Source: Brevibacillus choshinensis
GTDB lineage: Bacteria; Bacillota; Bacilli; Brevibacillales; Brevibacillaceae
Assembly: GCF_016811915.1 (NCBI RefSeq)
Contig: NZ_CP069127.1
Location: 5,156,501 to 5,220,500, forward strand
Reading direction: 5' to 3'
Length of the DNA stretch: 64,000 nt
In this document: positions 1 to 64,000 of the stretch, piece by piece
Layout of the letters: each line of letters starts with the position of its first letter
How positions within the stretch are numbered: the stretch's first letter is position 1
The notes under the pieces: generated by a model
Told to the model about the DNA's origin: nothing
The model's database searches: none
What the model saw: only the letters and a program-made list of their open reading frames with translations
Program-made: the position numbers and the translations under genes

Positions 1-831
1 ATCCCACCAGTCCCATTCATCGGAATCGGCGGGGAACCGATAGCTTTTTTGCCATCTCTCCTGCAGGACCTTCTCTCGCGCATGGGCTCGCTGCTTTCGC
101 TGCTGCAGGCGGCTTCGTTGTTGTTCCAGCTCGTGTCTCTCCGCTTCCCAATCGGCGATTTGCTGTGTCAATTGACTGATGATGGACCATGCCGCCTCTG
201 CACTTGCCAGCTCCGCCTCTTTTTGGGCGACCAGTGCACCCGCTTTCCCCAGCATCGTGTTCTCCGCCCGTTCTTTCTTCCCGATTGCCGTCAGGTCGCG
301 GTCCAGCTCAGCCAGCATGCTGTTGACCGCCGGATTCGCCTCATCCGTACGAGAAAGAGAAGGCATCAGGTGCTCAGCTGCAGACAATGGCTCTCTTCTG
401 ATCCAGGTAATATCCGTAAAAAGCGCACGAGACAGGCCTAGATGCTTTTCCAGAAAATCACGTTCCTTGCGCCTGTCCTCCCGATATACATCCGTAAGCT
501 CTGTCCATTCCGGATCGAGGAAAATACGCGCCTGCTCCCGTTCCTTTAGCAAGTAGCGGTGGAGCCGATACGATTTTCCCGCCAGCTGGTAGGTGATGAT
601 CGTCTCGTAATCGCCTTGATGCCAGGGGCGGTATTTGTCATACTCAGGCAGATAGCGAGCGCCTTTTACGTAATCGCGCTTCATGCCGTACAAGGCGGCG
701 AGGATCCCCTGCAGCATCGTCGACTTCCCCGCTTCGTTCGGAGCGGAAAAAACGTTGACTCCGGGGGCGAAACGGAAAGTGGCGTCGCGCCATTTGCCAA
801 AGCCTTTGAGTGTCAATTCGTCTACCCTCAT
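1..831 (-). CDS. yhaN: YhaN-like SbcC-family ATPase, N-terminal part (cut by window edge)
   Basis: Reading from the ATG at 831 down to the window edge gives an open frame with no stop, so only the N-terminal ~277 residues are visible. The start MRVDELTLKGFGKW is typical of SMC/SbcC-like ATPases and a Walker A (APNEAGKST, residues ~30-38) follows. From about residue 130 the sequence becomes charged and Gln/Glu/Arg-rich, as expected for the start of a coiled coil. Its start overlaps the stop of the upstream nuclease gene by four bases (ATGA), so the two are translationally coupled. In Bacillus the YhaO-YhaN pair is the counterpart of SbcD-SbcC/Mre11-Rad50, acting on DNA ends. The missing C-terminus should carry the Walker B half. 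Confidence 0.85.
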   Translation of the reverse strand, partial: MRVDELTLKGFGKWRDATFRFAPGVNVFSAPNEAGKSTMLQGILAALYGMKRDYVKGARYLPEYDKYRPWHQGDYETIITYQLAGKSYRLHRYLLKEREQARIFLDPEWTELTDVYREDRRKERDFLEKHLGLSRALFTDITWIRREPLSAAEHLMPSLSRTDEANPAVNSMLAELDRDLTAIGKKERAENTMLGKAGALVAQKEAELASAEAAWSIISQLTQQIADWEAERHELEQQRSRLQQRKQRAHAREKVLQERWQKSYRFPADSDEWDWWD

Positions 832-1952
832 CGCGCGCTTCCCCCTATTCGGGTCAACACTTCGCGGCGAGACTGTCTGATGATCTCACGCTCAGCCTCA
901 TCGCCAGCCTGCTCTTCCCTCTCATCCAGCTTGGCAAGCCATTTGCCCCAAATGCCCCCGTCTGCAATCAGCTTGCCGGCATCGACATCGGGCCATGTCT
1001 GGTCCGTGATCTGAAAGAGGAAGAAGCGGGAAAAGCGCTGCTGCAGCACAACCGTGGAAGGGACGAAATGGGCTGCACGCTCTCCTGTCAGCGTGACGTA
1101 CAGCATGTCCTCCGTGCGTTCCCTCTCTAGCTGTTGCTCCAGATGCTGGACCAGCTGCTCCATCGTTTCCGCCCCATCCAGACTGACTTCCAGCTTGCGA
1201 ATCTGTCGCTGTCCCACCGCAACGGCCTCGAGCGACACCTTTCCCGCTTCGTTTACTTCCCCGTACAGGACACAGCGGACTCCCTCTTCTTTTGTATTCA
1301 ATCCTTCCGGCGATCCCGGGTATGCTGCGAGCGGGGACTTTTTGACGGGATGCATGAACTGTCCAGGCTTGTGGATGTGCCCCAACGCTACATAGTCCAT
1401 GCCCGTATCCGCCAAATCCTGAAGGGTCATCGGCGCATAGGGATGATGTTCATCCGACTCTTTGCCGAGCAAGCTGCCGTGCAAGACCATCAGATGGTGC
1501 TGGTAGCCGCCCAGCCTTCCCGGGAATGAGGATAAAGGAGATTCGTACACATGCGCTTGCGGGAAACCCCAGCCGTAGACGACGCATGACTTTTCCGGAA
1601 ATTCATAAGCGCCCCACTCCGGTGTAAACCAATGGACATTTCCCGGCCACTCCAGCGTCTGATAAAAAGAGTCCGCATGCCACGGATCGTGATTGCCCGG
1701 CGCGATGCACACCGGCACGGGAGCGACACTGGCAAAAAGGTCTCGCAAAAACAGTGCAGTCGATCTGCGTCCACCGTGATATTCCAACAAATCGCCTGCA
1801 ATCAGCCAAAAGTCGACTTGCCTGTCCAGCACGAGATCGCGTATGTCCCGCATTGTTTTGCGAAAATCGTCCTGACGCAGCTCGTACAGCTCGGACAATG
1901 TATGCAGCGGAGCATCCAGATGGACATCCGCGGTATGGATAAAGGACAACAC
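828..1952 (-). CDS. yhaO: YhaO-like DNA repair exonuclease (metallophosphoesterase)
   Basis: A 374-residue calcineurin-like metallophosphoesterase of the SbcD/Mre11 type. The metal-binding motifs appear in order: HTADVHLD at residues 6-13, GDLLEYHGG near 53, GNHDPW near 86 and GHIHKP near 193. These residues bind the two metal ions of family nucleases. The partner ATPase follows with a 4-base overlap, so the pair is likely co-expressed and forms a nuclease-ATPase complex that processes broken DNA ends. Length is close to the Bacillus YhaO family. The 130-base gap upstream separates it from the divergent larC gene and probably carries both promoters. The specific substrate is not shown by the sequence. 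Confidence 0.88.
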   Translation of the reverse strand: MLSFIHTADVHLDAPLHTLSELYELRQDDFRKTMRDIRDLVLDRQVDFWLIAGDLLEYHGGRRSTALFLRDLFASVAPVPVCIAPGNHDPWHADSFYQTLEWPGNVHWFTPEWGAYEFPEKSCVVYGWGFPQAHVYESPLSSFPGRLGGYQHHLMVLHGSLLGKESDEHHPYAPMTLQDLADTGMDYVALGHIHKPGQFMHPVKKSPLAAYPGSPEGLNTKEEGVRCVLYGEVNEAGKVSLEAVAVGQRQIRKLEVSLDGAETMEQLVQHLEQQLERERTEDMLYVTLTGERAAHFVPSTVVLQQRFSRFFLFQITDQTWPDVDAGKLIADGGIWGKWLAKLDEREEQAGDEAEREIIRQSRREVLTRIGGSAR

Positions 1953-2082
1953 AAGACTTCAACTCCTCCCATGACAACCTTACGCGTCAGTGGTACAATT
2001 TGGACAACAAAACGAAAGTAGACGAACATACTTTCCCTTTATGATACAGGAAAAAAAGTCCATTTGAAAAGGAGTGATTCAT

Positions 2083-2847
2083 GTGCGTATTGCGTACCTC
2101 GACTGTTTCTCGGGAATCAGCGGCGATATGCTTCTGGCTGCTCTGGTGGATGCAGGCGCGGATCGGGAACGGATCGAAAGCGAGCTTCGAAAGCTCGCGT
2201 TTGGCGACTTTCGCCTGGAGTGGAAGACCGTGGTAAAAGCGGGTGTGACCGCCCTGAAGCTGGACGTCATCGACGAGACACCACCGCCTGTGAAGCCGCT
2301 CAAGCAGCTCAAAGTACTCGGTCAGCACGATCATCACCACCGGGGATACAAAGAAATCGTCGAAATGATTGAAGCGGCAGAGCTGGCTCCCCGTGTGACA
2401 GCGCGGGCTTTGGCCATTTTTGAAAAGATTGCGATCGCCGAAGCCAAAATTCACGGTGTGCCCGTGGATACCGTTCACTTTCATGAAGTCGGGGCGATCG
2501 ATTCCATCGTAGACGTCGTAGGAATTGCGCTGGGCCTGGAGGAGCTGGGAATCCATCAGCTCCATTCAGGACCCGTTCCTACCGGCAATGGCTACGTCCG
2601 CTGTGACCACGGGCTCTACCCCGTCCCGGCACCTGCCACGATGGAAATGCTCGTCGGCATTCCGCTGCGTCGCACTTTGATCGAAAAAGAATTGACAACT
2701 CCCACCGGTGCAGGAGTGGCTGCCGCTCTGGTGCACGAATTCGGTCCACTCCCCTCCATGACAGTCGAGTCAATCGGCTACGGGGCAGGCACGAGAGACT
2801 TGCCTGATCAGCCGAATGTCCTGCGTCTCCTGGTGGGTCACCGGTGA
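2083..2847 (+). CDS. larC1: LarC-family nickel insertion protein, N-terminal (LarC1-like) half only
   Basis: 254 residues. The start MRIAYLDCFSGISGDM is the signature N-terminus of LarC, the CTP-dependent cyclometallase that inserts nickel into the nickel-pincer nucleotide cofactor. The metal/phosphate-side motif HFHEVGAIDSIVDVVG is intact near residue 130, and the domain ends at the family landmark GYGAGTRDLPDQPNVLR. The protein then stops, whereas full-length LarC continues for ~150 residues with the CTP-binding C-terminal domain. I chose GTG 2083 because AAGGAG lies 8 bases upstream; an in-frame GTG at 2074 overlaps that site. The missing C-terminal domain is found in a separate gene at 4257-5237 on the other strand. 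No larA, larB or larE is in the window. Confidence 0.85.
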   Translation: MRIAYLDCFSGISGDMLLAALVDAGADRERIESELRKLAFGDFRLEWKTVVKAGVTALKLDVIDETPPPVKPLKQLKVLGQHDHHHRGYKEIVEMIEAAELAPRVTARALAIFEKIAIAEAKIHGVPVDTVHFHEVGAIDSIVDVVGIALGLEELGIHQLHSGPVPTGNGYVRCDHGLYPVPAPATMEMLVGIPLRRTLIEKELTTPTGAGVAAALVHEFGPLPSMTVESIGYGAGTRDLPDQPNVLRLLVGHR

Positions 2848-2929
2848 TCGCGGTTACATCCTATCGATAGACAGACCTCCCAATGGACATGGTAAAGATG
2901 TACTGTCCGAAGGGAGGTCTTGTGTTGCC

Positions 2930-3613
2930 TTGCTGGAGATTCTAATCCGTACGACTGCGACATTTTTCGCCATGCTTGTTCTGACACGCCTCTTGGGCAA
3001 AAAGCAGCTTAGCCATCTTACTTTCTTCAATTATGTAACGGGGATTACATTTGGGTCCGTTGCAGCCGAAATCGTCATTCAAAAGGAGCTGTTTTTGGTA
3101 AATGGACTGGTCAGTCTCACCTGGTGGACGTTATTGACCTTACTCGTAGGGTACGTTGGATTAAAATGGTCGAAAGCCCGTATCCTCATTGACGGTGAGC
3201 CTACCATCGTGATTAAGAATGGAGAAATCATTGAAGCGGCTTTATCCCGAACTCGATTGAATCTGGACGACCTCACCATGATGCTGCGCGAACGGGACGC
3301 TTTTTCCATTGGTGAAGTCGAGTACGCCATCTTGGAACCACACGGCAAATTAAGCGTTCTTAAAAAACCCGAATATCAGAACGCAACAAAAAAGGATGTA
3401 AAGGCAAGTCCACCTCTACATCCCATCCTTCCAGCTGAAATCATTTCAGATGGCAAATACGTAATGAAAAACCTTCAGGAGCTCGGAATCAGCACCAAAT
3501 GGGTGGATCGCCAGTTGAAACAATCTGGCGTGCATTCCATCGATGAGGTATTTTATGCTGAGTTGCAAAGTGACCGTAGCCTGTTCATCGACCGGCGCGA
3601 TCCTGCCGACTGA
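2930..3613 (+). CDS. DUF421 (YetF/YdfS-type) membrane protein
   Basis: About 227 residues from a TTG start at 2930, preceded by GGGAGG at 2912. The N-terminus (LEILIRTTATFFAMLVLTR) followed by LLGKKQLSHLTFFNYVTGI is the DUF421 hallmark, with about three membrane helices in the first 90 residues. The cytoplasmic part contains the usual VIKNGEI and LNLDDL segments. Members are widespread in Bacillales, often several per genome, and some affect spores or stress survival; the molecular function is unknown. The frame is open further upstream to 2816, overlapping larC1, but that extension has no family similarity or ribosome binding site. Confidence 0.85.
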   Translation: MLEILIRTTATFFAMLVLTRLLGKKQLSHLTFFNYVTGITFGSVAAEIVIQKELFLVNGLVSLTWWTLLTLLVGYVGLKWSKARILIDGEPTIVIKNGEIIEAALSRTRLNLDDLTMMLRERDAFSIGEVEYAILEPHGKLSVLKKPEYQNATKKDVKASPPLHPILPAEIISDGKYVMKNLQELGISTKWVDRQLKQSGVHSIDEVFYAELQSDRSLFIDRRDPAD

Positions 3614-3620
3614 GACTGCC

Positions 3621-4172
3621 TTATCGAAGCAATTTCAAAAACTCGCGCATGAATCCGGGCAAATCCGGCCAAGCATGCCCGGATACCAGATTGCCGTCCA
3701 CGTGCAGAGTCTCCGTCTGATAAACGGCCCCGCATGCCTCTACATCCGGTCTGCACGCCTGATACGCTGTCATTTCGCGGCCTTGCAAGTGCTCCCGAAC
3801 GATCGTCAGCACTTGTGCACCGTGGCAGATGGAGGCAACAGGCTTGTTTGCCTCAAAAAAGTGAGCGACGATGGACTTCAGGCTTTCATTCAGTCTGATG
3901 TGCTCAGGAGCTCGTCCACCCGGGATGATCAAGGCGTCAAACGCTTCCGGGTTGATTTCGGAAAACGCAGCGTGGGCAGGCAGCTGGTACGCTGGCTTTT
4001 CCGTGTACGTCTCGCTGTGAGCTTCAAAATCGTGGCAGACCGTATGTAGCGTTTTTACACTAGGCGCTGCAATGACGGTTTCATAGCCTTCTTCCAGACA
4101 ACGGTAGTACGGATAGTAAACTTCCAACGCCTCCACTGCATCTCCTGTGACAATCAACACTTTTTTGCTCAT
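3621..4172 (-). CDS. DJ-1/PfpI family protein
   Basis: 183 residues from the ATG at 4172, which has AAGGAGG 8 bases upstream; a longer in-frame start at 4211 lacks one. The nucleophile elbow Cys is in the motif VASICHGAQVL near residue 105, preceded by LIIPGGRAPEHIR, which places it in the PfpI/YraA/DJ-1 class I glutamine-amidotransferase-like superfamily. Members are described as chaperones, glyoxalases or stress proteins, and the exact activity cannot be read from sequence. It is convergent with the DUF421 gene (7-base gap), with no obvious terminator between them, and lies just downstream of the LarC-like gene on the same strand. Confidence 0.85.
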   Translation of the reverse strand: MSKKVLIVTGDAVEALEVYYPYYRCLEEGYETVIAAPSVKTLHTVCHDFEAHSETYTEKPAYQLPAHAAFSEINPEAFDALIIPGGRAPEHIRLNESLKSIVAHFFEANKPVASICHGAQVLTIVREHLQGREMTAYQACRPDVEACGAVYQTETLHVDGNLVSGHAWPDLPGFMREFLKLLR

Positions 4173-4256
4173 CTCACAGCCTCCTTCGAAAAGTAGGATC
4201 GAGGAAAACATCCTCCACTTCCAATTCTTTGGAAAGCAGCTTGGCTCCTGCTATCT

Positions 4257-5237
4257 TTACAGGAAATTCACATGACTTTTCCAGGAAGCGAGCTGGACAG
4301 CCTCTTGATACACCTGCTTCAGCGGAATGTGTGCAGCTGCAGCCAGCTTCGCGCAATCAGCGTATTCGGGTGCGACCTGCACGCGGTGCCCCCGGTGGTA
4401 TCCCAGCTTGACGACCACCTCGCCCCATTGCGTCTCGACCGTGACGAAGCGGCGTGCCAAGCGGTGACAGGCTACCGGGAACGAACGAATGCCGAATGTG
4501 GAGGTCTCCGAAAAAAGGATCGTCTTGAGCGCTTCTGCCGCGCTTTGATAGCACATTACCTGCAAAAGCGTCCCAGGACGGCTTTTTTTCATCGTTACCG
4601 GCAAGAAATGCACGTCGTTGGCGCCTGCTCGCAGGCATTGCTCCATGACGTAAGCCAGCCACTCGGGACTGCTGTCGTCCAGGTTGACCTGCATGAGCAG
4701 CATCCCTTCATCTATATGCTCTTCGGTATGATCTTTTTGCTCCCTGAGGATCGGGATGCCCAATTGATCGCTTCCCTCCTCCCAAGCGAGTACGGCCAAG
4801 TCTTCTCCGTGTTCGATGCTTTGGAAGCGCCCATGAAGCGTTGGCATCGGCACTGCACCCATCTGCGCGAGCCAAAGCATCGCATGAGGAGAAAATGACT
4901 CCACCGCCCACTCGGAGCTTTCCTTTATGACCCAGCCATTCAAAAGGGCAAGGAACGGGAGCGGCAAGCCTGCAGGAATAGGCAAGCACTGCACGAGCAA
5001 CTCCACTCTGCCCTCCCCAACCGGAAAACTCTCCGCCAATTCCACCAGCGCTGCTTCTTCCTCTTCCCATTGTTTTCGGGGGCAATCGTGACGATAGCGC
5101 TGAGCCTGCTCGATGATCCTCTCCGCGATCCCAATTCCTTGAGCCTGCACCTGATGACCGAGAATCCCCAGGCGCCGGAGCGGTCCGATCAGCCGTTTCA
5201 GCCTAAGTGGCGACACTGTACGTATGACCAGCTTCAT
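4257..5237 (-). CDS. larC2: LarC-like protein with intact C-terminal domain and degenerate N-terminal domain
   Basis: 326 residues from the ATG at 5237, which has GGAGG 7 bases upstream. The C-terminal half holds the LarC2 signature: VNLDDSSPEWLAYVMEQ, AGANDVHFLPVTMKKSRPG, then TSTFGIRS and the RRFVTVETQWGEV and KLGYHRG segments. The N-terminal ~165 residues can be laid against LarC1 by its landmarks (PIPAGLPLPFLALLNG against PVPAPATMEMLVGIPL) but lack HFHEVGAIDS and GYGAGTRDL. So this looks like a diverged full-length LarC that kept only the C-terminal function, while the gene at 2083 supplies an intact N-terminal half. The partnership is inference. An alternative is a DUF111 paralogue with an unrelated role. 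Confidence 0.75.
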   Translation of the reverse strand: MKLVIRTVSPLRLKRLIGPLRRLGILGHQVQAQGIGIAERIIEQAQRYRHDCPRKQWEEEEAALVELAESFPVGEGRVELLVQCLPIPAGLPLPFLALLNGWVIKESSEWAVESFSPHAMLWLAQMGAVPMPTLHGRFQSIEHGEDLAVLAWEEGSDQLGIPILREQKDHTEEHIDEGMLLMQVNLDDSSPEWLAYVMEQCLRAGANDVHFLPVTMKKSRPGTLLQVMCYQSAAEALKTILFSETSTFGIRSFPVACHRLARRFVTVETQWGEVVVKLGYHRGHRVQVAPEYADCAKLAAAAHIPLKQVYQEAVQLASWKSHVNFL

Positions 5238-5369
5238 TTGCTCGACCTCCATTCTCCTTTACGTTTTCCTTCCAGCATCATACCTCAAATCTTCCAGAAA
5301 GTATCTTGGATAAACAAATGGCACTGGCAGAAACTACAAAGGAAACTATCTGGGCTGGAGGGTGACGGA

Positions 5370-6386
5370 ATGCGAGTTTTCCGCCTTATCATTCAGATCA
5401 GCTTGTGCGTGGCTGCCGCTATCCTCCCTTGGGACTCAGTCGCTGTAGCGGCTCCATCCGCACCGGCTGAAGATCCGATCCTGCAAGCGCGATTACAGCT
5501 CTTTCAGCAGATGGAGTCGCTGTACGGGATTCCCTGGACGTATTTGGCAGCCATTGATCAATACGAGCGGACCATGCAAATACGGAAGAGGAAAGGGAAA
5601 ACCAAGAGTAATGACTCCTCCTCCTCTCGACTGACTGCTTTCGACATCCCCTCAGAAAGATGGAGCGGCGTTTGGAATCCGGACACGGAGGACACCAATC
5701 CAGTATCCATCCGCTTCTTTCAAGGACTGGGAAAGGACGGAGATGGAGATGGGATCGCTGACCGCAATAATGACAGGGATGCACTGGCCACCGTCATTGA
5801 CTACCTGTCCGCGTACGGTTATTCCCCCGAAGACTGGAAAATCGCGCTTTGGTCTTATTACCAGCGCGATCGGTCCGTGAAGACAATCAGGCAATTTGCG
5901 CAGGTGTACAGCAAATATCAGCATCTTCATCTGGATGATCGCCATTTTCCCATTCCTTCGCGGTATTCGTACAGCTATAGCAGCACTTGGGGGGGCGCTC
6001 GCGGCTGGGGTGGACGACGCATACATGAAGGCACCGATATTTTCGCCTCATACGGGACTCCTGTGCTCAGTACAGCCTATGGTGTCATTGAGGTCATCGG
6101 TTGGAACCAATATGGCGGTTGGCGGATCGGGATGCGAGACATGGGCAACGTGTACCACTATTTCGCCCACCTCTCCTCCTTTAAAAAAGGACTGAAACCA
6201 GGTGACATTGTCGAGCCCGGACAAGTATTGGGCTACGTCGGCAGCTCTGGTTATGGGAAGCCGGGAACTGCAGGCAAATTCCCGCCCCACCTGCATTACG
6301 GGATGTACCGTGAAACTGGCGGTTCCGATTGGGCTTTCGACCCGTATCCATATTTGAAGCGGTGGGAGCGGCAAAAAAGAAAATAG
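5370..6386 (+). CDS. lytH: LytH-like M23 cell wall endopeptidase (sporulation type)
   Basis: 338 residues from the ATG at 5370, which has GGAGGG 8 bases upstream. A signal peptide (MRVFRLIIQISLCVAAAILP, cleavage probably after VAVAAP) leads to a lytic-transglycosylase-like segment (MESLYGIPWTYLAAIDQYERT, residues ~50-70). The C-terminus holds a peptidase M23 domain with HEGTDIFASYGTPV (zinc His and Asp) and FPPHLHYGMY (HxH motif). This arrangement and length match Bacillus LytH (YunA), the L-Ala-D-Glu peptidase that trims peptide side chains in spore cortex. The yunB, yunC, yunD, yunE and yunF genes, its neighbours in B. subtilis, are elsewhere in the same window. A terminator follows at 6399. 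Confidence 0.85.
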   Translation: MRVFRLIIQISLCVAAAILPWDSVAVAAPSAPAEDPILQARLQLFQQMESLYGIPWTYLAAIDQYERTMQIRKRKGKTKSNDSSSSRLTAFDIPSERWSGVWNPDTEDTNPVSIRFFQGLGKDGDGDGIADRNNDRDALATVIDYLSAYGYSPEDWKIALWSYYQRDRSVKTIRQFAQVYSKYQHLHLDDRHFPIPSRYSYSYSSTWGGARGWGGRRIHEGTDIFASYGTPVLSTAYGVIEVIGWNQYGGWRIGMRDMGNVYHYFAHLSSFKKGLKPGDIVEPGQVLGYVGSSGYGKPGTAGKFPPHLHYGMYRETGGSDWAFDPYPYLKRWERQKRK

Positions 6387-6398
6387 CGGTCTTTTGCC

Positions 6399-6430
6399 AG
6401 AAGCGGTGGACACAGCCGCTTCTTTTTATT
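6399..6430 (+). terminator. Rho-independent terminator of lytH
   Basis: AGAAGCGG (6399-6406) pairs perfectly with CCGCTTCT (6416-6423) around a 9-base loop, followed by TTTTTATTT. It lies 12 bases after the lytH stop. Confidence 0.85.
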
Positions 6431-6459
6431 TGACAGGGGAAATGAGTGCCTACTAAAAT
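6430..6459 (+). promoter_or_regulatory. Sigma-A promoter for the tetR-aldehyde dehydrogenase operon
   Basis: TTGACA (6430-6435), an 18-base spacer and TAAAAT (6454-6459). It sits between the lytH terminator and the operator, 45 bases before the TetR start codon. Confidence 0.65.
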
Positions 6460-6472
6460 AGAGACTAACAAA

Positions 6473-6488
6473 TTGGACGTTTGTCCAA
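6473..6488. promoter_or_regulatory. Inverted-repeat operator, probably for the TetR regulator
   Basis: TTGGAC (6473-6478), 4 bases, GTCCAA (6483-6488): a perfect 6-bp dyad. It lies 13 bases downstream of the -10 box, so it covers the expected transcription start and early transcribed region, and ends 16 bases before the regulator's start. This placement fits autorepression. Confidence 0.65.
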
Positions 6489-6504
6489 AAAAGAGGTGTC
6501 GTGC

Positions 6505-7143
6505 ATGCCGTCCCATTCAACATCCTCTCCCACCAAGGCAGAGGCGAAGCGAGCCTTCCTGATTGAACAGGCTACACTCTGCCTCGCACAGCATGGGTAT
6601 GCCCACGTATCATTGCGCGACATCGCCAAGGCATCCGGCGTTTCGCTTGGCATTTTGCATTATTACTTCTCCAGCAAGGAAGACCTGCTCCTCGCCGTCA
6701 TCTCCGGCTACAAGGACAGCTTTATTCAGGAGCTGGAAAACGCGCTGGCCGCAGAGCCTTTGGAAGGATGGCTGGATCGTTTGCTGGAAGTCCTCCATGG
6801 TTCATTGACGGAGAAAAAGGACATCCACCGGCTTTGGTATGACCTGCAAGTGCAGGCCATGTACGTACCGGCCTTCCGGGAGCAAGTGAATCTGCTCCGC
6901 ACCCGCATTCACGAGCTGATCGCCCGCCTGCTGGAGCGCCTCGTCCACCAGGAAACACACCTTTTGCGCATCGATCTGGATGAAGCAGTCACGATCATCT
7001 ACGCACAAGTCGACGGGCTCTTTTTCCAAGCCATGCTGGAAGAAGCGCCAACCGCGGCAAATGCATTGACCCGATTCAAACCGACAATAAGCCAGCTGTT
7101 GAATTTGATATTCACGATCCCCAAGGAAAGAGGTGAATCTTGA
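6505..7143 (+). CDS. TetR/AcrR family transcriptional regulator
   Basis: 212 residues from the ATG at 6505 (AGAGGTG upstream); an in-frame TTG at 6481 lies inside the operator and is unlikely. The TetR DNA-binding domain is at residues ~15-60, with VSLRDIAKASGVSLGILHYYFSSKEDLLLAV as recognition helix and the YYF hallmark; the rest is the helical ligand-binding/dimer domain. Its stop overlaps the aldehyde dehydrogenase start (TGATG), so the regulator and the enzyme are translationally coupled. It probably represses its own operon through the dyad at 6473 and responds to a substrate of the enzyme; the ligand is unknown. Confidence 0.9.
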   Translation: MPSHSTSSPTKAEAKRAFLIEQATLCLAQHGYAHVSLRDIAKASGVSLGILHYYFSSKEDLLLAVISGYKDSFIQELENALAAEPLEGWLDRLLEVLHGSLTEKKDIHRLWYDLQVQAMYVPAFREQVNLLRTRIHELIARLLERLVHQETHLLRIDLDEAVTIIYAQVDGLFFQAMLEEAPTAANALTRFKPTISQLLNLIFTIPKERGES

Positions 7144-8678
7144 TGGCTGTCCTCACTCTACAAAACCCGGCAACCGGCCAAACAACAGGCACCTTGGAAG
7201 AAGCCACCCCGGAACAGGTGCAGCAGACCATGCTGCGCGCACGATCCGCCTTTGCTTCCTGGTCGAAAACCACACTGGCCGAACGTTTGGATTATTTGGT
7301 GCGTCTTCGTCACTATCTCGCCCTGCACGGCGAAGAGCTGGCCCTCAAAATTAGCCAGGATACGGGAAAGGTCTCTCTCGAAGCATTCATGACCGAGATC
7401 TTTGTCACTCTCGATACCATCCGTTTTTACGAAAAGAATGCCCATCGGATGCTGTCCCCCCAGAAGGTGCCCACCAATTTGGTGCTCTGGCCGAAAAAGT
7501 CGTATATCCACTACAAGCCGATGGGTGTCGTGGCTGTGATTTCGCCATGGAATTATCCTTTCCAGCTTGCAGTCATCCCCGTACTGTCTGCTCTCGTCGC
7601 AGGAAACACGGTCATATTGAAGCCATCGGAGGTGACCCCTGCTACCGGTATGCTCATCGAGGAGCTGTTTCGCGCAGTCCCTTTGCCGGATGGCGTAGTC
7701 TCCGTGCTCCACGGCGGACGCGAAGTGGGGCAGGCGCTCGTATCGGAGCGTCCTGACAAGATCTTTTTCACGGGGGCGGTAGCGACTGGAAAGAAAATCA
7801 TGGCGGCTGCAGCCGAGCATCTGATTCCAGTGGAGCTTGAGCTCGGGGGGAAGGACCCGATGATCGTATTCGAGGACGCTCATCTGGACCGAGCCGCCAA
7901 CGCCGCTGTCTGGGGAGCCTTTACGAATTCCGGTCAAGTATGCATGTCCGTCGAACGCCTCTATGTTCACGAGAGCATCTATGCAGACTTTCTGGAACGC
8001 GTGAAGCAAAAAGCTTCTGCCCTGCGGCAGGGCTACCCCGATCAGGCGGAAATCGGCTCGATGACATCGCCGCAGCAAATCGGAATCGTACGCTCCCATG
8101 TGGAGGAAGCATTGGCAAAAGGCGCGGCCGTTGTTCTCGGAGGCAGCATCCCCGCCACCCCCGACAGCATGTTTTTGCCTCCAACCATTCTGACCAATGT
8201 CACGGCGGATATGAAAATCATGCAGGAAGAAACATTCGGGCCTGTCCTCCCGATCATGACCTTTGCTACCGAGGATGAAGCTGTGCGACTGGCAAATTCT
8301 TCTCCTTACGGCCTGAATGCGTCTGTCTGGTCGCAGGACAAAACGAGAGCGAGACGCGTCGCAGAGCAACTGGAAAGCGGCAATGTGTGTATCAATGATG
8401 TCATCATCAGCTACGCCAATCCCCACCTCCCCTTCGGAGGCGTGAAGCAAAGCGGAATTGGCCGATACCGCGGGCCATCTGGCTTGCAGGCCTTCACCCA
8501 CAGCGTTTCCATTATTCACGATCCGGGGACCCGGAAGCGGGAAGTCAACTGGTATCCCTACACAGAAGATCAGCGTCGTCTCTTTATTGGTCTGACGGAA
8601 CTGCTCTACGCCCGTAAACCCACCTGGAAGCAAGGTACGCTCGGTGCCATCTGGCGTGAGTGGAAGCGATTGTTTTAG
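7143..8678 (+). CDS. NAD(P)-dependent aldehyde dehydrogenase
   Basis: 511 residues. Class 3-like ALDH with the cofactor/active-site motifs in order: SPWNYPF near 130 (NPWNYP type), KPSEVTP near 160, ELGGKDPMIVFEDA with the catalytic Glu near 235, and NSGQVCMS with the nucleophile Cys near 267. LPFGGVKQSGIG is near 430. The C-terminal ~45 residues beyond the core are basic and aromatic (ending WREWKRLF), resembling the membrane-directed tail of long-chain fatty aldehyde dehydrogenases. It shares an operon with the TetR regulator and ends 5 bases before the convergent gerC-type gene with no hairpin between. The likely role is aldehyde detoxification or long-chain aldehyde oxidation; the substrate is inference. 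Confidence 0.88.
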   Translation: MAVLTLQNPATGQTTGTLEEATPEQVQQTMLRARSAFASWSKTTLAERLDYLVRLRHYLALHGEELALKISQDTGKVSLEAFMTEIFVTLDTIRFYEKNAHRMLSPQKVPTNLVLWPKKSYIHYKPMGVVAVISPWNYPFQLAVIPVLSALVAGNTVILKPSEVTPATGMLIEELFRAVPLPDGVVSVLHGGREVGQALVSERPDKIFFTGAVATGKKIMAAAAEHLIPVELELGGKDPMIVFEDAHLDRAANAAVWGAFTNSGQVCMSVERLYVHESIYADFLERVKQKASALRQGYPDQAEIGSMTSPQQIGIVRSHVEEALAKGAAVVLGGSIPATPDSMFLPPTILTNVTADMKIMQEETFGPVLPIMTFATEDEAVRLANSSPYGLNASVWSQDKTRARRVAEQLESGNVCINDVIISYANPHLPFGGVKQSGIGRYRGPSGLQAFTHSVSIIHDPGTRKREVNWYPYTEDQRRLFIGLTELLYARKPTWKQGTLGAIWREWKRLF

Positions 8679-8683
8679 CCCGG

Positions 8684-9838
8684 CTAGTTCATCGTTCCAA
8701 ACCCGATGATCTCCATGCTGACCCGCACGTCGAATTCGGCCTTCTGGTAGAGCTTCATGCCTACAGCGCGACTCCATTCCCCATGGTACTTCTGCCGAAG
8801 GCTCTCCTCCAGCTGGGCCGGATCGACACCTGCTTTTTGAAATCGGTTGAGCATCACTGTTGCTTCCTTCTTGATTTCTGCCTCCAGCTGTTTTTTCAGC
8901 GCTTCAAATTGTTTCCTTTTTTCCAGGTTTTTCGTCCCGGTATACCCGACCAATGAGGCACGTAGCTCCAGGCGAATCGTAATCAGTGGCTTGGTCTGAC
9001 TGCCATTGCTCCGCACCTTGCTTTTTGCCCAGACAAAATCGAGAATGATCTGTTCGCTCTTTTGTTCGGAGACGACTTCTGCCGTCAGCTTGTCCAGATT
9101 TTCTTTTTTCGGCTCGGGAAATTGAAAGCTCATGCGAGGCAGCCGTTTTCTTCCTATCATCGCTTGTGCCATCTTGCCTTCACGCGAAGACATGAAGTCC
9201 ACCATCTTATCCCCGCGAAACAGGGCGACTCTCGCCACTTCCACGTCTTCTGCCCGGTGGATCAGATAAGGCAGGTTGGGGTCACAGACTTCGCTTGTCA
9301 TCATGTAGACAAAGTCCTTGATACTGGTAAAGGAAGAAAATGCCGTCTCTACACGCGGGCGCAGCAAATAATTCAGATAGGTGTTTAACTCCGGCTTGTT
9401 TTTATAGTTTCTGCGGATGATCTCCTCGGCTCTCCCCTTCACAACCGCAACAAACACATTTTCCCCTACCACCGGATTGCGGTACAAGTCTAACAGCACC
9501 TTGCTGATTCCAACCTTGCGCGCATATTCCTCGCCTACCAAAATGACGCGCAGCTGCGAAAGAGACATGGTTCTCTCCGCCATCGTAGAGAGAGCGAGCA
9601 TCGCCTCGCTGGTCACGCTCGCATTGGTCGTGTACGTCTGGTTCATTTCCTTGATGCGGCTGGAGGGAACCGGTATGGACACACTCACCTTTACTTCCTC
9701 AGTGCCTGTATAATCAAATCCGATTACCCCGATCATCGCCATATCTTCGAGGGTGGGCCGTTCAAATTCCGGTGCACATCCACTCAGACCGATCGCGACT
9801 GCCAGGATCACCAAGAAGACGCAGAGCAGTCTTCTCAT
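8684..9838 (-). CDS. Ger(x)C family spore germination lipoprotein (operon 1)
   Basis: 384 residues. The N-terminus has a lipoprotein signal peptide ending in LSGCAP, so the mature protein is lipid-anchored through Cys to the outer face of the spore inner membrane. The body is GerAC-like (MAMIGVIGFDYTG, then LVGEEYARKVGISKVLLDLYR, and a C-terminal NRFQKAGVDP segment). It is the C subunit of a GerA-type germinant receptor and is the last gene of the A-B-C operon. Its ATG at 9838 overlaps the B gene's stop (ATGA). Length and domain order are normal, unlike the broken C gene of the second operon. Nutrient specificity cannot be predicted. Confidence 0.9.
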   Translation of the reverse strand: MRRLLCVFLVILAVAIGLSGCAPEFERPTLEDMAMIGVIGFDYTGTEEVKVSVSIPVPSSRIKEMNQTYTTNASVTSEAMLALSTMAERTMSLSQLRVILVGEEYARKVGISKVLLDLYRNPVVGENVFVAVVKGRAEEIIRRNYKNKPELNTYLNYLLRPRVETAFSSFTSIKDFVYMMTSEVCDPNLPYLIHRAEDVEVARVALFRGDKMVDFMSSREGKMAQAMIGRKRLPRMSFQFPEPKKENLDKLTAEVVSEQKSEQIILDFVWAKSKVRSNGSQTKPLITIRLELRASLVGYTGTKNLEKRKQFEALKKQLEAEIKKEATVMLNRFQKAGVDPAQLEESLRQKYHGEWSRAVGMKLYQKAEFDVRVSMEIIGFGTMN

Positions 9839-10923
9839 GTCTTCTCCCCTCCGCTCTTGCCCCGGATCGCATGCACCAGAAGTAAAAAAACAGGCCACAG
9901 GATCACGCCGTATCCCATGTAGACCGTCACTTTGTCGTATAGATATTGCTGGATTTCCGTGGAGATGGGTCCCCGGATGATAAAGTAAGAGAGAGTGGCC
10001 GGCAACAGGAGATGCCACTTTCTCTTGCGTCCTGTCATTTCTTCCATACCTTTGCGCGCTGCCCATATATATGCCGCACTTGTGCTCAAAATGAGAAAGA
10101 CCCATACGCCAATCCCGACATTTTCCAACCGTTCCATGAAGGACAGCTCGACTGCTTTGAAGAGGTTCAGGATCGGATAAATCAAATGCTCCATTTCCCA
10201 TACCGAAAAATAAGCGACGCTGGTGAGCAGGACCAGAGTGTAAAAGAAGATGATCAGCCAGACGCCCCACAGCGCATGACGCAGCGCTTTTTCCTTCTGC
10301 TGAATATACGGATAGTAGAAGAGCAGCAGCTCGAAGCCAAGCATACTGGCAAATGAATTGTTTAAAGCGTTGAGAACATCAGGGAAGTTCGTATTGAACA
10401 AAGGAAAGATGTGCATAATCCCCCCTTTTTGAAACCCCCACTGCAGGTAGTAGATCATCCAGCCGGTAAAAAAGAAGGAAATCAGGCAGAATCGCGCTAC
10501 GAGCTTGATCCCCCCATTTGCAATGTAGACCATGACCAATGTAAGGCCCAACAAGGGCAGCGTAACCGTCTGACTGCTGACCATGGAGGTCTGAACCAGC
10601 CGAACGTACCCGGAATTGACCGTCGTCGCATTCAGGATGGCATAAATGATGACAAGGACGTTTACCCCTCTCCCCAACCATTTTCCGAGCAATTTTTCGT
10701 TAATGACAAACAGGCTATCCTCCGGGTAACGTTTGCACAGCGCAATCATGGGAATGAGGGTAAGCGAAGCGATCGTACCCAGAATGAACGGGAGCCACCA
10801 TTGATTGTAGCCCATTTTGCTGACGGAATGGCTCAGCATGAGCAGATTGACTCCGATGCACGCATTCAAAATCAAGCCAATCACATGATACGGGTTGAGG
10901 TTATGAATCTTCCCTTGGTCCAT
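9835..10923 (-). CDS. GerAB/ArcD/ProY family spore germination permease (operon 1)
   Basis: 362 residues with about ten hydrophobic helices of the amino acid-permease (APC) fold, starting MDQGKIHNLNPYHVIGLIL. It is the B subunit of a GerA-type receptor; family members bind the germinant in a pocket equivalent to the substrate site of APC transporters. It begins 6 bases after the A subunit gene and overlaps the C gene by four bases. Expression of such operons is expected in the forespore under sigma-G, but I could not place a convincing promoter. Confidence 0.88.
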   Translation of the reverse strand: MDQGKIHNLNPYHVIGLILNACIGVNLLMLSHSVSKMGYNQWWLPFILGTIASLTLIPMIALCKRYPEDSLFVINEKLLGKWLGRGVNVLVIIYAILNATTVNSGYVRLVQTSMVSSQTVTLPLLGLTLVMVYIANGGIKLVARFCLISFFFTGWMIYYLQWGFQKGGIMHIFPLFNTNFPDVLNALNNSFASMLGFELLLFYYPYIQQKEKALRHALWGVWLIIFFYTLVLLTSVAYFSVWEMEHLIYPILNLFKAVELSFMERLENVGIGVWVFLILSTSAAYIWAARKGMEEMTGRKRKWHLLLPATLSYFIIRGPISTEIQQYLYDKVTVYMGYGVILWPVFLLLVHAIRGKSGGEKT

Positions 10924-10928
10924 CTAAC

Positions 10929-12437
10929 CTACTCCTCGCCAATCGGCCTCGCTTTCTTGCGTTTCGCTCGGGACATCCCGCTGCGGTAAATGATAAACTT
11001 CATCGGTGCTCGGAAAAGGCTGTTCAAGAGGTCTGTCCATTTGCGCGGCACCCCTGTCGTCATGTAGGGGGAGCCCAGTGAAGTCAAGTCCAGCAGATGG
11101 GCGAACAAAAAGGCTAGCATCAGGAATTGTCCGTACATGCCCAGCAGGCCTGCGATGAGAATGAATCCATAGCGGACGAGGCGAATCGCATTGCTCATCA
11201 AGAAGTTCGGCGGAACGAATGAAAGCAAGGCAGAAACAGAGACGAGAACGATCAGGATATTGCTCGCCAGACCTGCTTGCACAGACGCGGTCCCGATGAC
11301 GATACCCCCTACGATACCGATCGTCTGACCGATTTTGGTCGGCATTCGGATTCCTGCCTCCCGCAAAATCTCTATGATCAATTCAATGAACACCACTTCG
11401 ACCACAGGAGGAAAAGGAACTCTGCTTCTGGATTCGGAAAGGATCGTGAGCAAGGCAGGCGGCAGCATCTCGGGATGGAAGGTGAGAACCGAGACATAGC
11501 TGGAAGTCAGAAGAATGGTAACGAATAAGCCAAAAAAGCGGATGATCCGCAGCAAGCTCGCCGTCGACCAGCGATTGTAGAAATCCTCCGGGCTGCTGAA
11601 CATCTCCAGGAAAGAAGAAGGACAGATCGCCGCATCCGGACTCCCATTCAAGAGAACCAGGATTCTCCCATCCAACAAGGCTGCCGTCGCATTATCCGGC
11701 CTGTTGGTGAGCCCGAACTGCGGAAACGGCGAATACGGTTTGTCTTCCAGCGTTTGCTTCAATACCGGCATGCCCACGAACCCTTGGTAGACCACGTTGT
11801 TGATTCGCGTCCTCACTCGTTCCACATTCTCGGCATTCGCAATGTCTTCCATGTAAATCATGGCCACGCGGTTGTGCGTTTCCGTCCCCAGCGTAAAAGC
11901 GACGATTTTCAAATCGGGTGAAGCGATTCGTCGGCGCAGCAATGACAGATTGATCTCCAGCGTTTCGACAAACGAGTCCTGCGGCCCGAGAACAGTCGAC
12001 TCATTCTCCGATTTGGAGATGGAACGATGCTCCACGTGGAACGTATTGATTTGCAAAATGAGATGCCGATCAAGAAAGAACAGGATCGTGTGACCTCTGA
12101 GCAAATTATTCATCAAGAGCGTGGGGTCATCCGTTTCATGCGGCTGAGCGAATGGAAGGACATCTAGGGGATTTCTCCCGTCCGAACGCTGCAAAGGCAA
12201 AAAAATGGTGTCATACAATTCAGCTGTATCCACCATCGTATCCAGAAAAAAAACGTGTACCCTCTCCCCATTCATGTTCAGGGAAAAGCTGCTAAGGTCA
12301 TCCACGTTGTGTAGCTGCTCTTTTATTTGCTCAGGAGTGATCTGACTCTTTCCCGATTCTGGATGGCTGCCAGCGCCGCCATTCGAGGAAAGGACTTTCT
12401 GCACGCGATTACTCCACCACTCAGTTGGTTTCACCAT
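10929..12437 (-). CDS. GerA family spore germination protein, A subunit (operon 1)
   Basis: About 502 residues from the ATG at 12437 (AAAGG 12 bases upstream); an in-frame ATG at 12485 is the alternative. The first ~290 residues are the soluble N-terminal domains, with the family signature ESTVLGPQDSFVETLEINLSLLRRR, and about five membrane helices follow, including PFPPVVEVVFIELIIEILREAG. The C-terminal tail RKWTDLLNSLFRAP is typical. It is the A subunit of the trimeric GerABC germinant receptor/channel. The riboflavin operon terminator ends immediately upstream, so the start must lie downstream of 12507 and the operon needs its own promoter. Confidence 0.9.
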   Translation of the reverse strand: MVKPTEWWSNRVQKVLSSNGGAGSHPESGKSQITPEQIKEQLHNVDDLSSFSLNMNGERVHVFFLDTMVDTAELYDTIFLPLQRSDGRNPLDVLPFAQPHETDDPTLLMNNLLRGHTILFFLDRHLILQINTFHVEHRSISKSENESTVLGPQDSFVETLEINLSLLRRRIASPDLKIVAFTLGTETHNRVAMIYMEDIANAENVERVRTRINNVVYQGFVGMPVLKQTLEDKPYSPFPQFGLTNRPDNATAALLDGRILVLLNGSPDAAICPSSFLEMFSSPEDFYNRWSTASLLRIIRFFGLFVTILLTSSYVSVLTFHPEMLPPALLTILSESRSRVPFPPVVEVVFIELIIEILREAGIRMPTKIGQTIGIVGGIVIGTASVQAGLASNILIVLVSVSALLSFVPPNFLMSNAIRLVRYGFILIAGLLGMYGQFLMLAFLFAHLLDLTSLGSPYMTTGVPRKWTDLLNSLFRAPMKFIIYRSGMSRAKRKKARPIGEE

Positions 12438-12504
12438 GGAACCTACAACCTTTACAGGAAAATCGTTCTTACTTTGCCCTTCCATGGCGTTTTTATCCAG
12501 AACG

Positions 12505-12532
12505 AAAAAAGGACGCACAAAGGCGTCCTTTT
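12505..12532 (-). terminator. Rho-independent terminator of the rib operon
   Basis: AAAAGGACGC (12507-12516) pairs perfectly with GCGTCCTTTT (12523-12532) around a 6-base loop. Read on the minus strand it ends in a run of T, 23 bases after the ribH stop. Confidence 0.88.
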
Positions 12533-12554
12533 AAGGGGAAACTGGCGAAAAAAT

Positions 12555-13025
12555 TTAGGCAAACTGTCTGGAGAGATTCGCCATCTCGATAGCAGCAGCG
12601 GCAGCTTCCCATCCTTTGTTCCCTGCTTTCGTCCCGGCACGCTCAATCGCCTGCTCGATGGAATCCGTGGTCAGAACGCCAAAGATCACTGGAATGCCCG
12701 TGGATAGGGAGAGAGAAGCTACGCCCTTTGCCGTCTCGTTGCAAACGTAATCAAAGTGCGGTGTCGCCCCGCGGATGACGGCCCCCAGGGTAACGACGGC
12801 ATCGTAGCGACCCGACTCGGCCATTTTCTTTGCAATGAGGGGAATTTCGAAGGCTCCAGGCACCCACGCTACATCCACATTCTCGTCGTCTACTCCATGA
12901 CGCTTCAGCGCATCCAAGGCGCCTCCCACCAGCTTGCTGACGATCAACTCATTAAAACGGCCAGCAACGATCCCGACGCGCAGTCCTGTACCTACCAAAT
13001 GTCCTTCAAATGTTTTCATGTTCAT
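12555..13025 (-). CDS. ribH: 6,7-dimethyl-8-ribityllumazine synthase
   Basis: 156 residues, the standard length. RibH condenses 5-amino-6-ribitylaminouracil with 3,4-dihydroxy-2-butanone 4-phosphate to give lumazine, the penultimate riboflavin step. Family motifs are [17 protein letters not shown] at the start, [37 protein letters not shown] with the catalytic His, and [27 protein letters not shown]. It probably forms the 60-subunit capsid around riboflavin synthase as in B. subtilis. It is the last gene of the rib operon, 8 bases after ribBA, and is followed by the terminator at 12505. Confidence 0.97.
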
Positions 13026-13033
13026 TCCACTCC

Positions 13034-14233
13034 CTATCGATGTAGTTGAAGCAGGTGTCCCAGCTTCTCTTGTTTGGTTGCAAGGTATTTGCTGTTGTGC
13101 GGATGCTCGGGCATCTGGATCGGCACCCGCTCCTCGACTTTCAAGCCGTAGCCATCCAGCCCGCGAATTTTCCGGGGATTGTTGGTCAAAAGCCGCATCC
13201 GTTGTACACCGAGGTCGCGCAAAATTTGAGCACCCACCCCGTAATCCCGCAGGTCTGCCGCAAAGCCCAGCTTTTCATTGGCCTCTACCGTATCCATTCC
13301 TTGCTCCTGCAGCTGATAGGCACGGAGCTTGTTGATCAGACCGATGCCGCGTCCCTCCTGCCGCATGTAGAGCAGAATCCCGCGTCCTTCCGCCTCGATT
13401 CTCTCGAGGGCAGCGTGCAGCTGCGGTCCGCAATCGCAGCGATCCGAGCCGAAAACGTCGCCGGTCAAACACTCTGAGTGCACACGGACCAGGACTTGTT
13501 CCTCGGGAGAGATATCGCCCTTGATCAAGGCGACATGCTCCTTGCCGTCGAGCTCATTCGTATAAGCTGCAATGCGGAAGTCTCCGTAGACCGTAGGCAA
13601 ATTCACTTCGACCTCTTTTTTGACCAATGACTCTCTCGCCATCCGGTAACGAATCAGGTCCGCGATGGTAATCAGCTTGAGATCAAAGCGGCGGGCGATT
13701 TCTTCGAGCTGCGGCAGTCGAGCCATGGATCCGTCCTCATTCATGATCTCGCAAATGACACCCGCCTCGGCAGCTCCGGCCAAATGAGCGAGATCGACAG
13801 CCGCTTCGGTATGACCGGCTCTGCGCAAGACTCCACCCGCTTTGGCAATCAAGGGAAAAATATGCCCAGGACGTCGGAAGTCTTCAGCTGTCTTGCTTTC
13901 ATCCAGCATGGCAAGCACCGTCTGCGATCGTTCGTGGGCGGAAATGCCCGTGTGCGTGCTCATTTCGTCAATGGAAACGGTGAAGGCTGTTCCTTGCGAG
14001 TCGGTATTCACTTCGACCATCGGCTTTAGGCCCAAGCGAGCGGCCCGCTCTTCTGTAACCGGAACACATACCAGTCCCCGTCCGTGCGTAACCATGAAGT
14101 TAATCATCTCCGGCGTCGCTGCCTGTGCAAGGCAGACAAAATCGCCTTCATTTTCTCGATCCTCATCGTCTACGACGATTACTGCCTTGCCTTGGCGCAA
14201 ATCCTCCAAGGCTGCTTCTATGCTGTCAAACAT
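13034..14233 (-). CDS. ribBA: Bifunctional 3,4-DHBP synthase / GTP cyclohydrolase II
   Basis: 399 residues. The N-terminal half is the RibB domain, with [13 protein letters not shown] (metal-binding acidic loop) and [10 protein letters not shown] near 50, and [12 protein letters not shown]. The C-terminal half is RibA, with [21 protein letters not shown] containing the three zinc-binding Cys, and [17 protein letters not shown] for GTP binding. It makes both the four-carbon unit from ribulose 5-phosphate and the first pyrimidine intermediate from GTP. It is third in the operon, with GGAGGGA before its ATG, and has the fused form usual in Bacillales. Confidence 0.97.
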
Positions 14234-14250
14234 GGCTTGTCCCTCCTCGA

Positions 14251-14925
14251 TTAGGCAAATCCGTTTTCCTGTAAAAAAGCGAGGCTCAAACGGGAGGACC
14301 GTTCGCTTTTCCCTTCCGATTCCGATTCCGCTTCCTGGCGCACTCCCATCAGACGCTCCACATATTTGCCGATGACATCCGTCTCCAGATTGACCTGGTC
14401 ACCCACCTTGCGATCCTGCAGGCTAGTCTGTGCCAGTGTATGGGGGATGATCGAAACCGAAAAGCTGCTGTCATCCACATCCACTACGGTCAAGCTGATG
14501 CCATCGATACAAATCGAGCCGCGCGGGATGACGTATTTCAAGAGAGCCGAGTCGGCTGCGATGCGAAACAGCACCGCATTGGCATGCGGCTGTCGAGATA
14601 CAATCATACCCGTACCATCCACATGTCCCGATACGATATGGCCCCCGAACCGGTCACCCAGACGCATCGCTCGCTCCAGATTGACGCGCTGTCCCTGCCT
14701 AAGCTGGCGCAGGCTCGTTTTGTTCAGTGTTTCCGGCATGACATCTACCGTAAATTGGTGAGTCGAATAAGAGGTGACCGTCAGGCAAATGCCGTTTACG
14801 GAGATGCTATCCCCTGTCTTCACTCCCTCGAGCACACGCGCTGCACGGATGACGAGTCGACTTGCCTGTCCGCTTCCCGTCATGGCATCAAGTGTGCCTA
14901 CTTCTTCCACGAGTCCCGTAAACAT
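14251..14925 (-). CDS. ribE: Riboflavin synthase, alpha subunit
   Basis: 224 residues from the ATG at 14925; an in-frame GTG 12 bases earlier is a weaker alternative because it falls in the ribosome-binding region. The start [15 protein letters not shown] is the classic riboflavin synthase N-terminus, and two similar lumazine-binding domains follow (first ~1-95, second ~96-200), each with a [13 protein letters not shown]- or [13 protein letters not shown]-type motif. It dismutates two lumazine molecules to riboflavin plus the ribitylaminouracil. The C-terminal tail is Ser/Glu-rich and slightly longer than usual. It is second in the rib operon. Confidence 0.96.
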
Positions 14926-14943
14926 GAATGGTGTCACCTCTCT

Positions 14944-16053
14944 TTATTCGTGCTGCTCCCAGCGCGGGTAGCCGATAAAGCGCACATCTTCTTCACTTAC
15001 CTGCTTGATGGCTATATCCTTCAGCGTTACCGCTTCATCCATGGTGGCAAATCCCGCTCCGCCAAATGGGGTCGAAGCCTCCTTACCCCCAACCAGCTTC
15101 ATCGATACGTAACTGATGATTTTTTGGATGGCTTTCGCCTGCAAAAAGGAACCATTGACTCCTGCTCCCCCTTCTACCAAAAGGGAAGTAATGCCGAGCT
15201 CCCCCAGCTGCTTCAATACGGCCATCACGGAGAGCGGAGCGTCCAGCGTGATCAGCTTGACGTGTTTGACTTCCGCAAAAGCTTGCCGTCTCTCCTCTGA
15301 TGCCTCCGGAGTGGTAAATATCCAGGTCGTTGCCAGTGGATCCTGCACGATGCGAGCTGTCAGCGGAGTGCGCAATTGGCTGTCGAGTACGACCCGGACG
15401 GGCTGTTTTCCATACAGCTCTCCTGACGATCGGGCTGTCAGCTCAGGGTCATCGGCCAAGACCGTTCCTACCCCTACCAATATGGCATCATTCGTTCTGC
15501 GCAGCTCATGAACCTCAGCTCTAGCTGCTTCCCCCGTGATCCAGCGGCTATGTCCAGTGGCCGTCGCGATTTTCCCGTCAAGGGTGCTCGCCGTCTTCAC
15601 CGTCACAAACGGAAGCTTGGTTTGGATGTAGTGAAAAAAGACTTCATTCAGTTTGGTCGCTTCCTGCGCGCAAACGCCGATCTTCACTTCGACTCCCGCG
15701 GAAAGCAGCCTCTCGATTCCCTTTCCCGCTACCAGGGGGTTCGGGTCCAGAACGGCTACCACGACTCGTGAAACGCCTGCTGCGACCACAGCTTCCGCAC
15801 AAGGAGGCGTTTTCCCGTGATGACTGCAGGGTTCCAGGGTAACGTACATGGTAGCCCCTTTCGCTAGGTCACCCGCCATACGCAGGGCATGCACCTCCGC
15901 ATGCGGCCCTCCCGCTTTCAGATGTGCCCCCATGCCGACGACCTGACCGTTTTGAACGACCACAGCTCCGACCAGCGGATTGGGACTCGTCTGTCCTCTT
16001 ACACCTCGCGCCAGCTCCAGCGCCATTTCCATGAAGCGTACGTCTTGTTCCAT
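14944..16053 (-). CDS. ribD: Bifunctional riboflavin deaminase/reductase
   Basis: 369 residues from the ATG at 16053, with AGGAG upstream. The N-terminal deaminase domain (to ~145) has the zinc motif HAEVHAL near 50 and PCSHHGKTPPCAEAVVAAG near 75. The C-terminal reductase domain (~150-360) begins VTVKTASTLDGKIAT and includes SRWITGEAAR and LLVEGGAGVNGSFLQ. It carries out steps two and three of the pathway. It is first in the operon and lies directly behind the second FMN riboswitch and its terminator. Confidence 0.96.
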   Translation of the reverse strand: MEQDVRFMEMALELARGVRGQTSPNPLVGAVVVQNGQVVGMGAHLKAGGPHAEVHALRMAGDLAKGATMYVTLEPCSHHGKTPPCAEAVVAAGVSRVVVAVLDPNPLVAGKGIERLLSAGVEVKIGVCAQEATKLNEVFFHYIQTKLPFVTVKTASTLDGKIATATGHSRWITGEAARAEVHELRRTNDAILVGVGTVLADDPELTARSSGELYGKQPVRVVLDSQLRTPLTARIVQDPLATTWIFTTPEASEERRQAFAEVKHVKLITLDAPLSVMAVLKQLGELGITSLLVEGGAGVNGSFLQAKAIQKIISYVSMKLVGGKEASTPFGGAGFATMDEAVTLKDIAIKQVSEEDVRFIGYPRWEQHE

Positions 16054-16087
16054 CACTCTCTCCTATCCCTCCAGATTCCAGCCAACG

Positions 16088-16118
16088 AAAAAAACCCTAA
16101 AACCAATTCGTTTCAGGG
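16088..16118 (-). terminator. Riboswitch-controlled terminator directly before ribD
   Basis: On the plus strand CCCTAAAAC (16095-16103) faces GTTTCAGGG (16110-16118) around a 6-base loop, with one wobble pair on the transcript. The minus-strand transcript then enters seven U. It lies between the proximal FMN aptamer and ribD and is the expected expression platform. Confidence 0.82.
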
Positions 16119-16183
16119 GATAGGGAAAGACGCCTGCCTTCAATCGATTTTTCGAAAAACCGAATCAAGACGGCGCTCTTGCA

Positions 16184-16318
16184 TCTTCTCCCATCCGGAC
16201 TGTACCGTCGGCTCTGGATTTTCACCAGATCAGTCGCTTTCCATGCGTGGTCAGCGAGTCGCGGGCTCGACGCTCTTGCGTCATCACCGCCGGTCGGGAA
16301 TTACACCCTACCCTGAAG
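16184..16318 (-). ncRNA. FMN riboswitch aptamer, ribD-proximal copy
   Basis: The minus strand carries the full RFN element order: TTCAGGGTAGGGTG, then CCCGACCGGCGGTGA, CCCGCGA, GATCTGGTGAAA...CCAGAGCCGACGGT and AGTCCGGATGGGAGAAGA. These form the conserved six-helix junction that binds FMN. When FMN is bound, the terminator at 16088 is expected to form and stop transcription into the rib genes. Confidence 0.95.
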
Positions 16319-16370
16319 ATTGCTTCGTATGAAATTCCTGCTGTGCTACTATTCCCTCCTTTTATCAAAT

Positions 16371-16401
16371 AAAAATGCCCATGAGCATTCGACTCAGGGC
16401 A
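16371..16401 (-). terminator. Terminator of the distal FMN riboswitch
   Basis: TGCCC-ATGAG (16376-16385) pairs with CTCAGGGCA (16393-16401) with one bulge; the minus-strand transcript continues into UUUUUAUUU. It stands between the two aptamers. An AAAGGAGGG Shine-Dalgarno-like stretch (16354-16363 on the opposite strand) follows it with no start codon in reach. Confidence 0.75.
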
Positions 16402-16463
16402 TCGAGAAAGAAGCCTATTCTCAACCGTTTTTTTGCAAAAAACAGCTGCAAGGCTATTCCAAA

Positions 16464-16603
16464 TACCTTCTCCCATCCGGACTTTACCGTCGGCCTTGGA
16501 ATTTCACCAAGTCAGTCGCTGCCCAAATTGCAGACAGCGAGTCGCGGGCTCAGACGTGCGTTCGTCATTACCGCCGGTCGGGAATTGCACCCTACCCTGA
16601 AGG
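16464..16603 (-). ncRNA. FMN riboswitch aptamer, promoter-proximal copy
   Basis: A second complete RFN element: TTCAGGGTAGGGTG, CCCGACCGGCGGTAA, CCCGCGA, GACTTGGTGAAATTCCAAGGCCGACGG and AGTCCGGATGGGAGAAGG. The core is nearly identical to the proximal copy but the variable arms differ (GTCTGCAATTTGGGCAGC against ACCACGCATGGAAAGC), so it is a diverged duplication, not an assembly repeat. Confidence 0.95.
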
Positions 16604-16622
16604 CTGGTATTCAGTTAGGTAG

Positions 16623-16631
16623 AGTATAGCA
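16623..16631 (-). promoter_or_regulatory. Extended -10 promoter of the rib operon
   Basis: On the minus strand TGCTATACT: an extended TGn plus TATACT, located 20 bases upstream of the first aptamer. No good -35 box is seen at the right spacing. Confidence 0.55.
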
Positions 16632-16661
16632 CATTTCTGGACAAAGCCTACACTTTTCTTC

Positions 16662-17312
16662 TCAAAAATGAGCCAGCAGCTCACGCAAATCACGTATGGT
16701 CGTAAACGGTGTAACTCCCTTGCTCTCCATTTCCTGCTGTTTAGCCTGGTAGGCAATGAAGCGGACATCGGCATTCTGCGCCGCTTTGCCATCGATCCAG
16801 GAATCCCCGACCATCGTCCACGCACTCATGGACCGTTCGGGATGCTGCCGCAAAATGTAGTGTACCCCTGACGAAGAAGGTTTCAGCTCCGTCATTTGCT
16901 CGCGTGCCACGATTTCTGCAAAATAATGGGCAATCCCCGTCTCGTGCAGAGCCTCATGGGCAGCCGCGGAGGCATTGTTCGTGAGAATGTAGAGCTGGCA
17001 GCGTTTTTGCAATTCGTCCAGCACCTCCACGGCGTAGTCCTCCAATACAGCCCCGTGCATCCCTTCCTTTTCCACAGCAGTGACCGCTTCCCACATCTGC
17101 TGTTCCAGCTCAGGCGTCATGTTCGCAGATTGTCTCCCGATCTCGATCAGCTGTGACGCCGTATGATTTTGCCAATCCAGACCTGGCTCGCAGCATCCAT
17201 TATCTATCAGCACCTGATAGATAGCATGCTTCATCCGCGGAAAATCAATCGTAGATTTCAACAGCGTATTGTCCATATCAAAAATGATGCCCTTCTCGTA
17301 GTGAATAGCCAT
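16662..17312 (-). CDS. HAD superfamily hydrolase
   Basis: 216 residues from the ATG at 17312, chosen because GAGGAGG ends 5 bases upstream. HAD motif I is GIIFDMDNTLLKST near residue 10 (nucleophile and acid/base Asp), motif II is YILTNNAS near 95, and motif IV is WTMVGDSWIDGKAAQNAD near 170. A helical cap lies between motifs I and II, so this is a subclass I phosphatase of the phosphoglycolate phosphatase/PgmB type. The substrate is unknown. It stands alone between the rib promoter and the divergent cat gene. Confidence 0.88.
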   Translation of the reverse strand: MAIHYEKGIIFDMDNTLLKSTIDFPRMKHAIYQVLIDNGCCEPGLDWQNHTASQLIEIGRQSANMTPELEQQMWEAVTAVEKEGMHGAVLEDYAVEVLDELQKRCQLYILTNNASAAAHEALHETGIAHYFAEIVAREQMTELKPSSSGVHYILRQHPERSMSAWTMVGDSWIDGKAAQNADVRFIAYQAKQQEMESKGVTPFTTIRDLRELLAHF

Positions 17313-17453
17313 CGGTTCCTCCTCGTCCATTTCTCAGTCTTTTGTATTCATAGTAACGGGAAAATTGCCATTGGAACACCCTTTTGCTTTTGCTGTATAC
17401 TTCTTTTATGAGCAGATGACCTGCTCAAATCTTGCGAGGACCGTGATGAGGAT

Positions 17454-17483
17454 ATGGTTAAAGCAGTGGATCAAGCCTCCTAA
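17454..17483 (+). CDS. Leader peptide of the cat attenuator (MVKAVDQAS)
   Basis: A nine-codon ORF, ATG 17454 to TAA 17481. It starts like the cat-86 leader (MVKTD), known to inhibit peptidyl transferase and to stall ribosomes in the presence of chloramphenicol. Its stop codon lies within the left arm of the stem that hides the cat ribosome binding site. A ribosome held at about codon 6 (17469-17471) would cover that arm. A weak GAGG precedes it. Confidence 0.65.
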   Translation: MVKAVDQAS

Positions 17484-17511
17484 AGCAAAGAAACACGATC
17501 ATTTTAGGAGG
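17476..17511 (+). promoter_or_regulatory. Stem-loop sequestering the cat ribosome binding site (translational attenuator)
   Basis: CCTCCTAAA (17476-17484) pairs perfectly with TTTAGGAGG (17503-17511) across an 18-base loop. The right arm is the Shine-Dalgarno sequence of cat, 9 bases before its ATG, so folding blocks translation. Melting of the left arm by a stalled leader ribosome would free it, which is the classical arrangement for inducible cat genes. Confidence 0.8.
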
Positions 17512-17520
17512 GAACCAAGC

Positions 17521-18180
17521 ATGATTTTCCACCCCATTGACATGGATACCTGGAGCCGAAAGCCTTATTTCGACCATTATCTGCACAGCGTCAGATGCAC
17601 CTTTAGCATGACTGCCAACATCGATATTACCCGGATGCTCCCCGATCTGAAGAACAGTGGATTCAAGCTGTATCCGGCCTTGATTCACATGCTCACGACG
17701 GTTGTAAACCGCCACATGGAGCTTAGGATGGGCTATGATCCGGATGGCAGCGTAGGGTATTGGGAAAGCATGTCTCCCAGCTACACCATTTTCCACGAGG
17801 ACGACAAGACATTCAGCAGCATCTGGACCGAGCACCACGATGACTTTCCCGTTTTTCACGGTCGCTATTTGGACGATCTCGCTGCGTTCGGCCAGATCAA
17901 GCAGTTCACCCCGAAGCCCCATGAACCAGGAAACACGTTTCCCATCTCGTGCCTCCCGTGGGTTAGCTTTACGGGATTCAACTTGAACATCTACGACGAG
18001 GGGACCTACCTCTCCCCGATCTTCACCATAGGAAAATACTTCAGGCACTCTGACAGCATCCTGCTGCCTTTAGCGGTGCAAATGCATCACGCCGTGTGCG
18101 ACGGATACCATGCCAGCTTGCTTGTCCAAGAGATGCAGGCATTAGCTGATGATGCCCCGGCCTGGCTTCCTGCGAAGTAA
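17521..18180 (+). CDS. cat: Type A chloramphenicol acetyltransferase
   Basis: 219 residues, exactly the usual CatA length. The enzyme inactivates chloramphenicol by acetyl transfer from acetyl-CoA and acts as a cytoplasmic trimer. The catalytic motif MHHAVCDGYH is near residue 188, with His190 as the general base of HxxxDG; the N-terminus has the typical W-x-R-K-x-YFDHY pattern and FPISCLPWVSF is the substrate-side loop. The true start is ATG 17521; the in-frame extension upstream runs through the attenuator. Nothing nearby suggests a transposon, so this appears to be a resident chromosomal cat. A strong terminator follows. Confidence 0.93.
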   Translation: MIFHPIDMDTWSRKPYFDHYLHSVRCTFSMTANIDITRMLPDLKNSGFKLYPALIHMLTTVVNRHMELRMGYDPDGSVGYWESMSPSYTIFHEDDKTFSSIWTEHHDDFPVFHGRYLDDLAAFGQIKQFTPKPHEPGNTFPISCLPWVSFTGFNLNIYDEGTYLSPIFTIGKYFRHSDSILLPLAVQMHHAVCDGYHASLLVQEMQALADDAPAWLPAK

Positions 18181-18202
18181 CGTAGCGAATCGATCGTCAT
18201 AC

Positions 18203-18244
18203 AGCGACAGCCCGGTGCATGAGAGTCATGCCCGGGCTGTCGCT
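18203..18244 (+). terminator. Rho-independent terminator of cat
   Basis: AGCGACAGCCCGG (18203-18215) pairs perfectly over 13 bp with CCGGGCTGTCGCT (18232-18244), followed by TTGTTTGTC. It lies between the convergent cat and yunB genes. Confidence 0.87.
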
Positions 18245-18262
18245 TTGTTTGTCTTCCCATGT

Positions 18263-18997
18263 TTACGGTTGCTCTGGTGCGTCTGGCACCGTTTGACCCT
18301 GCGGCGTCTGCGCTCTCGGAACATCCGGCTTTCCTTCGGGGTTGTTGTACAAATACTGAGGCACATCTCCGACGATGAGCGAGTGCGTGATCGGGATTCT
18401 CGTGGTCACAGTCTGCTCGTCGGTAGCGAAAGGGACGACGATGCGCAGGTCTACTTCCACGTAAATGTAGACGGTCGCCAGCACCATGTTGATGCCCGCT
18501 TCCTTCAGCTCGGTCTCCAGCTTGGTCTTGACCGACCCGATCGGCATGAACGTAATCGGCAAGTCCGGCCCCAAATTGGCCAGAAAGCTGTTCCCCGTCG
18601 CGAGTCCGAGCGGGATCGTACGGTCTACCTTTTCCGCCTCGAATTCCTGCAGCTTGTTTTGAATGCGGGAAGTGGTTTCCCCCACGATCCGCGCATACTC
18701 CTTGAAATTAAACTGATACGCCTGAATCTGCCCCTGGTTGTCTTTTTCAATCTTCACGATTTGATTAAAGTCGACGCCTTGTTGGGAAATCCGCTTGGTT
18801 ACTGCGTCCGTAATTGCTTCCTTGGCCAACTGCTCCGTTTTTTGCGAAGCCAGGATCAAGAGCGTCGGCTCGAGCCGTTTTTCCAGGAAAACCAGCGTTT
18901 GTATCGACAGGACCAAAAAAATGACCACCGCGATAAAAAACGCCTTCGTTCGGGAAAGCGGGTTCTTCCAACGCCGACGGGGTCGAAACATCGCCAC
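18263..18997 (-). CDS. yunB: Sporulation protein YunB
   Basis: About 244 residues from GTG 18997, 8 bases after GGAGG; ATG 18991 is the alternative. A basic N-terminus (FRPRRRWKNPLSRTK) precedes one membrane helix (AFFIAVVIFLVLSIQTLVFL, ~20-40), after which the protein is extracytoplasmic. The body contains the YunB landmarks ASQKTEQLAKEAITDAV, IPLGLATGNSFLANLGPDLPI and TRIPITHSLIVGDVPQYLYN. YunB is needed for full sporulation in B. subtilis, where it sits next to lytH; its biochemical role is unknown. The last ~20 residues are Pro/Gln-rich. Confidence 0.9.
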   Translation of the reverse strand: MAMFRPRRRWKNPLSRTKAFFIAVVIFLVLSIQTLVFLEKRLEPTLLILASQKTEQLAKEAITDAVTKRISQQGVDFNQIVKIEKDNQGQIQAYQFNFKEYARIVGETTSRIQNKLQEFEAEKVDRTIPLGLATGNSFLANLGPDLPITFMPIGSVKTKLETELKEAGINMVLATVYIYVEVDLRIVVPFATDEQTVTTRIPITHSLIVGDVPQYLYNNPEGKPDVPRAQTPQGQTVPDAPEQP

Positions 18998-19048
18998 GCC
19001 CGTCACCTCCCAATTGGTACATCCTATGGCCTATGGGAGGAAAAAAGA

Positions 19049-20203
19049 CTATCGTTTCCGCAGATAAAAGCTGCCCAAGCCCAGCAATCCCAGCAGGAAT
19101 AGCAATTGTGCCAGCGCGACCATCCCGAACAAGCCGGTCCAGGCAGCCAGAGGCGGAGCAGCGACAAATCCGATAAAAAATCCGATTCGGCTAAGCAAGC
19201 TCTGGACGCCCATGACTCTGCCGCGAATGTGGTTGTCTGCCTGCTGGAGCAGCGTGCTCTCGTATACTTGTGCCGCTCCCGCAAACAAGCCGGCAACAGC
19301 CAGCAAAGCGAGAACGCTCACCCTTGTGGTCCCTGCAAAAGCGAGCATGACGACCAGGGCGAGCAGGAGAAAAGCCCCGAACATCCCCTCTTCCTTCTTC
19401 ACGCGGAGTCGCCCGGCAACAAAAGACCCTGCCATCCCACCCAGACTCATCATGGACCACATCAACCCATGCAAGGCAGCATCAGCCGACGCGAGCTGTT
19501 CGGCCAAAAAGGGCAGCCCGTAGTTATGGGCGGACGTACTGAGCGACTCGAACAAAGCTAGCAGACTGATGACCAGAAGAATCGGCTGCTTCGCCAAATA
19601 AAGGAGTGTCTCCCGAAACCCTGCCCCTTCTGATGCATTCACCTTGGCTATGGCAGGCTCTGCTCGTTCCCACCTCATCCGGGTCAGCGCGGCAGCTGAC
19701 ACGAGAAAGCTGGCTGCATCGCAGGCAATCACGAGCGAATACCCAACGTGGCTGGTCAAAAACCCGCCGAGGGCAAAGCCGACGATCCCGACCACCGACT
19801 CCAAGCGGACCGTTAATCCGTTGATCCTGACGAGCTCATCTCGTTCAAACATCTGCGGCAAGGAAGATTGAAAGCTGATGTGAAACAGGCTGTACAGCAT
19901 GCCCTTGAAAAAAGCTGCTGCTACCACCACATACGGATTCGGGAAAAACACGATGGACAAAACGGCCAGTCCCGCTCCGATGTCGCTTGCGATCATTGCC
20001 CTGCGTCTGTCCACCCGATCGGCCAGCACACCAGCCGCCAGACTAAACAAGATCCCGCCTGCCTGACGCGCTACGAAGAAAGCCATCAGCCAAAACGCGC
20101 TGTGGTCAAAGGTGAAAATGAGCGCACTGCATGCTATCAAATCCATCCGCGATCCTAAGGAAGACAGCGCATGGACATACAAATACGTTTTCATCTGAAT
20201 CAT
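19049..20203 (-). CDS. MFS transporter
   Basis: 384 residues with about twelve membrane helices. The major facilitator loop motif GVLADRVDRRRAMI is near residue 60 and a second-half GRLRVKKEEG loop is near 265. The pattern fits the MFS_3/enterobactin-exporter-like group of drug or siderophore exporters. It has no operon partner; yunB lies 52 bases downstream with its own GGAGG site. The substrate is unknown. The upstream gap (20204-20430) shows no gene or clear promoter. Confidence 0.85.
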   Translation of the reverse strand: MIQMKTYLYVHALSSLGSRMDLIACSALIFTFDHSAFWLMAFFVARQAGGILFSLAAGVLADRVDRRRAMIASDIGAGLAVLSIVFFPNPYVVVAAAFFKGMLYSLFHISFQSSLPQMFERDELVRINGLTVRLESVVGIVGFALGGFLTSHVGYSLVIACDAASFLVSAAALTRMRWERAEPAIAKVNASEGAGFRETLLYLAKQPILLVISLLALFESLSTSAHNYGLPFLAEQLASADAALHGLMWSMMSLGGMAGSFVAGRLRVKKEEGMFGAFLLLALVVMLAFAGTTRVSVLALLAVAGLFAGAAQVYESTLLQQADNHIRGRVMGVQSLLSRIGFFIGFVAAPPLAAWTGLFGMVALAQLLFLLGLLGLGSFYLRKR

Positions 20204-20430
20204 GATTTATCCAAACCCCCTGATCGTCACAGGCGGTTTTAGATCGCACGCCCCCGTCTATCGGGTGCGCACACTGATTATGGCCGTTGACATGCACATG
20301 CCTCCTCGTTTTCGCGCTTTTCAAAAAGAACTGTCGTCGACAAACATGCGGGGGCGCTTCCCCAACTCGTCCTGCGCGGCGCATTGCACCGTATCTTCAT
20401 CTTATCAGCGAAGGCGCTGGTCCTGAAAGC

Positions 20431-20458
20431 AAAAAAACGCGAAGCATTTGCCCCGCGT
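20431..20458 (-). terminator. Terminator of the stalk-domain gene
   Basis: A short ACGCG/CGCGT stem (20437-20441 with 20454-20458) is followed on the minus strand by seven T, 19 bases after the stop. The stem is weak but the T run is good. Confidence 0.55.
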
Positions 20459-20476
20459 CTTTATAACCGTATCCTC

Positions 20477-22393
20477 TTATTTTCCCTCAGTGAATTGGAT
20501 GGAGTCCACGATCTTTTGCAAGCGCTGCTCCAGCGACTTGGTTTTGACCCATTCCGATATCGTGAAGGCGACCATGTATGCATTCTTTCCCTTTTCCAGC
20601 AAATAAAACTGTTTCTCAAACCGAATCCCATTGTCTTTTCCCACGAAGACCATCTTGTAGGCCTGAACTCCGGAGAGGGTGACCGCCTTGCTTTCCTTTT
20701 CCGTGTAGCCATAGGCCTCCGTATTTTCTTTTATGGATCGCTCTACTTCCTTGCGAGCATCAATGAGCTTGCCTGGAAGAGCAATAATCGTTGCGTACCC
20801 TCCGGCAAATTCGTACCCCCTAACGGATGCATCGCTTCGCATTTCCTTCCAATGCTCCGGGATGCTGATCGAGAATTGATAGGCAGGAAGCTTGAGGGTG
20901 GCCATCTGGTCCTTGTCGATCAGGTCATCGTCGGTGATTTCGCCCATTGACGGATTCATTGCGCTTTGATCGATCGTTAGCGATTGCTTGATCGTCTGGA
21001 TCAGCGCCGCAGTCTCCTGTGCGCTTGCCTCCGGATCATAGGCGACTTCTACGTAAACCTTGTAGTCCCCTTTGAAGAAAAAGAAGTCCAGCTCCGGGAT
21101 CCAGCCTGTGCCATCCGAACTGCTGACTTTCTGCTCTCTGGAAGGAACTCCCGCTATTGTCGAGGAGACAGTTGCGGGATCGATCTTCAAATAGTTTTCA
21201 TTCACGAGGTCGCGGTACATTTGTTCATGCCGCTTCACCCAGTCATCGAGCGTAAGCCCGTCTTCCTTGGAGGTAATCTTGATTTTCAACCACTGTTTGC
21301 CATTCTCGCTGGAGAATTGGGTGAACGACTGATTATAGTTATTTTGCCAATCAGCCGGAACCTTCACCTTCAAGCCGAAATCTTCGTCCTTATACCAACG
21401 ATAGTCTCCTTCGACGGTGGAAAGGTCCTTGACGGCTGCATCGCCCTTCGGAAAGGACATGGAAAAGCTGTCCAGCAAATCTTTATAGCTGCTGTACTTG
21501 GACGGATTGCGGAAATCCGCCTCGTCATGGATGACCAGCGTGACATAGAAGATGCGCGTTCCTTTTTGATAGGCCCTCTCTTCGTTGATAGAGCCGTTAT
21601 TGCCCTTGGAAATCAGGCGGGCATAGGGTTGCGCCGCATCATTCACATACCCTTTGGACAGCACTGAATATTCCGTAGAATCCACCAAACGGCTCAGCAG
21701 GCCCGTACCAGACAAATTCTCCGGCTGATCGTCTGCAATGTAAATGAAGAGTTCATACGCATCCTTGGCATCGCGGAAGCCGACGTAGTCTCCCTGGAAG
21801 CTTTGATCATCCATGATCAACCCTGTCGGATACTTCATTTTCCAGCCGTAGTAGCTGTCTCCCACCATCGTCTTTCCGAGGTCGCTATCCAAGGACACGT
21901 TGGTCGTGGTGGTTTCTCCTTGCTTCGCTCCCAGGATGCTGACGTCCTTTGTCTTTGCATCGATGACCACCTGCAGGCCCATCACTTGCGTCAAGAGGGT
22001 GAGCGGCACCATCGTTTTTCCGTTTTTCAGCTCGGGCGAAGCGGTCAGAGTCACCTCGTTGCCATTGATCCAAGCCAGCTTGCTGCCCGTTTTCAATTTG
22101 ATGACCTTCCCATTGTAAATGAGCTCGATCATCTGACTTTGGCTGTCGTATTGCAAGCCCGCTCCAAACGCAGCTGTCAGAAGACTGAGCGGAATCATCG
22201 TCGTATTCTGCGACAAGTAAGGCTGCTCGATCGCCATGTCTTGCCCGTTCACTTTTGCCTGCGCTGCATTCAATCTGAGTTTGACTTCCACTCTCTGGGG
22301 AGTCTGCTCAGCCGCCAGCACCGATTGATTTGTCCAAAGCGCTGCCGACAGCACAGCCGTTACGCAAAGCACTTGCCATTTCTTGTGAGCCAT
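20477..22393 (-). CDS. Secreted stalk-domain (copper amine oxidase N-like) protein
   Basis: 638 residues. A signal peptide (MAHKKWQVLCVTAVLSAALW, cleavage near VLAAEQ) leads to two copies of the stalk/Cu-amine-oxidase-N motif at residues ~40-150: TTMIPLSLLTAAFGAGLQYD and KTMVPLTLLTQVMGLQVVID. The remaining ~480 residues contain three similar beta-rich segments, each with a W-x-x-x-M- or DFGLKVKVP-type start, resembling PsbP/lipoprotein-like domains; no catalytic motif is seen. Stalk proteins are abundant in Brevibacillus and Paenibacillus and are presumed cell-envelope proteins. It is preceded by an HtrA-like protease gene 29 bases upstream on the same strand, so the two may be co-transcribed. 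Confidence 0.8.
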   Translation of the reverse strand: MAHKKWQVLCVTAVLSAALWTNQSVLAAEQTPQRVEVKLRLNAAQAKVNGQDMAIEQPYLSQNTTMIPLSLLTAAFGAGLQYDSQSQMIELIYNGKVIKLKTGSKLAWINGNEVTLTASPELKNGKTMVPLTLLTQVMGLQVVIDAKTKDVSILGAKQGETTTTNVSLDSDLGKTMVGDSYYGWKMKYPTGLIMDDQSFQGDYVGFRDAKDAYELFIYIADDQPENLSGTGLLSRLVDSTEYSVLSKGYVNDAAQPYARLISKGNNGSINEERAYQKGTRIFYVTLVIHDEADFRNPSKYSSYKDLLDSFSMSFPKGDAAVKDLSTVEGDYRWYKDEDFGLKVKVPADWQNNYNQSFTQFSSENGKQWLKIKITSKEDGLTLDDWVKRHEQMYRDLVNENYLKIDPATVSSTIAGVPSREQKVSSSDGTGWIPELDFFFFKGDYKVYVEVAYDPEASAQETAALIQTIKQSLTIDQSAMNPSMGEITDDDLIDKDQMATLKLPAYQFSISIPEHWKEMRSDASVRGYEFAGGYATIIALPGKLIDARKEVERSIKENTEAYGYTEKESKAVTLSGVQAYKMVFVGKDNGIRFEKQFYLLEKGKNAYMVAFTISEWVKTKSLEQRLQKIVDSIQFTEGK

Positions 22394-22422
22394 CCCGTTC
22401 TTCCCCCATCCGTTGTCTCTCT

Positions 22423-23457
22423 TTATGGTTGTTTACCAAAAGTGACTTTGCGCTTGATCAGATCCCCGCCAGACTGTACCACGACCTCCACCGTTTGTCC
22501 CGGCAAATAACGCTTCAGCAGCTCATTGAACTCGACGAGCGTCGTGCAGGATGCCTGATTCACCGAGTAAATGACATCTCCTGCCCGAAAGCCCGCCTGC
22601 TCTGCTGGCGATCCGGGTTCTACCCGCGTGATGCGCAGCGGTTCTTTGGTGGGCAATCCGACCACGGCCGCCCAGCTTTCCTCGAGCTCTGCTCCCCAAT
22701 ACGGCCGGTTTACTTTTCCGTACGTGAAAAAATGGTTCATGACGTATTGCGCCGTATCTGCTGGAATAGCAAAGCTCAGATTATCGATCCCGACTGAGAC
22801 GAATTTCAAAGAGTTGACTCCGACTACCTCACCCCTGAGATTGACCAGGGGCCCCCCGCTGTTCCCAGGGTTGATCGAAGCATCCGTCTGAATCAGTCGA
22901 TAAGTTGAGCTGACCGATCGATTGACGCCACTGATGATCCCGGCTGATGCCGAATTTCGCAAGGATACGGAAATAGGGGTTCCGATCGCAACGACTGTCT
23001 CTCCGACTTTAATCGAATAGTTCGTCGCAAATTTGGCAGGTGTAAGTCCAGTAGCCGCGATCTTCACCAATGCCAAGTCGCTCTCCTCGTCCATATTGGT
23101 GACTGTCCCTGCGTACTGCTTGCCATCCACAGTGATGACCGTCAGATTGTCCATCTCTTTTACGACGTGGGCATTCGTCAAAATCCAGCCATCCGCTTTG
23201 ACGACAATCCCCGTTCCGTGGGCCAGATTAAACCGATTCTCCCTCGCAGATCCTCTCAGCTCCGGCTTCCCTACAATGGCGACGACGCTTGGGGAAACAC
23301 GCGCGATGACACCGGGAATATCCGTCATGGCTGCCGCAGGCGTCTTGGTCGTCGCAGCAGCTGGCGCCGTACCCGCTGCGTATGTCCCGGGAGTCGCGGC
23401 ATGCACGGTCAGCAGCACCAACAGGCTGCAAGCGAGCAGGCTACCTTTTCTCTTCAT
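22423..23457 (-). CDS. HtrA/DegP-like secreted serine protease with PDZ domain
   Basis: 344 residues from the ATG at 23457 with GGAGG 8 bases upstream. A signal peptide (KRKGSLLACSLLVLLTVHAA) is followed by a trypsin-like domain with the complete triad: His in LTNAHVV near 105, Asp in ESDLALVKI near 135, Ser in INPGNSGGPLVN near 212. A PDZ domain (ITRVEPGSPAEQAGFRAGDVIYSV) is at ~265-340. It has a cleavable signal rather than the membrane anchor of B. subtilis HtrA, so it may be released. It probably degrades misfolded secreted proteins and may be co-expressed with the downstream stalk protein. Confidence 0.9.
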   Translation of the reverse strand: MKRKGSLLACSLLVLLTVHAATPGTYAAGTAPAAATTKTPAAAMTDIPGVIARVSPSVVAIVGKPELRGSARENRFNLAHGTGIVVKADGWILTNAHVVKEMDNLTVITVDGKQYAGTVTNMDEESDLALVKIAATGLTPAKFATNYSIKVGETVVAIGTPISVSLRNSASAGIISGVNRSVSSTYRLIQTDASINPGNSGGPLVNLRGEVVGVNSLKFVSVGIDNLSFAIPADTAQYVMNHFFTYGKVNRPYWGAELEESWAAVVGLPTKEPLRITRVEPGSPAEQAGFRAGDVIYSVNQASCTTLVEFNELLKRYLPGQTVEVVVQSGGDLIKRKVTFGKQP

Positions 23458-23670
23458 CTCCTGATCCTCCATCTTTCTCATTTCTAGAAAACGCATGAGA
23501 CCTGATATTCATACCAAAAGGGCCGCTCTTCAGATAGAGGCGACCTATCTCTCCTGAAAAAACGCATTCGTCCTGTTGCAGACGTCCTCACCGTTCCTCT
23601 CAGCGTGTCATATCTTGATCGAAGGAAGCGCGTCTGCGTTGAACAAGATTACTACTTTGGGAGGATGCCC

Positions 23671-24153
23671 ATGATTCACGCCCTATTGGAAAAGGCTTTT
23701 CGTTCCTTGACTTGTCCGACCGCTGCGGAGCTAAGACAGGCCCTGGAGTCCCTGCCGATCGGCTTGGAATCCATCGCGCCTTACATTCCCGAACCGACGA
23801 ACCTTCCTTATGGACGAAAAGTCTTGCTCGCCACGGAGCATGTCGAAATCGTACTCATCTTGCTGCCTCCCGCTGAGGAATCAGCTCCCCATAACCATGG
23901 TGAATCATTCGGATGGGAATGGATCCTTTCCGGCGATCTCACCAACATCATCTATTCATTGGCAGAAGACGGACACGAGGTGCTTCCAGAGAAAATGGTT
24001 ACGGTCGGGGCAGGCGAATTCTGTTATGTCGCTCCCAAAGAGATCCACGCCATCCGTAATCAGGGTGAAACCCCCGTCGTCTCCCTCAATGCCTATACAC
24101 CACCACTGAATAAATGCAAGAAATATGAAAAAACAGGTAATGCTATAATTTAA
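23671..24153 (+). CDS. Cysteine dioxygenase family protein
   Basis: 160 residues from the ATG at 23671, with GGGAGG 6 bases upstream. It has the cupin fold of type I cysteine dioxygenase, with the three iron-binding His in PHNHGES (near 74-76) and KEIHAIRN (near 124). In place of the Cys of the eukaryotic Cys-Tyr crosslink there is a Gly, as in other bacterial enzymes. It oxidises cysteine to cysteine sulfinate. Its convergent neighbours are a TusA-like protein and a thiosulfate-type transporter, which makes this a small sulfur-metabolism locus. Confidence 0.85.
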   Translation: MIHALLEKAFRSLTCPTAAELRQALESLPIGLESIAPYIPEPTNLPYGRKVLLATEHVEIVLILLPPAEESAPHNHGESFGWEWILSGDLTNIIYSLAEDGHEVLPEKMVTVGAGEFCYVAPKEIHAIRNQGETPVVSLNAYTPPLNKCKKYEKTGNAII

Positions 24154-24170
24154 CATATGTACCTGTTTTT
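24129..24170 (+). terminator. Terminator overlapping the cysteine dioxygenase stop codon
   Basis: AAAAACAGGTA (24129-24139) pairs perfectly with TACCTGTTTTT (24160-24170). The TAA stop (24151-24153) lies inside the 20-base loop. Confidence 0.8.
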
Positions 24171-24184
24171 CCTTCCATGACTAT

Positions 24185-24256
24185 AGAAAACTCCCCTCCG
24201 CCAGGCAGCAAGCATCCGGATCGATGCGTGCTTGCACGTTGCCCAGCAGAGGGGAG
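24185..24256 (-). terminator. Long hairpin terminator of the tusA-like operon
   Basis: CTCCCCTC (24191-24198) and GAGGGGAG (24249-24256) form the outer stem, and GCAAGCA/TGCTTGC-type pairs form an inner stem. The minus-strand transcript exits into UUUUCU. Confidence 0.75.
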
Positions 24257-24269
24257 TCTGTCTATTTTT

Positions 24270-24494
24270 CTATTTCTTTTTCACCGTGATCGTCCAAGAA
24301 GCATCATCGAGCTGCTCATAATTCATTATGGAGTGCCCGGATTCCGCTGCCCAGCGCGGAATGCTCTCTGTCGCCTGCGTGCAGTCAAATTCAATCACCA
24401 GTTCATCACCGCTGGGCAATGTCTCCATCTTTTCTTTCGCCTCGATCAGCGGGAAGGGACATACCATGCCCAGCACAGCCAGTTTGTGTTGCAT
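24270..24494 (-). CDS. TusA/YeeD family sulfur-carrier protein
   Basis: 74 residues. The motif LGMVCPFPLIEAKEKM near residue 8 contains the invariant sulfur-accepting Cys of TusA (CPxP), and the rest follows the two-layer alpha/beta fold to the C-terminal TITVKKK. It would carry persulfide sulfur delivered from the thiosulfate uptake protein encoded 12 bases upstream. This transporter-TusA pairing is well known (YeeE-YeeD). Standalone TusA proteins in tRNA thiolation are the alternative, but the operon context favours thiosulfate use. Confidence 0.9.
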   Translation of the reverse strand: MQHKLAVLGMVCPFPLIEAKEKMETLPSGDELVIEFDCTQATESIPRWAAESGHSIMNYEQLDDASWTITVKKK

Positions 24495-24506
24495 CTACCT
24501 TTCCTC

Positions 24507-25577
24507 CTAAGCCGTTGTCATGCTTGCGCTATGTTGTTTCTTCGCTTGAATACGGGGGCGAACATACACGAAATACGAAGCCGTCCACGTACCCAAAATG
24601 ATAAAGATCAAGGAAACCCAGCCCTGCCACGTCATCATCGCTGTCATGACCAGACCGTTCCCAATCGAGCATCCGCCAGCCAGGCTTGCACCGAATCCCA
24701 TCAGGATCCCGCCGGAAAAACTGGAAACCGTCGTCTTTGCGTCTGGAGCACGGAAGCGGAACTCCCTGCTCGCCTTGGCCACAAGAAATGAACCAACCAG
24801 GATACCCAGAACGAGGAATACTCCCCAGTTCACGTATTTCTCACTGTTTCCTGTGACCAGATACTGCAAGATGTTTGCAGATGGCGTCGTGATTCCGAGC
24901 CCGGACATGCGACCGGTCGCTTCGCTCAACGGCCAAGCCAGCATAGCGATCAAGCCTACGAGAATCGCTGTCACGAATGGATGCCAGCGCTTTTCAAACA
25001 ACAGGTGAGACAGTCCGCTGCGCTTTGCTCGCAAAGCAGGGATAGCCACTTTCGGCTTGCGCAGCTGTTTGACAACCAACAATACCGTGATGGCTGCCAG
25101 GATCAGAACAAACGGCCAAACCGACAGGCCAAAGGTCGCCGGGATGGAATTGGTCGGCAAGGTGTAGACTTTGAAAGCGTCATTCAATGGAACCAGCACA
25201 CCGCTTTTCATGACAGCACTCATCAGCATGTACCCGAACAAGGCGATCCAGCTGCCAATCAAGCCTTCCCCTGCGCGATACCAGGTACCTGTCGCACATC
25301 CACCCGCGAGGACAATCCCTATCCCAAAAACAAAGGACCCGACGATCGTGCCCAGCCAAGCAAACCCGCCTGCCTTGAACTCAATCAATCCCAACTGGAT
25401 AAGTGCGAATACGCCTATACTTTGAATGGCTATCGCTATCAGCAAAGCGTAAAACATCCGATAATCCTTCGTTAAAAACATATCCCGGAAGCCGCCCGTC
25501 AAGCAAAAGCGACCTCGTTGCATGACAAAACCGAGCAATGCTCCGCACAACAAACCCGTAAAAATCATTTGTCCCAA
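24507..25577 (-). CDS. YeeE/YedE (TsuA-type) thiosulfate/sulfur transporter
   Basis: 356 residues from a TTG start at 25577, 9 bases after GGAGG; a more upstream TTG at 25607 precedes that site. About nine to ten hydrophobic segments are present. The three conserved Cys motifs of thiosulfate transporters are all there: QRGRFCLTGGFRD near 25, AGGCATGTWYRAGEG near 95 and LAGGCSIGNG near 310, through which thiosulfate is passed by transient hydrogen bonding. It shares an operon with the TusA-like gene, giving a complete uptake-and-relay module. Substrate assignment follows the family. Confidence 0.87.
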   Translation of the reverse strand: MGQMIFTGLLCGALLGFVMQRGRFCLTGGFRDMFLTKDYRMFYALLIAIAIQSIGVFALIQLGLIEFKAGGFAWLGTIVGSFVFGIGIVLAGGCATGTWYRAGEGLIGSWIALFGYMLMSAVMKSGVLVPLNDAFKVYTLPTNSIPATFGLSVWPFVLILAAITVLLVVKQLRKPKVAIPALRAKRSGLSHLLFEKRWHPFVTAILVGLIAMLAWPLSEATGRMSGLGITTPSANILQYLVTGNSEKYVNWGVFLVLGILVGSFLVAKASREFRFRAPDAKTTVSSFSGGILMGFGASLAGGCSIGNGLVMTAMMTWQGWVSLIFIILGTWTASYFVYVRPRIQAKKQHSASMTTA

Positions 25578-25710
25578 CTTTTTTGCCCTCCACCCGTATA
25601 ATTCCAAGTAAACTTATGAAGATTAACGTTTTTCATTTTAGCACAAAACAAAGCGGAGTCAACTCTTAAATCCGACAGCTCGACCCCGCTTTTCGGGTGA
25701 GAACAGCAAA

Positions 25711-25751
25711 CAAAACAAAGCACATCCCTGATGTAGATGGGATGTGCTTTG
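25711..25751 (-). terminator. Terminator of the hemAT-like gene
   Basis: CAAAGCACATCCC (25716-25728) pairs perfectly over 13 bp with GGGATGTGCTTTG (25739-25751). On the minus strand TTTTGTTTG follows. It is 27 bases after the gene. Confidence 0.87.
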
Positions 25752-25777
25752 CGGAAGAACCAGTCATTCCTGTTTGA

Positions 25778-27094
25778 TTACAGGTTTTCTGTTATTTCGG
25801 AGAGTTCATCAGCAGAGCTGGCTACCTGCGCCACGGCCTGGTTCATATCCTCCATGACTCTGAAGAACTTTTCCAATTCCTTTTGAATTTGCATGCTCTG
25901 CTCTTTGCCATCCATCACGGAACTCATGATGCCCTCGAAAAAGGCATTCGTTTCGTTCGTCATCGACGTACTGGATGCTACAAGCGCCTGGATTTCTGTG
26001 AACACCATAGACAAAACGCCTGTCTGCTGGTTGGTCTTCTCGATCAATTCCCGTACTCCAAAAACCGATTGCTTCGTTTGTTCCGCCAATTTGCGCACTT
26101 CATCAGCGACCACGGCGAAGCCCCGTCCTTGTTCGCCTGCACGGGCAGCCTCGATCGCTGCATTGAGCGCGAGCAGGTTTGTCTGTTCCGCAATCGCCGT
26201 AACGACATTGACAATGCCGCGGATTTTTTCCGAGTTTTCCTCGAGCGTATTCATTTCCTCGGAGATCTGCTTGGCGCTTTCCGCAATCAGCTGCATTTGC
26301 TCCTGCTGCTTCTCCAGCTTCTCCTTCCCTTCCTGGGAAAGCTGATGGGCCTTGTTGGAGTAATTCGATCCATTTTCCGCCAGGCGCAACACCTCTCGTG
26401 ACTGCTCCGTCAGCTGCTCTACGGATGCGCTGTTTTCTTCGGAGACGGCTGCCAGCTCATGAGCAGAATTCGCGAGTACCGCCCTCAGCTCGTCTTTTTT
26501 ATCCTGCTCGAGTTGGCGTACACGCTCGTGCTCCTTCTCGTATTCTTCCAATACGATCTGCTGCTCCAGGCTGAGAATCTTGGTCACTGCAGATAAGGCC
26601 TGGACAAACTCCTGCTTGTCCGCAATGTGCTGATGCAAGAGCTCCATGATGGACAGCTGCAGATTCTGAAACGCGCACATGTACCATTTCGGCGCAAGTC
26701 CGATCCGCATGTGCATGACGGCGATTCGGCTGCGCTGCTCGTAGTATTCGCTGTCGATCTTTCCGCTGAACATCTCTTGGATGTGTCTGGTCAGCGTTTG
26801 CTTGAGCCGTTCGATACTGCTGTGCTTCTCGATGATGCTCATGAGCAGATGCTCATTTTCTATATTTTCGTAAAAAAACCCAACTATTTTGTCAATATTC
26901 CGAATGATGAGCGGCTGAAGGGCCTTCGCGACAGCCAAATCTTGCTCGGTCAAATGAATCAGGGACATTTGCTTGGCCAGTTGAGACCCCGACTCGATAT
27001 GCACTTCTCCCTTTTCTTTAATATCCCGAAAAAACGATTCCTTCTTCGCTTTTCCTTTGAAACCAAACAGGCTGGAGATCGGGCTTGTACTCAT
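25778..27094 (-). CDS. hemAT: HemAT-like globin-coupled aerotaxis transducer
   Basis: 438 residues from the ATG at 27094 (GGAG 9 bases upstream). The N-terminal ~190 residues are a globin-coupled sensor domain; [20 protein letters not shown] near 130 holds the probable proximal heme His, and IVGFFYENI near 75 holds the distal-side Tyr. A short linker leads to a methyl-accepting chemotaxis signalling domain with the hairpin tip [34 protein letters not shown] near 330. There is no membrane segment, so it is a cytoplasmic oxygen sensor feeding CheA/CheW for aerotaxis. It is a single gene flanked by terminators. Confidence 0.93.
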
Positions 27095-27240
27095 TGGGTG
27101 GGCTCCTTTTTCAGTGGTACTCTGCATATTCTCATTGTACTATACTATAATTTTTTCCAACTGGGTATATCCTTTGGATTATATCTATATACCCACTGTG
27201 GTCGAAATATAAACCACGACTATCTCCTACCTCCACCTAC

Positions 27241-27282
27241 AAAAAAGGACTCTCTCCTGAGCAAAGCAACCGGAGAGGTCCT
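27241..27282 (-). terminator. Terminator of the exported-protein gene
   Basis: AGGAC-CTCTCC (27246-27257, one bulged base) pairs with GGAGAG-GTCCT (27272-27282); six T follow on the minus strand. It is 12 bases after the stop. Confidence 0.8.
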
Positions 27283-27293
27283 CTTCTTTCGGG

Positions 27294-28082
27294 CTATCTT
27301 TGCGCCTTTTTCACCTGGGCGCTCTGCAGCTTCCAGCCATCATTCACCCATTTCCACAGCGATTCCACGTACGCGATCGTATCCGCGTTGGCTACCCCGC
27401 TCACACGCTGCTCTCCTCTCAGCTCGCATGTTCCGTCAGCCGCTTCGACCGGCTTTAGAACACTGAACGTATTGGGCAGCACCTCTACCGGCTGCACCAG
27501 CTTGCCATTCTTGTAGACGCCGTTTTCCTCGTAGATGTCTTTGCGGTCACTCAAATCGAGCACCGTCGTCTGATTCGTCTCCTTGATCGTCAACGGCACT
27601 TTATAGCCGTCCTGATAGGAGCCGGAAATGGTCAGCGGCTGTGGAACGGGCAATACGGCCGGGTTGTTGTCCTTGTCGCTGAACAGATAAAAATCAGAGG
27701 TGCCTGCACTACCGCCTGTCGGCGCTTGTACGAGGATTTGCTTGGTCTTGTTTCCGACGAAATCGCAAAACGACATCTCAGGTTGATAGCCGCCGTAGGT
27801 CGTCTGAAAGAATGACACCTTTTTCGCGACAGGATCCTGTACCATCAGCTTGAGCTGCTCATAGTACGGACTGTCGGGAGCAAACCGCTTGCCCAGCAGC
27901 GTGATGATATCAGCTCTCGCATCACCCGTCACATCCTGCCGCGCAATCTTCAGCTCCTCATAGACGGCCGGGGCAGGTGCGATCTGACTGGCTTCCGGTG
28001 TGGGAACAGCCATTCCTGCTCCACTCGTCTCGATCCCCCAAATCATGCTGCACACGATCCCGATCCACTTGCCAGCCCACAT
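27294..28082 (-). CDS. Exported protein of unknown function
   Basis: 262 residues from the ATG at 28082 (AGGTGG 7 bases upstream). A signal-like hydrophobic N-terminus (WIGIVCSMIWGI) is followed by a Pro/Ala-rich linker. An FG-GAP-like acidic loop (DVTGDARADIITLLG, near 60) and a second turn (FSDKDNNPAVL, near 150) suggest a beta-propeller-type or calcium-binding surface protein. The last third (VESLWKWVNDGWKLQSAQ) looks like the C-terminus of spore-associated or YcgB-like proteins in Bacillales, but I do not recognise a named family. It is monocistronic, between hemAT and the molybdopterin oxidoreductase. Confidence 0.7.
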   Translation of the reverse strand: MWAGKWIGIVCSMIWGIETSGAGMAVPTPEASQIAPAPAVYEELKIARQDVTGDARADIITLLGKRFAPDSPYYEQLKLMVQDPVAKKVSFFQTTYGGYQPEMSFCDFVGNKTKQILVQAPTGGSAGTSDFYLFSDKDNNPAVLPVPQPLTISGSYQDGYKVPLTIKETNQTTVLDLSDRKDIYEENGVYKNGKLVQPVEVLPNTFSVLKPVEAADGTCELRGEQRVSGVANADTIAYVESLWKWVNDGWKLQSAQVKKAQR

Positions 28083-28204
28083 GCGTGATTCCACCTTTCG
28101 ACTTTTGCTGGTAATCCTAGTATGTAGTCAAAGAACTTCAATCTATGCTTCTCCGTAAACCAAAAAGCGGTTGAGAGGAAGACCTTCGCCAGGTGGGTCC
28201 CATG

Positions 28205-28241
28205 AAAAAGCTCCGCAGAGCATAGCGCCCGGCGAAGCTTT
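28205..28241 (-). terminator. Terminator of the molybdopterin oxidoreductase gene
   Basis: AAAGCTCCGC (28207-28216) pairs with GCGAAGCTTT (28232-28241) with one wobble; the minus-strand transcript then has UUUUUC. It lies 12 bases past the stop. Confidence 0.8.
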
Positions 28242-28252
28242 GACTGGTTATC

Positions 28253-30295
28253 CTATCTCACCTTTTCCACATTCACACGGCCGGAGAAAAACGTTGCACC
28301 GCCGCCCATATCGGCAATGCGGTCTGGTGTGAGTGCATTCACATGATGCTTGGAGCCTGGTGTATCCGCCCAGAGGCCCTGGCTCACCACGACTCCTGCC
28401 AGCACAGTCTCGCCGACGGATGCGATCAGCTCACACTCGCCTCTATCATTCCACACACGCACCTTATCCCCCTCCGCAATGCCTGAAGCCTCCGCGTCAG
28501 CCGTATTCATGAACAGCCGCGGGAACTTTTCCAGCTTCACGTGCTTGGCATTGTTCGAAAAGGTCGAGTTGAGGAAATTGTGGTTCGGCCCAGGTACGTA
28601 CAAATACGGAAGTTCACTTTCGACAGGGAGCGGCGTGTAGGTCGGCAGGGGCGGGTAGCCCTGCGCCTCCAGCTGTTTCGAGTACAGCTCGATTTTACCG
28701 CTCGGTGTCGGCAGCTTCTCTATGAACCGGGGAGTGACCGCTGCTTTTCGGTAATTCTTGTCTAGCAGATCCTCGTACGTAATGGAGCCGAGGAATGGAT
28801 TGGCCGGGAAGTCCAGCGCCTGGCGAATCAACTCCTCCTCGGTATCGTGAAACATCTGATCTTTATAGCCCATCCCCTTGGCTAACAGCCGGAATACGTC
28901 CACGTTGGACTTGCTTTCGCCGTACGGGGCGATCACCGGCTTCTGCAGCTGCATGTAATGATGCCAGTAAGAGGTGTAGAAATCCGTATTTTCAAACGCC
29001 GAGGTGGATGGAAGCACGATATCGGCGTATGCTGCCGTTTCCGTCAAGAACAGATCGTGTACAACCAAAAACAAATCCTCCCGAGCAAGCCCTTCTTTGA
29101 CTTTGTTCCCTTCCGGGGCTACAAGCGCAGGGTTGCAGCCGTACACAAACATCGACCGGATCGGCGGATCAAGCGTTAGCAATGCGCTGCCGATGACATT
29201 CATGTTGATCCGACGCGTCTCTTTGTTGACCAAAACATCGGGGCGCTGCAGCGTCTGCTTGTTGTGCTCGAGAAAGCCTTTGTTTCCTTTCATGGCTCCG
29301 CCCCCTTGGACGAGCCACTGTCCGGTCAAGGCTGGCAAACAGGCGATAGTCCTGACGCACATGCCACCATTGTCATGATGCTGCAATCCATTGCCGATCC
29401 GCACCAGCGACGGAGACGTCTGGCCGTACAGGCGAGCCAGCCTATATATGTCGTCTACAGGTACACCGGTAATTGCGGAGACGGTAGCCGGATCGTACTG
29501 CCGCACGTGGTCGCGCAATTCCTCGTGACCCACGGTGTACTTCTCCATGAAAACCGTGTCTACCATGTTTTCCGCAAAAAGAATGTGCATGATCCCCAGT
29601 GCCAAGGCTGCATCGGTCCCCGGCAATACGGGAATAAACCAGTCTGCCCAGCGCCCCGTCTGGTTTTTATGAACATCAATGACGACAATTTGGGCGCCGT
29701 TCTTGCGCGCTTTTTCTGCCAGCATGACCTGGTGCATGTTGGTGCTGACGGCATTGATTCCCCACATGATGAACAGCTTCGTATGCACGGTTTCTTCCGG
29801 ATCGGTTCCGTAATTGGCCCCCATCGTATAATTGTAGCCTACGCCACCGGCAGAATTGCAGATCGCCCGATCCAATCGACTGGCCCCGAGACGATGAAAA
29901 AATCGCATGTCCATGGTTTCGGCGTTCAGCCTTCCCATATTTCCGTAGAAGCTGTACGGCAAAATGCTCTCGGGTCCGGATTCCGCAATGAGCTGTTTCC
30001 ATCGGGAGGTGATCGTCTCGATCGCTTCCTCCCAGGTGATTGGCTCAAACTTCCCTTCACCCTTTGCACCGGTTCTCCTGAGCGGCGTGGTGAGCCGTTT
30101 CGAATCATAGATTCGCTCGGCCATGTTGCGCACTTTGTTGCAGATGCTTCCCTGGGTCACCGGATGATTCGGATCCCCCTCCACTTTGATGATTTTCCCG
30201 TCTTTTTTGTGAACGAGCAGCCCGCACTGATCGGGACAATCCAAAGAGCATACCGATGGAAATACTCCGTTTTCTTGATCTACGTATGATTGCAT
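28253..30295 (-). CDS. Molybdopterin-dependent oxidoreductase (DMSO reductase family)
   Basis: 680 residues from the ATG at 30295 (GGAG 8 bases upstream). The N-terminal iron-sulfur motif CSLDCPDQCGLLV...GSICNK (residues ~12-50) binds a [4Fe-4S] cluster. Molybdopterin-binding landmarks follow (GAQIVVIDVHKNQTGRWAD, FVYGCNPALVAPEGN) and the C-terminal domain starts near 560 (FMNTADAEASGIAEGDKVRVWNDRGE). There is no Tat signal, so it is cytoplasmic. It resembles the formate dehydrogenase/thiosulfate reductase-like YoaE/YyaE proteins of Bacillus; the substrate is unknown. No cofactor-synthesis or electron-transfer subunit gene is adjacent. Confidence 0.88.
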   Translation of the reverse strand: MQSYVDQENGVFPSVCSLDCPDQCGLLVHKKDGKIIKVEGDPNHPVTQGSICNKVRNMAERIYDSKRLTTPLRRTGAKGEGKFEPITWEEAIETITSRWKQLIAESGPESILPYSFYGNMGRLNAETMDMRFFHRLGASRLDRAICNSAGGVGYNYTMGANYGTDPEETVHTKLFIMWGINAVSTNMHQVMLAEKARKNGAQIVVIDVHKNQTGRWADWFIPVLPGTDAALALGIMHILFAENMVDTVFMEKYTVGHEELRDHVRQYDPATVSAITGVPVDDIYRLARLYGQTSPSLVRIGNGLQHHDNGGMCVRTIACLPALTGQWLVQGGGAMKGNKGFLEHNKQTLQRPDVLVNKETRRINMNVIGSALLTLDPPIRSMFVYGCNPALVAPEGNKVKEGLAREDLFLVVHDLFLTETAAYADIVLPSTSAFENTDFYTSYWHHYMQLQKPVIAPYGESKSNVDVFRLLAKGMGYKDQMFHDTEEELIRQALDFPANPFLGSITYEDLLDKNYRKAAVTPRFIEKLPTPSGKIELYSKQLEAQGYPPLPTYTPLPVESELPYLYVPGPNHNFLNSTFSNNAKHVKLEKFPRLFMNTADAEASGIAEGDKVRVWNDRGECELIASVGETVLAGVVVSQGLWADTPGSKHHVNALTPDRIADMGGGATFFSGRVNVEKVR

Positions 30296-30491
30296 GGCTC
30301 TACTCCGCACTCCTCTCCATGTCGAATGGTTCGCTCCCCTATACGCGCTTTCCTTTTTACAGGTTCTTCTCCTCTCATTCCACCACGAAGAAAAAAAAGA
30401 AGCAACTAGAAAACTTGGCTACGCTAAGCTTTTTGGCGGAGCCTTAGCTGCACTTGTACTGGATAGGAATCATATAAATTCCTATCTGTAG

Positions 30492-30536
30492 AAAAAGCTC
30501 ACTCCGATAGGCCGGGCGGCACATCGAAGAGAGCTT
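30492..30536 (-). terminator. Terminator of the acyl-CoA synthetase gene
   Basis: AAGCTC (30495-30500) with GAGCTT (30531-30536), and CGAT/ATCG inside, form an interrupted stem; the minus-strand transcript continues into UUUUUC. Confidence 0.7.
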
Positions 30537-30559
30537 CGCGAATGTTTTGCCATTCTTCG

Positions 30560-32506
30560 TTATTGATCGATGGCGGTGCGCCTCGGCAATCCATCCAAGG
30601 CCCCCGGATTCATCAGGCTGGAGGTATCGCCCAACGCTTCGCCTAAAAACCGCTGTTTGATCAGGCGCCGCATAATCTTTTGCGTGCGTGTTTTCGGCAA
30701 GTCCAAAACGATATGGACTTCCGCCGGTTCGTACGGCTTGCCGAGCGTGTTTGTCACATGCCGCCGAAGCTCATTTGCCTCCAGCGCAGCACCCGGCGTC
30801 ATCACGATGAACAAGACGATTTCTTCGCCTTTGACAGCATGGGGGACACCGATCGCTGCCGCCTCCAAAACACCCGGAAATTGGATAACCACATCCTCCA
30901 GCTCACCCGGCCCCGTTCTCCTACCCGACACCTTGATGACATCGTCCGCCCTGCCCTGATGAAACCAGTGGCCTTCTTCGTCCTTGGTGACCATATCTCC
31001 CTGCCACCACATATGCTCTCCAAGCGGAAAATATGTGTCGAGATAACGCTGGCGATTTCGCCAAAAGCCTCGGGTCTGTGCGGGCTGCGGCACGGTAAAG
31101 ATCAGGTAGCCCGAATTCCCGGCGGGTACCGGGTTGCCCGCTTCGTCCACGACTTTCGCTCCCACAGCTGGGGTCGCTCCAAGGCATGTCGCCTTTTGCG
31201 GTGTGATGCATGTCGAGGAGAGAATCTCAGCGAACACCTCTGTTCCGCCGCTGCCATTGATGATGGGTGCCCTTCCATTGGTCCAGGACAAATACCACGA
31301 CCAGGTTTCCTCGTCTATCGGCTCTCCTGTATGTCCCAATATGCGCAGTGTGGAGAGGTCTGCTTGTTCACGGAAAGGCTCTGCGTACGTCTTTAGCATC
31401 CGCAAGGCCGTCGCCGGAGCGCCGAATACGGTTACTTTGTACTTCTCGATGATCTGGTACAGGCGCCCTGGATGAGGGTGCATCGGACTGCCTTCATAAA
31501 TCAAAAAGGGCGCCGCGACACTGTGCGCGGAGAACAGGGGGAGCTGACCCATCATCCAACCAAAATCGGTGACCATGGTAAAAATATCGTCGGGATGCGT
31601 GTCGTAGATAAACATTCCCACCTCTGCCGTCTTCACGGCAATTCCGCCATGGACATGAACGATGCCTTTGGGGCTTCCTGTGGTCCCCGAGGAATAGCTG
31701 ACCATGCATGGTTCTTCCGCGTCTGTTTCCACTGTGGCGTATCGGTCAGATGCTGCATCCATGAGCTCGCCCCAGTGCCAGTCTCGTCCGGGCACCAGCA
31801 ATGCCTTTTCACCCAGACGCTCGGCGATCAGCACACTCTGCACTGTCGGCGACGTCTCCAGCGCCTTGTCCAGCACATGCTTGAGCAGCACCTGCTGGCC
31901 TCCGCGATAAAATCCGTCTGCGGTTACTACCAGCTTGGCCTCGACATCACGAAGCCTCACTGCCACGGCTTCCGGCCCGAAACCCGAAAAGAGCGGCACC
32001 GCGATTGCTCCCGCCTTGTAGATTCCATACAGTGCGATGACTGTTTCCGGTATCATGGGCATATAAATCGCGACTCGATCTCCACGCTCCACACCCAATG
32101 TGCCGAGCGCGTTTGCGAACCGGTTTACCTCCTGGCGCAGCTCGTAAAAGCTATACCTTCGCTCCTCTTCCGACTCTCCTTCCCAGAGCAAGGCAGGACG
32201 GCCAGCAGTAGCTTCGTTTTCCGCCCACTTGTCCAGAAAGTTATGCACGAGATTAATTTTGCCATCCACAAACCACTCTGGCCACGGCAGGCCTTTGGAG
32301 CTGTCCAACACGCTGCGGTACGGCTTGGCAAACTCGATTCCAGCAAAGCGGATAAACGCATTCCAAAACCAGCTCACATCTTCCTCGGACCTTTTGATCA
32401 GTGTGTCGTAATCGGATATCTGCTCCTGCTTCATAAAACGGGCGAGATTGCTTGACTCGACCTGTTCCTGCGACGGCTCCCATACGACTTTGCGTGTACG
32501 CATCAT
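30560..32506 (-). CDS. AMP-forming acyl-CoA synthetase (acetyl-/acetoacetyl-CoA synthetase-like)
   Basis: 648 residues from the ATG at 32506, with GGAGG 8 bases upstream. The adenylate-forming motifs are YSSGTTGSPKGIVHVHGG near 245 (A3), NGSGGTEVFAEI near 400 (A5) and DDVIKVSGRRTGPGELE near 520 (A8). The catalytic Lys is in KTRTQKIMRR near 615 (A10). The N-terminal cap (SDYDTLIKRSEEDVSWFWNAF) places it with acetyl-CoA/acetoacetyl-CoA/propionyl-CoA synthetases. It activates a short carboxylic acid with ATP and CoA. A perfect catabolite-responsive element precedes it, so it is probably a CcpA-repressed gene for scavenging organic acids. The exact substrate is not decided by sequence. Confidence 0.87.
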   Translation of the reverse strand: MMRTRKVVWEPSQEQVESSNLARFMKQEQISDYDTLIKRSEEDVSWFWNAFIRFAGIEFAKPYRSVLDSSKGLPWPEWFVDGKINLVHNFLDKWAENEATAGRPALLWEGESEEERRYSFYELRQEVNRFANALGTLGVERGDRVAIYMPMIPETVIALYGIYKAGAIAVPLFSGFGPEAVAVRLRDVEAKLVVTADGFYRGGQQVLLKHVLDKALETSPTVQSVLIAERLGEKALLVPGRDWHWGELMDAASDRYATVETDAEEPCMVSYSSGTTGSPKGIVHVHGGIAVKTAEVGMFIYDTHPDDIFTMVTDFGWMMGQLPLFSAHSVAAPFLIYEGSPMHPHPGRLYQIIEKYKVTVFGAPATALRMLKTYAEPFREQADLSTLRILGHTGEPIDEETWSWYLSWTNGRAPIINGSGGTEVFAEILSSTCITPQKATCLGATPAVGAKVVDEAGNPVPAGNSGYLIFTVPQPAQTRGFWRNRQRYLDTYFPLGEHMWWQGDMVTKDEEGHWFHQGRADDVIKVSGRRTGPGELEDVVIQFPGVLEAAAIGVPHAVKGEEIVLFIVMTPGAALEANELRRHVTNTLGKPYEPAEVHIVLDLPKTRTQKIMRRLIKQRFLGEALGDTSSLMNPGALDGLPRRTAIDQ

Positions 32507-32846
32507 CCAATTCCCCTCCACACGATTCGGAATTATTTGAAAGCGCTTCCTCCTATTATTTTCATCTGCGCGTTCCACCTCTGTCAATAGCGAAAGGACA
32601 ACGGTTCTCTCCCCACGCAGACACCCCTTTTCGTGATATGAAAAACGTCTAGATGAAATCTGGAAAGTGAGGAACACTATCCCATGGAAAGAGCCAGCCT
32701 CGGCGACATGCCCTGTGTTTCGCGTTTTTAAAAATGGCAATACCCTTTATCCATCCGATGAGCTACAACGAGTCACTCATCCAGGCAAATAGACGGGCTG
32801 TTGGTCATACGTATGAGGGAGAGCTGTGAAGGAGGCGATCTCGAAT
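32507..32846. promoter_or_regulatory. 340-base intergenic region with cre site (32538-32551)
   Basis: The plus strand at 32538-32551 reads TGAAAGCGCTTCCT, matching the Bacillus CcpA operator consensus TGAAARCGYTTNCN at every position. On the minus strand a TTGACA (32582-32587) lies just upstream and could be the -35 of the synthetase promoter, with a poor -10; the cre would then overlap the transcription start and early transcript. The remainder up to 32846 shows no gene that I can support; frames open there have no ribosome binding site. Confidence 0.72.
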
Positions 32847-33017
32847 ATGGTTACGCCAAAGGATAAGCCGGCAGCACCGGAACCACCCAGCAGGCAGGCC
32901 CTGCGGGAAGCCTACGAGCTGATTCTCACTCACATCTGGCCGCGCATGAATTCCAACCATACCACCTGCAGGAGAATTGATGATGAAAATTCGGTTGATA
33001 CAAAACGGATTGATTAG
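32847..33017 (+). CDS. Small proline-rich ORF overlapping the corA start
   Basis: 56 codons from an ATG with AAGGAGG about 12 bases upstream. The N-terminus is rich in proline (positions 4, 8, 11, 13, 14) and the frame runs 35 bases into corA. I do not recognise the protein. Either it is a small conserved gene translationally coupled to corA or it is a leader ORF controlling it, in the way proline-codon leaders act on mgtA in enterobacteria. It could also be a chance frame, since the spacing of its ribosome binding site is long. Confidence 0.4.
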   Translation: MVTPKDKPAAPEPPSRQALREAYELILTHIWPRMNSNHTTCRRIDDENSVDTKRID

Positions 33018-33918
33018 CGAGATTGACGACGTGGAGGATACCGTCCAGCCGCCGGTCAACGGCTTCTACTGGATCGATGCTTCTCCATTTGATCTGGATG
33101 TTCTGCAGCCTCTCTTTGGCTTACATCATCTGGCCGTAGAGGACTGTATCGACGAGGAAGAGCAGCGGCCCAAGCTCCAGATTTACGGAGACCACTACTT
33201 TCTCGTCATCAACGGGATCGCCTTTCATAATCAAGACATCTTTTTGCGCGAGATCAATGTGTTCATCGGCAGCAAGACGATTATTACGGTCACGAAGCAG
33301 GAAGCTCCCGAATTCACGGCTATGCAGCCCATCATCCGAGAGAAAGAGGTAAATCGTCCAGATGAATTTCTCTATTATCTGGTCGATCAGGTTGTCGATC
33401 GGTATTTCGACGTGATTGAGAAAATCGAAGACTTGATTGAGGATCTGGAGACACAAATCTTGATGAATACCCGGAAAGCCCATTTGGATCAGATCATTGG
33501 GCTGCGCAGTGAAATTCTATATGCCCGCAAGATGCTATTGCCGCAGCGGGACCTGATAGACGCTCTGCATAAAAAAGAACTTCCGCTCCTTCAACCAGCC
33601 ATGCGGAAGTACTTTGGGGACATTGTGGAGGATGCTGCGAAAGTCGTGGAAAGCTTCGAGACGTTCCGCGAGCTGATCGGGAACTTGCGCGAAGCCTATC
33701 AGTCCGCCCTCGCCGGACGAGCCAATGATATCATGCGCGTCTTTACCGCCTTGACGACGATATTCATGCCGCTGACCATCGTGACTGGCATTTACGGCAT
33801 GAACTTTGACTACATGCCAGAGCTGAGACAGCCTTATGGCTACTTTGTCGTGCTCGGTGTCATGGCTGGAATCGGACTGACGATGTACGTCGTTTTCAAA
33901 AAGAAGGAATGGCTGTAG
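32983..33918 (+). CDS. corA: CorA family magnesium/divalent cation transporter
   Basis: 311 residues from the ATG at 32983 (GGAG 8 bases before); ATG 32980 is equally possible. The large acidic cytoplasmic domain is followed by two C-terminal membrane helices, and the pore signature YGMNFDYMPEL (GMN motif) sits near 280 between them. CorA is a homopentameric Mg2+ channel. The C-terminus ends in the basic FKKKEWL typical of the family. It is convergent with the HD-GYP gene. Its start overlaps a small upstream ORF. Confidence 0.93.
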   Translation: MKIRLIQNGLISEIDDVEDTVQPPVNGFYWIDASPFDLDVLQPLFGLHHLAVEDCIDEEEQRPKLQIYGDHYFLVINGIAFHNQDIFLREINVFIGSKTIITVTKQEAPEFTAMQPIIREKEVNRPDEFLYYLVDQVVDRYFDVIEKIEDLIEDLETQILMNTRKAHLDQIIGLRSEILYARKMLLPQRDLIDALHKKELPLLQPAMRKYFGDIVEDAAKVVESFETFRELIGNLREAYQSALAGRANDIMRVFTALTTIFMPLTIVTGIYGMNFDYMPELRQPYGYFVVLGVMAGIGLTMYVVFKKKEWL

Positions 33919-33935
33919 CTTGTCCAAGACAATCC

Positions 33936-35039
33936 CTAGACAAGCTCATCACATGCCACAATCATGACGGTCAGTTTTTTGGATAGATCGCATTCATAAG
34001 GCTGGGATAATTCCTGCCCATTTTCGTCCAGTAGAATCCGTATGATAGGTCGGCTTGGCATGCCTTTGTTGGAATCCACGATGACTCCTGTCTCTCCCGT
34101 ATTCAATTTGACGCTCAGTCCGAGGGGATAGAGAGCGATGGTGTCGCGCAGGGCTTCTACGTACTTTTGATCAAACAGCTTGCCGGATCCCGAAAACAGA
34201 ATTTCCATCGCTTCATGCGGGAGCATACCCGGTCGATACACACGGTGAGAGGTGAGTGCATCAAAGACGTCCGTGACCGCCATCAACCGTCCGAACGGGT
34301 GAATTTCATCTTTTTTCAGCTTGCGTGGATAGCCGGAGCCGTCCCACCGCTCGTGGTGCTGAAATGCGCAATGTGCGGCGAGCAACGGAATGTCTTCTTG
34401 GCGCCGCAGCATCTCAAATCCGAATTCTGTATGCTTTTTCATCAATTCAAATTCTTCATTTGTAAGAGAACCCGGCTTTTTCAAAATTTCGTCCGGAACG
34501 TGTATTTTTCCTATGTCATGCAGCATGCCGCCAATGCTGATTTCCAGCACTTCTTTTTCCGAACACTCCGTTTTCAAGGCCAACGCCGTACTGTACAGCG
34601 CGACGTTGAAAGAGTGTGTAAATATGTAATTGTCAAAAGCGCATGCATCGGCAAGTAAGTTCATGGCAGAACGAGAGGCATTCAATTCATCCGCTACAGC
34701 TGTCATTATGAGGCGCAATTCGCGTCCAAAAGCTTTGTCTGCAAAAATCTGCTGCCATTTTTGTGGAAAGTCATGTACCGTCCGAAACGTCTCGTGAATC
34801 ATTGACATCGCAGCTCTACGGGTAGAGTCCGAGATGACGGTCTCAACCAGAATGTCGTCTGTACGCTTATCCTGAATGTAAAGACTTGAGATGTTCTTGC
34901 CTTTGAGTCGATCTAGCATTCGCTGGGTAAGCTCCACGCCTGCCCCAACGAGAACCGTTCCATTTTCCGAATAGATGGAACGTGCCAGCGTGTCACCCGG
35001 CCGGCATTTTTGAATGGATTTCAGTCTCATTTCCAACAT
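33936..35039 (-). CDS. HD-GYP domain protein (probable cyclic-di-GMP phosphodiesterase)
   Basis: 367 residues, start ATG 35039 with AAAGGCG upstream. An N-terminal ~110-residue region (ending before ADELNASRSAMNLL) precedes an HD-GYP domain. HDIGKIHVPDEILKKPGSLTNEEFELMKKH is near 175 and HHERWDGSGYP near 230, with the metal-binding His/Asp residues and the GYP motif intact. A beta-rich C-terminal tail after ~300 is also usual in Bacillales members. There is no membrane helix. It would lower c-di-GMP, but no GGDEF partner is nearby and activity is inferred from the family. A minus-strand TATAAT lies just upstream (around 35065). Confidence 0.88.
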   Translation of the reverse strand: MLEMRLKSIQKCRPGDTLARSIYSENGTVLVGAGVELTQRMLDRLKGKNISSLYIQDKRTDDILVETVISDSTRRAAMSMIHETFRTVHDFPQKWQQIFADKAFGRELRLIMTAVADELNASRSAMNLLADACAFDNYIFTHSFNVALYSTALALKTECSEKEVLEISIGGMLHDIGKIHVPDEILKKPGSLTNEEFELMKKHTEFGFEMLRRQEDIPLLAAHCAFQHHERWDGSGYPRKLKKDEIHPFGRLMAVTDVFDALTSHRVYRPGMLPHEAMEILFSGSGKLFDQKYVEALRDTIALYPLGLSVKLNTGETGVIVDSNKGMPSRPIIRILLDENGQELSQPYECDLSKKLTVMIVACDELV

Positions 35040-35116
35040 TCGCCTTTCTTCAGGGTACCCTTATTATAGCGTGATTCGACTGGATTCTACATGCTTATTT
35101 TTTGTTCGCGAAAAAC

Positions 35117-35150
35117 CAAAAAACGCCCTCGTCACATCGACAAAGGCGTC
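35117..35150 (-). terminator. Terminator of yunC
   Basis: ACGCC (35123-35127) and GGCGT (35145-35149) with additional TGTC/GAC pairing form the stem; the minus strand then has TTTTTT. Confidence 0.78.
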
Positions 35151-35180
35151 TATTCCCTTTCCCTGCCTTTTTCTATGGAG

Positions 35181-35483
35181 CTACAGCATCTTGATGACGG
35201 CTTCCCGTCCGATCATGCCAGCTGTAATTCCCTTTTCTTCTGCAGTCGTCGTTACAGATTCGAGAGGTGCATCAAGCAGCTCCTGGATGGTCTTGACCCC
35301 CACTGCCCTCCCTGCCAGGATCTGGCGGCTGGCAAGCTTTTCGTTCAAGAGCCCTACATCCAGTGCTCCGCACATGATATATCCATGATCCGTGGTAACG
35401 GCGAGCAATGTTGTTTTTGGCAGTCGAACAGTGACAGCGATCGCCGTCCCCTCTGGAAAATGAACAGGCACTACCTCGACCAT
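35181..35483 (-). CDS. yunC: YunC family protein (DUF1805)
   Basis: 100 residues. The sequence KTTLLAVTTDHGYIMCGALDVGLLNEKLASRQILAGRAVGVKTIQELLDAPL carries the DUF1805/YunC signature, including the conserved TxxGYxMCGALD stretch. The function is unknown; the family is common in Bacillales and archaea. In B. subtilis it lies between yunB and yunD, and here too yunD lies close by on the same strand, with one small gene between. The gene has GGAGGGT upstream. Confidence 0.88.
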   Translation of the reverse strand: MVEVVPVHFPEGTAIAVTVRLPKTTLLAVTTDHGYIMCGALDVGLLNEKLASRQILAGRAVGVKTIQELLDAPLESVTTTAEEKGITAGMIGREAVIKML

Positions 35484-35563
35484 TGCGCAACCCTCCTTTT
35501 TCTTTCCTGCCTCGTAGCGTTACCATCCTATGACAGGAGCAAGAAATGTGTGTTTGCGTACGG

Positions 35564-35815
35564 TCAGTGCGTCAAAGTCGAAGGCGAAAGAGAAGGCGCG
35601 CTTTCATCCTCCATGGCCACTTTGCGCTTCATGACCTCGATCATGTACGTCGCCAGCATATGAAATAGCTCTTCTTCGTCCATCTCGTCTATCAGATCGA
35701 GCAAGTCTTCCCGGGACTGTTCATCCAAAATGCCCACTACAACAGCCGTGATGTCCTCTTCGGCACCGTTGAAATGCCCTTTGTACATCTCATACACTTC
35801 GTCGATAAACCGCAT
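35564..35815 (-). CDS. Small acidic protein (DUF6154-like)
   Basis: 83 residues from ATG 35815, with GGAGG 8-9 bases upstream. Very acidic and helical (MRFIDEVYEMYKGHF at the start, DLIDEMDEEELFHMLATYMIEVMKRKVA later). It resembles the short conserved Bacillales family DUF6154; the assignment is from memory and moderate. No catalytic motif, membrane helix or signal is visible. It lies between yunC and yunD on the same strand, with a terminator-like hairpin upstream at 35841, so it is probably transcribed separately from yunD. Confidence 0.7.
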   Translation of the reverse strand: MRFIDEVYEMYKGHFNGAEEDITAVVVGILDEQSREDLLDLIDEMDEEELFHMLATYMIEVMKRKVAMEDESAPSLSPSTLTH

Positions 35816-35840
35816 GGTTCGATCCCTCCTCCTTTCTGTG

Positions 35841-35889
35841 AAAAACGTCCCCTCTCATTGGGGGGATTGAAGCATCTCTCGACGTTTTC
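35841..35889 (-). terminator. Terminator of yunD
   Basis: On the minus strand AAAACGTC (35882-35889) pairs with GACGTTTTT (35841-35848 region), with a nested CCCC/GGGG stem inside; the distal arm ends in the T run. It lies about 70 bases past the yunD stop. Confidence 0.68.
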
Positions 35890-35957
35890 CATAAAACGTG
35901 GATGTGACCGCTTTTGTTAGCATGCCCCCATTTTGACAGTTAGGAGCATCTTTTTCC

Positions 35958-37397
35958 TCAGGGGAGAATCACCCGCTCCCACCTCGGGAGAAAGGACTGC
36001 TGAACAAAGGTTTGATTCATCACCGTCTTGGCTACGACCTCCCGAAGCATTTGAGGGAGAAAAAACTCGATTTGGGTTCCTTGCAGCAGGTCGGGAAATA
36101 GCCGATTGTACATGAACATATCGACTGTCCCCACACGGTACTCCTGTTCCAGGATCAAGGGCTGGTCATTGACCTCGATCTGCACAATGCGAGGATGCTC
36201 CCCTCCGACGTAGCGGATATGCAGCCCATCTACGCCCATCCACCCCTCCACTTTCCCGCGAAAGCCGCAGCCGCGCAGCTCGCGATGAATCGTCTCGGGC
36301 TGGATCGCCTGTTCGAGGACGCGTGTCAGCTGTGAGCCTGTCAACGTTACGGCACAGGCATTGATCGGGTGCGGCAGACTTTGGAGCAGGTCAGAAAAAG
36401 ACACACTTCCCTGAAGCAAGTCAGACAGAAGCAGCCCGCCGTTTGCCAATCCGATCTCTGCACCGGTCCACGTACGAATGCTGGCAGCCAGAAAGGAGCC
36501 AAACGGTGTCTCCTCCATCCACGAAGCCTGCAGGTCGTGCTCCAGCATGGCCACTGGGCGCTTCAGGATTTGCTCCGCCTCCTCCTCCTGCTGCAGCAAA
36601 AATGCCGCCAACTCCTCGTCGGGCATAAAATCAGCACTGGGATAGAGCTCCGCACTCGCCTCTGTCACCTGCTTGACGGTACGGTCCCACACCAGTCGAA
36701 CATGGCCGACATGCTGTCCGAATTTCCCAGTCTGGGCAATCAGCGTGTTGCCGACTCTCTCGCCTTGCATCAACGTGTGGTGCGTGTGAGCGCCCAGGAT
36801 GACATCCAATCCCTCAACCTCCGCTGCCAGGCGACGGTCTGCCTGATAGCCCAGGTGTGACAGGAGAACAAAAACATCTGCCTGATCTCTCAATGCGGCG
36901 AGCTGCTCCCGAAGAATCGGAATCGGATCCCGGATGTCCCAGCCCATGCTGCTGTAAGAGGGAGTGAAAGGAATCGTCACGCCCAAGAGCGCTACCCGCA
37001 AATCAGGCCATTGATGGATGGCATACGGCACCGCCCACTCTGGTGTCGCGTTTCGCTGCGGGTCGAGAAGATTCCCCAGGATCACAGTAAAATCAGCATT
37101 CTCGTACATGGCAGAGAGCTTTTCTTTTGGAAGCGTGATGCCTTCGTTATTTCCTATCGTCGCGTAGTCGTAGCCGGAGCGGTTCATGACACCTACATTC
37201 ACTTTTCCCAGGCTCGCTTCGGATTTGGTGTCCATTCGGTCCATATGGTCTCCGATATCTACCGTGAGCACATGCTCCCCCTGCTTCTGCCATTGGTCCC
37301 TTCGCGTGCGAAAACAGGTCGCGATCCGCGGCATGGTAGCAAAGTGGCTGTGCAAATCATTGGTGTGCAGCAAGTGCAAGGTACAGGTGTCTGCCAA
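35958..37397 (-). CDS. yunD: YunD-like 5'-nucleotidase / UDP-sugar hydrolase family phosphoesterase
   Basis: 479 residues from a TTG start with GGGAGGGG upstream. The metallophosphoesterase domain has LHTNDLHSHF (metal ligands) at ~10-19, VDIGDHMDR near 47, TIGNNEG near 80 (the usual GNHE is GNNE here) and GAHTHHTLM near 205. A 5'-nucleotidase C-terminal domain (FGSFLAASIRTWTGAEIGLANGG, near 300) completes the architecture. There is no signal peptide, so the enzyme appears cytoplasmic like B. subtilis YunD. It shares the strand and order with yunE and yunF, with a 27-base gap to yunE. Confidence 0.88.
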   Translation of the reverse strand: MADTCTLHLLHTNDLHSHFATMPRIATCFRTRRDQWQKQGEHVLTVDIGDHMDRMDTKSEASLGKVNVGVMNRSGYDYATIGNNEGITLPKEKLSAMYENADFTVILGNLLDPQRNATPEWAVPYAIHQWPDLRVALLGVTIPFTPSYSSMGWDIRDPIPILREQLAALRDQADVFVLLSHLGYQADRRLAAEVEGLDVILGAHTHHTLMQGERVGNTLIAQTGKFGQHVGHVRLVWDRTVKQVTEASAELYPSADFMPDEELAAFLLQQEEEAEQILKRPVAMLEHDLQASWMEETPFGSFLAASIRTWTGAEIGLANGGLLLSDLLQGSVSFSDLLQSLPHPINACAVTLTGSQLTRVLEQAIQPETIHRELRGCGFRGKVEGWMGVDGLHIRYVGGEHPRIVQIEVNDQPLILEQEYRVGTVDMFMYNRLFPDLLQGTQIEFFLPQMLREVVAKTVMNQTFVQQSFLPRWERVILP

Positions 37398-37424
37398 CGC
37401 TTTCCCCTCCCTCTCTATGCGAGC

Positions 37425-38249
37425 TTATCCGAGGATCGATTCCCCTATCATTTGTACGGCAATGCCCAAGATCAAGAGGCGCAGGATGAGCACGATCGTG
37501 CGCCCCTTCATTTTGCTGGCTGCAATCGCCCCCAGCTTTCCTCCCGCCCACGCTCCCGGCGCAAGCATGGCAGCATACAGCCAGTCGATATTGCCATGCA
37601 GCACATTCGTAACCGAGCCAATCACGGCAGAGAAGAAGATGACGAGCATCGAAGTCGCTGTCGCGATGTGAGGAGGAAAGCGAAACAGAATCATCATCGC
37701 GGGCACCATCAGCACCCCGCCGCCTACGCCGAACAGGGATGAGGTAATCCCTACGAAAAAAGCGATCAGAATGGCGCTCCATCTGCTGAAGCCATACTCG
37801 TACTCATTGCCTTCATGGTCGACGAAGCGCCGTTTGACCTGCCATTCGATATTGCGCGGCTTGAGTTTGTCTTTGACCATCATCAGTACGAACATGAGCA
37901 GCTGAAACAAGCCAAACAACAGCGTAAATCCGCCTAATGGTAGTAATTTATTTAGGTAGACGCCCACAATAGCACCTGGTGCGCTGCCGACAAAAAAGAG
38001 CATGGCGCTCTGCACGTCCACCTTTTTTTGCTTCAAGTAGGAAATGGAAGAGGACAATGCCGTCACGGCGATGACGAGCAGCGATGTCGCCGCAGCCACC
38101 TGGGGAGTCATCGAGCCAGGCAAATAGGCATTTGCAAAAAACAAGAGCGCAGGAACAAAAAAGATTCCTCCACCCAGACCCGCAATACTTCCGACGACGC
38201 CAGCCGCCACTCCAATGCATACGAACAAGACTGCCATTGCTGCAAGCAT
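37425..38249 (-). CDS. yunE: YunE-like TSUP family transporter (sulfite exporter TauE/SafE)
   Basis: 274 residues with about eight hydrophobic segments in two repeated halves; each half has the TSUP signature, GIAAGVVGSIAGLGGGIFFVPALLFF near 10 and FVGITSSLFGVGGGVLMVPAMMILF near 160. The family exports or imports sulfur-containing anions such as sulfite or sulfoacetate; the substrate here is unknown. It is between yunD and yunF as in B. subtilis. Confidence 0.9.
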   Translation of the reverse strand: MLAAMAVLFVCIGVAAGVVGSIAGLGGGIFFVPALLFFANAYLPGSMTPQVAAATSLLVIAVTALSSSISYLKQKKVDVQSAMLFFVGSAPGAIVGVYLNKLLPLGGFTLLFGLFQLLMFVLMMVKDKLKPRNIEWQVKRRFVDHEGNEYEYGFSRWSAILIAFFVGITSSLFGVGGGVLMVPAMMILFRFPPHIATATSMLVIFFSAVIGSVTNVLHGNIDWLYAAMLAPGAWAGGKLGAIAASKMKGRTIVLILRLLILGIAVQMIGESILG

Positions 38250-38333
38250 GTGAACCCTTCTTTCTTGAACAAACCATTATCGCTGCTTCTCCAATAGGGC
38301 TAGCCCCAGATTTGGGCGCAATGCTTCCCGGTG

Positions 38334-39185
38334 TTAAAACAGCTCCATCTGGCGGGGATTCAGCCCGCTGGGACGCACACCCAGCATGTCCGCAAATTGC
38401 TTCGCGTTGTGAGCTGCGTCGCCCCCAGAGTTATTGTTGAACAAAATGCACACTTCATCCGCATCATCTGCGATCTGCTGGATGCGCGGAACCCACTGTG
38501 CCAGCTCTTCCTCGGAATAGCGGTACAAATAGCGCACATCCCGCCAGTTCTGACCTTCCCCCGGATCTCTCCAGCCGGCATGATTCCGTCCATGAAAGCG
38601 GACCAATGCCAGAGCAGGATGAGTGACGTCGACCACGATCGGTACCGAGCCGTTCCCCACCTGCGGCTCATCGCATAGGACATGCGTCGCTTCGATCGAA
38701 CGCAAAAAGTCCAGTGTCCGATCCCGAAACTGTGCACTGAACCAGCTTCGTTGCCGGAACTCTACCGCGAATGGGTAAGCAGCGAGAGCTTGGCGGCACG
38801 CCTTCACATACTGGACATTCTCCCTGGTGCAATCAAACCAGGGCGGGAATTGAAACAGCAGTGCCTTGAGCTTGCCTGCCGCAACGAGCGGCTCGATGCT
38901 TTCCTCAAACTGACGAAACAGCTCCCGCCTGTCGACAGGTGCTGCCCCTCGTTGATGTCCGGTCATGGCCTGAAACGGTTTGACGATAAAACCAAAACGA
39001 TCCGGCGTTTCCCGGACCCAAGTCTCATAATTTCGTTGTGGTAAAATGGCATAGAAGGAGCTGTCCACTTCGACGATGGGAAAATGGCTTGCGTAGACCG
39101 AGAGCTTGTCGCGGTTCTTTACCCCTTGCAGGTACAGATCATGATGATCGCCCCAGCCGCAGACTCCAATTTGTATGGTACTCAT
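38334..39185 (-). CDS. yunF: YunF-like DUF72 protein
   Basis: 283 residues from ATG 39185. The TIM-barrel-like DUF72 signature is clear: IQIGVCGWGDHHDLY at the start, VEVDSSFYAILPQRNYETWVRETPDRFGFIVKPFQAMTG near 35, then AVEFRQRSWF near 150, LCDEPQ near 180 and VRFHGRN near 205, ending in CILFNNNSGGDAAHNAKQF. The function is not known, though some family members are associated with DNA or nucleotide metabolism. It is divergent from the JAMM gene with a 53-base spacer. Confidence 0.9.
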   Translation of the reverse strand: MSTIQIGVCGWGDHHDLYLQGVKNRDKLSVYASHFPIVEVDSSFYAILPQRNYETWVRETPDRFGFIVKPFQAMTGHQRGAAPVDRRELFRQFEESIEPLVAAGKLKALLFQFPPWFDCTRENVQYVKACRQALAAYPFAVEFRQRSWFSAQFRDRTLDFLRSIEATHVLCDEPQVGNGSVPIVVDVTHPALALVRFHGRNHAGWRDPGEGQNWRDVRYLYRYSEEELAQWVPRIQQIADDADEVCILFNNNSGGDAAHNAKQFADMLGVRPSGLNPRQMELF

Positions 39186-39238
39186 TGCCTTTGAAACCCC
39201 CAGGTCCAAAGATTTCAATCCAAAAAGGGGAGGTCCCC

Positions 39239-39688
39239 ATGACACCCAATTGGTTAGGCGAACCCTTTGCGTTTAAGGATAACAAATTATCCCTGACCCG
39301 AAAAGTACACAAACGCCTCTTGGCTGAAGCGCAAGAGGCGTTCCCGTATGAGTATTCCGCTTTGTTGATCGGGCAAAAAGCTGCCATCACCGATCATATC
39401 CCCATGACGGGGAGCACCTTGGACAAGCATGCGTTCTCCTTTGATGGCCCTGGTTTTTTACGGGCAATTGCCTTGATCCGGGAGTCTAACATGCAATGGC
39501 TGGGTGTCCTTCACACCCACCCGCATACGCTGCCTGTTCCTTCCCAAAGGGATCGCGACGGCTGGCACTATCACTCGCTCAGTTATTGGATCGTGAGCCT
39601 TTGTGGATCGGAACCTTTGTGGCGCATGTACCAATGGCAGGATGGCGATTTTCAGCAGCGCTCTTACACCATCACTGAGGAAGAGTGA
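39239..39688 (+). CDS. M67 (JAMM/MPN+) family metallopeptidase
   Basis: 149 residues from ATG 39239 (GGGGAGG upstream). The complete JAMM zinc motif is present: HTHPHTLPVPSQRD near 98-111 fits H-x-H-x(10)-D, with the upstream Glu in FPYEYSALLIG near 40. Bacterial M67 proteins cleave isopeptide or peptide bonds next to ubiquitin-like sulfur carriers, or act in cysteine synthesis. No sulfur-carrier gene is adjacent, so the substrate is open. The gene is convergent with aspartokinase and the 3' ends overlap by 25 bases. Confidence 0.85.
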   Translation: MTPNWLGEPFAFKDNKLSLTRKVHKRLLAEAQEAFPYEYSALLIGQKAAITDHIPMTGSTLDKHAFSFDGPGFLRAIALIRESNMQWLGVLHTHPHTLPVPSQRDRDGWHYHSLSYWIVSLCGSEPLWRMYQWQDGDFQQRSYTITEEE

Positions 39689-41070
39689 CGGGCAAATGCC
39701 TCTTGCTCTTCCGACTCGCATCCAAAAAACTCCTGATACAAGGCGATGACGGCACGGTCTGCCTCTTCCGCCTTCACTCCGAACATCATGCTGACCTCAG
39801 ACGAGCCCTGATTGATCATTTCCAGATTGATCTTTGCGGCAGCCAGAGCAGTGGCAGCACGCGCTGTGGTTCCCACCGACTGTCTCATCCCCTCGCCTAC
39901 GATCATGACCAGAGCCAGTCCGTGAGTCACTGTGACATCATCTACCTGCAGCTCATTCTGGATGCGCTCCACGATTCGCTGCTCCTTGTCTGCTGTCAGA
40001 TCGCGTTCCCGCAGGATGACGGAAATGTTGTCAATCCCAGACGGTGTATGCTCGTAGGAAAGGGATTCCTCTTCCAGTATTTGCAGCAGCTTGCGCCCAA
40101 AGCCTATTTCTTTGTTCATCAAGTACTTGCTGACATAAATGCTGCAGAATCCACTGTCACTCGCGATGCCGGACACCCGTTTCGTGGAAACCGGCGGTTC
40201 GCTTACAATCATCGTGCCAGGTGCGGACGGATTGTTTGTATTTTTGATGCAAACGGGAATGTCAGCCTGATAGGCAGGGCTCAACGCCTCTTCATGGAAC
40301 ACCCCGAACCCCGAATAAGACAGCTCCCTCATTTCACGGTACGTAATTTCTTTTACCTCCACGGGCCGTTCAATCAAATTCGGATTCACCACGTAGACCG
40401 AGTCGACATCCGTAAAGTTCTCATAGACGTCTGCTTTGACCGCCGCCGCCAGAATCGAACCGGTTATGTCCGAGCCTCCGCGCGAGAAGGTCACCAGATC
40501 CCCAGCCTCCGTAAATCCGAAAAATCCTGGAAAAACGGTGATGCCAGACTTCGAGCGCAGGGCGGACAGCTTCTCATACGCTTCCGGCAGGACGTGTGCG
40601 TTCCCCACCTCATCGGTGACCAGCATGCCCGCAGCCTCTGGATTGATGTAGCGAGCATCCTCTCCCAGGCTGCGAAGATAATGGGCGACCACCTTGGCGC
40701 AGGTATCTTCACCCGCTGCCTTGACTGCATCCATGAATCGGTCAGCCGCAAGCATTTTGCGGTTGGAGAGCACTTCATCCAGCTCTGCTTCGATCTGCGC
40801 CACCACCTCGCACGGCAGCTGCAGCTCCCGAGCGATCTCCTGATAACGTCCGAAAATCTCCTGCTTCTCCGCGGACGCTTCACCCGTCTCCAAATAACGT
40901 TCCGCATATCGAATCAATAAATCCGTCACTTTCGTATCGTCCTTACATCTCTTCCCCGGTGCCGAGACGACGATCAATCGCCGGTCTTGATCTGCCCTGA
41001 TGATGCTGCATACTTTCTTTATCTGTTCTGCATTCGCAAGCGAAGTGCCGCCGAATTTTGCAACCTTCAT
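39664..41070 (-). CDS. Aspartokinase (monofunctional, class III-like)
   Basis: 468 residues. The N-terminal KVAKFGGTSLANAEQIKKV binds ATP/phosphate, FSRGGSDITGSILAAAVKADVYENFTDVDSVY near 195-225 is the aspartate/catalytic region, and two ACT domains follow (~310-450; NISVILRERD and INLEMINQGSSEVSMMFGV). It phosphorylates aspartate at the entry to lysine, methionine, threonine and diaminopimelate synthesis. The long single polypeptide resembles B. subtilis YclM (threonine/lysine-sensitive class) rather than DapG or LysC. The 279-base upstream region has a GTGTC/GACAC hairpin and a CCTTGA/TCAAGG dyad (41195-41223) but no lysine-riboswitch core that I recognise. Confidence 0.92.
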   Translation of the reverse strand: MKVAKFGGTSLANAEQIKKVCSIIRADQDRRLIVVSAPGKRCKDDTKVTDLLIRYAERYLETGEASAEKQEIFGRYQEIARELQLPCEVVAQIEAELDEVLSNRKMLAADRFMDAVKAAGEDTCAKVVAHYLRSLGEDARYINPEAAGMLVTDEVGNAHVLPEAYEKLSALRSKSGITVFPGFFGFTEAGDLVTFSRGGSDITGSILAAAVKADVYENFTDVDSVYVVNPNLIERPVEVKEITYREMRELSYSGFGVFHEEALSPAYQADIPVCIKNTNNPSAPGTMIVSEPPVSTKRVSGIASDSGFCSIYVSKYLMNKEIGFGRKLLQILEEESLSYEHTPSGIDNISVILRERDLTADKEQRIVERIQNELQVDDVTVTHGLALVMIVGEGMRQSVGTTARAATALAAAKINLEMINQGSSEVSMMFGVKAEEADRAVIALYQEFFGCESEEQEAFARHSSSVMV

Positions 41071-41349
41071 GTTCTCTCCTCCATCTGCCTATCTGCTCAC
41101 CATCTTTTTTATGTAGGCAAATCTGATACTAGATTAAGGTATCCTCCTAAAAAGCACAAGTGTCTTTTTGGTGAGGACACATCATCCGTGAGCTCCTTGA
41201 GCCCTTTCGCATGATCATCAAGGGGTCGTTTATGCATCTATGATTTTTCATCAGAATTCATGTCCACCACATAATCACCAAAACTTGGCGCATAGTAAGG
41301 ATGCGAAAGTACACACGTTTTATGTTCCACTGCCGAGGGGTGAATCTAG

Positions 41350-42114
41350 ATGAAGAAGCAAGCTTTGTCCTTGTTTATCGTCACGATGCTGCTCGCGTCG
41401 TCTTTGACTGGCTCAGCACTGGCGCAGAAGCAAAGGGATCGCGACTACTACGAAACACGCGGCGAAATCGTGTGGGAGGTAAATACCAACAAAAAAGTAA
41501 TGGCACTGACCTTTGACGATGGGCCTGATCCTGAGTACACAGCGCAAATTGCCGCGCTGTTGAGGGAATACAATGCAAAGGCAACCTTTTTTATGGTAGG
41601 CTCCCGCGTGAAGGCATTTCCCCAGGTCGCGCGCCAGCTGGTCTCGGAGAACCACGAACTGGCGAATCATACGTACAGTCATCCGGATGTGCGCAGAATC
41701 TCCAACGATCGGCTGCAGGCGGAAATGGAGAAAACCCAAGAGATCATCTATGCGAGCACAGGGGTCAGACCTCAGCTATTCCGTCCACCTGGAGGGTACT
41801 ACAGCGATTCTGTGGTGAACGTCGCGAAACGTTCCGGTTTTCTCGTCGTCATGTGGTCCTGGCACCAGGATACGCGCGACTGGAGCGATCCCGGTGTAAA
41901 GAAGATCGTAAACAAAGTCATAAACAACGCTCGAAACGGTGACATCGTCCTCTTCCACGATTACGGGGGCAACCGCAGCCAGACCGTAAAGGCGCTTCGT
42001 GAAATCTTGCCGGTGCTGCAAAAGCGTGGGTACGAGTTTGTCACGGTTTCGGAGATGATGCGCCTGTATGGAAAAACAAAAAAAGTGGGGCAAGGTGATC
42101 AAGGGGACGATTGA
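41350..42114 (+). CDS. Secreted polysaccharide deacetylase
   Basis: 254 residues. A signal peptide (MKKQALSLFIVTMLLASSLT, cleavage near ALAQ) precedes a NodB/CE4 domain. The motifs are ALTFDDGPDPEYT near 50 (metal Asp), NHTYSHPDVRRIS near 105 (metal His-xxx-His), RPPGGYYSDSVV near 140, WSWHQDTRDW near 165 and VLFHDYGGNRSQT near 198. It probably deacetylates peptidoglycan or another beta-linked N-acetylglucosamine polymer at the cell surface or spore cortex; the precise substrate is unclear. GAGGGGTGA precedes the start. It is monocistronic and followed by a terminator. Confidence 0.9.
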   Translation: MKKQALSLFIVTMLLASSLTGSALAQKQRDRDYYETRGEIVWEVNTNKKVMALTFDDGPDPEYTAQIAALLREYNAKATFFMVGSRVKAFPQVARQLVSENHELANHTYSHPDVRRISNDRLQAEMEKTQEIIYASTGVRPQLFRPPGGYYSDSVVNVAKRSGFLVVMWSWHQDTRDWSDPGVKKIVNKVINNARNGDIVLFHDYGGNRSQTVKALREILPVLQKRGYEFVTVSEMMRLYGKTKKVGQGDQGDD

Positions 42115-42120
42115 TGCAAA

Positions 42121-42145
42121 AAGGCCCCTTCCTGTCGGGAGGGGC
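42121..42145. terminator. Bidirectional terminator between deacetylase and flotillin genes
   Basis: GCCCCTTCC (42124-42132) pairs with GGGAGGGGC (42137-42145) around four bases. T-rich stretches flank it on both strands. Confidence 0.75.
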
Positions 42146-42166
42146 TCTTATCGTCCGAGGACTTTC

Positions 42167-43717
42167 CTATGATTTCGTTGCTGTGGAATCGGTAGTTGCG
42201 GCGATCGGCGCCAGCTCTACCTCTTCGGGGAGCTTCGCTGTTATCTGCGTTGCTCCACCCTTTTGCATGAAGTCGGTAATCATCTTGTTCATATCCAGGC
42301 CAGAGACGTCCTTCAGCATTTCCGGGAGCTGTGCCATCAGCTTGGTGACATTCCCGCTCAGTCTGTTCACGCCATCTCCCTGACCACCGCCGGCGTCTAC
42401 GATCGTCACCTTGTCGATCGCTTTCATCGGCTCCGCGATTTTCTCCGCCAGCTCTGGCAGCATCTTGGCAATAATGTCGAGAACAGCGGCATGACCGAAT
42501 TTTTCGAATGCATCTGCCAGTTTTTCTTTCCCTTCTGCTTCTGCCTCCAGCTTCAGGCGGGTGACTTCTGCCTCCGCACTTCCCTTCGCCTTTTCGGCTT
42601 CGGCAATGGCCAGACCTTCCAGTCGCTTCTGCTCCGCCATCGCCTTGGCTTCCGCCTCGATCCGGTATTTGACGGCATCGGCCTCACGCAGCTTTTTGGC
42701 CTTTTCCGCTTCCGCCGCCTGCTCGACGGAATAGCGATCCGCATCCGCTTTCTTTTTCACTTCCGCATCGTATTGGCGTTCGCGACGGAGGATTTCTTTT
42801 TCTTCCAGCTCGATTTCCTTTTGCTTGCGTACCAGGTCGACCTTCATTTCCTCTTCGGTAACCTGCTGCTTGGCTACAGCCTCTTGGAGCTTGTAGGCTT
42901 GGTCTGCGCTCGCCTTGGCTTTGTCCTGCTCCTGCTTGAAGGCTGCGACCTTCAATTCTTTTTCTTTCTCGGCTTCCGCGATGTTCGTTTCCTTTAACAG
43001 CTCTGCCTTGCGTGCCTCTTCCTCTGCCTGTGCTTGCTTGATCCGCGCTTCTTTGTCCGCATCTGCCTGAGAGATCGTCGCATCACGCTTGACAGCCGCG
43101 ATTTGCGGAATCCCGAGAGCAGCCAGGTAACCGTTTTTGTCTCGTACATCCTTGATTGTGAAGCTGACTACCGAAAGCCCCATCTTTTTCAAGTCTTTGG
43201 TCGCTACGGATTGCACCTCTTGGGCAAAGCGCTCCCGGTTCTTGTAGATTTCCTCGACTGTCATGCTGCCGAGAATTGCACGCAGATAGCCTTCCAATAC
43301 TTCCTGTGCTTCCGATTTCAGGGCTTCATCCGTCTTGCCCATGAATTGTTCAGCAGCTGTGGCAATGTCATCGATGGAGCCGCCGACCTTGATGATCGCG
43401 ACCCCGTCAGCCATGACCGGAACCCCCTGCTCGGTGTACACCTCTGGCGTCGACACATCGAGCTTGTGGGACAAAAGGCTCAAGAAATTGGCTTGTTGAA
43501 AAATCGGCAAAATGAAAGCACCGCCGCCGCGAACGATCTTCATTTTGCGGCCTGACTCATCGCTGAGGACGTTCTTCGAGCCGAGATAGCTTCCTGTCAC
43601 GATCATGGCTTCATCCGCCCCAACCGTTTTGTACCTCGCCCAAAATGCGATACCCAGTACGACGAATACGGCGATGACTACGAGTACGGTCGTCAATATA
43701 CCCGGTTCTAGCGTCAT
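42167..43717 (-). CDS. floT: Flotillin (FloT/YuaG-like)
   Basis: 516 residues. One N-terminal membrane-inserted segment (GILTTVLVVIAVFVVLGIAFW) is followed by an SPFH/PHB domain to about residue 200. A long Ala/Glu/Lys-rich coiled coil runs from ~210 to ~400 with repeated EA(E/K)A motifs, and the C-terminus is glycine-rich (VTIVDAGGGQGDGVNR). Flotillins scaffold functional membrane microdomains and influence membrane fluidity, signalling and secretion. The NfeD-like gene lies 3 bases upstream and a sigma-W type promoter precedes both, as in B. subtilis yuaF-floT. Confidence 0.94.
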   Translation of the reverse strand: MTLEPGILTTVLVVIAVFVVLGIAFWARYKTVGADEAMIVTGSYLGSKNVLSDESGRKMKIVRGGGAFILPIFQQANFLSLLSHKLDVSTPEVYTEQGVPVMADGVAIIKVGGSIDDIATAAEQFMGKTDEALKSEAQEVLEGYLRAILGSMTVEEIYKNRERFAQEVQSVATKDLKKMGLSVVSFTIKDVRDKNGYLAALGIPQIAAVKRDATISQADADKEARIKQAQAEEEARKAELLKETNIAEAEKEKELKVAAFKQEQDKAKASADQAYKLQEAVAKQQVTEEEMKVDLVRKQKEIELEEKEILRRERQYDAEVKKKADADRYSVEQAAEAEKAKKLREADAVKYRIEAEAKAMAEQKRLEGLAIAEAEKAKGSAEAEVTRLKLEAEAEGKEKLADAFEKFGHAAVLDIIAKMLPELAEKIAEPMKAIDKVTIVDAGGGQGDGVNRLSGNVTKLMAQLPEMLKDVSGLDMNKMITDFMQKGGATQITAKLPEEVELAPIAATTDSTATKS

Positions 43718-43720
43718 TCT

Positions 43721-44260
43721 TTATTCCTCCTCTTTTTTGGCATCATCATGCGGAAACCCAGTGACATGCAGGACGTGGTCACGCACCTCTACCACGACAA
43801 CGCGGGACCCTTGCCGGATCTGTTCGCCATCCAGCGATGCCGCCATGTGAAAGGTCGTTCCACTGACCATCTTCACCAGCACCTCTCCCAGTCCGTTTGC
43901 CGGAATCGTCGTGCATACCTCTCCCAGCTTTCCCACCAGCTGACTCATGGTGTATCCGGTGGAATTTTCCGCCCGGCTCATCGGCTGCACCCATAAGAAA
44001 TAGGAGGCCACTGCCAGTCCGATCCCGATCAGAACGGCCAGACCCACAACCACGAGATCAGATAAAGAAGTAAAACGTCCTAGCAAATAGCCAGCCGCGC
44101 CAAAAGCCGTCGCGCCGCTGACGAGCAGAATAGGCTGCAGCACGGGCAAGTGGGCATGGTGGTGACTCATCCAGTCCGCATGACCGAAGAGCAGCACAGC
44201 CAATGCGTAAAGGACGCCGCACGCCAGACAGACGATGTAGATGGTTTCGAGCACTCCCAC
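43721..44260 (-). CDS. yuaF: NfeD-like membrane protein (YuaF-like)
   Basis: About 179 residues from a GTG at 44260, 8 bases after GGGG; GTG 44254 is also possible. Three to four membrane helices occupy residues ~1-100, then an extracytoplasmic or cytoplasmic OB-fold NfeD domain (QLVGKLGEVCTTIPANGLGEVLVKMVSGTTFHMAASLDGEQIRQGSRVVVVEV). NfeD proteins pair with SPFH proteins and are needed for flotillin function. It is the first gene of the flotillin operon. Confidence 0.88.
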   Translation of the reverse strand: MGVLETIYIVCLACGVLYALAVLLFGHADWMSHHHAHLPVLQPILLVSGATAFGAAGYLLGRFTSLSDLVVVGLAVLIGIGLAVASYFLWVQPMSRAENSTGYTMSQLVGKLGEVCTTIPANGLGEVLVKMVSGTTFHMAASLDGEQIRQGSRVVVVEVRDHVLHVTGFPHDDAKKEEE

Positions 44261-44297
44261 AACTGTCACCCCTTTCCAGAAATGCATCTATTTTTCA

Positions 44298-44323
44298 TAC
44301 GATTCAAAAAGGAAAAGGTTGCG
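44298..44323 (-). promoter_or_regulatory. Sigma-W (ECF) type promoter for yuaF-floT
   Basis: The minus strand reads CGCAAC, 16 bases, CGTATG: the AAC of the -35 and CGTA of the -10 match the sigma-W consensus (TGAAAC-N16/17-CGTA) in the key bases and the exact spacing. The transcription start would be about 30 bases upstream of the NfeD gene. B. subtilis yuaF-yuaG is a known sigma-W operon. Confidence 0.72.
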
Positions 44324-44356
44324 TGCAAATGAAATTAATTTGGAAATATTCCCCTT

Positions 44357-45055
44357 TTATTCGCTGTTTTTCAGTTGTTCCACAATCTTGCGGGCAAAAT
44401 GCCCCATCGTCCCTGCCACGTATGAACGCATGACTTCCGGTGCGATGGAGACCAGTGCGCGCATGGCGTACTCCTGCCGGTATCCCCCTTCGCTGATTGC
44501 CCGTTCCAGATCCAGCGCCGCTTTTACCGCCACACGAGTAGCCAGGACATTCACTTGCTCGACTACGGTCTCCCTATCTATCATCACTTGGCCGAGCTGT
44601 TCGAAAAAACGGATGGCTTTCTCTTGCTTTTGCTCGAGTATCTCGCTTCGCTCGGTGACGAACAGTCCGTTGCCGCGTTCCCGCAAATCGGCGGAATGCC
44701 CCATGAATTTCATCCCCAGCCATTGGAGCTGCGGGAAGCGGTTCATCAAATCGACCGTATTCAGCACGGTTGCCATGTTGATCATGGTCACCTCCTCAAG
44801 CGCCAGACCCGAGTCACGCAAATCCTGCATAAACGGCACGATTTGATCAGCGGGCAGCGCGAGGATCAGGAAATCCAGGCTGTCCAGCTCCTCCTTCGCG
44901 ATGCTCTGATGGCCCGGATACTCGTTTCCAATCGCCTCGGCTTTGACTGCGTCTCGATGGTAATAACGGATATACCGATTCCCTTTCCCCAGCTGTGTCA
45001 AAATGGCTCCTCCCAAGTTTCCCGTTCCAGCGATCCCCCATTGCTCCTGCTTCAC
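44357..45055 (-). CDS. NAD(P)-binding ProC/F420-oxidoreductase-like protein
   Basis: 232 residues. An N-terminal Rossmann fold (WGIAGTGNLGGAILTQLGKG) is followed by the linker LDFLILALPADQIVPFM and the FMGHSADLRERGNG stretch characteristic of pyrroline-5-carboxylate reductase homologues. The C-terminal helical region (LATRVAVKAALDLERAISEGGYRQEYAMRALVSI) corresponds to the dimerisation half but is shorter and lacks the usual proline-binding TVTSPGGTT motif, so it is unlikely to be a true ProC. It may be a late-competence ComER-like protein. It stands alone with an in-frame ATG at 45055. Confidence 0.72.
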   Translation of the reverse strand: MKQEQWGIAGTGNLGGAILTQLGKGNRYIRYYHRDAVKAEAIGNEYPGHQSIAKEELDSLDFLILALPADQIVPFMQDLRDSGLALEEVTMINMATVLNTVDLMNRFPQLQWLGMKFMGHSADLRERGNGLFVTERSEILEQKQEKAIRFFEQLGQVMIDRETVVEQVNVLATRVAVKAALDLERAISEGGYRQEYAMRALVSIAPEVMRSYVAGTMGHFARKIVEQLKNSE

Positions 45056-45138
45056 ACTCTCAGCCTCCTAGTAAATACAAAATTTTCAAAACATATGATG
45101 CAACGGTACCCTATTGCCAGCCATTCGTAAAGGCGTAC

Positions 45139-45170
45139 AAAAAAAAGAGCCCTTCCTTTTTGGGAATGGC
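45139..45170 (-). terminator. Terminator of mntH
   Basis: GCCCTTCC (45149-45156) pairs with GGAATGGC (45163-45170) with one mismatch; eight T follow on the minus strand. It lies 14 bases past the stop. Confidence 0.8.
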
Positions 45171-45183
45171 CCTTCTATAGTCG

Positions 45184-46539
45184 TTATCCAAACAAAGTTT
45201 GATAGAGCAGATACGCATTCAGCACCACAATGATAAACGCGACGATCCAGGACAATCCTTTCAACCAAGGAGCATTGACGAACTCGCCCATTTTCTTTTG
45301 ATCATTCGTAAACTTCACCAACGGTATCACCGCAAAGGACAATTGAAGCGACAAGATGACCTGGCTGAGGATCAGCAATTGAGCCGTTCCGCTCTCTCCA
45401 TACAGCGCCGTCACGATTACGGCCGGAATGATGGCGATCATCCGTGTAATCAGTCTTCTGAGCCATGGCGTGATCCGCAGGTTCAAGAAGCCTTCCATCA
45501 CAATCTGCCCAGCCAACGTACCCGTCAGCGTGGAGTTCATCCCTGCAGCCAGCAAGGCGACCCCGAACAGGATGCTTCCCAGCGTCGTTCCCAGAAGAGG
45601 CGCCAGCAGGTGATACGCATCACCGATTTCTGCCACCTGCGTCATGCCGGCTCGGTGAAAGGTCGCGGCAGACAGGATCAAAATCGCTGCGTTGATGCCG
45701 AGAGCGAAGACGAGAGCGATCGTGGAATCCGCTGTCGCATACTTGATCGCTTCCCGCTTGCCCAGTGTGGTTTGCTCGTATTGCCGTGTCTGTACGATGG
45801 ACGAGTGCAGATACAGGTTGTGGGGCATGACTGTGGCTCCCAAAATCCCGATCGCGATATAGAGCATTTCCGGATTTTTGATGATCTCGGCAGTCGGAAT
45901 GAATCCACCCAGGATTTCCTTCACTTCTGGCTGAGACCAAAACATTTCAAAGGCAAAGCACGCGCCAATGGTCACGATCAAACCGATGACGATCGACTCG
46001 ATGTAGCGAAAACCTTTGTTTTGCAAAAACAGGACGACAAGAACGTCCAATGCGGTTATCAGCACCCCGTATACGAGCGGAATGCCAAACAGCAGGTTCA
46101 GCGCGATCGCCGCGCCGATCACCTCAGCGAGGTCGCAAGCCGCAATCGCCAGCTCGCACAATACCCATAATCCCATGGCAACGGGTTTGCTGTAATGATC
46201 CCGGCATGCCTGAGCCAAATCTCTCCCTGTCACGATCCCCAGCTTGCCTGCCAGTGCCTGCAGCAAGATTGCCATCAGATTGGACAGCATGATTACGGAC
46301 AGCAGCGAGTACCCAAACAGCGACCCACCCGCAATATCCGTCGCCCAGTTCCCCGGATCCATGTATCCCACTGCGACGAGGTATCCAGGTCCGGCAAACG
46401 CGAGGAACTTGCGAATCCAAGAACCTTTTTGAGGAACCTTCATCGACCGGTGAACTTCTGGCAAGGACGGCTCTGACACCGCGTTTCTCCAACTGCTTTC
46501 TTGGACAGCTTCTGTCGCATTCGATCCCGTTCTCATCAT
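45184..46539 (-). CDS. mntH: Nramp family manganese transporter MntH
   Basis: 451 residues from ATG 46539 (AAAGGTGG upstream), with about eleven membrane helices. The metal-site motif [11 protein letters not shown] is near 60 (Asp and Asn of helix 1), the helix-6 motif [15 protein letters not shown] near 235 has the MPHN sequence, and the transport motif loop is at [16 protein letters not shown] near 110. It is a proton-coupled Mn2+ importer. Expression should be repressed by MntR through the dyad overlapping its promoter. The ~45-residue charged N-terminal extension before the first helix is longer than in E. coli MntH. Confidence 0.93.
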
Positions 46540-46625
46540 TTCCACCCACCTTTGTGGCTTAATCCATTTTTTTTGCACGCATGCAACTTTTAGCTAAAAA
46601 AATATAGAATTTGCTATGAGCAAAA

Positions 46626-46645
46626 ATGTTTACCTAACGAAACAT
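46626..46645 (-). promoter_or_regulatory. Probable MntR operator upstream of mntH
   Basis: A 20-bp dyad ATGTTT-ACCTAACG-AAACAT whose core TTTACCTAACGAAA resembles the B. subtilis MntR box (TTTGCCTTAAGGAAA). It begins 6 bases downstream of the mntH -10 box, so bound repressor would cover the transcription start. Confidence 0.68.
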
Positions 46646-46651
46646 ATTCCT

Positions 46652-46679
46652 ATTATACTCCTTTCCTTCGGTTTTGCAA
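46652..46679 (-). promoter_or_regulatory. Sigma-A promoter of mntH
   Basis: On the minus strand TTGCAA (46674-46679), a 16-base spacer and a perfect TATAAT (46652-46657). Confidence 0.72.
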
Positions 46680-46782
46680 CTGGTCCCCAAAATCAGTTCT
46701 TTCGACTCAAAAATCGCCTTTCATGCATAATGTTTCCACTTTGCCTCACAATACGGGTATTCCTTCTTCAGGAGGTCCAGCT

Positions 46783-48186
46783 ATGAATTGGGGCGAGGAA
46801 ATAACGGCACGATTAGGCGACAGCTCCGACTATCTAAGCAGTCAAATCCAAATCGGGAGTGAATCCTTTACCCTCTGTTTTTTGGAAAGCCTCATCGCTT
46901 CGCATTACATTCAGGATGAGCTGATTGAAAAGCTTCGCATGTTCCAAAGTGAAATGCCGTTCTCGTCCATTCCGACGTTGGAGCAGGCGATCGATGAAAT
47001 TCTCCAAGGGAACGTGATCATCTGCAGGGAGTCCGATCAGTCGGCCTATATCGGGATCGGGAAAGGCATGGAGGAAAGAAGCATCCAGGAATCTGAGAAT
47101 GAGAGCACTCTGCGCGGACCGCGGGACGGCTTTGTCGAATCGCTGCAGACGAACCTTTCCTTGGTCCGGCGAAGATATCCGGACCCTGAATTGAAAGTTG
47201 CCATTCAATCTGTGGGTAGACGCAGCAATACGAAGGTGGGCTTGCTCTTCATCAACGGAATTGTCAATCCGACCGTACTCGATGAGGTCAAAACGCGTCT
47301 GTCCACTGTCGATATCGATCAAGTCCTGGATAGCGGAATCATTGAGCAGTGGATTGAAGACAGCTGGTACTCCCCTTTTCCTCAAGTCCAATACACCGAG
47401 CGCCCTGCTAATGTGCTGGCAGCTTTGGCAGAAGGACGCATTGCCATCATGGTGGATGGCAGCCCCAATGTTTTGATCGTCCCTGTCACTTTTTCCATGC
47501 TGTTTCAAGCTCCCGATGATTATTATGAGCGCTGGATCATTAGTTCCTCTATTCGGATGATCCGCGTGATCGGTGCGACGATCGCTTTGATATTGCCATC
47601 TCTCTACATTGCCCTCATCTCTTATCATCCCGGAATGATCCCCACCCAGTTGGCGTTGAGCATTTCTGCAACAAGGGCGGAGGTCCCTTTCCCCGCCTTG
47701 CTGGAGGCTGTCTTTATGGAGGCCACGCTGGAGATGCTGCGTGAAGCCGGTTTGCGCCTGCCCAAAGTCATGGGGCAAACCATCGGCATCGTCGGAGGAC
47801 TCGTGATTGGGCAATCTGCTGTGGAGGCCGGAATCGTCAGTCCGGTCCTCGTCATTGTCGTGGCGATTACCGCCATCTCGTCTTTTTTGGTACCTGCCTA
47901 TAACGGAGCCATCGCCTTGCGCCTGCTCCGCTTTCCATTGATGTTCTTATCGGGAAGCCTTGGCCTCTTTGGACTGATTTTGGGGCTCATGGCCATCTTG
48001 GCGCACCTGGTCTCCCTCAAATCGTTTGGAATCAACTATTTTGCTCCAATCACTCCTTATCGTTTCAGGGACTGGAAGGATTTACTGGTACGTGCGCCGC
48101 TCGTTTATCTAAAGGAACGGCCTGAGATTCTCCATCCATTGGATCAAAAACGGATGAACACCCAAAAACGCAAGAAAGGGTGGTAA
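46783..48186 (+). CDS. GerA family spore germination protein, A subunit (operon 2)
   Basis: 467 residues from ATG 46783, 7 bases after AGGAGG. It has the soluble N-terminal region with the signature ESTLRGPRDGFVESLQTNLSLVRRR near 107, then about five membrane helices including PFPALLEAVFMEATLEMLREAG, and the end FRDWKDLLVRAPLVYLKERPE. It is the germinant receptor A subunit of a second GerA-type operon, oriented opposite to the first. It is ~35 residues shorter than the operon 1 A protein, mainly in the N-terminus, and lacks the basic N-terminal segment. Confidence 0.9.
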   Translation: MNWGEEITARLGDSSDYLSSQIQIGSESFTLCFLESLIASHYIQDELIEKLRMFQSEMPFSSIPTLEQAIDEILQGNVIICRESDQSAYIGIGKGMEERSIQESENESTLRGPRDGFVESLQTNLSLVRRRYPDPELKVAIQSVGRRSNTKVGLLFINGIVNPTVLDEVKTRLSTVDIDQVLDSGIIEQWIEDSWYSPFPQVQYTERPANVLAALAEGRIAIMVDGSPNVLIVPVTFSMLFQAPDDYYERWIISSSIRMIRVIGATIALILPSLYIALISYHPGMIPTQLALSISATRAEVPFPALLEAVFMEATLEMLREAGLRLPKVMGQTIGIVGGLVIGQSAVEAGIVSPVLVIVVAITAISSFLVPAYNGAIALRLLRFPLMFLSGSLGLFGLILGLMAILAHLVSLKSFGINYFAPITPYRFRDWKDLLVRAPLVYLKERPEILHPLDQKRMNTQKRKKGW

Positions 48187-48188
48187 TC

Positions 48189-49277
48189 GTGATTAAGGAT
48201 CGATTGACTACTTCGCAGATTACGGTGCAGCTGCTTGCTGCCATGGTCGGGGTAGGTGTCTTGAACCTGCCCGAATCGGTAGGCTCGAAAGCGGGTGTCG
48301 ACAGCTGGATCGTGCTCTTCGCAGCCGGTTTCCTTGCCATGGTCGCTGTGTCCATCATGGCCTACCTGGGGAACCGCTTCCCCGGGCAAAGCATTATTCA
48401 CTATGCACCCCTGTTGATCGGGCGTTTTTTTGGAACCATCGTCCTCGTGGCATTTCTGGTCTATTTTCTGGTGTTTGTCGGTACAGTCGTGCGCATCTCG
48501 GCAGATGTCACCAAGCTTTTCCTGCTGGATTTGACTCCCCTCGAAGTCATCATCATCGGCATGCTCAGCGTCAGCACCTATCTCGTGCTGCACGGGATCA
48601 ATGCCATTGCCCGGTTCAATGAATTCATCCAACCGCTCACCCTTTTTTTGCTCATGCTGGTGTTGACGCAAACCATACGGGATACGGATCTGGGACGAAT
48701 CCTCCCCGTTCTCGGCGATGGCATTCAGCCCCTCTTCCGCGCCTTCCCTACGACGTTTTTTGCCTTCATGGGATTTGAGATTCTGCTGTTCATCCAACCC
48801 TTCATGGAGCAGCCCCGTTCCGCTCAGCGTGCGTCTCTGATCGCTGTAGGAACTACCATGCTTTTGTACGTCATCGTCACGATTTTGAGCATCGCTGTTC
48901 TGGGGAAGACGGAAGTCACGCTGGTCGAATACCCGACTCTGGCCATTATCAAAAACATCGAGGTTCCCGGCGCTTTTATCGAACGTCTGGACTCCATCAT
49001 GATGATGGTCTGGATTCCTTTTGCCGTCACCACCATCGTCATGTTCCACTATTGCGCCAGCCTCATAGCGTCCCAGCTGTTCGGGCTGCAGGAGCACCGT
49101 GTCATTGCGCTCCTATTCATTCCCGTCGTGTTTCTGATCGCTGTCTTACCCCGCAACATTCTGGAGGTTGACAGATGGAGCCAATTGGCGAGCTGGCTGG
49201 GCGTCTTTCTGATCGGCATCGTTCCGATCTGGCTCGTGCTCGTCTACAAATGGAAAAAGAGGAGGCAGCGCGTGTGA
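48189..49277 (+). CDS. GerAB family spore germination permease (operon 2)
   Basis: 362 residues from GTG 48189, preceded by AAAGGGTGG. Ten hydrophobic segments of the APC fold start with TVQLLAAMVGVGVLNLPESVG, including the unwound helix-1 motif GVGVLNLP. It is the B subunit, 2 bases after the A gene's stop and overlapping the C gene start (GTGA). A GTG at 48180 would be too close to the ribosome binding site. Confidence 0.88.
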   Translation: MIKDRLTTSQITVQLLAAMVGVGVLNLPESVGSKAGVDSWIVLFAAGFLAMVAVSIMAYLGNRFPGQSIIHYAPLLIGRFFGTIVLVAFLVYFLVFVGTVVRISADVTKLFLLDLTPLEVIIIGMLSVSTYLVLHGINAIARFNEFIQPLTLFLLMLVLTQTIRDTDLGRILPVLGDGIQPLFRAFPTTFFAFMGFEILLFIQPFMEQPRSAQRASLIAVGTTMLLYVIVTILSIAVLGKTEVTLVEYPTLAIIKNIEVPGAFIERLDSIMMMVWIPFAVTTIVMFHYCASLIASQLFGLQEHRVIALLFIPVVFLIAVLPRNILEVDRWSQLASWLGVFLIGIVPIWLVLVYKWKKRRQRV

Positions 49278-50420
49278 AGCGTCTTGTCCTCCCCCGCCTA
49301 TTTTTCGTTTTGCTGCTGCCCTCACTCTTGACGGGCTGCTGGGATCGGGTCGAGATCCAGGACCGCCTCTTTGTCATGGCCGTAGCGATCGATAAAAACA
49401 AAGCGGCGAATGGGGAAAGGTCGTACTACGAATTTACGACACAGTTCACGGAGGCGCGTGCTTTGTCTGGAAAGGTGAGCAACCCGAACATATCCCCTGT
49501 CTGGAACGCCTCGACTACAGGGCCGTCCATTTTTGAGTGCATCCGTCTCATGGCGACAAGAGTGGCCAGACAGCCCTATTACGAGCATCTCCAGATCATC
49601 ATCATCGGGGAGGAGCTCGCCAAGGAAGGCATCAACCATCCTCTCGACCTGTTTTACCGCGACCATGAGTCCCGGCGAAAAATCAAGCTCGTAATCGCCA
49701 AAGGCTCTGCAAAAGATGCGCTGTACATCAAGCCAAAACTGATGCCTGTATCTGGCCAATACATAAGCAAGCTGACGGAAGAGGGCGAGTCCAAGACTGC
49801 TCGCTTGCCCAATCACGATTCCATCGGTCAATTTTCCACCAACTTCCACGATGGCAGCAACAGCGTTTTGCCTAGGATCACCCCCCATGGTGATGAAGTG
49901 AAAATGGCGGGCGGAGCCATCATGAAAGGGGAAAAGCTGATCGGTTGGCTCACGGATCAGCAAGTGAAGGCTCTCCGGTGGATCAACGGTACGTTTTCTT
50001 CCGGAGATGAAGTCATTTTGCAAAATCTCGAGGGGGAAGTCCCGGATTTACGACCATGGAGGTAAAAGCAGTGCGCTCCACCGTTCATACGGCCATCAAG
50101 AACGGCAAGCCTGTTTTTACGGTCATGATCCGGGAGAAGGAAATTTGGCTGAGGATGGGCTGGAAAACCACCCTTCCATCGAGAAACTCAGGGAGAAAGA
50201 GATTCAAATGAACAAGACGATCCAATCAAAAACCGAAAAGCTGATCAAGAACATGCAGGAAAAGTACCAAACCGACATCTTCGGTTTTGGCGAAGAGCTC
50301 CGCCGGCATCAGTATGCCTATTGGAAAACCCATCAAAAAGACTGGGACAAACTCTTCAAGGATGCAGAGGTCCACGTGAAGGTGGAAACCTTCATCAGAC
50401 GAATCGGCCAGTTCAAATAA
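49274..50420 (+). pseudogene. Ger(x)C family germination lipoprotein with two frameshifts (operon 2)
   Basis: The first frame (GTG 49274, GGAGG 8 bases upstream) encodes a lipoprotein signal ending LTGCWD and the GerAC N-terminal two thirds, then stops at 50065. GerAC similarity continues in a second frame from about 50050 (MEVKAVRSTVHTAIKNGKPVFTVMIREK) and in a third from about 50140 (NLAEDGLENHPSIEKLREKEI) to the stop at 50420. The total is 1147 bases; restoring one base at each junction gives 1149, i.e. 382 residues, the family's normal length (384 in operon 1). One base seems lost near 50050 (T run) and one near 50140 (G run). Either the gene is decaying or the assembly has two homopolymer errors. 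Confidence 0.82.
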
Positions 50421-50628
50421 GCATGTAATGGGCAATCAAAACAACGGCAGCGAGAGACAGCAACGTGTAGCTTCCGCCTTTTGCAACCGCGGCATCACGC
50501 GTCAGCTGGCGATTTTGGTAGGCGATATAGTAACGAAAACGCAGGATCAGCCCGGTGACAAACAGGAGCAATGCCAGATAATACGAAGTCAGTGACTCCA
50601 TATAGCCAATGACCAGAGAGAAGCCCAT
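50413..50628 (-). CDS. Small two-helix membrane protein
   Basis: 71 residues from ATG 50628 (GAGGTG upstream). Two hydrophobic segments (YYLALLLFVTGLILRF and YTLLSLAAVVLIAHYML) are separated by a basic linker. I do not recognise the family. It overlaps the 3' end of the operon 2 gerC gene by 8 bases, convergently. Germination operons in Bacillus are often accompanied by a ~70-residue two-helix D subunit (GerKD/GerUD type); size and place fit that, but the opposite orientation means it would have its own promoter. Confidence 0.65.
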   Translation of the reverse strand: MGFSLVIGYMESLTSYYLALLLFVTGLILRFRYYIAYQNRQLTRDAAVAKGGSYTLLSLAAVVLIAHYMLI

Positions 50629-50706
50629 GGGTTCACACCTCAATTCGACATTCTTGTAGCCGTCACTAGTATGAACACAAATGCGCTCCGTTATAGCCCG
50701 ATGCGG

Positions 50707-52143
50707 TCACGTACCCGCTAGAATCGCCTTTTGGAGACGCCGCATCCCCTCGTGAATGGAAGCTGGCTGCTCCCATGAATACGTCAATCGCAGCCATCCC
50801 GCTTCGGCGCCGTAAACGCTGCCGGGTGTAAACACGACCCCCTCTCGGATAGCCGCATCCAAAAGCACGCGCTCCTCTCGCGGCTCGTACAGACGGCCCC
50901 ACACATGGTAGCTGCCCTCCGGAACATTCCACTCTACCAGGTCTGCCAGATGAGACTGCAAGGCATCCAGCGTGGCGTTTCGCTGTTCGTACAGATACGA
51001 CGACAATCGCTCGATCTGCGCTTCCCACCTGCCATGCTCCAAAAACGATCTGGCCAGCTGCTGGGAGACCGTACTCGTGCCAAAGTCCATCTGCTGCTTG
51101 GCGTCTGCAAGCCTCTCGACGACCGAACGCGGACCGACCAGCCAGCCGATGCGCAGACCCGGTGCGATCGTCTTGGATACGCTGTTTACGTACAGAACCG
51201 TACCGCTCTTGTCGAAGGCTTTGATCGGTTGGGGCGGCCGCTTGCTTTCTTTCATGGAAAGAGCACCGTACGCGTCGTCTTCCACCAACGGAATTCGCAG
51301 CTCCATGCAAGTATCGAGAATCTGTTTCCTGCGTCGCTCGCTCGTGACCAGCCCAGTCGGATTGTGGTAGGTCGGATTGGCAAATACCATGCGCAGCTTG
51401 TGCTCCTGATGCAGCTGGCGGATTCCCTCGGGTATGATTCCTTCCGCATCCATGGATAGCCTGTACAAGCGAAGTCCCGCCGAAGTGAACAAGGGCAACG
51501 AGTACGAGTACGAGGGGCCCTCCATCGCAACGGCGTCTCCCGGGCTCAGCAGGCAGAGGGAAATCAAATGCAGCGCCTGCTGTGCGCCCGAAGTCACGAG
51601 AATCTCCTCTGGAGAAGCCGGGATTCCGTATTGTTTGCGCAAATGCCGGGATAATACTTCGCGAAGCCCCATGTCTCCTTTGGGATGCGTATAGCCAAGC
51701 TCAAACTGCGGTGTTTGCTGCAATCGCAGCAATTCCTGCGGATCGAGGGAAGGAATCAATGGCGTCGCCAGCTCTGCCTTTGCCAGATTGATGATCGACG
51801 TATCAAAGCATGCCTCCTGAATGCGTTTGACCAGCGGATAGGCGGGAAGAAAGGCTCCCCCATTCGTGTATTTATGCCAATTGGGAACCCGCTGCACTCC
51901 CCACAAATGCCGGCTGACCCATGTCCCGCTCCCTTGCATCGACTGCAATAGCCCTGCTGCCCGCAGCTCTTCGTAGGCGGCTGATACCGTCCCTCTATTG
52001 ACCCCGAAGCGCTTGGCCAACACTCTCTCGGCAGGCAGTGATGTGCCCGGCGGCAAATCTCCCTGAACGATTTGACCTTCCAGCCACTGTGCAATCTGCT
52101 GATAAACAGGTGTGTCTCCTTGCTTGTCAGGCTGCCACTCCAT
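50707..52143 (-). CDS. MocR/GabR-type transcriptional regulator (GntR HTH plus aminotransferase-like domain)
   Basis: 478 residues from ATG 52143, 9 bases after GGGAGG. A GntR winged-helix at residues 1-75 (PVYQQIAQWLEGQIVQGDLPPGTSLPAERVLAKRFGVNRGTVSAAYEEL) is joined to a fold-type I PLP aminotransferase-like domain (~110-478), with FANPTYHNPTG near 280, VEDDAYGAL near 315 and the PLP Lys in NSVSKTIAPGLRIGW near 350. Such proteins sense PLP or amino compounds and control divergent genes. Here the divergent neighbour is an EamA exporter, its likely target. Confidence 0.9.
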   Translation of the reverse strand: MEWQPDKQGDTPVYQQIAQWLEGQIVQGDLPPGTSLPAERVLAKRFGVNRGTVSAAYEELRAAGLLQSMQGSGTWVSRHLWGVQRVPNWHKYTNGGAFLPAYPLVKRIQEACFDTSIINLAKAELATPLIPSLDPQELLRLQQTPQFELGYTHPKGDMGLREVLSRHLRKQYGIPASPEEILVTSGAQQALHLISLCLLSPGDAVAMEGPSYSYSLPLFTSAGLRLYRLSMDAEGIIPEGIRQLHQEHKLRMVFANPTYHNPTGLVTSERRRKQILDTCMELRIPLVEDDAYGALSMKESKRPPQPIKAFDKSGTVLYVNSVSKTIAPGLRIGWLVGPRSVVERLADAKQQMDFGTSTVSQQLARSFLEHGRWEAQIERLSSYLYEQRNATLDALQSHLADLVEWNVPEGSYHVWGRLYEPREERVLLDAAIREGVVFTPGSVYGAEAGWLRLTYSWEQPASIHEGMRRLQKAILAGT

Positions 52144-52198
52144 CCCCATCGTCCTCCCTAGCGAAGCGTTCCTTCGTATTTCCTCAGTCGTTCGACAA

Positions 52199-52234
52199 AT
52201 TGGCCTGCTATACCTCCCGCCAATTGGCTCTACC
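52199..52234. promoter_or_regulatory. Direct repeats between mocR and the EamA exporter
   Basis: ATTGGC recurs at 52199 and 52223, and TATACC/TCTACC at 52209 and 52229, giving two direct copies in a 36-base stretch within the 188-base divergent region. GabR-type regulators bind direct repeats of ATACC-like hexamers; the match is suggestive only. Confidence 0.4.
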
Positions 52235-52331
52235 TTTTGCGGACGCAGCACCTTACGATAGGGAAAACCATCGTCATGCGAAGGAAAGAAGGGATTCTTT
52301 TGAAAGCGGAAGTATCGATTGAAGAAAAAAG

Positions 52332-53237
52332 ATGACGCGGTCATACTCAGCAGACAGCAGCCTCTCCCATGAAAAGGCGGGTTTGCTCTACGGTTTGCTG
52401 GGAGTGTGCAGCTTCAGCCTGACTCTTCCTGCGACAAAAGTGGCGTTGACCGCTCTCACCCCAGTGACAGCTGGTTTGGGGCGCGCCTTGGTCGCCGCCA
52501 TCCTCGCAGCTATTGTTCTGCTGGTCAGACGGGTTCCTTTTCCCACCCGGCAACAGGCCATGCAGCTGCTTTTAGTGGCCGGAGGAGTTGTAGCGGGCTT
52601 TCCCTTTTTCTCGGCTTGGGCTATGGAACGTGTCCCCGCTTCCCACGGCGCGGTCATCATCGCCTTGCTGCCGCTCACGACAGCTGGCGCTGCTGCGTTC
52701 TTCGCAGGGGAACGCCCTGCGCGTATGTATTGGATGTCCAGCGGAGTCGCTTGTCTCACCATCCTCGGCTACGCCATTGGTTCCGGGTTCGGGTCCTTGC
52801 AGTGGGCGGATCTCGCTTTGCTTGCAGCGGTCATCTCCGCAGCGATCGGCTACGCCGTGGGCGGGCAGCTCTCCAAGACCATGGGCGGCTGGCAAGTGAT
52901 CAGCTGGTCTCTTGTCTTCTCCTTTCCCTTTTTGGTCATCCCGATCGCAGGTCCGCTCCTCTCCCAGCTGCAGCACGCGACAGCAACGGCCTGGCTCGGC
53001 TTTAGCTATGTCAGTGTCATCAGCCAGTTTCTCGGCTTTTTCGCCTGGTATCATGGTCTTGCCTTAGGGGGTGTGTCGAGAGTCGGACAGACGCAGTACC
53101 TTCAACCGTTTCTCACCATCCTCGCCTCATGGCTGCTGCTCTCCGAATCCATCACGATCGGCGCAGTGCTGGCTGCGGTGATCGTAGTCGCAGCGGTGGC
53201 CAAAGGACGGAAATCTTCTGTCAGGCAAAAAGCATAG
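52332..53237 (+). CDS. EamA/DMT family transporter
   Basis: 301 residues with about ten membrane helices in two EamA repeats (residues ~15-140 and ~155-290; the first begins GLLYGLLGVCSFSLTLPATKVAL). Drug/metabolite transporters of this family export amino acids or metabolites. It is divergent from the MocR-type regulator, which suggests export of an amine or amino acid sensed by it. The start ATG 52332 has only a weak ribosome binding site. A bidirectional terminator follows. Confidence 0.87.
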   Translation: MTRSYSADSSLSHEKAGLLYGLLGVCSFSLTLPATKVALTALTPVTAGLGRALVAAILAAIVLLVRRVPFPTRQQAMQLLLVAGGVVAGFPFFSAWAMERVPASHGAVIIALLPLTTAGAAAFFAGERPARMYWMSSGVACLTILGYAIGSGFGSLQWADLALLAAVISAAIGYAVGGQLSKTMGGWQVISWSLVFSFPFLVIPIAGPLLSQLQHATATAWLGFSYVSVISQFLGFFAWYHGLALGGVSRVGQTQYLQPFLTILASWLLLSESITIGAVLAAVIVVAAVAKGRKSSVRQKA

Positions 53238-53252
53238 GGACAAAGGGTAACG

Positions 53253-53287
53253 AAAAAACACCGACCTTGGGGAGAGGGTCGGTGTTT
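53253..53287. terminator. Bidirectional terminator
   Basis: AAACACCGACC (53256-53266) pairs perfectly with GGTCGGTGTTT (53277-53287); A/T runs lie on both sides. It separates the convergent EamA and nucleotidyltransferase genes. Confidence 0.87.
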
Positions 53288-53292
53288 CATCA

Positions 53293-53994
53293 TTACGGAT
53301 TATAAAACTCCCGGTTCAATCGAATGGCCAGCTGCTGCACGGCATCGGCATCCACTTCCTCCGGCAATGGGGACACCTCGTATGCCTTGGACATTTGGGC
53401 AAACAGCTCTTCTGCATAGGCGAGGAGATCGTCTATTCGCCACTCTCCCCGCTTGATGGCCATGAGCTCCTCTGCATTTGATCGGGCTACCAGCAGCTCT
53501 CCTGTCTCCAGCAGCTCTCGTCCCATTTGCAGGAGGCGAATGAGGTGATGAGCATCCTTCGCATCGTAGGCCTGCCCTGCACTCGCCAGCTTTCGCAGAT
53601 TTCGTATGGCATACCCGCCGTAGGAATGATAAAGCCGCTTGGACAGGAACAGCTCACGCCTCTCTCTCAGCTCTTCTCCGGCAGCCACGGCATATACGAC
53701 ATGCTTCGGCTCTACGTAGAGCATTTCCACGATGTTGGGGTTCCCATTCATCGCCAAGCGGATGTATTTGTTCAGCGCGTATACGACCAGATCCGGTTCA
53801 GTCAGGATCGTTTGCTCATATCTTTCCAGTCCAAATACCGCTTCCACCGGAGCAAAAGCGATACCACGCAGGTCGACATCACTGCTTGCTGTATTCGTTC
53901 CATAGCTGAGGCTCCCCGCGTAGACGAGATAACAGAGATGCCCTTTCAGCTCAGGTGCTTGTTCCCATACGGATTGCAGCTGTGACTGGTTCAT
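53293..53994 (-). CDS. Predicted nucleotidyltransferase (DNA polymerase beta superfamily)
   Basis: 233 residues from ATG 53994, overlapping the Nudix gene stop (ATGA). The nucleotidyltransferase motif AGSLSYGTNTASSDVDLRGIAF near 30 has the GS and DxD residues. The rest (YALNKYIRLAMNGNPNIVEMLYV, then GYAIRNLRKLASAG) matches the family annotated as predicted nucleotidyltransferase COG3541. The substrate is not known. It is the second gene of a two-gene operon with a Nudix hydrolase. Confidence 0.82.
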   Translation of the reverse strand: MNQSQLQSVWEQAPELKGHLCYLVYAGSLSYGTNTASSDVDLRGIAFAPVEAVFGLERYEQTILTEPDLVVYALNKYIRLAMNGNPNIVEMLYVEPKHVVYAVAAGEELRERRELFLSKRLYHSYGGYAIRNLRKLASAGQAYDAKDAHHLIRLLQMGRELLETGELLVARSNAEELMAIKRGEWRIDDLLAYAEELFAQMSKAYEVSPLPEEVDADAVQQLAIRLNREFYNP

Positions 53995-54458
53995 GGATTC
54001 TTCTTGTCCAGCATGTTCCCGATGTAGGCTGGCTTGTACTGGTCCCCTTCCAGCGCCGAGATGACCTGCTCTTGCCTGGAATTGGCGTACCGGGGGTCCG
54101 TCTTCCACTCCTTGAGAGGGACCCACCCTGCCCACTCGATGATTTCATCCTCGATTCCCCCCGGAATGGGAGTCTCGTCCTCGCCAATGAATTTGGCCAA
54201 CACCGCAATGCCGATCGTATGCTTTCCTTCTCCCGTACGGTTGATCCTCTCGTCCACCCAGAGCAGGCGATCCATTTCGACGAGCAATCCTGTTTCTTCC
54301 CATACTTCTCTCCTCACTGCATCCGGGATCCCCTCGAGATACTCGACATTGCCACCCGGCAAACAGTAGCCTATCTCTCCTCCCGACTTTTCCCGAATCA
54401 GCAGGATTTGCTCTTGATGGACGACTACCACGGTCACTCTTATTCGAACTGCTTTCAT
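53991..54458 (-). CDS. Nudix hydrolase
   Basis: 155 residues from ATG 54458 (GGGAG 9 bases upstream). The Nudix box GGNVEYLEGIPDAVRREVWEETGL, near residue 33, matches G-x5-E-x7-REUxEExGU completely. The protein hydrolyses a nucleoside diphosphate linked to X; the substrate is unknown. It is coupled to the downstream nucleotidyltransferase by a 4-base overlap. Confidence 0.9.
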   Translation of the reverse strand: MKAVRIRVTVVVVHQEQILLIREKSGGEIGYCLPGGNVEYLEGIPDAVRREVWEETGLLVEMDRLLWVDERINRTGEGKHTIGIAVLAKFIGEDETPIPGGIEDEIIEWAGWVPLKEWKTDPRYANSRQEQVISALEGDQYKPAYIGNMLDKKNP

Positions 54459-54474
54459 CCCGCTCGCTCCCTTC

Positions 54475-55014
54475 TCAAATGGCTGGAGTACGCATGAAGT
54501 CCAGGGAATCGACATCGGCACACGCAAATAATTCCTCCAGAGCATCCAATCCATGTCTTCGCGCAAACATCGCCTCTGACTCGGCAATGGCATGAAGCAT
54601 CATGAATGAAATGACCTCTGCACCGTTTGTAAAATAATCAAATCCATCCTCTTCATAATCAGCAGGCGTCACGATCACATGGTCCAGGCACGATGCCTCC
54701 TGGACCGGGCTCTCTAACGGAAAGACTTCTCCCGGCTGCAGACGGTAATGCAGCCTGTTCTCCCCGTTTCTCATGACTTGATCGGCCACATGCGCCAGCA
54801 AGGTAATCATGTCCCTTTCAAATTTGTAAGAGTACATGAGACATTCGCTCGCCCCTACCCGGTATAGCTCTAGCGTGACATACGTCCACCAGCCCCGCCT
54901 TTTGGTTGGTGGAAAGACGGCGATCAGTACGTCAGCCTCCTGTGATTGATACAATTCTGCATGGCAGCCAAATGCGCTGCTGCAATGATTCAGCAACTGT
55001 TTTACTACTATCAT
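54475..55014 (-). CDS. Suppressor-of-fused-like domain protein (tentative)
   Basis: 179 residues from ATG 55014 with GGGAG 6 bases upstream. The C-terminal third resembles the bacterial SUFU-like immunity/unknown family: TPADYEEDGFDYFTNGAEVISFMMLHAIAESEAMFARRHGLDALEELF. The N-terminal part (WWTYVTLELYRVG...YSYKFERDMI) also fits that fold. The function is unknown; related domains occur among contact-dependent immunity proteins, but no toxin is adjacent. It lies 17 bases upstream of the Nudix gene on the same strand and may be co-transcribed. Confidence 0.6.
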   Translation of the reverse strand: MIVVKQLLNHCSSAFGCHAELYQSQEADVLIAVFPPTKRRGWWTYVTLELYRVGASECLMYSYKFERDMITLLAHVADQVMRNGENRLHYRLQPGEVFPLESPVQEASCLDHVIVTPADYEEDGFDYFTNGAEVISFMMLHAIAESEAMFARRHGLDALEELFACADVDSLDFMRTPAI

Positions 55015-55078
55015 ATGTAGCTCCCTATCCTGCACCAGTACGAAATATCCATTATCTACAGTATAAGCGAAAAAGGGC

Positions 55079-55123
55079 AAAGAAAGGCACCTTCAGGCGG
55101 GCTCACCGCTCGAAAGTGCCTTT
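55079..55123 (-). terminator. Terminator of the marR-nitroreductase-monooxygenase operon
   Basis: AAAGGCAC (55083-55090) pairs with GTGCCTTT (55116-55123), with additional GGCGG/CCGC pairs inside; T-rich sequence follows on the minus strand. Confidence 0.8.
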
Positions 55124-55147
55124 CTTGCTCCGCAAACCATCCGCGCA

Positions 55148-55444
55148 TTACGGCTTCACAGGCTCTCCTGTGAATACTTCCAATTCCATTGCTGCCGAGA
55201 AAAAGGATGGGGCTTGCTTCACAAACGATTGGAAATGATCACTAGCATTGTGCGCCGCTACTGCGTCGGCGTCCTTCCACTTCTCTACCATGGTGTAGTG
55301 ATATTCCTGCTCCGTGCTCTTCAATAGGCTGTATCCCCTATTCCCTTCTTCCGCTCGGCTCGCAGCAACCAGGGACTTGACCGCTTCTAGGAAGGCCTCT
55401 TCCTGTACGGGAATTACTTGCAGATGGGCATGTATAATTAGCAT
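55148..55444 (-). CDS. Antibiotic biosynthesis monooxygenase (ABM) domain protein, putative quinol monooxygenase
   Basis: 98 residues, a single ABM ferredoxin-like domain: LIIHAHLQVIPVQEEAFLEAV at the start, then EEGNRGYSLLKSTEQEYHYTMVEKWKDADAVAAHNASDHFQSF, with the conserved EKW and HxxS/HFQ motifs of YgiN-type cofactor-less quinol monooxygenases. Together with the upstream nitroreductase and MarR regulator it suggests a quinone or aromatic-electrophile stress operon. GAGAGG precedes its ATG. Confidence 0.85.
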   Translation of the reverse strand: MLIIHAHLQVIPVQEEAFLEAVKSLVAASRAEEGNRGYSLLKSTEQEYHYTMVEKWKDADAVAAHNASDHFQSFVKQAPSFFSAAMELEVFTGEPVKP

Positions 55445-55473
55445 GTCTTCTACCTCTCTTCCACGGAATTGGA

Positions 55474-56115
55474 TTATTTCCAGGTTGTCACGGTCTCAAC
55501 TGGCAGACGATACGATGGGTATCCTTCCTTGGCTGCTTTCCCGATACTGATCAGCATGATCGGCTGATAGCGGGCCTTGTCCAAATCAAACGCTTCCGCT
55601 ATCTGATCCTTTTCATAGCCGCCGATGGGATTGGTGTCGTAGCCAAATGAACGGGCCACCAGCATCAGCTGCATGGATACGAGACCGGCATCGATAAAAT
55701 TGACATCCCGCAGGTCAGAAGCGGGCAAATTGGCGTAGTATGGCTTTACTGCCTTCAGCTGCATCTCCTTCACTTCCTGCGGCATGTATCCGAGCTCGAC
55801 AGCTTTTTCAAAGATCTCATCCATATACTCCGCATTGTTCATGTCAACGAATACGGCAATGACGGCCGAAGAAGTGAGTACCTGCGTCTTGTTGAAGCGT
55901 GCCAGCTCTGCAAGCTTTTCTTTCCCTTCCTGACTTTCGATGACCACAAAGCGCCAAGGCTGCATATTAACCGAAGATGGCGCGCGTGTGGCTCCCGCTA
56001 AAATTTCGGTCATTTCTTCACGGCTGATTTTCACTTCAGGATCATAAAGCTTGACGGATCGGCGACCCAATGTGATTTCACGAAAATCATTTGTTCTTTG
56101 CAATGTGCTCATCAT
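55474..56115 (-). CDS. Nitroreductase family FMN oxidoreductase
   Basis: 213 residues from ATG 56115. The N-terminal REITLGRRSVKLYDPEV holds the FMN phosphate-binding Arg-Arg-Ser, followed by GATRAPSSVNMQPWRFVVI (the SSxNxQPW motif) near 48 and YDTNPIGGYEKDQIAEAFDLD near 160. It is an NAD(P)H-dependent quinone/nitro reductase, similar to B. subtilis enzymes induced by quinones. It lies 29 bases downstream of the MarR gene in an operon that also includes the ABM monooxygenase. Confidence 0.88.
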   Translation of the reverse strand: MMSTLQRTNDFREITLGRRSVKLYDPEVKISREEMTEILAGATRAPSSVNMQPWRFVVIESQEGKEKLAELARFNKTQVLTSSAVIAVFVDMNNAEYMDEIFEKAVELGYMPQEVKEMQLKAVKPYYANLPASDLRDVNFIDAGLVSMQLMLVARSFGYDTNPIGGYEKDQIAEAFDLDKARYQPIMLISIGKAAKEGYPSYRLPVETVTTWK

Positions 56116-56144
56116 ATGAAAACAGACTCCTTTTTTATGAACGA

Positions 56145-56564
56145 TCAAATGTTGTTTTGCATCCGTTTGAGAAAGTCAGCCAGGACCTTCGTTTCTTCTT
56201 CGCGAAAGCCATCCAGAATCTGCTGGATAAAATGATGCTTCTCGCTTTTGTAGCCTTCAATCCGACGATGCCCTTCTTCCGACAGACGAACGAAGGTTTC
56301 CCGGTTATCGTTTGGATTTCTCTGCCGAGTTACCATGCCATCTGCTTCCAGCTGCTTCAGGTGGCGGGTGATGGCGGCACTGTCGATATGGATGTGCTTT
56401 TGCAGCTGGGACTGGTTGATCTCCGTGCACTCGCAAAGGATTTGCAAGATTGCGAGACGGGTGGAGCTGATTCCGGTACAGCGTTCGAACTTGGGACTGA
56501 TTTTATTGGTTAGCCCCATGAGCAGATTCAGAATCTGCTCCTCTTCAAATTCCTTGCTTGTCAT
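56145..56564 (-). CDS. MarR family transcriptional regulator
   Basis: 139 residues from ATG 56564, 9 bases after GGGAGG; the frame is open further upstream through the operator but has no start signal. The winged helix is at ~35-95 (LAILQILCECTEINQSQLQKHIHIDSAAITRHLKQLEADGMVTRQRNPNDNRE, with the DxR wing). Cys residues near 31, 44 and 46 could allow thiol-based sensing, as in quinone-responsive MarR proteins, but this is inference. It probably represses its own operon through the three palindromes at 56656-56699. Confidence 0.9.
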   Translation of the reverse strand: MTSKEFEEEQILNLLMGLTNKISPKFERCTGISSTRLAILQILCECTEINQSQLQKHIHIDSAAITRHLKQLEADGMVTRQRNPNDNRETFVRLSEEGHRRIEGYKSEKHHFIQQILDGFREEETKVLADFLKRMQNNI

Positions 56565-56655
56565 GAAAAATGCCTCCCGGGAGCACGACGAATAGAAACT
56601 AGGTCTTCTAGATCCACAGCAACGACAAGAAACAGTCAGCTGTGCGTCCTTTATG

Positions 56656-56699
56656 ATTGAGGCATCAATCTTTGATACCTCAATCATTGATGCCTCAAT
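56656..56699. promoter_or_regulatory. Three-palindrome operator array of the MarR operon
   Basis: Three 12-bp sites of the form TTGA-N4-TCAA start at 56657 (TTGAGGCATCAA), 56672 (TTGATACCTCAA) and 56687 (TTGATGCCTCAA), exactly 15 bp apart; the outer two extend to ATTGA-N4-TCAAT. The first site read by polymerase covers the expected transcription start. Confidence 0.78.
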
Positions 56700-56700
56700 T

Positions 56701-56729
56701 AATATAACAGCTTTTTTCGTTGTTTGCAA
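56701..56729 (-). promoter_or_regulatory. Sigma-A promoter of the MarR operon
   Basis: On the minus strand TTGCAA (56724-56729), 17-base spacer, TATATT (56701-56706); the operator array begins 2 bases further downstream. Confidence 0.7.
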
Positions 56730-56781
56730 CTCTCGAGTGTTGGCTGCCCCAACTAGAAAGGCCCCTGTCTCCCTCCCACAT

Positions 56782-56839
56782 AAAAAAACGTGCCCGCGCA
56801 ACTGGATCACGACAGGCGTGACAGTCACTACGGACACGT
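56782..56839 (-). terminator. Terminator-like hairpin in the 495-base gap between marR and the prophage
   Basis: ACGTG(c)CCG (56788-56796) pairs with CGG(a)CACGT (56831-56839), and the minus-strand transcript continues into seven U. It could end transcription coming from the XRE gene ~220 bases away. Between 56840 and 56990 I see nothing else that I can support. Confidence 0.5.
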
Positions 56840-56991
56840 GTTGGTGTTTGCTTTTTTATCCGATAGAGCCTTCCATCTCGAACTTGATCAATTTTCGATT
56901 TCATGCCGTTTCACTATATTCAAGAATCGTTGATTTTATTCGGTTTTTAAAATAACCCGTTTCATTTCCCTTCGCAGATTATCAATTTGAT

Positions 56992-57045
56992 GGGGGCAAT
57001 TGGGGGGCAACAGGGGGCACTATCCGAGATCCGGGGGTGCCCCCC
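56992..57045. repeat. G-rich direct repeats at the chromosome-prophage boundary
   Basis: GGGGGCA-type units start at 56992, 57002 and 57013, about one helical turn apart, and a further G run (57033-57037) leads into CCCCCC (57040-57045). GGGGGCAC (57013-57020) is also the inverted complement of GTGCCCCC (57037-57044). The tract could be part of the attachment region (arm sites) and has G-quadruplex potential. The att core itself cannot be set without the other prophage end. Confidence 0.5.
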
Positions 57046-57059
57046 TTCTCTTATGCAGA

Positions 57060-57284
57060 TCACATCGGCCAAAAGTCTTCCTGCTTCAATGTTCTATCTT
57101 TCTTCCGCAGCGCCTGGATGATTCTCTGCATCGTAGTCCCGGACGGAAGAGGCTTGTCTTTTGAAGCAAGCTGACTGATGGTCTTTTTATTCAGCTTTGT
57201 CTCATCGACGAGCCATTGCTGGGGGATCTCCTTGTCATCCAAGTATTTTCCCAATCGGCTCCTTTGTTTACCGAGTCCGAACAT
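57060..57284 (-). CDS. XRE-type helix-turn-helix protein
   Basis: 74 residues. A compact helix-turn-helix covers RSRLGKYLDDKEIPQQWLVDETKLNKKTISQLASKD, with the Cro/CI-like pattern (Q-W-L-V-x-E-T-x-L-x-K-x-T-I-S). The C-terminus is short and basic. It could be a phage repressor/Cro or a small transposon-type regulator; it is divergent from the FtsK-like gene and probably controls it. RBS: GAGGTGAT before the ATG. Confidence 0.78.
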   Translation of the reverse strand: MFGLGKQRSRLGKYLDDKEIPQQWLVDETKLNKKTISQLASKDKPLPSGTTMQRIIQALRKKDRTLKQEDFWPM

Positions 57285-57548
57285 TCAGATCACCTCAGTA
57301 ACATAATGGGCAGACTTGAGAAAACATAAACTCGTCTGTGGAGAAAAAAGTGTAATTTTGGACAACCAGTCTCTCGTAGCCATTAGTACACCAGTAACCT
57401 CACCAGCGGCTGACGCACAAACCAACATAACCCTACCGTAATAAACAAGCCAAGAAACCGCAAGGCGTTGCCAAACAATAAACCTGTTAAGAGCGAAGCG
57501 AAGGAGCAGAGCGAGGCGCTGAGCTCGGGCCCAAGGAGGCGGAATTGT

Positions 57549-58991
57549 ATGAACGTTTTGGAGAGTGTTACGACTGCCCTGGATGATTTCCTGCAGGACA
57601 TTTTCCGTGAAATCGTGATCGAGTTGTTTGGGGGCACTATGTTTGGAGGGCTGCCAAGCGTTCGCCTGGCTGACGGGTTGTATTTTCTGGCCAAAGGGTT
57701 CACCACTGCCTGCGTGCTTACCTATTGCGCGTTGAAAGTCCCGGGATGGGTAAACGATCGAATCAAAGTAAAGGAGCGACTTGTCCGGGGGTTTATTGCT
57801 GCAGGGATCTACATGGAGAAACAGCGCCGCGACTTGGGCGACGGCAAGATCAAATCATACCGGATATTCCCGACCATCGAGCGTGTCTCCGTCGCGGGCA
57901 GCTGCACAACTGTGAATCTGCATCTGCCGATAGGTATGGATCCCTCGGTGATCGAGAGCCGTGCCTGGGTGTTCCAGCAGCTATTTGGGCCGACTGCCCA
58001 ATTGGTCAATGACAAGGCAGGAAGATTCCGGCTGCAGATCCCCAAAGAGCTGCCAACCAAGGTGGCGTATAACTTGGAGATCGCCCGCGCAGCTATGAAG
58101 AAAACAGAAGGCTTTGCCCTTTACATCGGGGAGGCATACAACGGTAGCGTGGCCGTCGACCTCAAACAAATGCCGCATGTCGGACTGGTCGGCGTCACCG
58201 GCTGGGGCAAGTCGACGGCCCTGCGTGTAATCCTGAACACCTGGCTGCAGGTATATGGTCCGGATCGGCTCCGGCTGTTTCTGGGAGATCTCAAAATGAC
58301 GGAGTTTGGTCTTTATCGAAATGTACCGCATGTGGAGGGAAATATCGCAGTGAGACGATCGGAAGTAGTCGCAATGCTGGCAGAAGTTCTCGACGTTTTA
58401 CGATATCGTCAGGAACGGTTTCATGATGTTGACGCGACGGATCTGGACGAATACGAGGAGTTGACCGGTGAGCGCCTGCCGAACGTAGTGGTATGTATCG
58501 ATGAAGTGGCCAGCCTTGAGGGAGAAACTGCAGCTCACGACGTTCTGGAGGAGATCGGCCAGCTGGGTAGAAGCTTTGGCGTCTTCCTGGTGCTCTCACA
58601 GCAACGGGTTGACAGGGAAGTGATGGACGGCAAGCTCAAAAACAACCTAAACGTGCGGATCGCCTATCGGATGAGCGACGACCTGAACAGCCGAATGCTC
58701 CTGGGGAAGCCAGACGCTGCAGACCTCCAGGTGAAAGGCAGGTGCTTTGTCAAAGATGCCACGCATATGCGAGAAGTGCAAACTCCCTGGCTTGCACCAA
58801 AGGAAGCCAGGGCACAGATCGTAGAAATAAAAAAGCGCTTTGCCGGGGTCAAGAAGATACCACTGATCCCTCCGATCAACCCCGACATTCCGCAGTCGGT
58901 TGAGCTGGACCAACAAGAAAGTAACGAGCTGCGGGAGCTTCTGCAAGCCCTAATGGATCAGGAGGTGCAATCCCATGCGAGCACGCGATAG
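57549..58991 (+). CDS. FtsK/SpoIIIE domain DNA-translocase-like ATPase
   Basis: 480 residues from ATG 57549 (AAGGAGG 9 bases upstream). One hydrophobic segment near 45-65 (GFTTACVLTYCALKVPGWV) is followed by an FtsK-type ATPase domain: Walker A GVTGWGKSTAL near 215, Walker B VVVCIDEVASLEGE near 315, and FGVFLVLSQQRVDREVMDG near 345, the FtsK sensor region. Length and form resemble the ConQ/YdcQ coupling proteins of integrative elements and the FtsK-like proteins in Bacillus prophages. It overlaps the replication-relaxation gene by 17 bases. The upstream 264 bases (57285-57548) hold short GCGAAGCG/GAGCGAGGCG repeats but no gene. Confidence 0.88.
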   Translation: MNVLESVTTALDDFLQDIFREIVIELFGGTMFGGLPSVRLADGLYFLAKGFTTACVLTYCALKVPGWVNDRIKVKERLVRGFIAAGIYMEKQRRDLGDGKIKSYRIFPTIERVSVAGSCTTVNLHLPIGMDPSVIESRAWVFQQLFGPTAQLVNDKAGRFRLQIPKELPTKVAYNLEIARAAMKKTEGFALYIGEAYNGSVAVDLKQMPHVGLVGVTGWGKSTALRVILNTWLQVYGPDRLRLFLGDLKMTEFGLYRNVPHVEGNIAVRRSEVVAMLAEVLDVLRYRQERFHDVDATDLDEYEELTGERLPNVVVCIDEVASLEGETAAHDVLEEIGQLGRSFGVFLVLSQQRVDREVMDGKLKNNLNVRIAYRMSDDLNSRMLLGKPDAADLQVKGRCFVKDATHMREVQTPWLAPKEARAQIVEIKKRFAGVKKIPLIPPINPDIPQSVELDQQESNELRELLQALMDQEVQSHASTR

Positions 58992-59568
58992 GGCTATTCT
59001 GAAAGACCTCGATCGTTTTCGTTGCTTATCTCGGGACGACATTATCAGGCTCCATTTCGGCGGGATCCGGGATGGCGTGAACGCGGCCAACCGGGTGCTG
59101 CGTCGTCTGCGCGATCGCGGAGAGGTCGAGCTTATTACCAGCCAGGCACCGTACGTGTATGCCGTGAAGCCCTCCCCGATCAAGCGTGATTCTCAAAAGA
59201 TCCCACACTATTTGGAGATTGCTGCCGTGTACCATCAAATGGCGCAGCTGCGTGCGCCGGATATTTTCGTTCCGGAGCCAAAGTACGGTAAGGGGCTGCC
59301 TGAACCTGATATTTTTGCTCTCTGGGGTAAGCCGTTATATATTGAAGTGCAGCGAAACCAGTTTACGCCAGGAGTGTGGCATGACAAATTTGCGAAGTAC
59401 CGCACGCTTTTCCACCGCGGTGAAGTAGCCCGCGAACCTTGGCAGAACAAAAACGCACCTGTTTTTCCCTGGCTGATTATCTTGACCGAGAATCGGATCC
59501 CAGTGCCAGAATGTCTGCCGTTTCGGGTTTTTCAAGTGCGGAACATCAATGAGCTAATTAAAAACTGA
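58975..59568 (+). CDS. Replication-relaxation family protein (winged helix plus nuclease-like domain)
   Basis: 197 residues. The N-terminal winged helix (ILKDLDRFRCLSRDDIIRLHFGG...NRVLRRLRDRGEVELI) precedes a segment with the pattern EPDIFALWGKPLYIEVQRN near 120. That pattern is like a PD-(D/E)xK nuclease core but with Gln in place of Lys. This matches the Replic_Relax family found on Gram-positive plasmids and prophages, where it is associated with replication control. It overlaps the FtsK-like gene by 17 bases, so the two act together. A possible nuclease role is inference. Confidence 0.82.
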   Translation: MRARDRAILKDLDRFRCLSRDDIIRLHFGGIRDGVNAANRVLRRLRDRGEVELITSQAPYVYAVKPSPIKRDSQKIPHYLEIAAVYHQMAQLRAPDIFVPEPKYGKGLPEPDIFALWGKPLYIEVQRNQFTPGVWHDKFAKYRTLFHRGEVAREPWQNKNAPVFPWLIILTENRIPVPECLPFRVFQVRNINELIKN

Positions 59569-59615
59569 TAAGATTAACGCTACAATAATCCCTTCACTGT
59601 TTGAGAACTACGAAA

Positions 59616-59642
59616 TAAAAAAGTCGCCTGATGAAGGCGACT
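59616..59642 (-). terminator. Terminator of the dCTP deaminase operon
   Basis: AGTCGCCT (59622-59629) pairs perfectly with AGGCGACT (59635-59642); the minus strand then has TTTTTTATTT. Confidence 0.87.
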
Positions 59643-59645
59643 GTT

Positions 59646-60095
59646 CTACTTTTCTTTTCCTTTCCACCACAGCAATCCCAACAAAATCGCCAACACCACT
59701 AGTATGCCTGTCATGATCCAATCTTTTTGGGTTATTGCGTAAGTTAGGCCAGCGAGTAAGAATGGAAGGATTACTACTTCACGAAATTTATCAACGAAGA
59801 GGTTGGTCTTCTTCTTCTGAGGTTCTTCACTAATAGAAGCAGCAATAGCGTCTACCGTTGGCGTGCCCTTCATAAACTCCATCGTTTCCTCGAAAGCACT
59901 TTCAACCATTTTGTCGATCAGAGCTGTTTCCTTCTCAAGAAAAGCAATAAAAGTATCAATAACTTCTTTGCTTGGTTCCTTCTTGTGTTTCTCTCGATAT
60001 AACTGCTTTAGCGAATCGATAAGGTAAGCTATGTACTGCTGGCGGGTGATTTGAAACAACTGAAGGCTTTTTATATCTCTTTGGTTAGCAGCCAT
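59646..60095 (-). CDS. Membrane protein of unknown function paired with dCTP deaminase
   Basis: 149 residues. Residues ~1-100 are helical and charged (ITRQQYIAYLIDSLKQLYREKHKKEPSKEVIDTFIAFLEKETALIDKM), then two adjacent C-terminal hydrophobic helices (VVILPFLLAGLTYAI and WIMTGILVVLAILLGLLWW) end in KGKEK. I do not recognise it. It follows the dCTP deaminase gene by 11 bases on the same strand and shares its terminator, so they form a two-gene operon. Confidence 0.7.
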   Translation of the reverse strand: MAANQRDIKSLQLFQITRQQYIAYLIDSLKQLYREKHKKEPSKEVIDTFIAFLEKETALIDKMVESAFEETMEFMKGTPTVDAIAASISEEPQKKKTNLFVDKFREVVILPFLLAGLTYAITQKDWIMTGILVVLAILLGLLWWKGKEK

Positions 60096-60106
60096 TTATT
60101 TGAGAC

Positions 60107-60790
60107 CTACAGTTGTACTTCTTTTTGAAACAGATCAAGAATTTTTGCGGTTTTCCCCTGGAGATTTGCAAATAGTGACTTTTGGAATAACAAGATGTGA
60201 TCCTCAGTCACGCTCTCAATCCCATTCTCCCGCAAAAATTCGTTTATTTCCTTATCAAGATGGATCTTAGATGTCACTACACCCGTTTCGCCAACATACT
60301 TTGCTTCTTCTCGCACATTGTAAGGCTTTTCGACGCCATTTACTTCAGTCAAGACTAACTGGCAAACGCGTAATCCAGCAATTATCTGGATAGGATGTGA
60401 AGAGAAATTGCTTATTACCAATGGCAGGTTCCCTTCATAGCCTGGATTTGCAAAAGAAGACATCGCCACATCCAGGCCGAGTCTAGCCAAACTGCTACGA
60501 TTATGTATGTTACCTGCTAGCGTAGAAGGCAATTTAACGTATTCACGAGTATACCCTTGAATTGTTTCACGCGGTTTCAGATAAAAGGGCTTCTTGAATA
60601 GATCAATCTCTTCATAATTATCTGAATTATCAACCATAGGATTAGAAGCGATGTTCTTGGTTGCTTTTTTAATGACATGTCCTAGGGTCAAATCAATTGA
60701 TGCAGGGCCGACGTTTTTATCGTCAAACGGCTCAATATGCAGTAAGCCGCTCTCTACATATTGGGCTATTTTTGTATCCCCAAGTATCAT
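60107..60790 (-). CDS. dCTP deaminase family protein
   Basis: 227 residues. dCTP deaminase/dUTPase motifs: NVGPASIDLTLG near 26, NIHNRSSLARLGLDV near 95 (the Ser/Arg of the active site) and SSFANPGYEGNLPLVISN near 108, then QIIAGLRVCQLVL. The enzyme deaminates dCTP to dUTP and would alter pyrimidine pools in the host or phage. The C-terminal ~50 residues extend beyond the core. It is the first gene of a two-gene operon at the prophage edge. Confidence 0.87.
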   Translation of the reverse strand: MILGDTKIAQYVESGLLHIEPFDDKNVGPASIDLTLGHVIKKATKNIASNPMVDNSDNYEEIDLFKKPFYLKPRETIQGYTREYVKLPSTLAGNIHNRSSLARLGLDVAMSSFANPGYEGNLPLVISNFSSHPIQIIAGLRVCQLVLTEVNGVEKPYNVREEAKYVGETGVVTSKIHLDKEINEFLRENGIESVTEDHILLFQKSLFANLQGKTAKILDLFQKEVQL

Positions 60791-60825
60791 AGTGATCTTC
60801 CCATCTATTAAATTTCGATACCCTC

Positions 60826-60854
60826 AATATATCGGTTCTCTAACTACCTGTCTA
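60826..60854 (-). promoter_or_regulatory. Sigma-A promoter of the dCTP deaminase operon
   Basis: On the minus strand TAGACA (60849-60854), 17-base spacer, TATATT (60826-60831), 36 bases before the start codon. The operon thus has a host-type promoter independent of the lytic genes. Confidence 0.65.
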
Positions 60855-60916
60855 TATTTTTCCATTCGCATGGGTCATCTGTCATAATTTGTTCGTAATT
60901 CGTTCGTCCCAAATCA

Positions 60917-60949
60917 ACAAAAAACTCCACAGTAGTTAAACTGCGGAGT
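60917..60949 (-). terminator. Terminator of the WYL-wHTH-YolD operon
   Basis: ACTCCACAG (60924-60932) pairs with CTGCGGAGT (60941-60949) with one mismatch; seven T follow on the minus strand. Confidence 0.85.
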
Positions 60950-60967
60950 AGCTTTAAATAAGCATTT

Positions 60968-61306
60968 CTATACCCTAACATCAACAATGCGATCCATATT
61001 GACCCACTGGACGTCTGTGTCATTTACAATCTTGATTCGACGCCCTTGTTGATCGATCCATTTCACGGCGCCCCACATGGAGCAGGTCGATCCGAGGTTG
61101 CCTTTCACCTGTCTCCACCAGGTTACTGTGATAGCGTAATCCTCCCTTGCGGAATCACGGATCGAATAATGAAAGCTCTCCAGTTCGTCCTGTTCGATTA
61201 CCGGCATGGAAACCAGTTTCTCGTCTTCTTTAAGCTGCAGGTATAGCTCCCTTTGCTCCGGTAATACAAAACGCATAGAAAAAGGATTCTCTATCTTGCT
61301 TGCCAT
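60968..61306 (-). CDS. YolD-like family protein
   Basis: 112 residues from ATG 61306 (AGGAG 8 bases upstream). It shows the YolD pattern: MRFVLPEQRELYLQLKEDE, then HYSIRDSAREDYAITVTWWRQV and WGAVKWIDQQGRRIKIVNDTDVQWVNMDRIVDV, ending in a beta-rich DUF1812-like core. YolD proteins often accompany Y-family polymerases (UvrX/YqjW) and are SOS-induced; here no polymerase gene is adjacent. It is last of three overlapping genes behind an SOS box. Confidence 0.87.
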   Translation of the reverse strand: MASKIENPFSMRFVLPEQRELYLQLKEDEKLVSMPVIEQDELESFHYSIRDSAREDYAITVTWWRQVKGNLGSTCSMWGAVKWIDQQGRRIKIVNDTDVQWVNMDRIVDVRV

Positions 61307-61533
61307 CTGCCCTGCTCCTTTCGTTCCCACGCCTCCAGCACCGTCATGGTGTCCGGTGCGGATCGCTGCCACTCGATATACTCCTCTTTCGCAAGAACTT
61401 CAAGCACAGTCATGATGCCTCCTCTGTTGCGCCCAGTTTTGATGCACAATTCGTCCACCGTTGGCGTCCTACGTCTCCCAGCTGAGTAGTTGGCGATTAC
61501 GCGCAGGACTTTTCTCTCGATATCAGACAGCAC
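61291..61533 (-). CDS. LexA-like winged-helix DNA-binding protein (no protease domain)
   Basis: 80 residues from GTG 61533. The sequence MLSDIERKVLRVIANYSAGRRRTPTVDELCIKTGRNRGGIMTVLEVLAKEEYIEW follows the LexA N-terminal winged helix, but the Ser-Lys protease domain of LexA is absent. It overlaps the WYL gene by 11 bases and yolD by 16 bases, so all three are translationally coupled. It may act as a dominant regulator or competitor at LexA-type sites. Confidence 0.68.
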   Translation of the reverse strand: MLSDIERKVLRVIANYSAGRRRTPTVDELCIKTGRNRGGIMTVLEVLAKEEYIEWQRSAPDTMTVLEAWERKEQGRWQAR

Positions 61534-61738
61534 GGCTGCTCACCACCGGTGCAACAGCGAGAATGTTGTCAATGACAAAGACCCTCGGTGCCTTACGTGT
61601 GAGGCAATATGCTTTCAGGCGATCCCCTACAACCTCCAGCGGCCGTAAGGTTCGCATTGTGGTCTGGCCTTCCTGGCCCAAATATATGATCTGAACATGT
61701 TGTTGATGGTCTATGGCGCGTTGTAGTTCCTTTACCAC
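61523..61738 (-). CDS. Small WYL-domain protein
   Basis: 71 residues from GTG 61738, 8 bases after GGAGG; the frame extends upstream through the SOS box, which cannot be coding in an SOS-controlled gene. It is a bare WYL-like domain: ELQRAIDHQQHVQIIYLGQEGQTTMRTLRPLEVVGDRLKAYCLTRKAPRVFVIDNILAV, with the typical Y-x-L...R-x-LxPL-x-x...x-x-x-A-Y-C-x-x-R-x-x-R-x-F pattern. WYL domains bind nucleotides or regulate SOS/defence systems. It is the first gene of the trio. Confidence 0.75.
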   Translation of the reverse strand: MVKELQRAIDHQQHVQIIYLGQEGQTTMRTLRPLEVVGDRLKAYCLTRKAPRVFVIDNILAVAPVVSSRAV

Positions 61739-61756
61739 ATTGTTCGCCTCCGAATA

Positions 61757-61770
61757 AGAACGTTTGTTCT
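61757..61770 (-). promoter_or_regulatory. SOS box (LexA site) and promoter of the WYL-wHTH-YolD operon
   Basis: AGAACGTTTGTTCT contains GAAC-N4-GTTC, the Gram-positive LexA core. On the minus strand a TATAAT (61773-61778) lies just upstream, so LexA would block the start. The sequence ATGCGAACA also occurs twice, at 61778 and 61789, within the promoter spacer. Confidence 0.75.
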
Positions 61771-61855
61771 GTATTATATGCGAACAACATGCGAACATGC
61801 AAATGAAAAATGCTCCACTTTAGGAAGGGAGCATATCAGGCTAGTTATGTTTCCT

Positions 61856-62110
61856 CTATGTACTCATTTGGTTCTTCTTTACCTTCCAGTTATTTTTACA
61901 GTCTTTACAGTGATTGTATTTTGGAAGAAAGAAAGCAACCGGTGAAAGTAGAATTAAAAGTGCCGCTAAAAAAAGAACAGGGAAGAGAATGAGGCCGACC
62001 CATATCAAGCATCCTCCAGAACCAAACAAGATAAAAAACCACATCCACTTTCCCATCGTTTGCACTTTATTTGATCCGCATCGCGGGCAAGGTTCCCAAT
62101 ACTGACTCAC
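61856..62110 (-). CDS. Zinc-ribbon membrane protein
   Basis: 84 residues. Two Cys pairs (CPRCGSNK near 8 and CKDCKNNW near 70) flank two hydrophobic stretches (WFFILFGSGGCLIWVGLILF and LAALLILLSPVAFFL). The pattern is a split zinc ribbon with a membrane hairpin. It is similar in form to small phage or host membrane proteins of unknown function. It is divergent from the basic ORF at 62203, with a shared dyad between. Confidence 0.65.
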   Translation of the reverse strand: MSQYWEPCPRCGSNKVQTMGKWMWFFILFGSGGCLIWVGLILFPVLFLAALLILLSPVAFFLPKYNHCKDCKNNWKVKKNQMST

Positions 62111-62138
62111 TATGAATCCTCCCTTTCAAATATTAGGG

Positions 62139-62176
62139 ATATTGTACCATTACATGGATTTAAAATGGTACAATAT
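62139..62176. promoter_or_regulatory. Long perfect dyad between divergent prophage genes
   Basis: ATATTGTACCATT (62139-62151) and AATGGTACAATAT (62164-62176) are perfect inverted complements over 13 bp with a 12-base spacer. TACAAT, a -10-like hexamer, occurs in each arm facing outward, so bound protein would silence both genes. Confidence 0.65.
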
Positions 62177-62202
62177 TGCAAATAGGCAGGCAGGTGATAC
62201 CT

Positions 62203-62406
62203 TTGAAATTCGGCATGCGTAAGCCAAGTCTTAAAAAAAGAATTGCTGCCAGAACCAGTATAAAGCGTCAGATCGTTCACCGTGCTGGACTAAAAATGCC
62301 CCGTGGCTGGGGCTGGTTGAGGAGTCCCAAGAGATACGCATACAACCAGGTGTATCGCCGAACCACGTTTGACATCTTTGCTTTACTTAAAAAGCTGTTT
62401 AAATAG
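62203..62406 (+). CDS. Small basic phage protein
   Basis: 67 residues from a TTG at 62203, 6 bases after AGGTG; ATG 62215 is the alternative. Strongly basic (KFGMRKPSLKKRIAARTSIKRQIVHRAGLKM) with a C-terminal TTFDIFALLKKLF segment. The form is that of a recurrent small basic protein in Firmicute phages and their hosts; its function is not known. It ends just before the bidirectional terminator at 62412. Confidence 0.65.
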   Translation: MKFGMRKPSLKKRIAARTSIKRQIVHRAGLKMPRGWGWLRSPKRYAYNQVYRRTTFDIFALLKKLFK

Positions 62407-62411
62407 AAATA

Positions 62412-62439
62412 GCCCTCCACCGGTTAAACGGTGGAGGGC
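62412..62439. terminator. Bidirectional terminator between the basic ORF and endolysin
   Basis: GCCCTCCACCG (62412-62422) pairs perfectly with CGGTGGAGGGC (62429-62439); T-rich stretches flank it on both strands. Confidence 0.9.
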
Positions 62440-62447
62440 TTTCACTT

Positions 62448-63134
62448 TTACTTCGCTGGTTCTGTCACCCGGTCCAGCATAGTAAACATGAGCCAGGGCA
62501 ATTCGCTCATTACACCAGCTGGATCGTCGGTCAATCGCTTTTTCCACTTATCCGGATCATTCAGCAGTCCTTTGCAAGCAAGACTATCGATCGCCTTCAA
62601 GCCTGCTTCGCGTTCCCAGTCCTCCAGCTTCAAAGCTGTGGCTGCTTCCTTATCCACAGAGTTGTCAGACTTATCAACATCATACTGGTGCAGCGCGTAC
62701 GTTTCGATCAAGTTGATCAGCTTCTGTGGATAGGCTGGATCCGTCGCATACCCGCCTTCTTTGATCTTCTGACAGGCTGTCTTGTAATCAGCTCCAAGGA
62801 CTCCATGGTATCGAGTAGGCTTGTCCCGCGTACCGTTCAGAATAAGAGCCGAGTGATCGGCAATCGATTCCGCCCAGCTGTTGTATTTTCGGAATTTGGC
62901 GCTTGTTTGAATCGGGGTAGATCCAACATACTCCGTTGTGGGCATGTTAACGCTGCCCGCGGTGCCGGTCCCTTTGATGCCAAACAGGTTATTTGCGTTG
63001 ACAGTCAGACCGCTTTTTCCCCAATTGCTTTCCAAAATCGCCTGTGCAATGGTCAGCGAGGCAGGGACTCGAGTCTTCTTCATATCCGCAACAGCTGCAG
63101 GAGCGATCTTTGCGATAAACTCTTGCTGGGCCAT
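62448..63134 (-). CDS. Phage endolysin, glucosaminidase (GH73) family
   Basis: 228 residues from ATG 63134; a GTG just before is also possible. The glycoside hydrolase 73/FlgJ-like domain (residues ~5-150) has VPASLTIAQAILESNWGKSGLTVNANNLFGIKG (catalytic Glu in AILESNWG) and FRKYNSWAESIADHSALI. The C-terminal ~60 residues are probably a wall-binding region of unknown type. There is no signal peptide, so export depends on the holin. It overlaps the holin gene. Confidence 0.9.
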   Translation of the reverse strand: MAQQEFIAKIAPAAVADMKKTRVPASLTIAQAILESNWGKSGLTVNANNLFGIKGTGTAGSVNMPTTEYVGSTPIQTSAKFRKYNSWAESIADHSALILNGTRDKPTRYHGVLGADYKTACQKIKEGGYATDPAYPQKLINLIETYALHQYDVDKSDNSVDKEAATALKLEDWEREAGLKAIDSLACKGLLNDPDKWKKRLTDDPAGVMSELPWLMFTMLDRVTEPAK

Positions 63135-63421
63135 CACTGATCACCCTCCCGTTTTTCAAATGTCTGCTTCCACAGCTGGTGCCCCAGCGTAGCGATCCCT
63201 GCAGCAAGAATGCCCTGGATCGTCGCCTGCACAGAAATCGCTCCAAGTACGCCCCAGGCCATGCCGATGCCTCCCCCGGTTAGAATCCAGGGAATGCTCC
63301 AGTCCGGGATCCAAGGTGTTTTCTTCAAAAACACGCCGATGACCAGGAGAGCAACAACTACAATGAGCGCCTTATCCAGCAGGAATTGATTGGCCAATGC
63401 CAACAGATCTGTTTCATTCAT
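63134..63421 (-). CDS. Phage holin
   Basis: 95 residues from ATG 63421. Two to three hydrophobic stretches (LLDKALIVVVALLVIGVFLKK, WSIPWILTGGGIGMAWGVLGAI, TIQGILAAGIATLGH) and a charged C-terminus (KQTFEKREGDQ) match the BhlB/Hol118-like holins. It overlaps XhlA (ATGA) and the endolysin gene, giving the tightly coupled XhlA-holin-endolysin cassette. Confidence 0.85.
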   Translation of the reverse strand: MNETDLLALANQFLLDKALIVVVALLVIGVFLKKTPWIPDWSIPWILTGGGIGMAWGVLGAISVQATIQGILAAGIATLGHQLWKQTFEKREGDQ

Positions 63422-63783
63422 GATACCCCTCCACCTTTCGCTACTGATTCGATTAGTTTCCAAATGAGAGCTCCTGCGCCCAGCACAGTTCCGACAATCC
63501 AACGTTTATCGTCCCTGCCTTGGCGCTTGTCGTCCTCGATTCGTTTTTCGATTTCCTTTTTGATGTCCTCGGCCTTCTTAGTCAGGTCTGTGATCTCCGC
63601 GCTCAGCTCATCGAGACGTTTGTGAGCAGCTTTCGTGCTTTGCAAAGCTTCGAGGGCGAGTTTTTCGGTCGAATCGAGCTTGTTTGCCATGCTGCCGAGC
63701 TGCTTGATTTCTGTTTCGATTTTTCCGATCGCAACCAGGATGTCGGTGATTCCTTTTTGTAGGTCCTTGATCTCGTCCGCCAC
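63418..63783 (-). CDS. XhlA-like haemolysin family protein
   Basis: 121 residues. A long amphipathic coiled coil (DEIKDLQKGITDILVAIGKIETEI through TKKAEDIKKEIEKRIEDDKRQGRDD) ends in one hydrophobic helix (WIVGTVLGAGALIWKLIESVA). This is the XhlA form: a membrane-associated protein that works with the holin (XhlB type) in host lysis of Bacillus phages. GGAGG precedes the start; its stop overlaps the holin start. Confidence 0.85.
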   Translation of the reverse strand: MADEIKDLQKGITDILVAIGKIETEIKQLGSMANKLDSTEKLALEALQSTKAAHKRLDELSAEITDLTKKAEDIKKEIEKRIEDDKRQGRDDKRWIVGTVLGAGALIWKLIESVAKGGGVS

Positions 63784-63871
63784 TAGCGCATGACCTCCTC
63801 ACCCCCTTGGGGCAACAAAAATAGCCCCGCTAGGAACGAGGCGAACTTTCAATCTTGATGGGATTAATTTC

Positions 63872-64000
63872 TTACTCAATATCAGGTCGGATACTGTACA
63901 CATATGCTTTGACTTGAGTAGCATCGTCCTCGGAAAGATTCGGATAACTGGTGTTTACAATTTCGTCAAGTGTCCCTTCTCCTGCGTCATAGCGAGTAAC
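63872..64000 (-). CDS. Phage protein, C-terminal fragment (cut by window edge)
   Basis: The last 42 codons of a minus-strand gene: RYDAGEGTLDEIVNTSYPNLSEDDATQVKAYVYSIRPDIE, then TAA at 63872. Too short to identify; position before XhlA suggests a tail-fibre-associated or small structural accessory protein. A short GC stem followed by TATTTTTG (around 63820-63842) may terminate it before XhlA. Confidence 0.6.
   Translation of the reverse strand, partial: VTRYDAGEGTLDEIVNTSYPNLSEDDATQVKAYVYSIRPDIE

Follow-up and report, generated by a model that had tools for sequence, protein, structure and literature searches.

LarC is split between two convergent genes in Brevibacillus choshinensis and in other Bacilli

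In the 64,000-nucleotide stretch of the Brevibacillus choshinensis chromosome analysed here (the window) the two domains of the nickel insertase LarC are encoded by separate genes on opposite strands, one for an intact LarC1 and one for an intact LarC2 that carries a degenerate LarC1 domain at its N-terminus. LarC is usually one chain holding both LarC1 and LarC2, and in Lactiplantibacillus plantarum the LarC1 and LarC2 frames overlap at a single locus and are joined through ribosomal frameshifting. The split in B. choshinensis is real, is not isolated and is a variant of the known enzyme. Judging from co-occurrence and selection, the best and most parsimonious reading is that the two genes probably specify a heteromeric, two-protein nickel insertase.

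The larC1 gene (2083..2847, + strand, 254 aa) starts at the GTG at 2083, which is preceded by a AAAAGGAG ribosome-binding site, and stops at 2847. Its product is a stand-alone LarC1, the nickel-binding half of the enzyme: the PF01969 match is restricted to profile positions 1–234 of 375 (E 1.9e-92) and the NCBIfam LarC1 model TIGR00299 scores 220 bits (cut-off 90). The first-pass annotation had described this gene as the LarC1 half only, with an intact HFHEVGAIDS, and this is borne out. The motif is unbroken, the conserved motifs GISGDM, HFHEVGAxD, PxPAPAT, TTPTGA and GYGxG are all carried, and a short internal His loop (QHDHHHRG) is also present. All 20 Brevibacillaceae LarC1 rows retain 40 of the 41 positions at which the LarC1 domains of full-length proteins are conserved, and the AF2 model of the window protein is confident (pLDDT 92.5).

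The larC2-type gene lies at 4257..5237 on the − strand (326 aa, from an ATG at 5237 that follows GGAGGT; the longest ORF begins at 5252 and gives 331 aa, the numbering used below). Its LarC2 domain (4287..4709, − strand, residues 182–322) keeps NLDD and MKKSRPG, and the NCBIfam LarC2 model NF052512 matches residues 185–301 with 137 bits (cut-off 50), so that the LarC2 half is intact, as had been claimed. The protein also matches PF01969 over profile positions 145–375 (E 4.4e-46), and the conserved DD, MKKxR, GxR, GxxxxK and PE are present, E188Q being the exception. The AF2 model is confident (pLDDT 91.9); in a fold search its LarC2 domain superimposed on L. plantarum LarC2 (6bwo_A) with Z 16.5 and rmsd 1.4 over 144 residues, and all hits listed, to LarC2 (6bwo, 6bwq) and to generic ferredoxin-like folds (PII, CutA), fell on the LarC2 part.

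The two genes are convergent with 1.4 kb between them and are not co-transcribed. As first annotated, a DUF421/YetF gene (2816..3613, + strand, longest ORF; PF04239, E 1.5e-38) and a DJ-1/PfpI family gene (3621..4211, − strand; PF01965, E 3.7e-37, with the NCBIfam PfpI model slightly below its cut-off) lie between them; both are outside the enzyme. The true start of the DUF421/YetF gene is probably near 2924. Between larC1 and this gene there is a strong hairpin (2845–2925, z −2.9, −29.8 kcal/mol), and GGGAGG in its 3′ arm is apparently the DUF421 ribosome-binding site. Overlapping same-strand LarC1 and LarC2 frames of the L. plantarum type are not found in the window, and in this genome the two domains are not part of one polypeptide, which is equally true of the zero-frame products of L. 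plantarum and of many Bacilli.

A full-length larC, beside larB and larE or elsewhere, was looked for genome-wide and none was found: the complete 6.17-Mb one-contig genome holds no PF01969 match other than these two. The larE and larB genes (348 and 296 bits) lie at C1:1751246-1752785 (region C1:1751183-1752806 = L047:6184-7807), overlap by 8 bases in one operon and are flanked by pheT and mutS2, as read from translations, with neither larC nor larA nearby. A LarA homologue (557 bits with NCBIfam group 22, cut-off 400) lies in a cluster that also includes sugar-acid dehydratases, a PfkB kinase and a TRAP-type transporter (the last read from translations). With LarE, LarB and a LarA homologue present, NPN can be both made and used here, provided that the LarC halves cooperate.

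Co-occurrence of the two halves across relatives, proposed earlier as a check, was then assessed. In a sample of 26 genomes of the genus both halves were present in 13 and neither in 13, with LarE and LarB over the cut-off in the same 13. Among 39 Brevibacillaceae genomes LarC1, LarB and LarE occur in an identical set of 20, 19 of which have split larC and one (G038) a full-length gene; all 19 genomes with a LarC1-only gene also have LarC2, LarB and LarE. Of the two observations that the first-pass annotation named as refuting its reading, an intact larC elsewhere in the genome and halves that fail to occur together in relatives, neither was made. Pathway presence and absence coexist inside four genera, which implies several independent co-losses. 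A Lar_N protein was not detected in 5 of the 19 split genomes; about 15% of genomes have been reported to have the NPN pathway without larA (PMC11796402). Selection on close pairs was measured as dN/dS (Nei–Gojobori, several pairs saturated at synonymous sites being excluded) and is purifying for all three domains: 0.04–0.15 for LarC1, 0.03–0.10 for LarC2 and 0.19–0.37 for the N-terminal domain of the LarC2 protein, which is thus constrained, yet less so than the active domains.

The co-occurrence holds in one direction only: every LarC1-only genome has LarC2, but three genomes of the B. laterosporus group (G028–G030) have LarC2 alone (L038:2850-3887, L039:2730-3680 and L040:1167-2153), LarC1, LarB, LarE and LarA being absent from all three. 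LarC2 therefore has some use of its own and is not strictly tied to LarC1. In G028 the neighbours of the orphan gene are those of the window gene (an SbcD-like phosphoesterase and an M23 peptidase). The orphans are under strong selection (dN/dS about 0.04) and carry the changes D192E, R267E and E296D, while all other Brevibacillaceae LarC2s retain every strictly conserved residue save E188. The orphan proteins probably have another function.

The N-terminal domain of the LarC2 protein (4710..5237, − strand, about residues 6–181, about 175 aa) had been called LarC1-like but without the motifs, and HFHEVGAIDS, GISGDM and TTPTGA are indeed missing from it. Profile score and secondary-structure order identify it, at the level of sequence comparison, as a degenerate LarC1 remnant (pseudo-LarC1), although the signal is weak and detection needed profile–profile comparison with shuffled controls. 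The Brevibacillaceae domain alone aligned collinearly with LarC1 with an hhalign score of 26.7 (0 of 150 column shuffles as high); with relatives added the score was 29.3, reached by none of 200 shuffles (null 13.4 ± 2.3, maximum 25.0), and the reversed control gave 15.9. In absolute terms this is weak (hhalign probability 9–17%, E 0.0015–0.0034 for one comparison; E 0.016 in an earlier comparison using a smaller LarC1 set), and a LarC1 profile HMM search was not convincing (E 0.042 for the window protein and at best 0.0028, for one relative). The PF01969 match of the LarC2 protein extends from LarC2 back into the remnant, and by eye the order of strands and helices agrees with that of the LarC1 models if LarC1 28–64 and 139–154 are missing, the 139–154 helix starting within HFHEVGAIDS, after its His residues. 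No match to the domain was listed in the fold library, which held no LarC1 structure and from which the full-length 12bi-12bl were absent. Homologues of the remnant form the N-terminal domains of LarC2s from Aneurinibacillus (E 1e-8) and, with a weaker match, from Vulcanibacillus (E 1e-3).

An intermediate state is found in another Bacilli family (f7), in which a LarC1-only gene is accompanied about 4 kb away by a LarC with a recognizable but motif-less LarC1 domain. This domain aligns to LarC1 along its entire length (E 1.8e-25), has DTYKHDMDMGALVRIV in place of LarC1's DTVHFHEVGAIDSIVD and scores 55 with the NCBIfam LarC1 model, under the cut-off of 90; LarC1 ancestry in f7 is clear only for the L114/L115 members. 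In family f13 the N-terminal region is longer, and profile comparison linked it to neither LarC1 nor the domain of Brevibacillaceae. That the f7 and f13 remnants are the same domain as that of Brevibacillaceae was considered and is unsupported by profile comparison.

The split is not confined to the genus but is much older and wider, reaching other Bacilli and the Paenibacillaceae. In the 398 Bacilli genomes surveyed LarC1 and LarC2 are commonly encoded by separate genes, and detailed reading covered 25 genomes with split larC from 13 other Bacilli family codes, in which the pairs are adjacent on the same strand, convergent or distant. Convergent (tail to tail) pairs occur in 14 Paenibacillaceae records and in Robertmurraya, and adjacent pairs in Cytobacillus and Alkalihalobacillus; many of the LarC2s lack an N-terminal domain and are about 160 aa long, and the genes are often distant or on other contigs. 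In two of the 25 genomes larC1 is broken into two frames while LarC2 is retained (L119:1649-2484 and L120:2070-2935), which may reflect a pseudogene, a frameshift or a sequencing error. In a quick LarC2 tree (144 columns) 61 split LarC2s form one clade with no full-length LarC inside (SH-aLRT 96), and the Brevibacillaceae proteins are a clade (99) nested in it; split LarC2s of family f7, G128 and the Clostridia fall outside. The Brevibacillaceae and Paenibacillus LarC1s group together in the LarC1 tree (support 96), and their LarC2s all share E188Q, a position at which 79 of 81 full-length proteins have Glu. Two side features were seen in these relatives. Stand-alone LarC1s of Paenibacillaceae (L128, L129 and L131–L142) end in His-rich tails, at the position where full-length LarC has LarC2 fused, and shorter tails occur in the stand-alone LarC1s of L094, L102 and L114–L118; the tails, of about 40–180 aa, are reminiscent of nickel-storage tails such as those of HypB and UreE. 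In family f31 (L110:1644-2768, L111:1438-2529) LarC2 is extended at its C-terminus, by about 200 aa, rather than at its N-terminus.

As to how a two-protein insertase might work, we infer that the LarC1 and LarC2 proteins associate. The LarC2 domain would bind CTP and process the cytidinylylated P2TMN intermediate, and nickel would be delivered by LarC1, which retains the nickel-handling motifs; the pseudo-LarC1 could serve as the docking part, with the active LarC1 sitting where a fused LarC1 would. The arrangement may have arisen by tail-to-tail duplication of a full-length larC, one copy losing LarC2 and the other LarC1 function, after which the remnant would have been trimmed off in some lineages (Paenibacillus) and retained in Brevibacillaceae. 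Duplication with complementary loss had been suggested in the first-pass annotation, and such an event would fit both the LarC1 remnant and the f7 intermediate. Remnant-free and remnant-bearing LarC2s are interleaved in the tree, which means either repeated loss of the remnant or its gain in two or more lines, and since remnant-free LarC2s are common among the closest relatives the split enzyme can persist without it. The more specific proposal, in which the dead pseudo-LarC1 is a docking subunit of an obligate heteromer, the Bacilli split is ancient and the B. laterosporus LarC2 has been recruited to an NPN-independent, CTP-using role, is tentative and on balance doubtful.

Other readings of the same genes can be weighed against this. 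The halves might be sequential enzymes that form no stable complex, LarC2 cytidinylylating P2TMN and releasing it before LarC1 inserts nickel; the cytidinylylated intermediate reported for Moorella LarC (PMC11796402) is compatible with this, as are the separate and often far-apart genes of the relatives, the many LarC2s of about 160 aa that have no docking domain and the persistence of LarC2 alone in three genomes. This is nevertheless unlikely, since a free-standing cytidinylyltransferase would have no need of a remnant that is under moderate purifying selection, and since LarC normally holds both domains in a single chain, which L. plantarum makes by frameshifting. It is more improbable still that the cofactor is made by LarC1 only and that the remnant–LarC2 protein has shifted to an NPN-independent role: the strongly selected B. 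laterosporus orphans, whose genomes lack LarC1, LarB, LarE and LarA, speak for it, but in all other Brevibacillaceae LarC2 tracks LarB and LarE exactly and keeps its strictly conserved residues save E188Q, to which only the orphans add D192E, R267E and E296D.

The history could also have been simpler, with larC merely broken in two, no duplication or complementary loss, and the N-terminal domain an unrelated one gained by fusion. LarC2s without the domain surround its bearers in the tree, it resembles LarC1 only weakly in sequence, and the f13 N-terminal region matches nothing tested; against these stand the collinear LarC1 profile match (29.3, above all 200 shuffles and the reversed profile), strands and helices that follow one another as in LarC1 except for the missing ones that carry the lost motifs, the Pfam profile that continues from LarC2 into the domain and the clear intermediate in f7, and we regard this origin as rather improbable. 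Broken frames are to be expected in a family in which L. plantarum larC requires a frameshift, but an artefact, that is a frameshift in or mis-assembly of a single larC gene, is refuted: the genome is complete in one contig, the genes lie on opposite strands with 1.4 kb between them, and the arrangement is seen again in 19 genomes of Brevibacillaceae and 14 records of Paenibacillaceae. A heteromeric two-protein insertase thus remains the preferred reading.

In full-length LarC CTP binding, the cytidinylylated intermediate, nickel insertion and hydrolysis all belong to a single chain. In a natural two-protein LarC the halves can be purified, mixed and mutated apart, so that assignment of steps to domains becomes directly testable. 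For genome annotation the correction is twofold: many Bacilli without a fused larC may still have the cofactor, and a LarC2-only gene is no proof of the NPN cofactor. Split larC as such is already implicit in NCBI's use of one model for LarC1 and another for LarC2, and in the larC1/larC2 names given to the L. plantarum genes; our literature search, outside which most subscription papers fell, found these used as separate names for L. plantarum/L. casei and Anaerobutyricum, and found no description of convergent split larC, pseudo-LarC1, a selected orphan LarC2 or His-rich LarC1 tails.

Compared with full-length LarC (PF01969; PDB 12bi-12bl; Moorella thermoacetica, Synechocystis), the window pair likewise has both domains with conserved residues and keeps the same genomic company (LarB, LarE and a LarA homologue), but its LarC1 and LarC2 are separate, convergent genes and its LarC2 bears a motif-less LarC1 remnant. 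With L. plantarum larC1/larC2 it shares two ORFs, one per domain, and a closely matching LarC2 fold (6bwo), whereas no frameshift could join the larC1 and larC2 of the window. The nearest parallels are the split larC genes of other Bacilli (Paenibacillus, Cytobacillus, Alkalihalobacillus, Robertmurraya, Vulcanibacillus and Aneurinibacillus), which are separate as in the window and convergent like it in Paenibacillus, Robertmurraya and Vulcanibacillus. The N-terminal domain is common to the LarC2s of Aneurinibacillus, Vulcanibacillus and Brevibacillaceae, whereas in most other split Bacilli LarC2 is bare, at about 160 aa, and the long His-rich tail of Paenibacillus LarC1 has no counterpart in the Brevibacillaceae protein.
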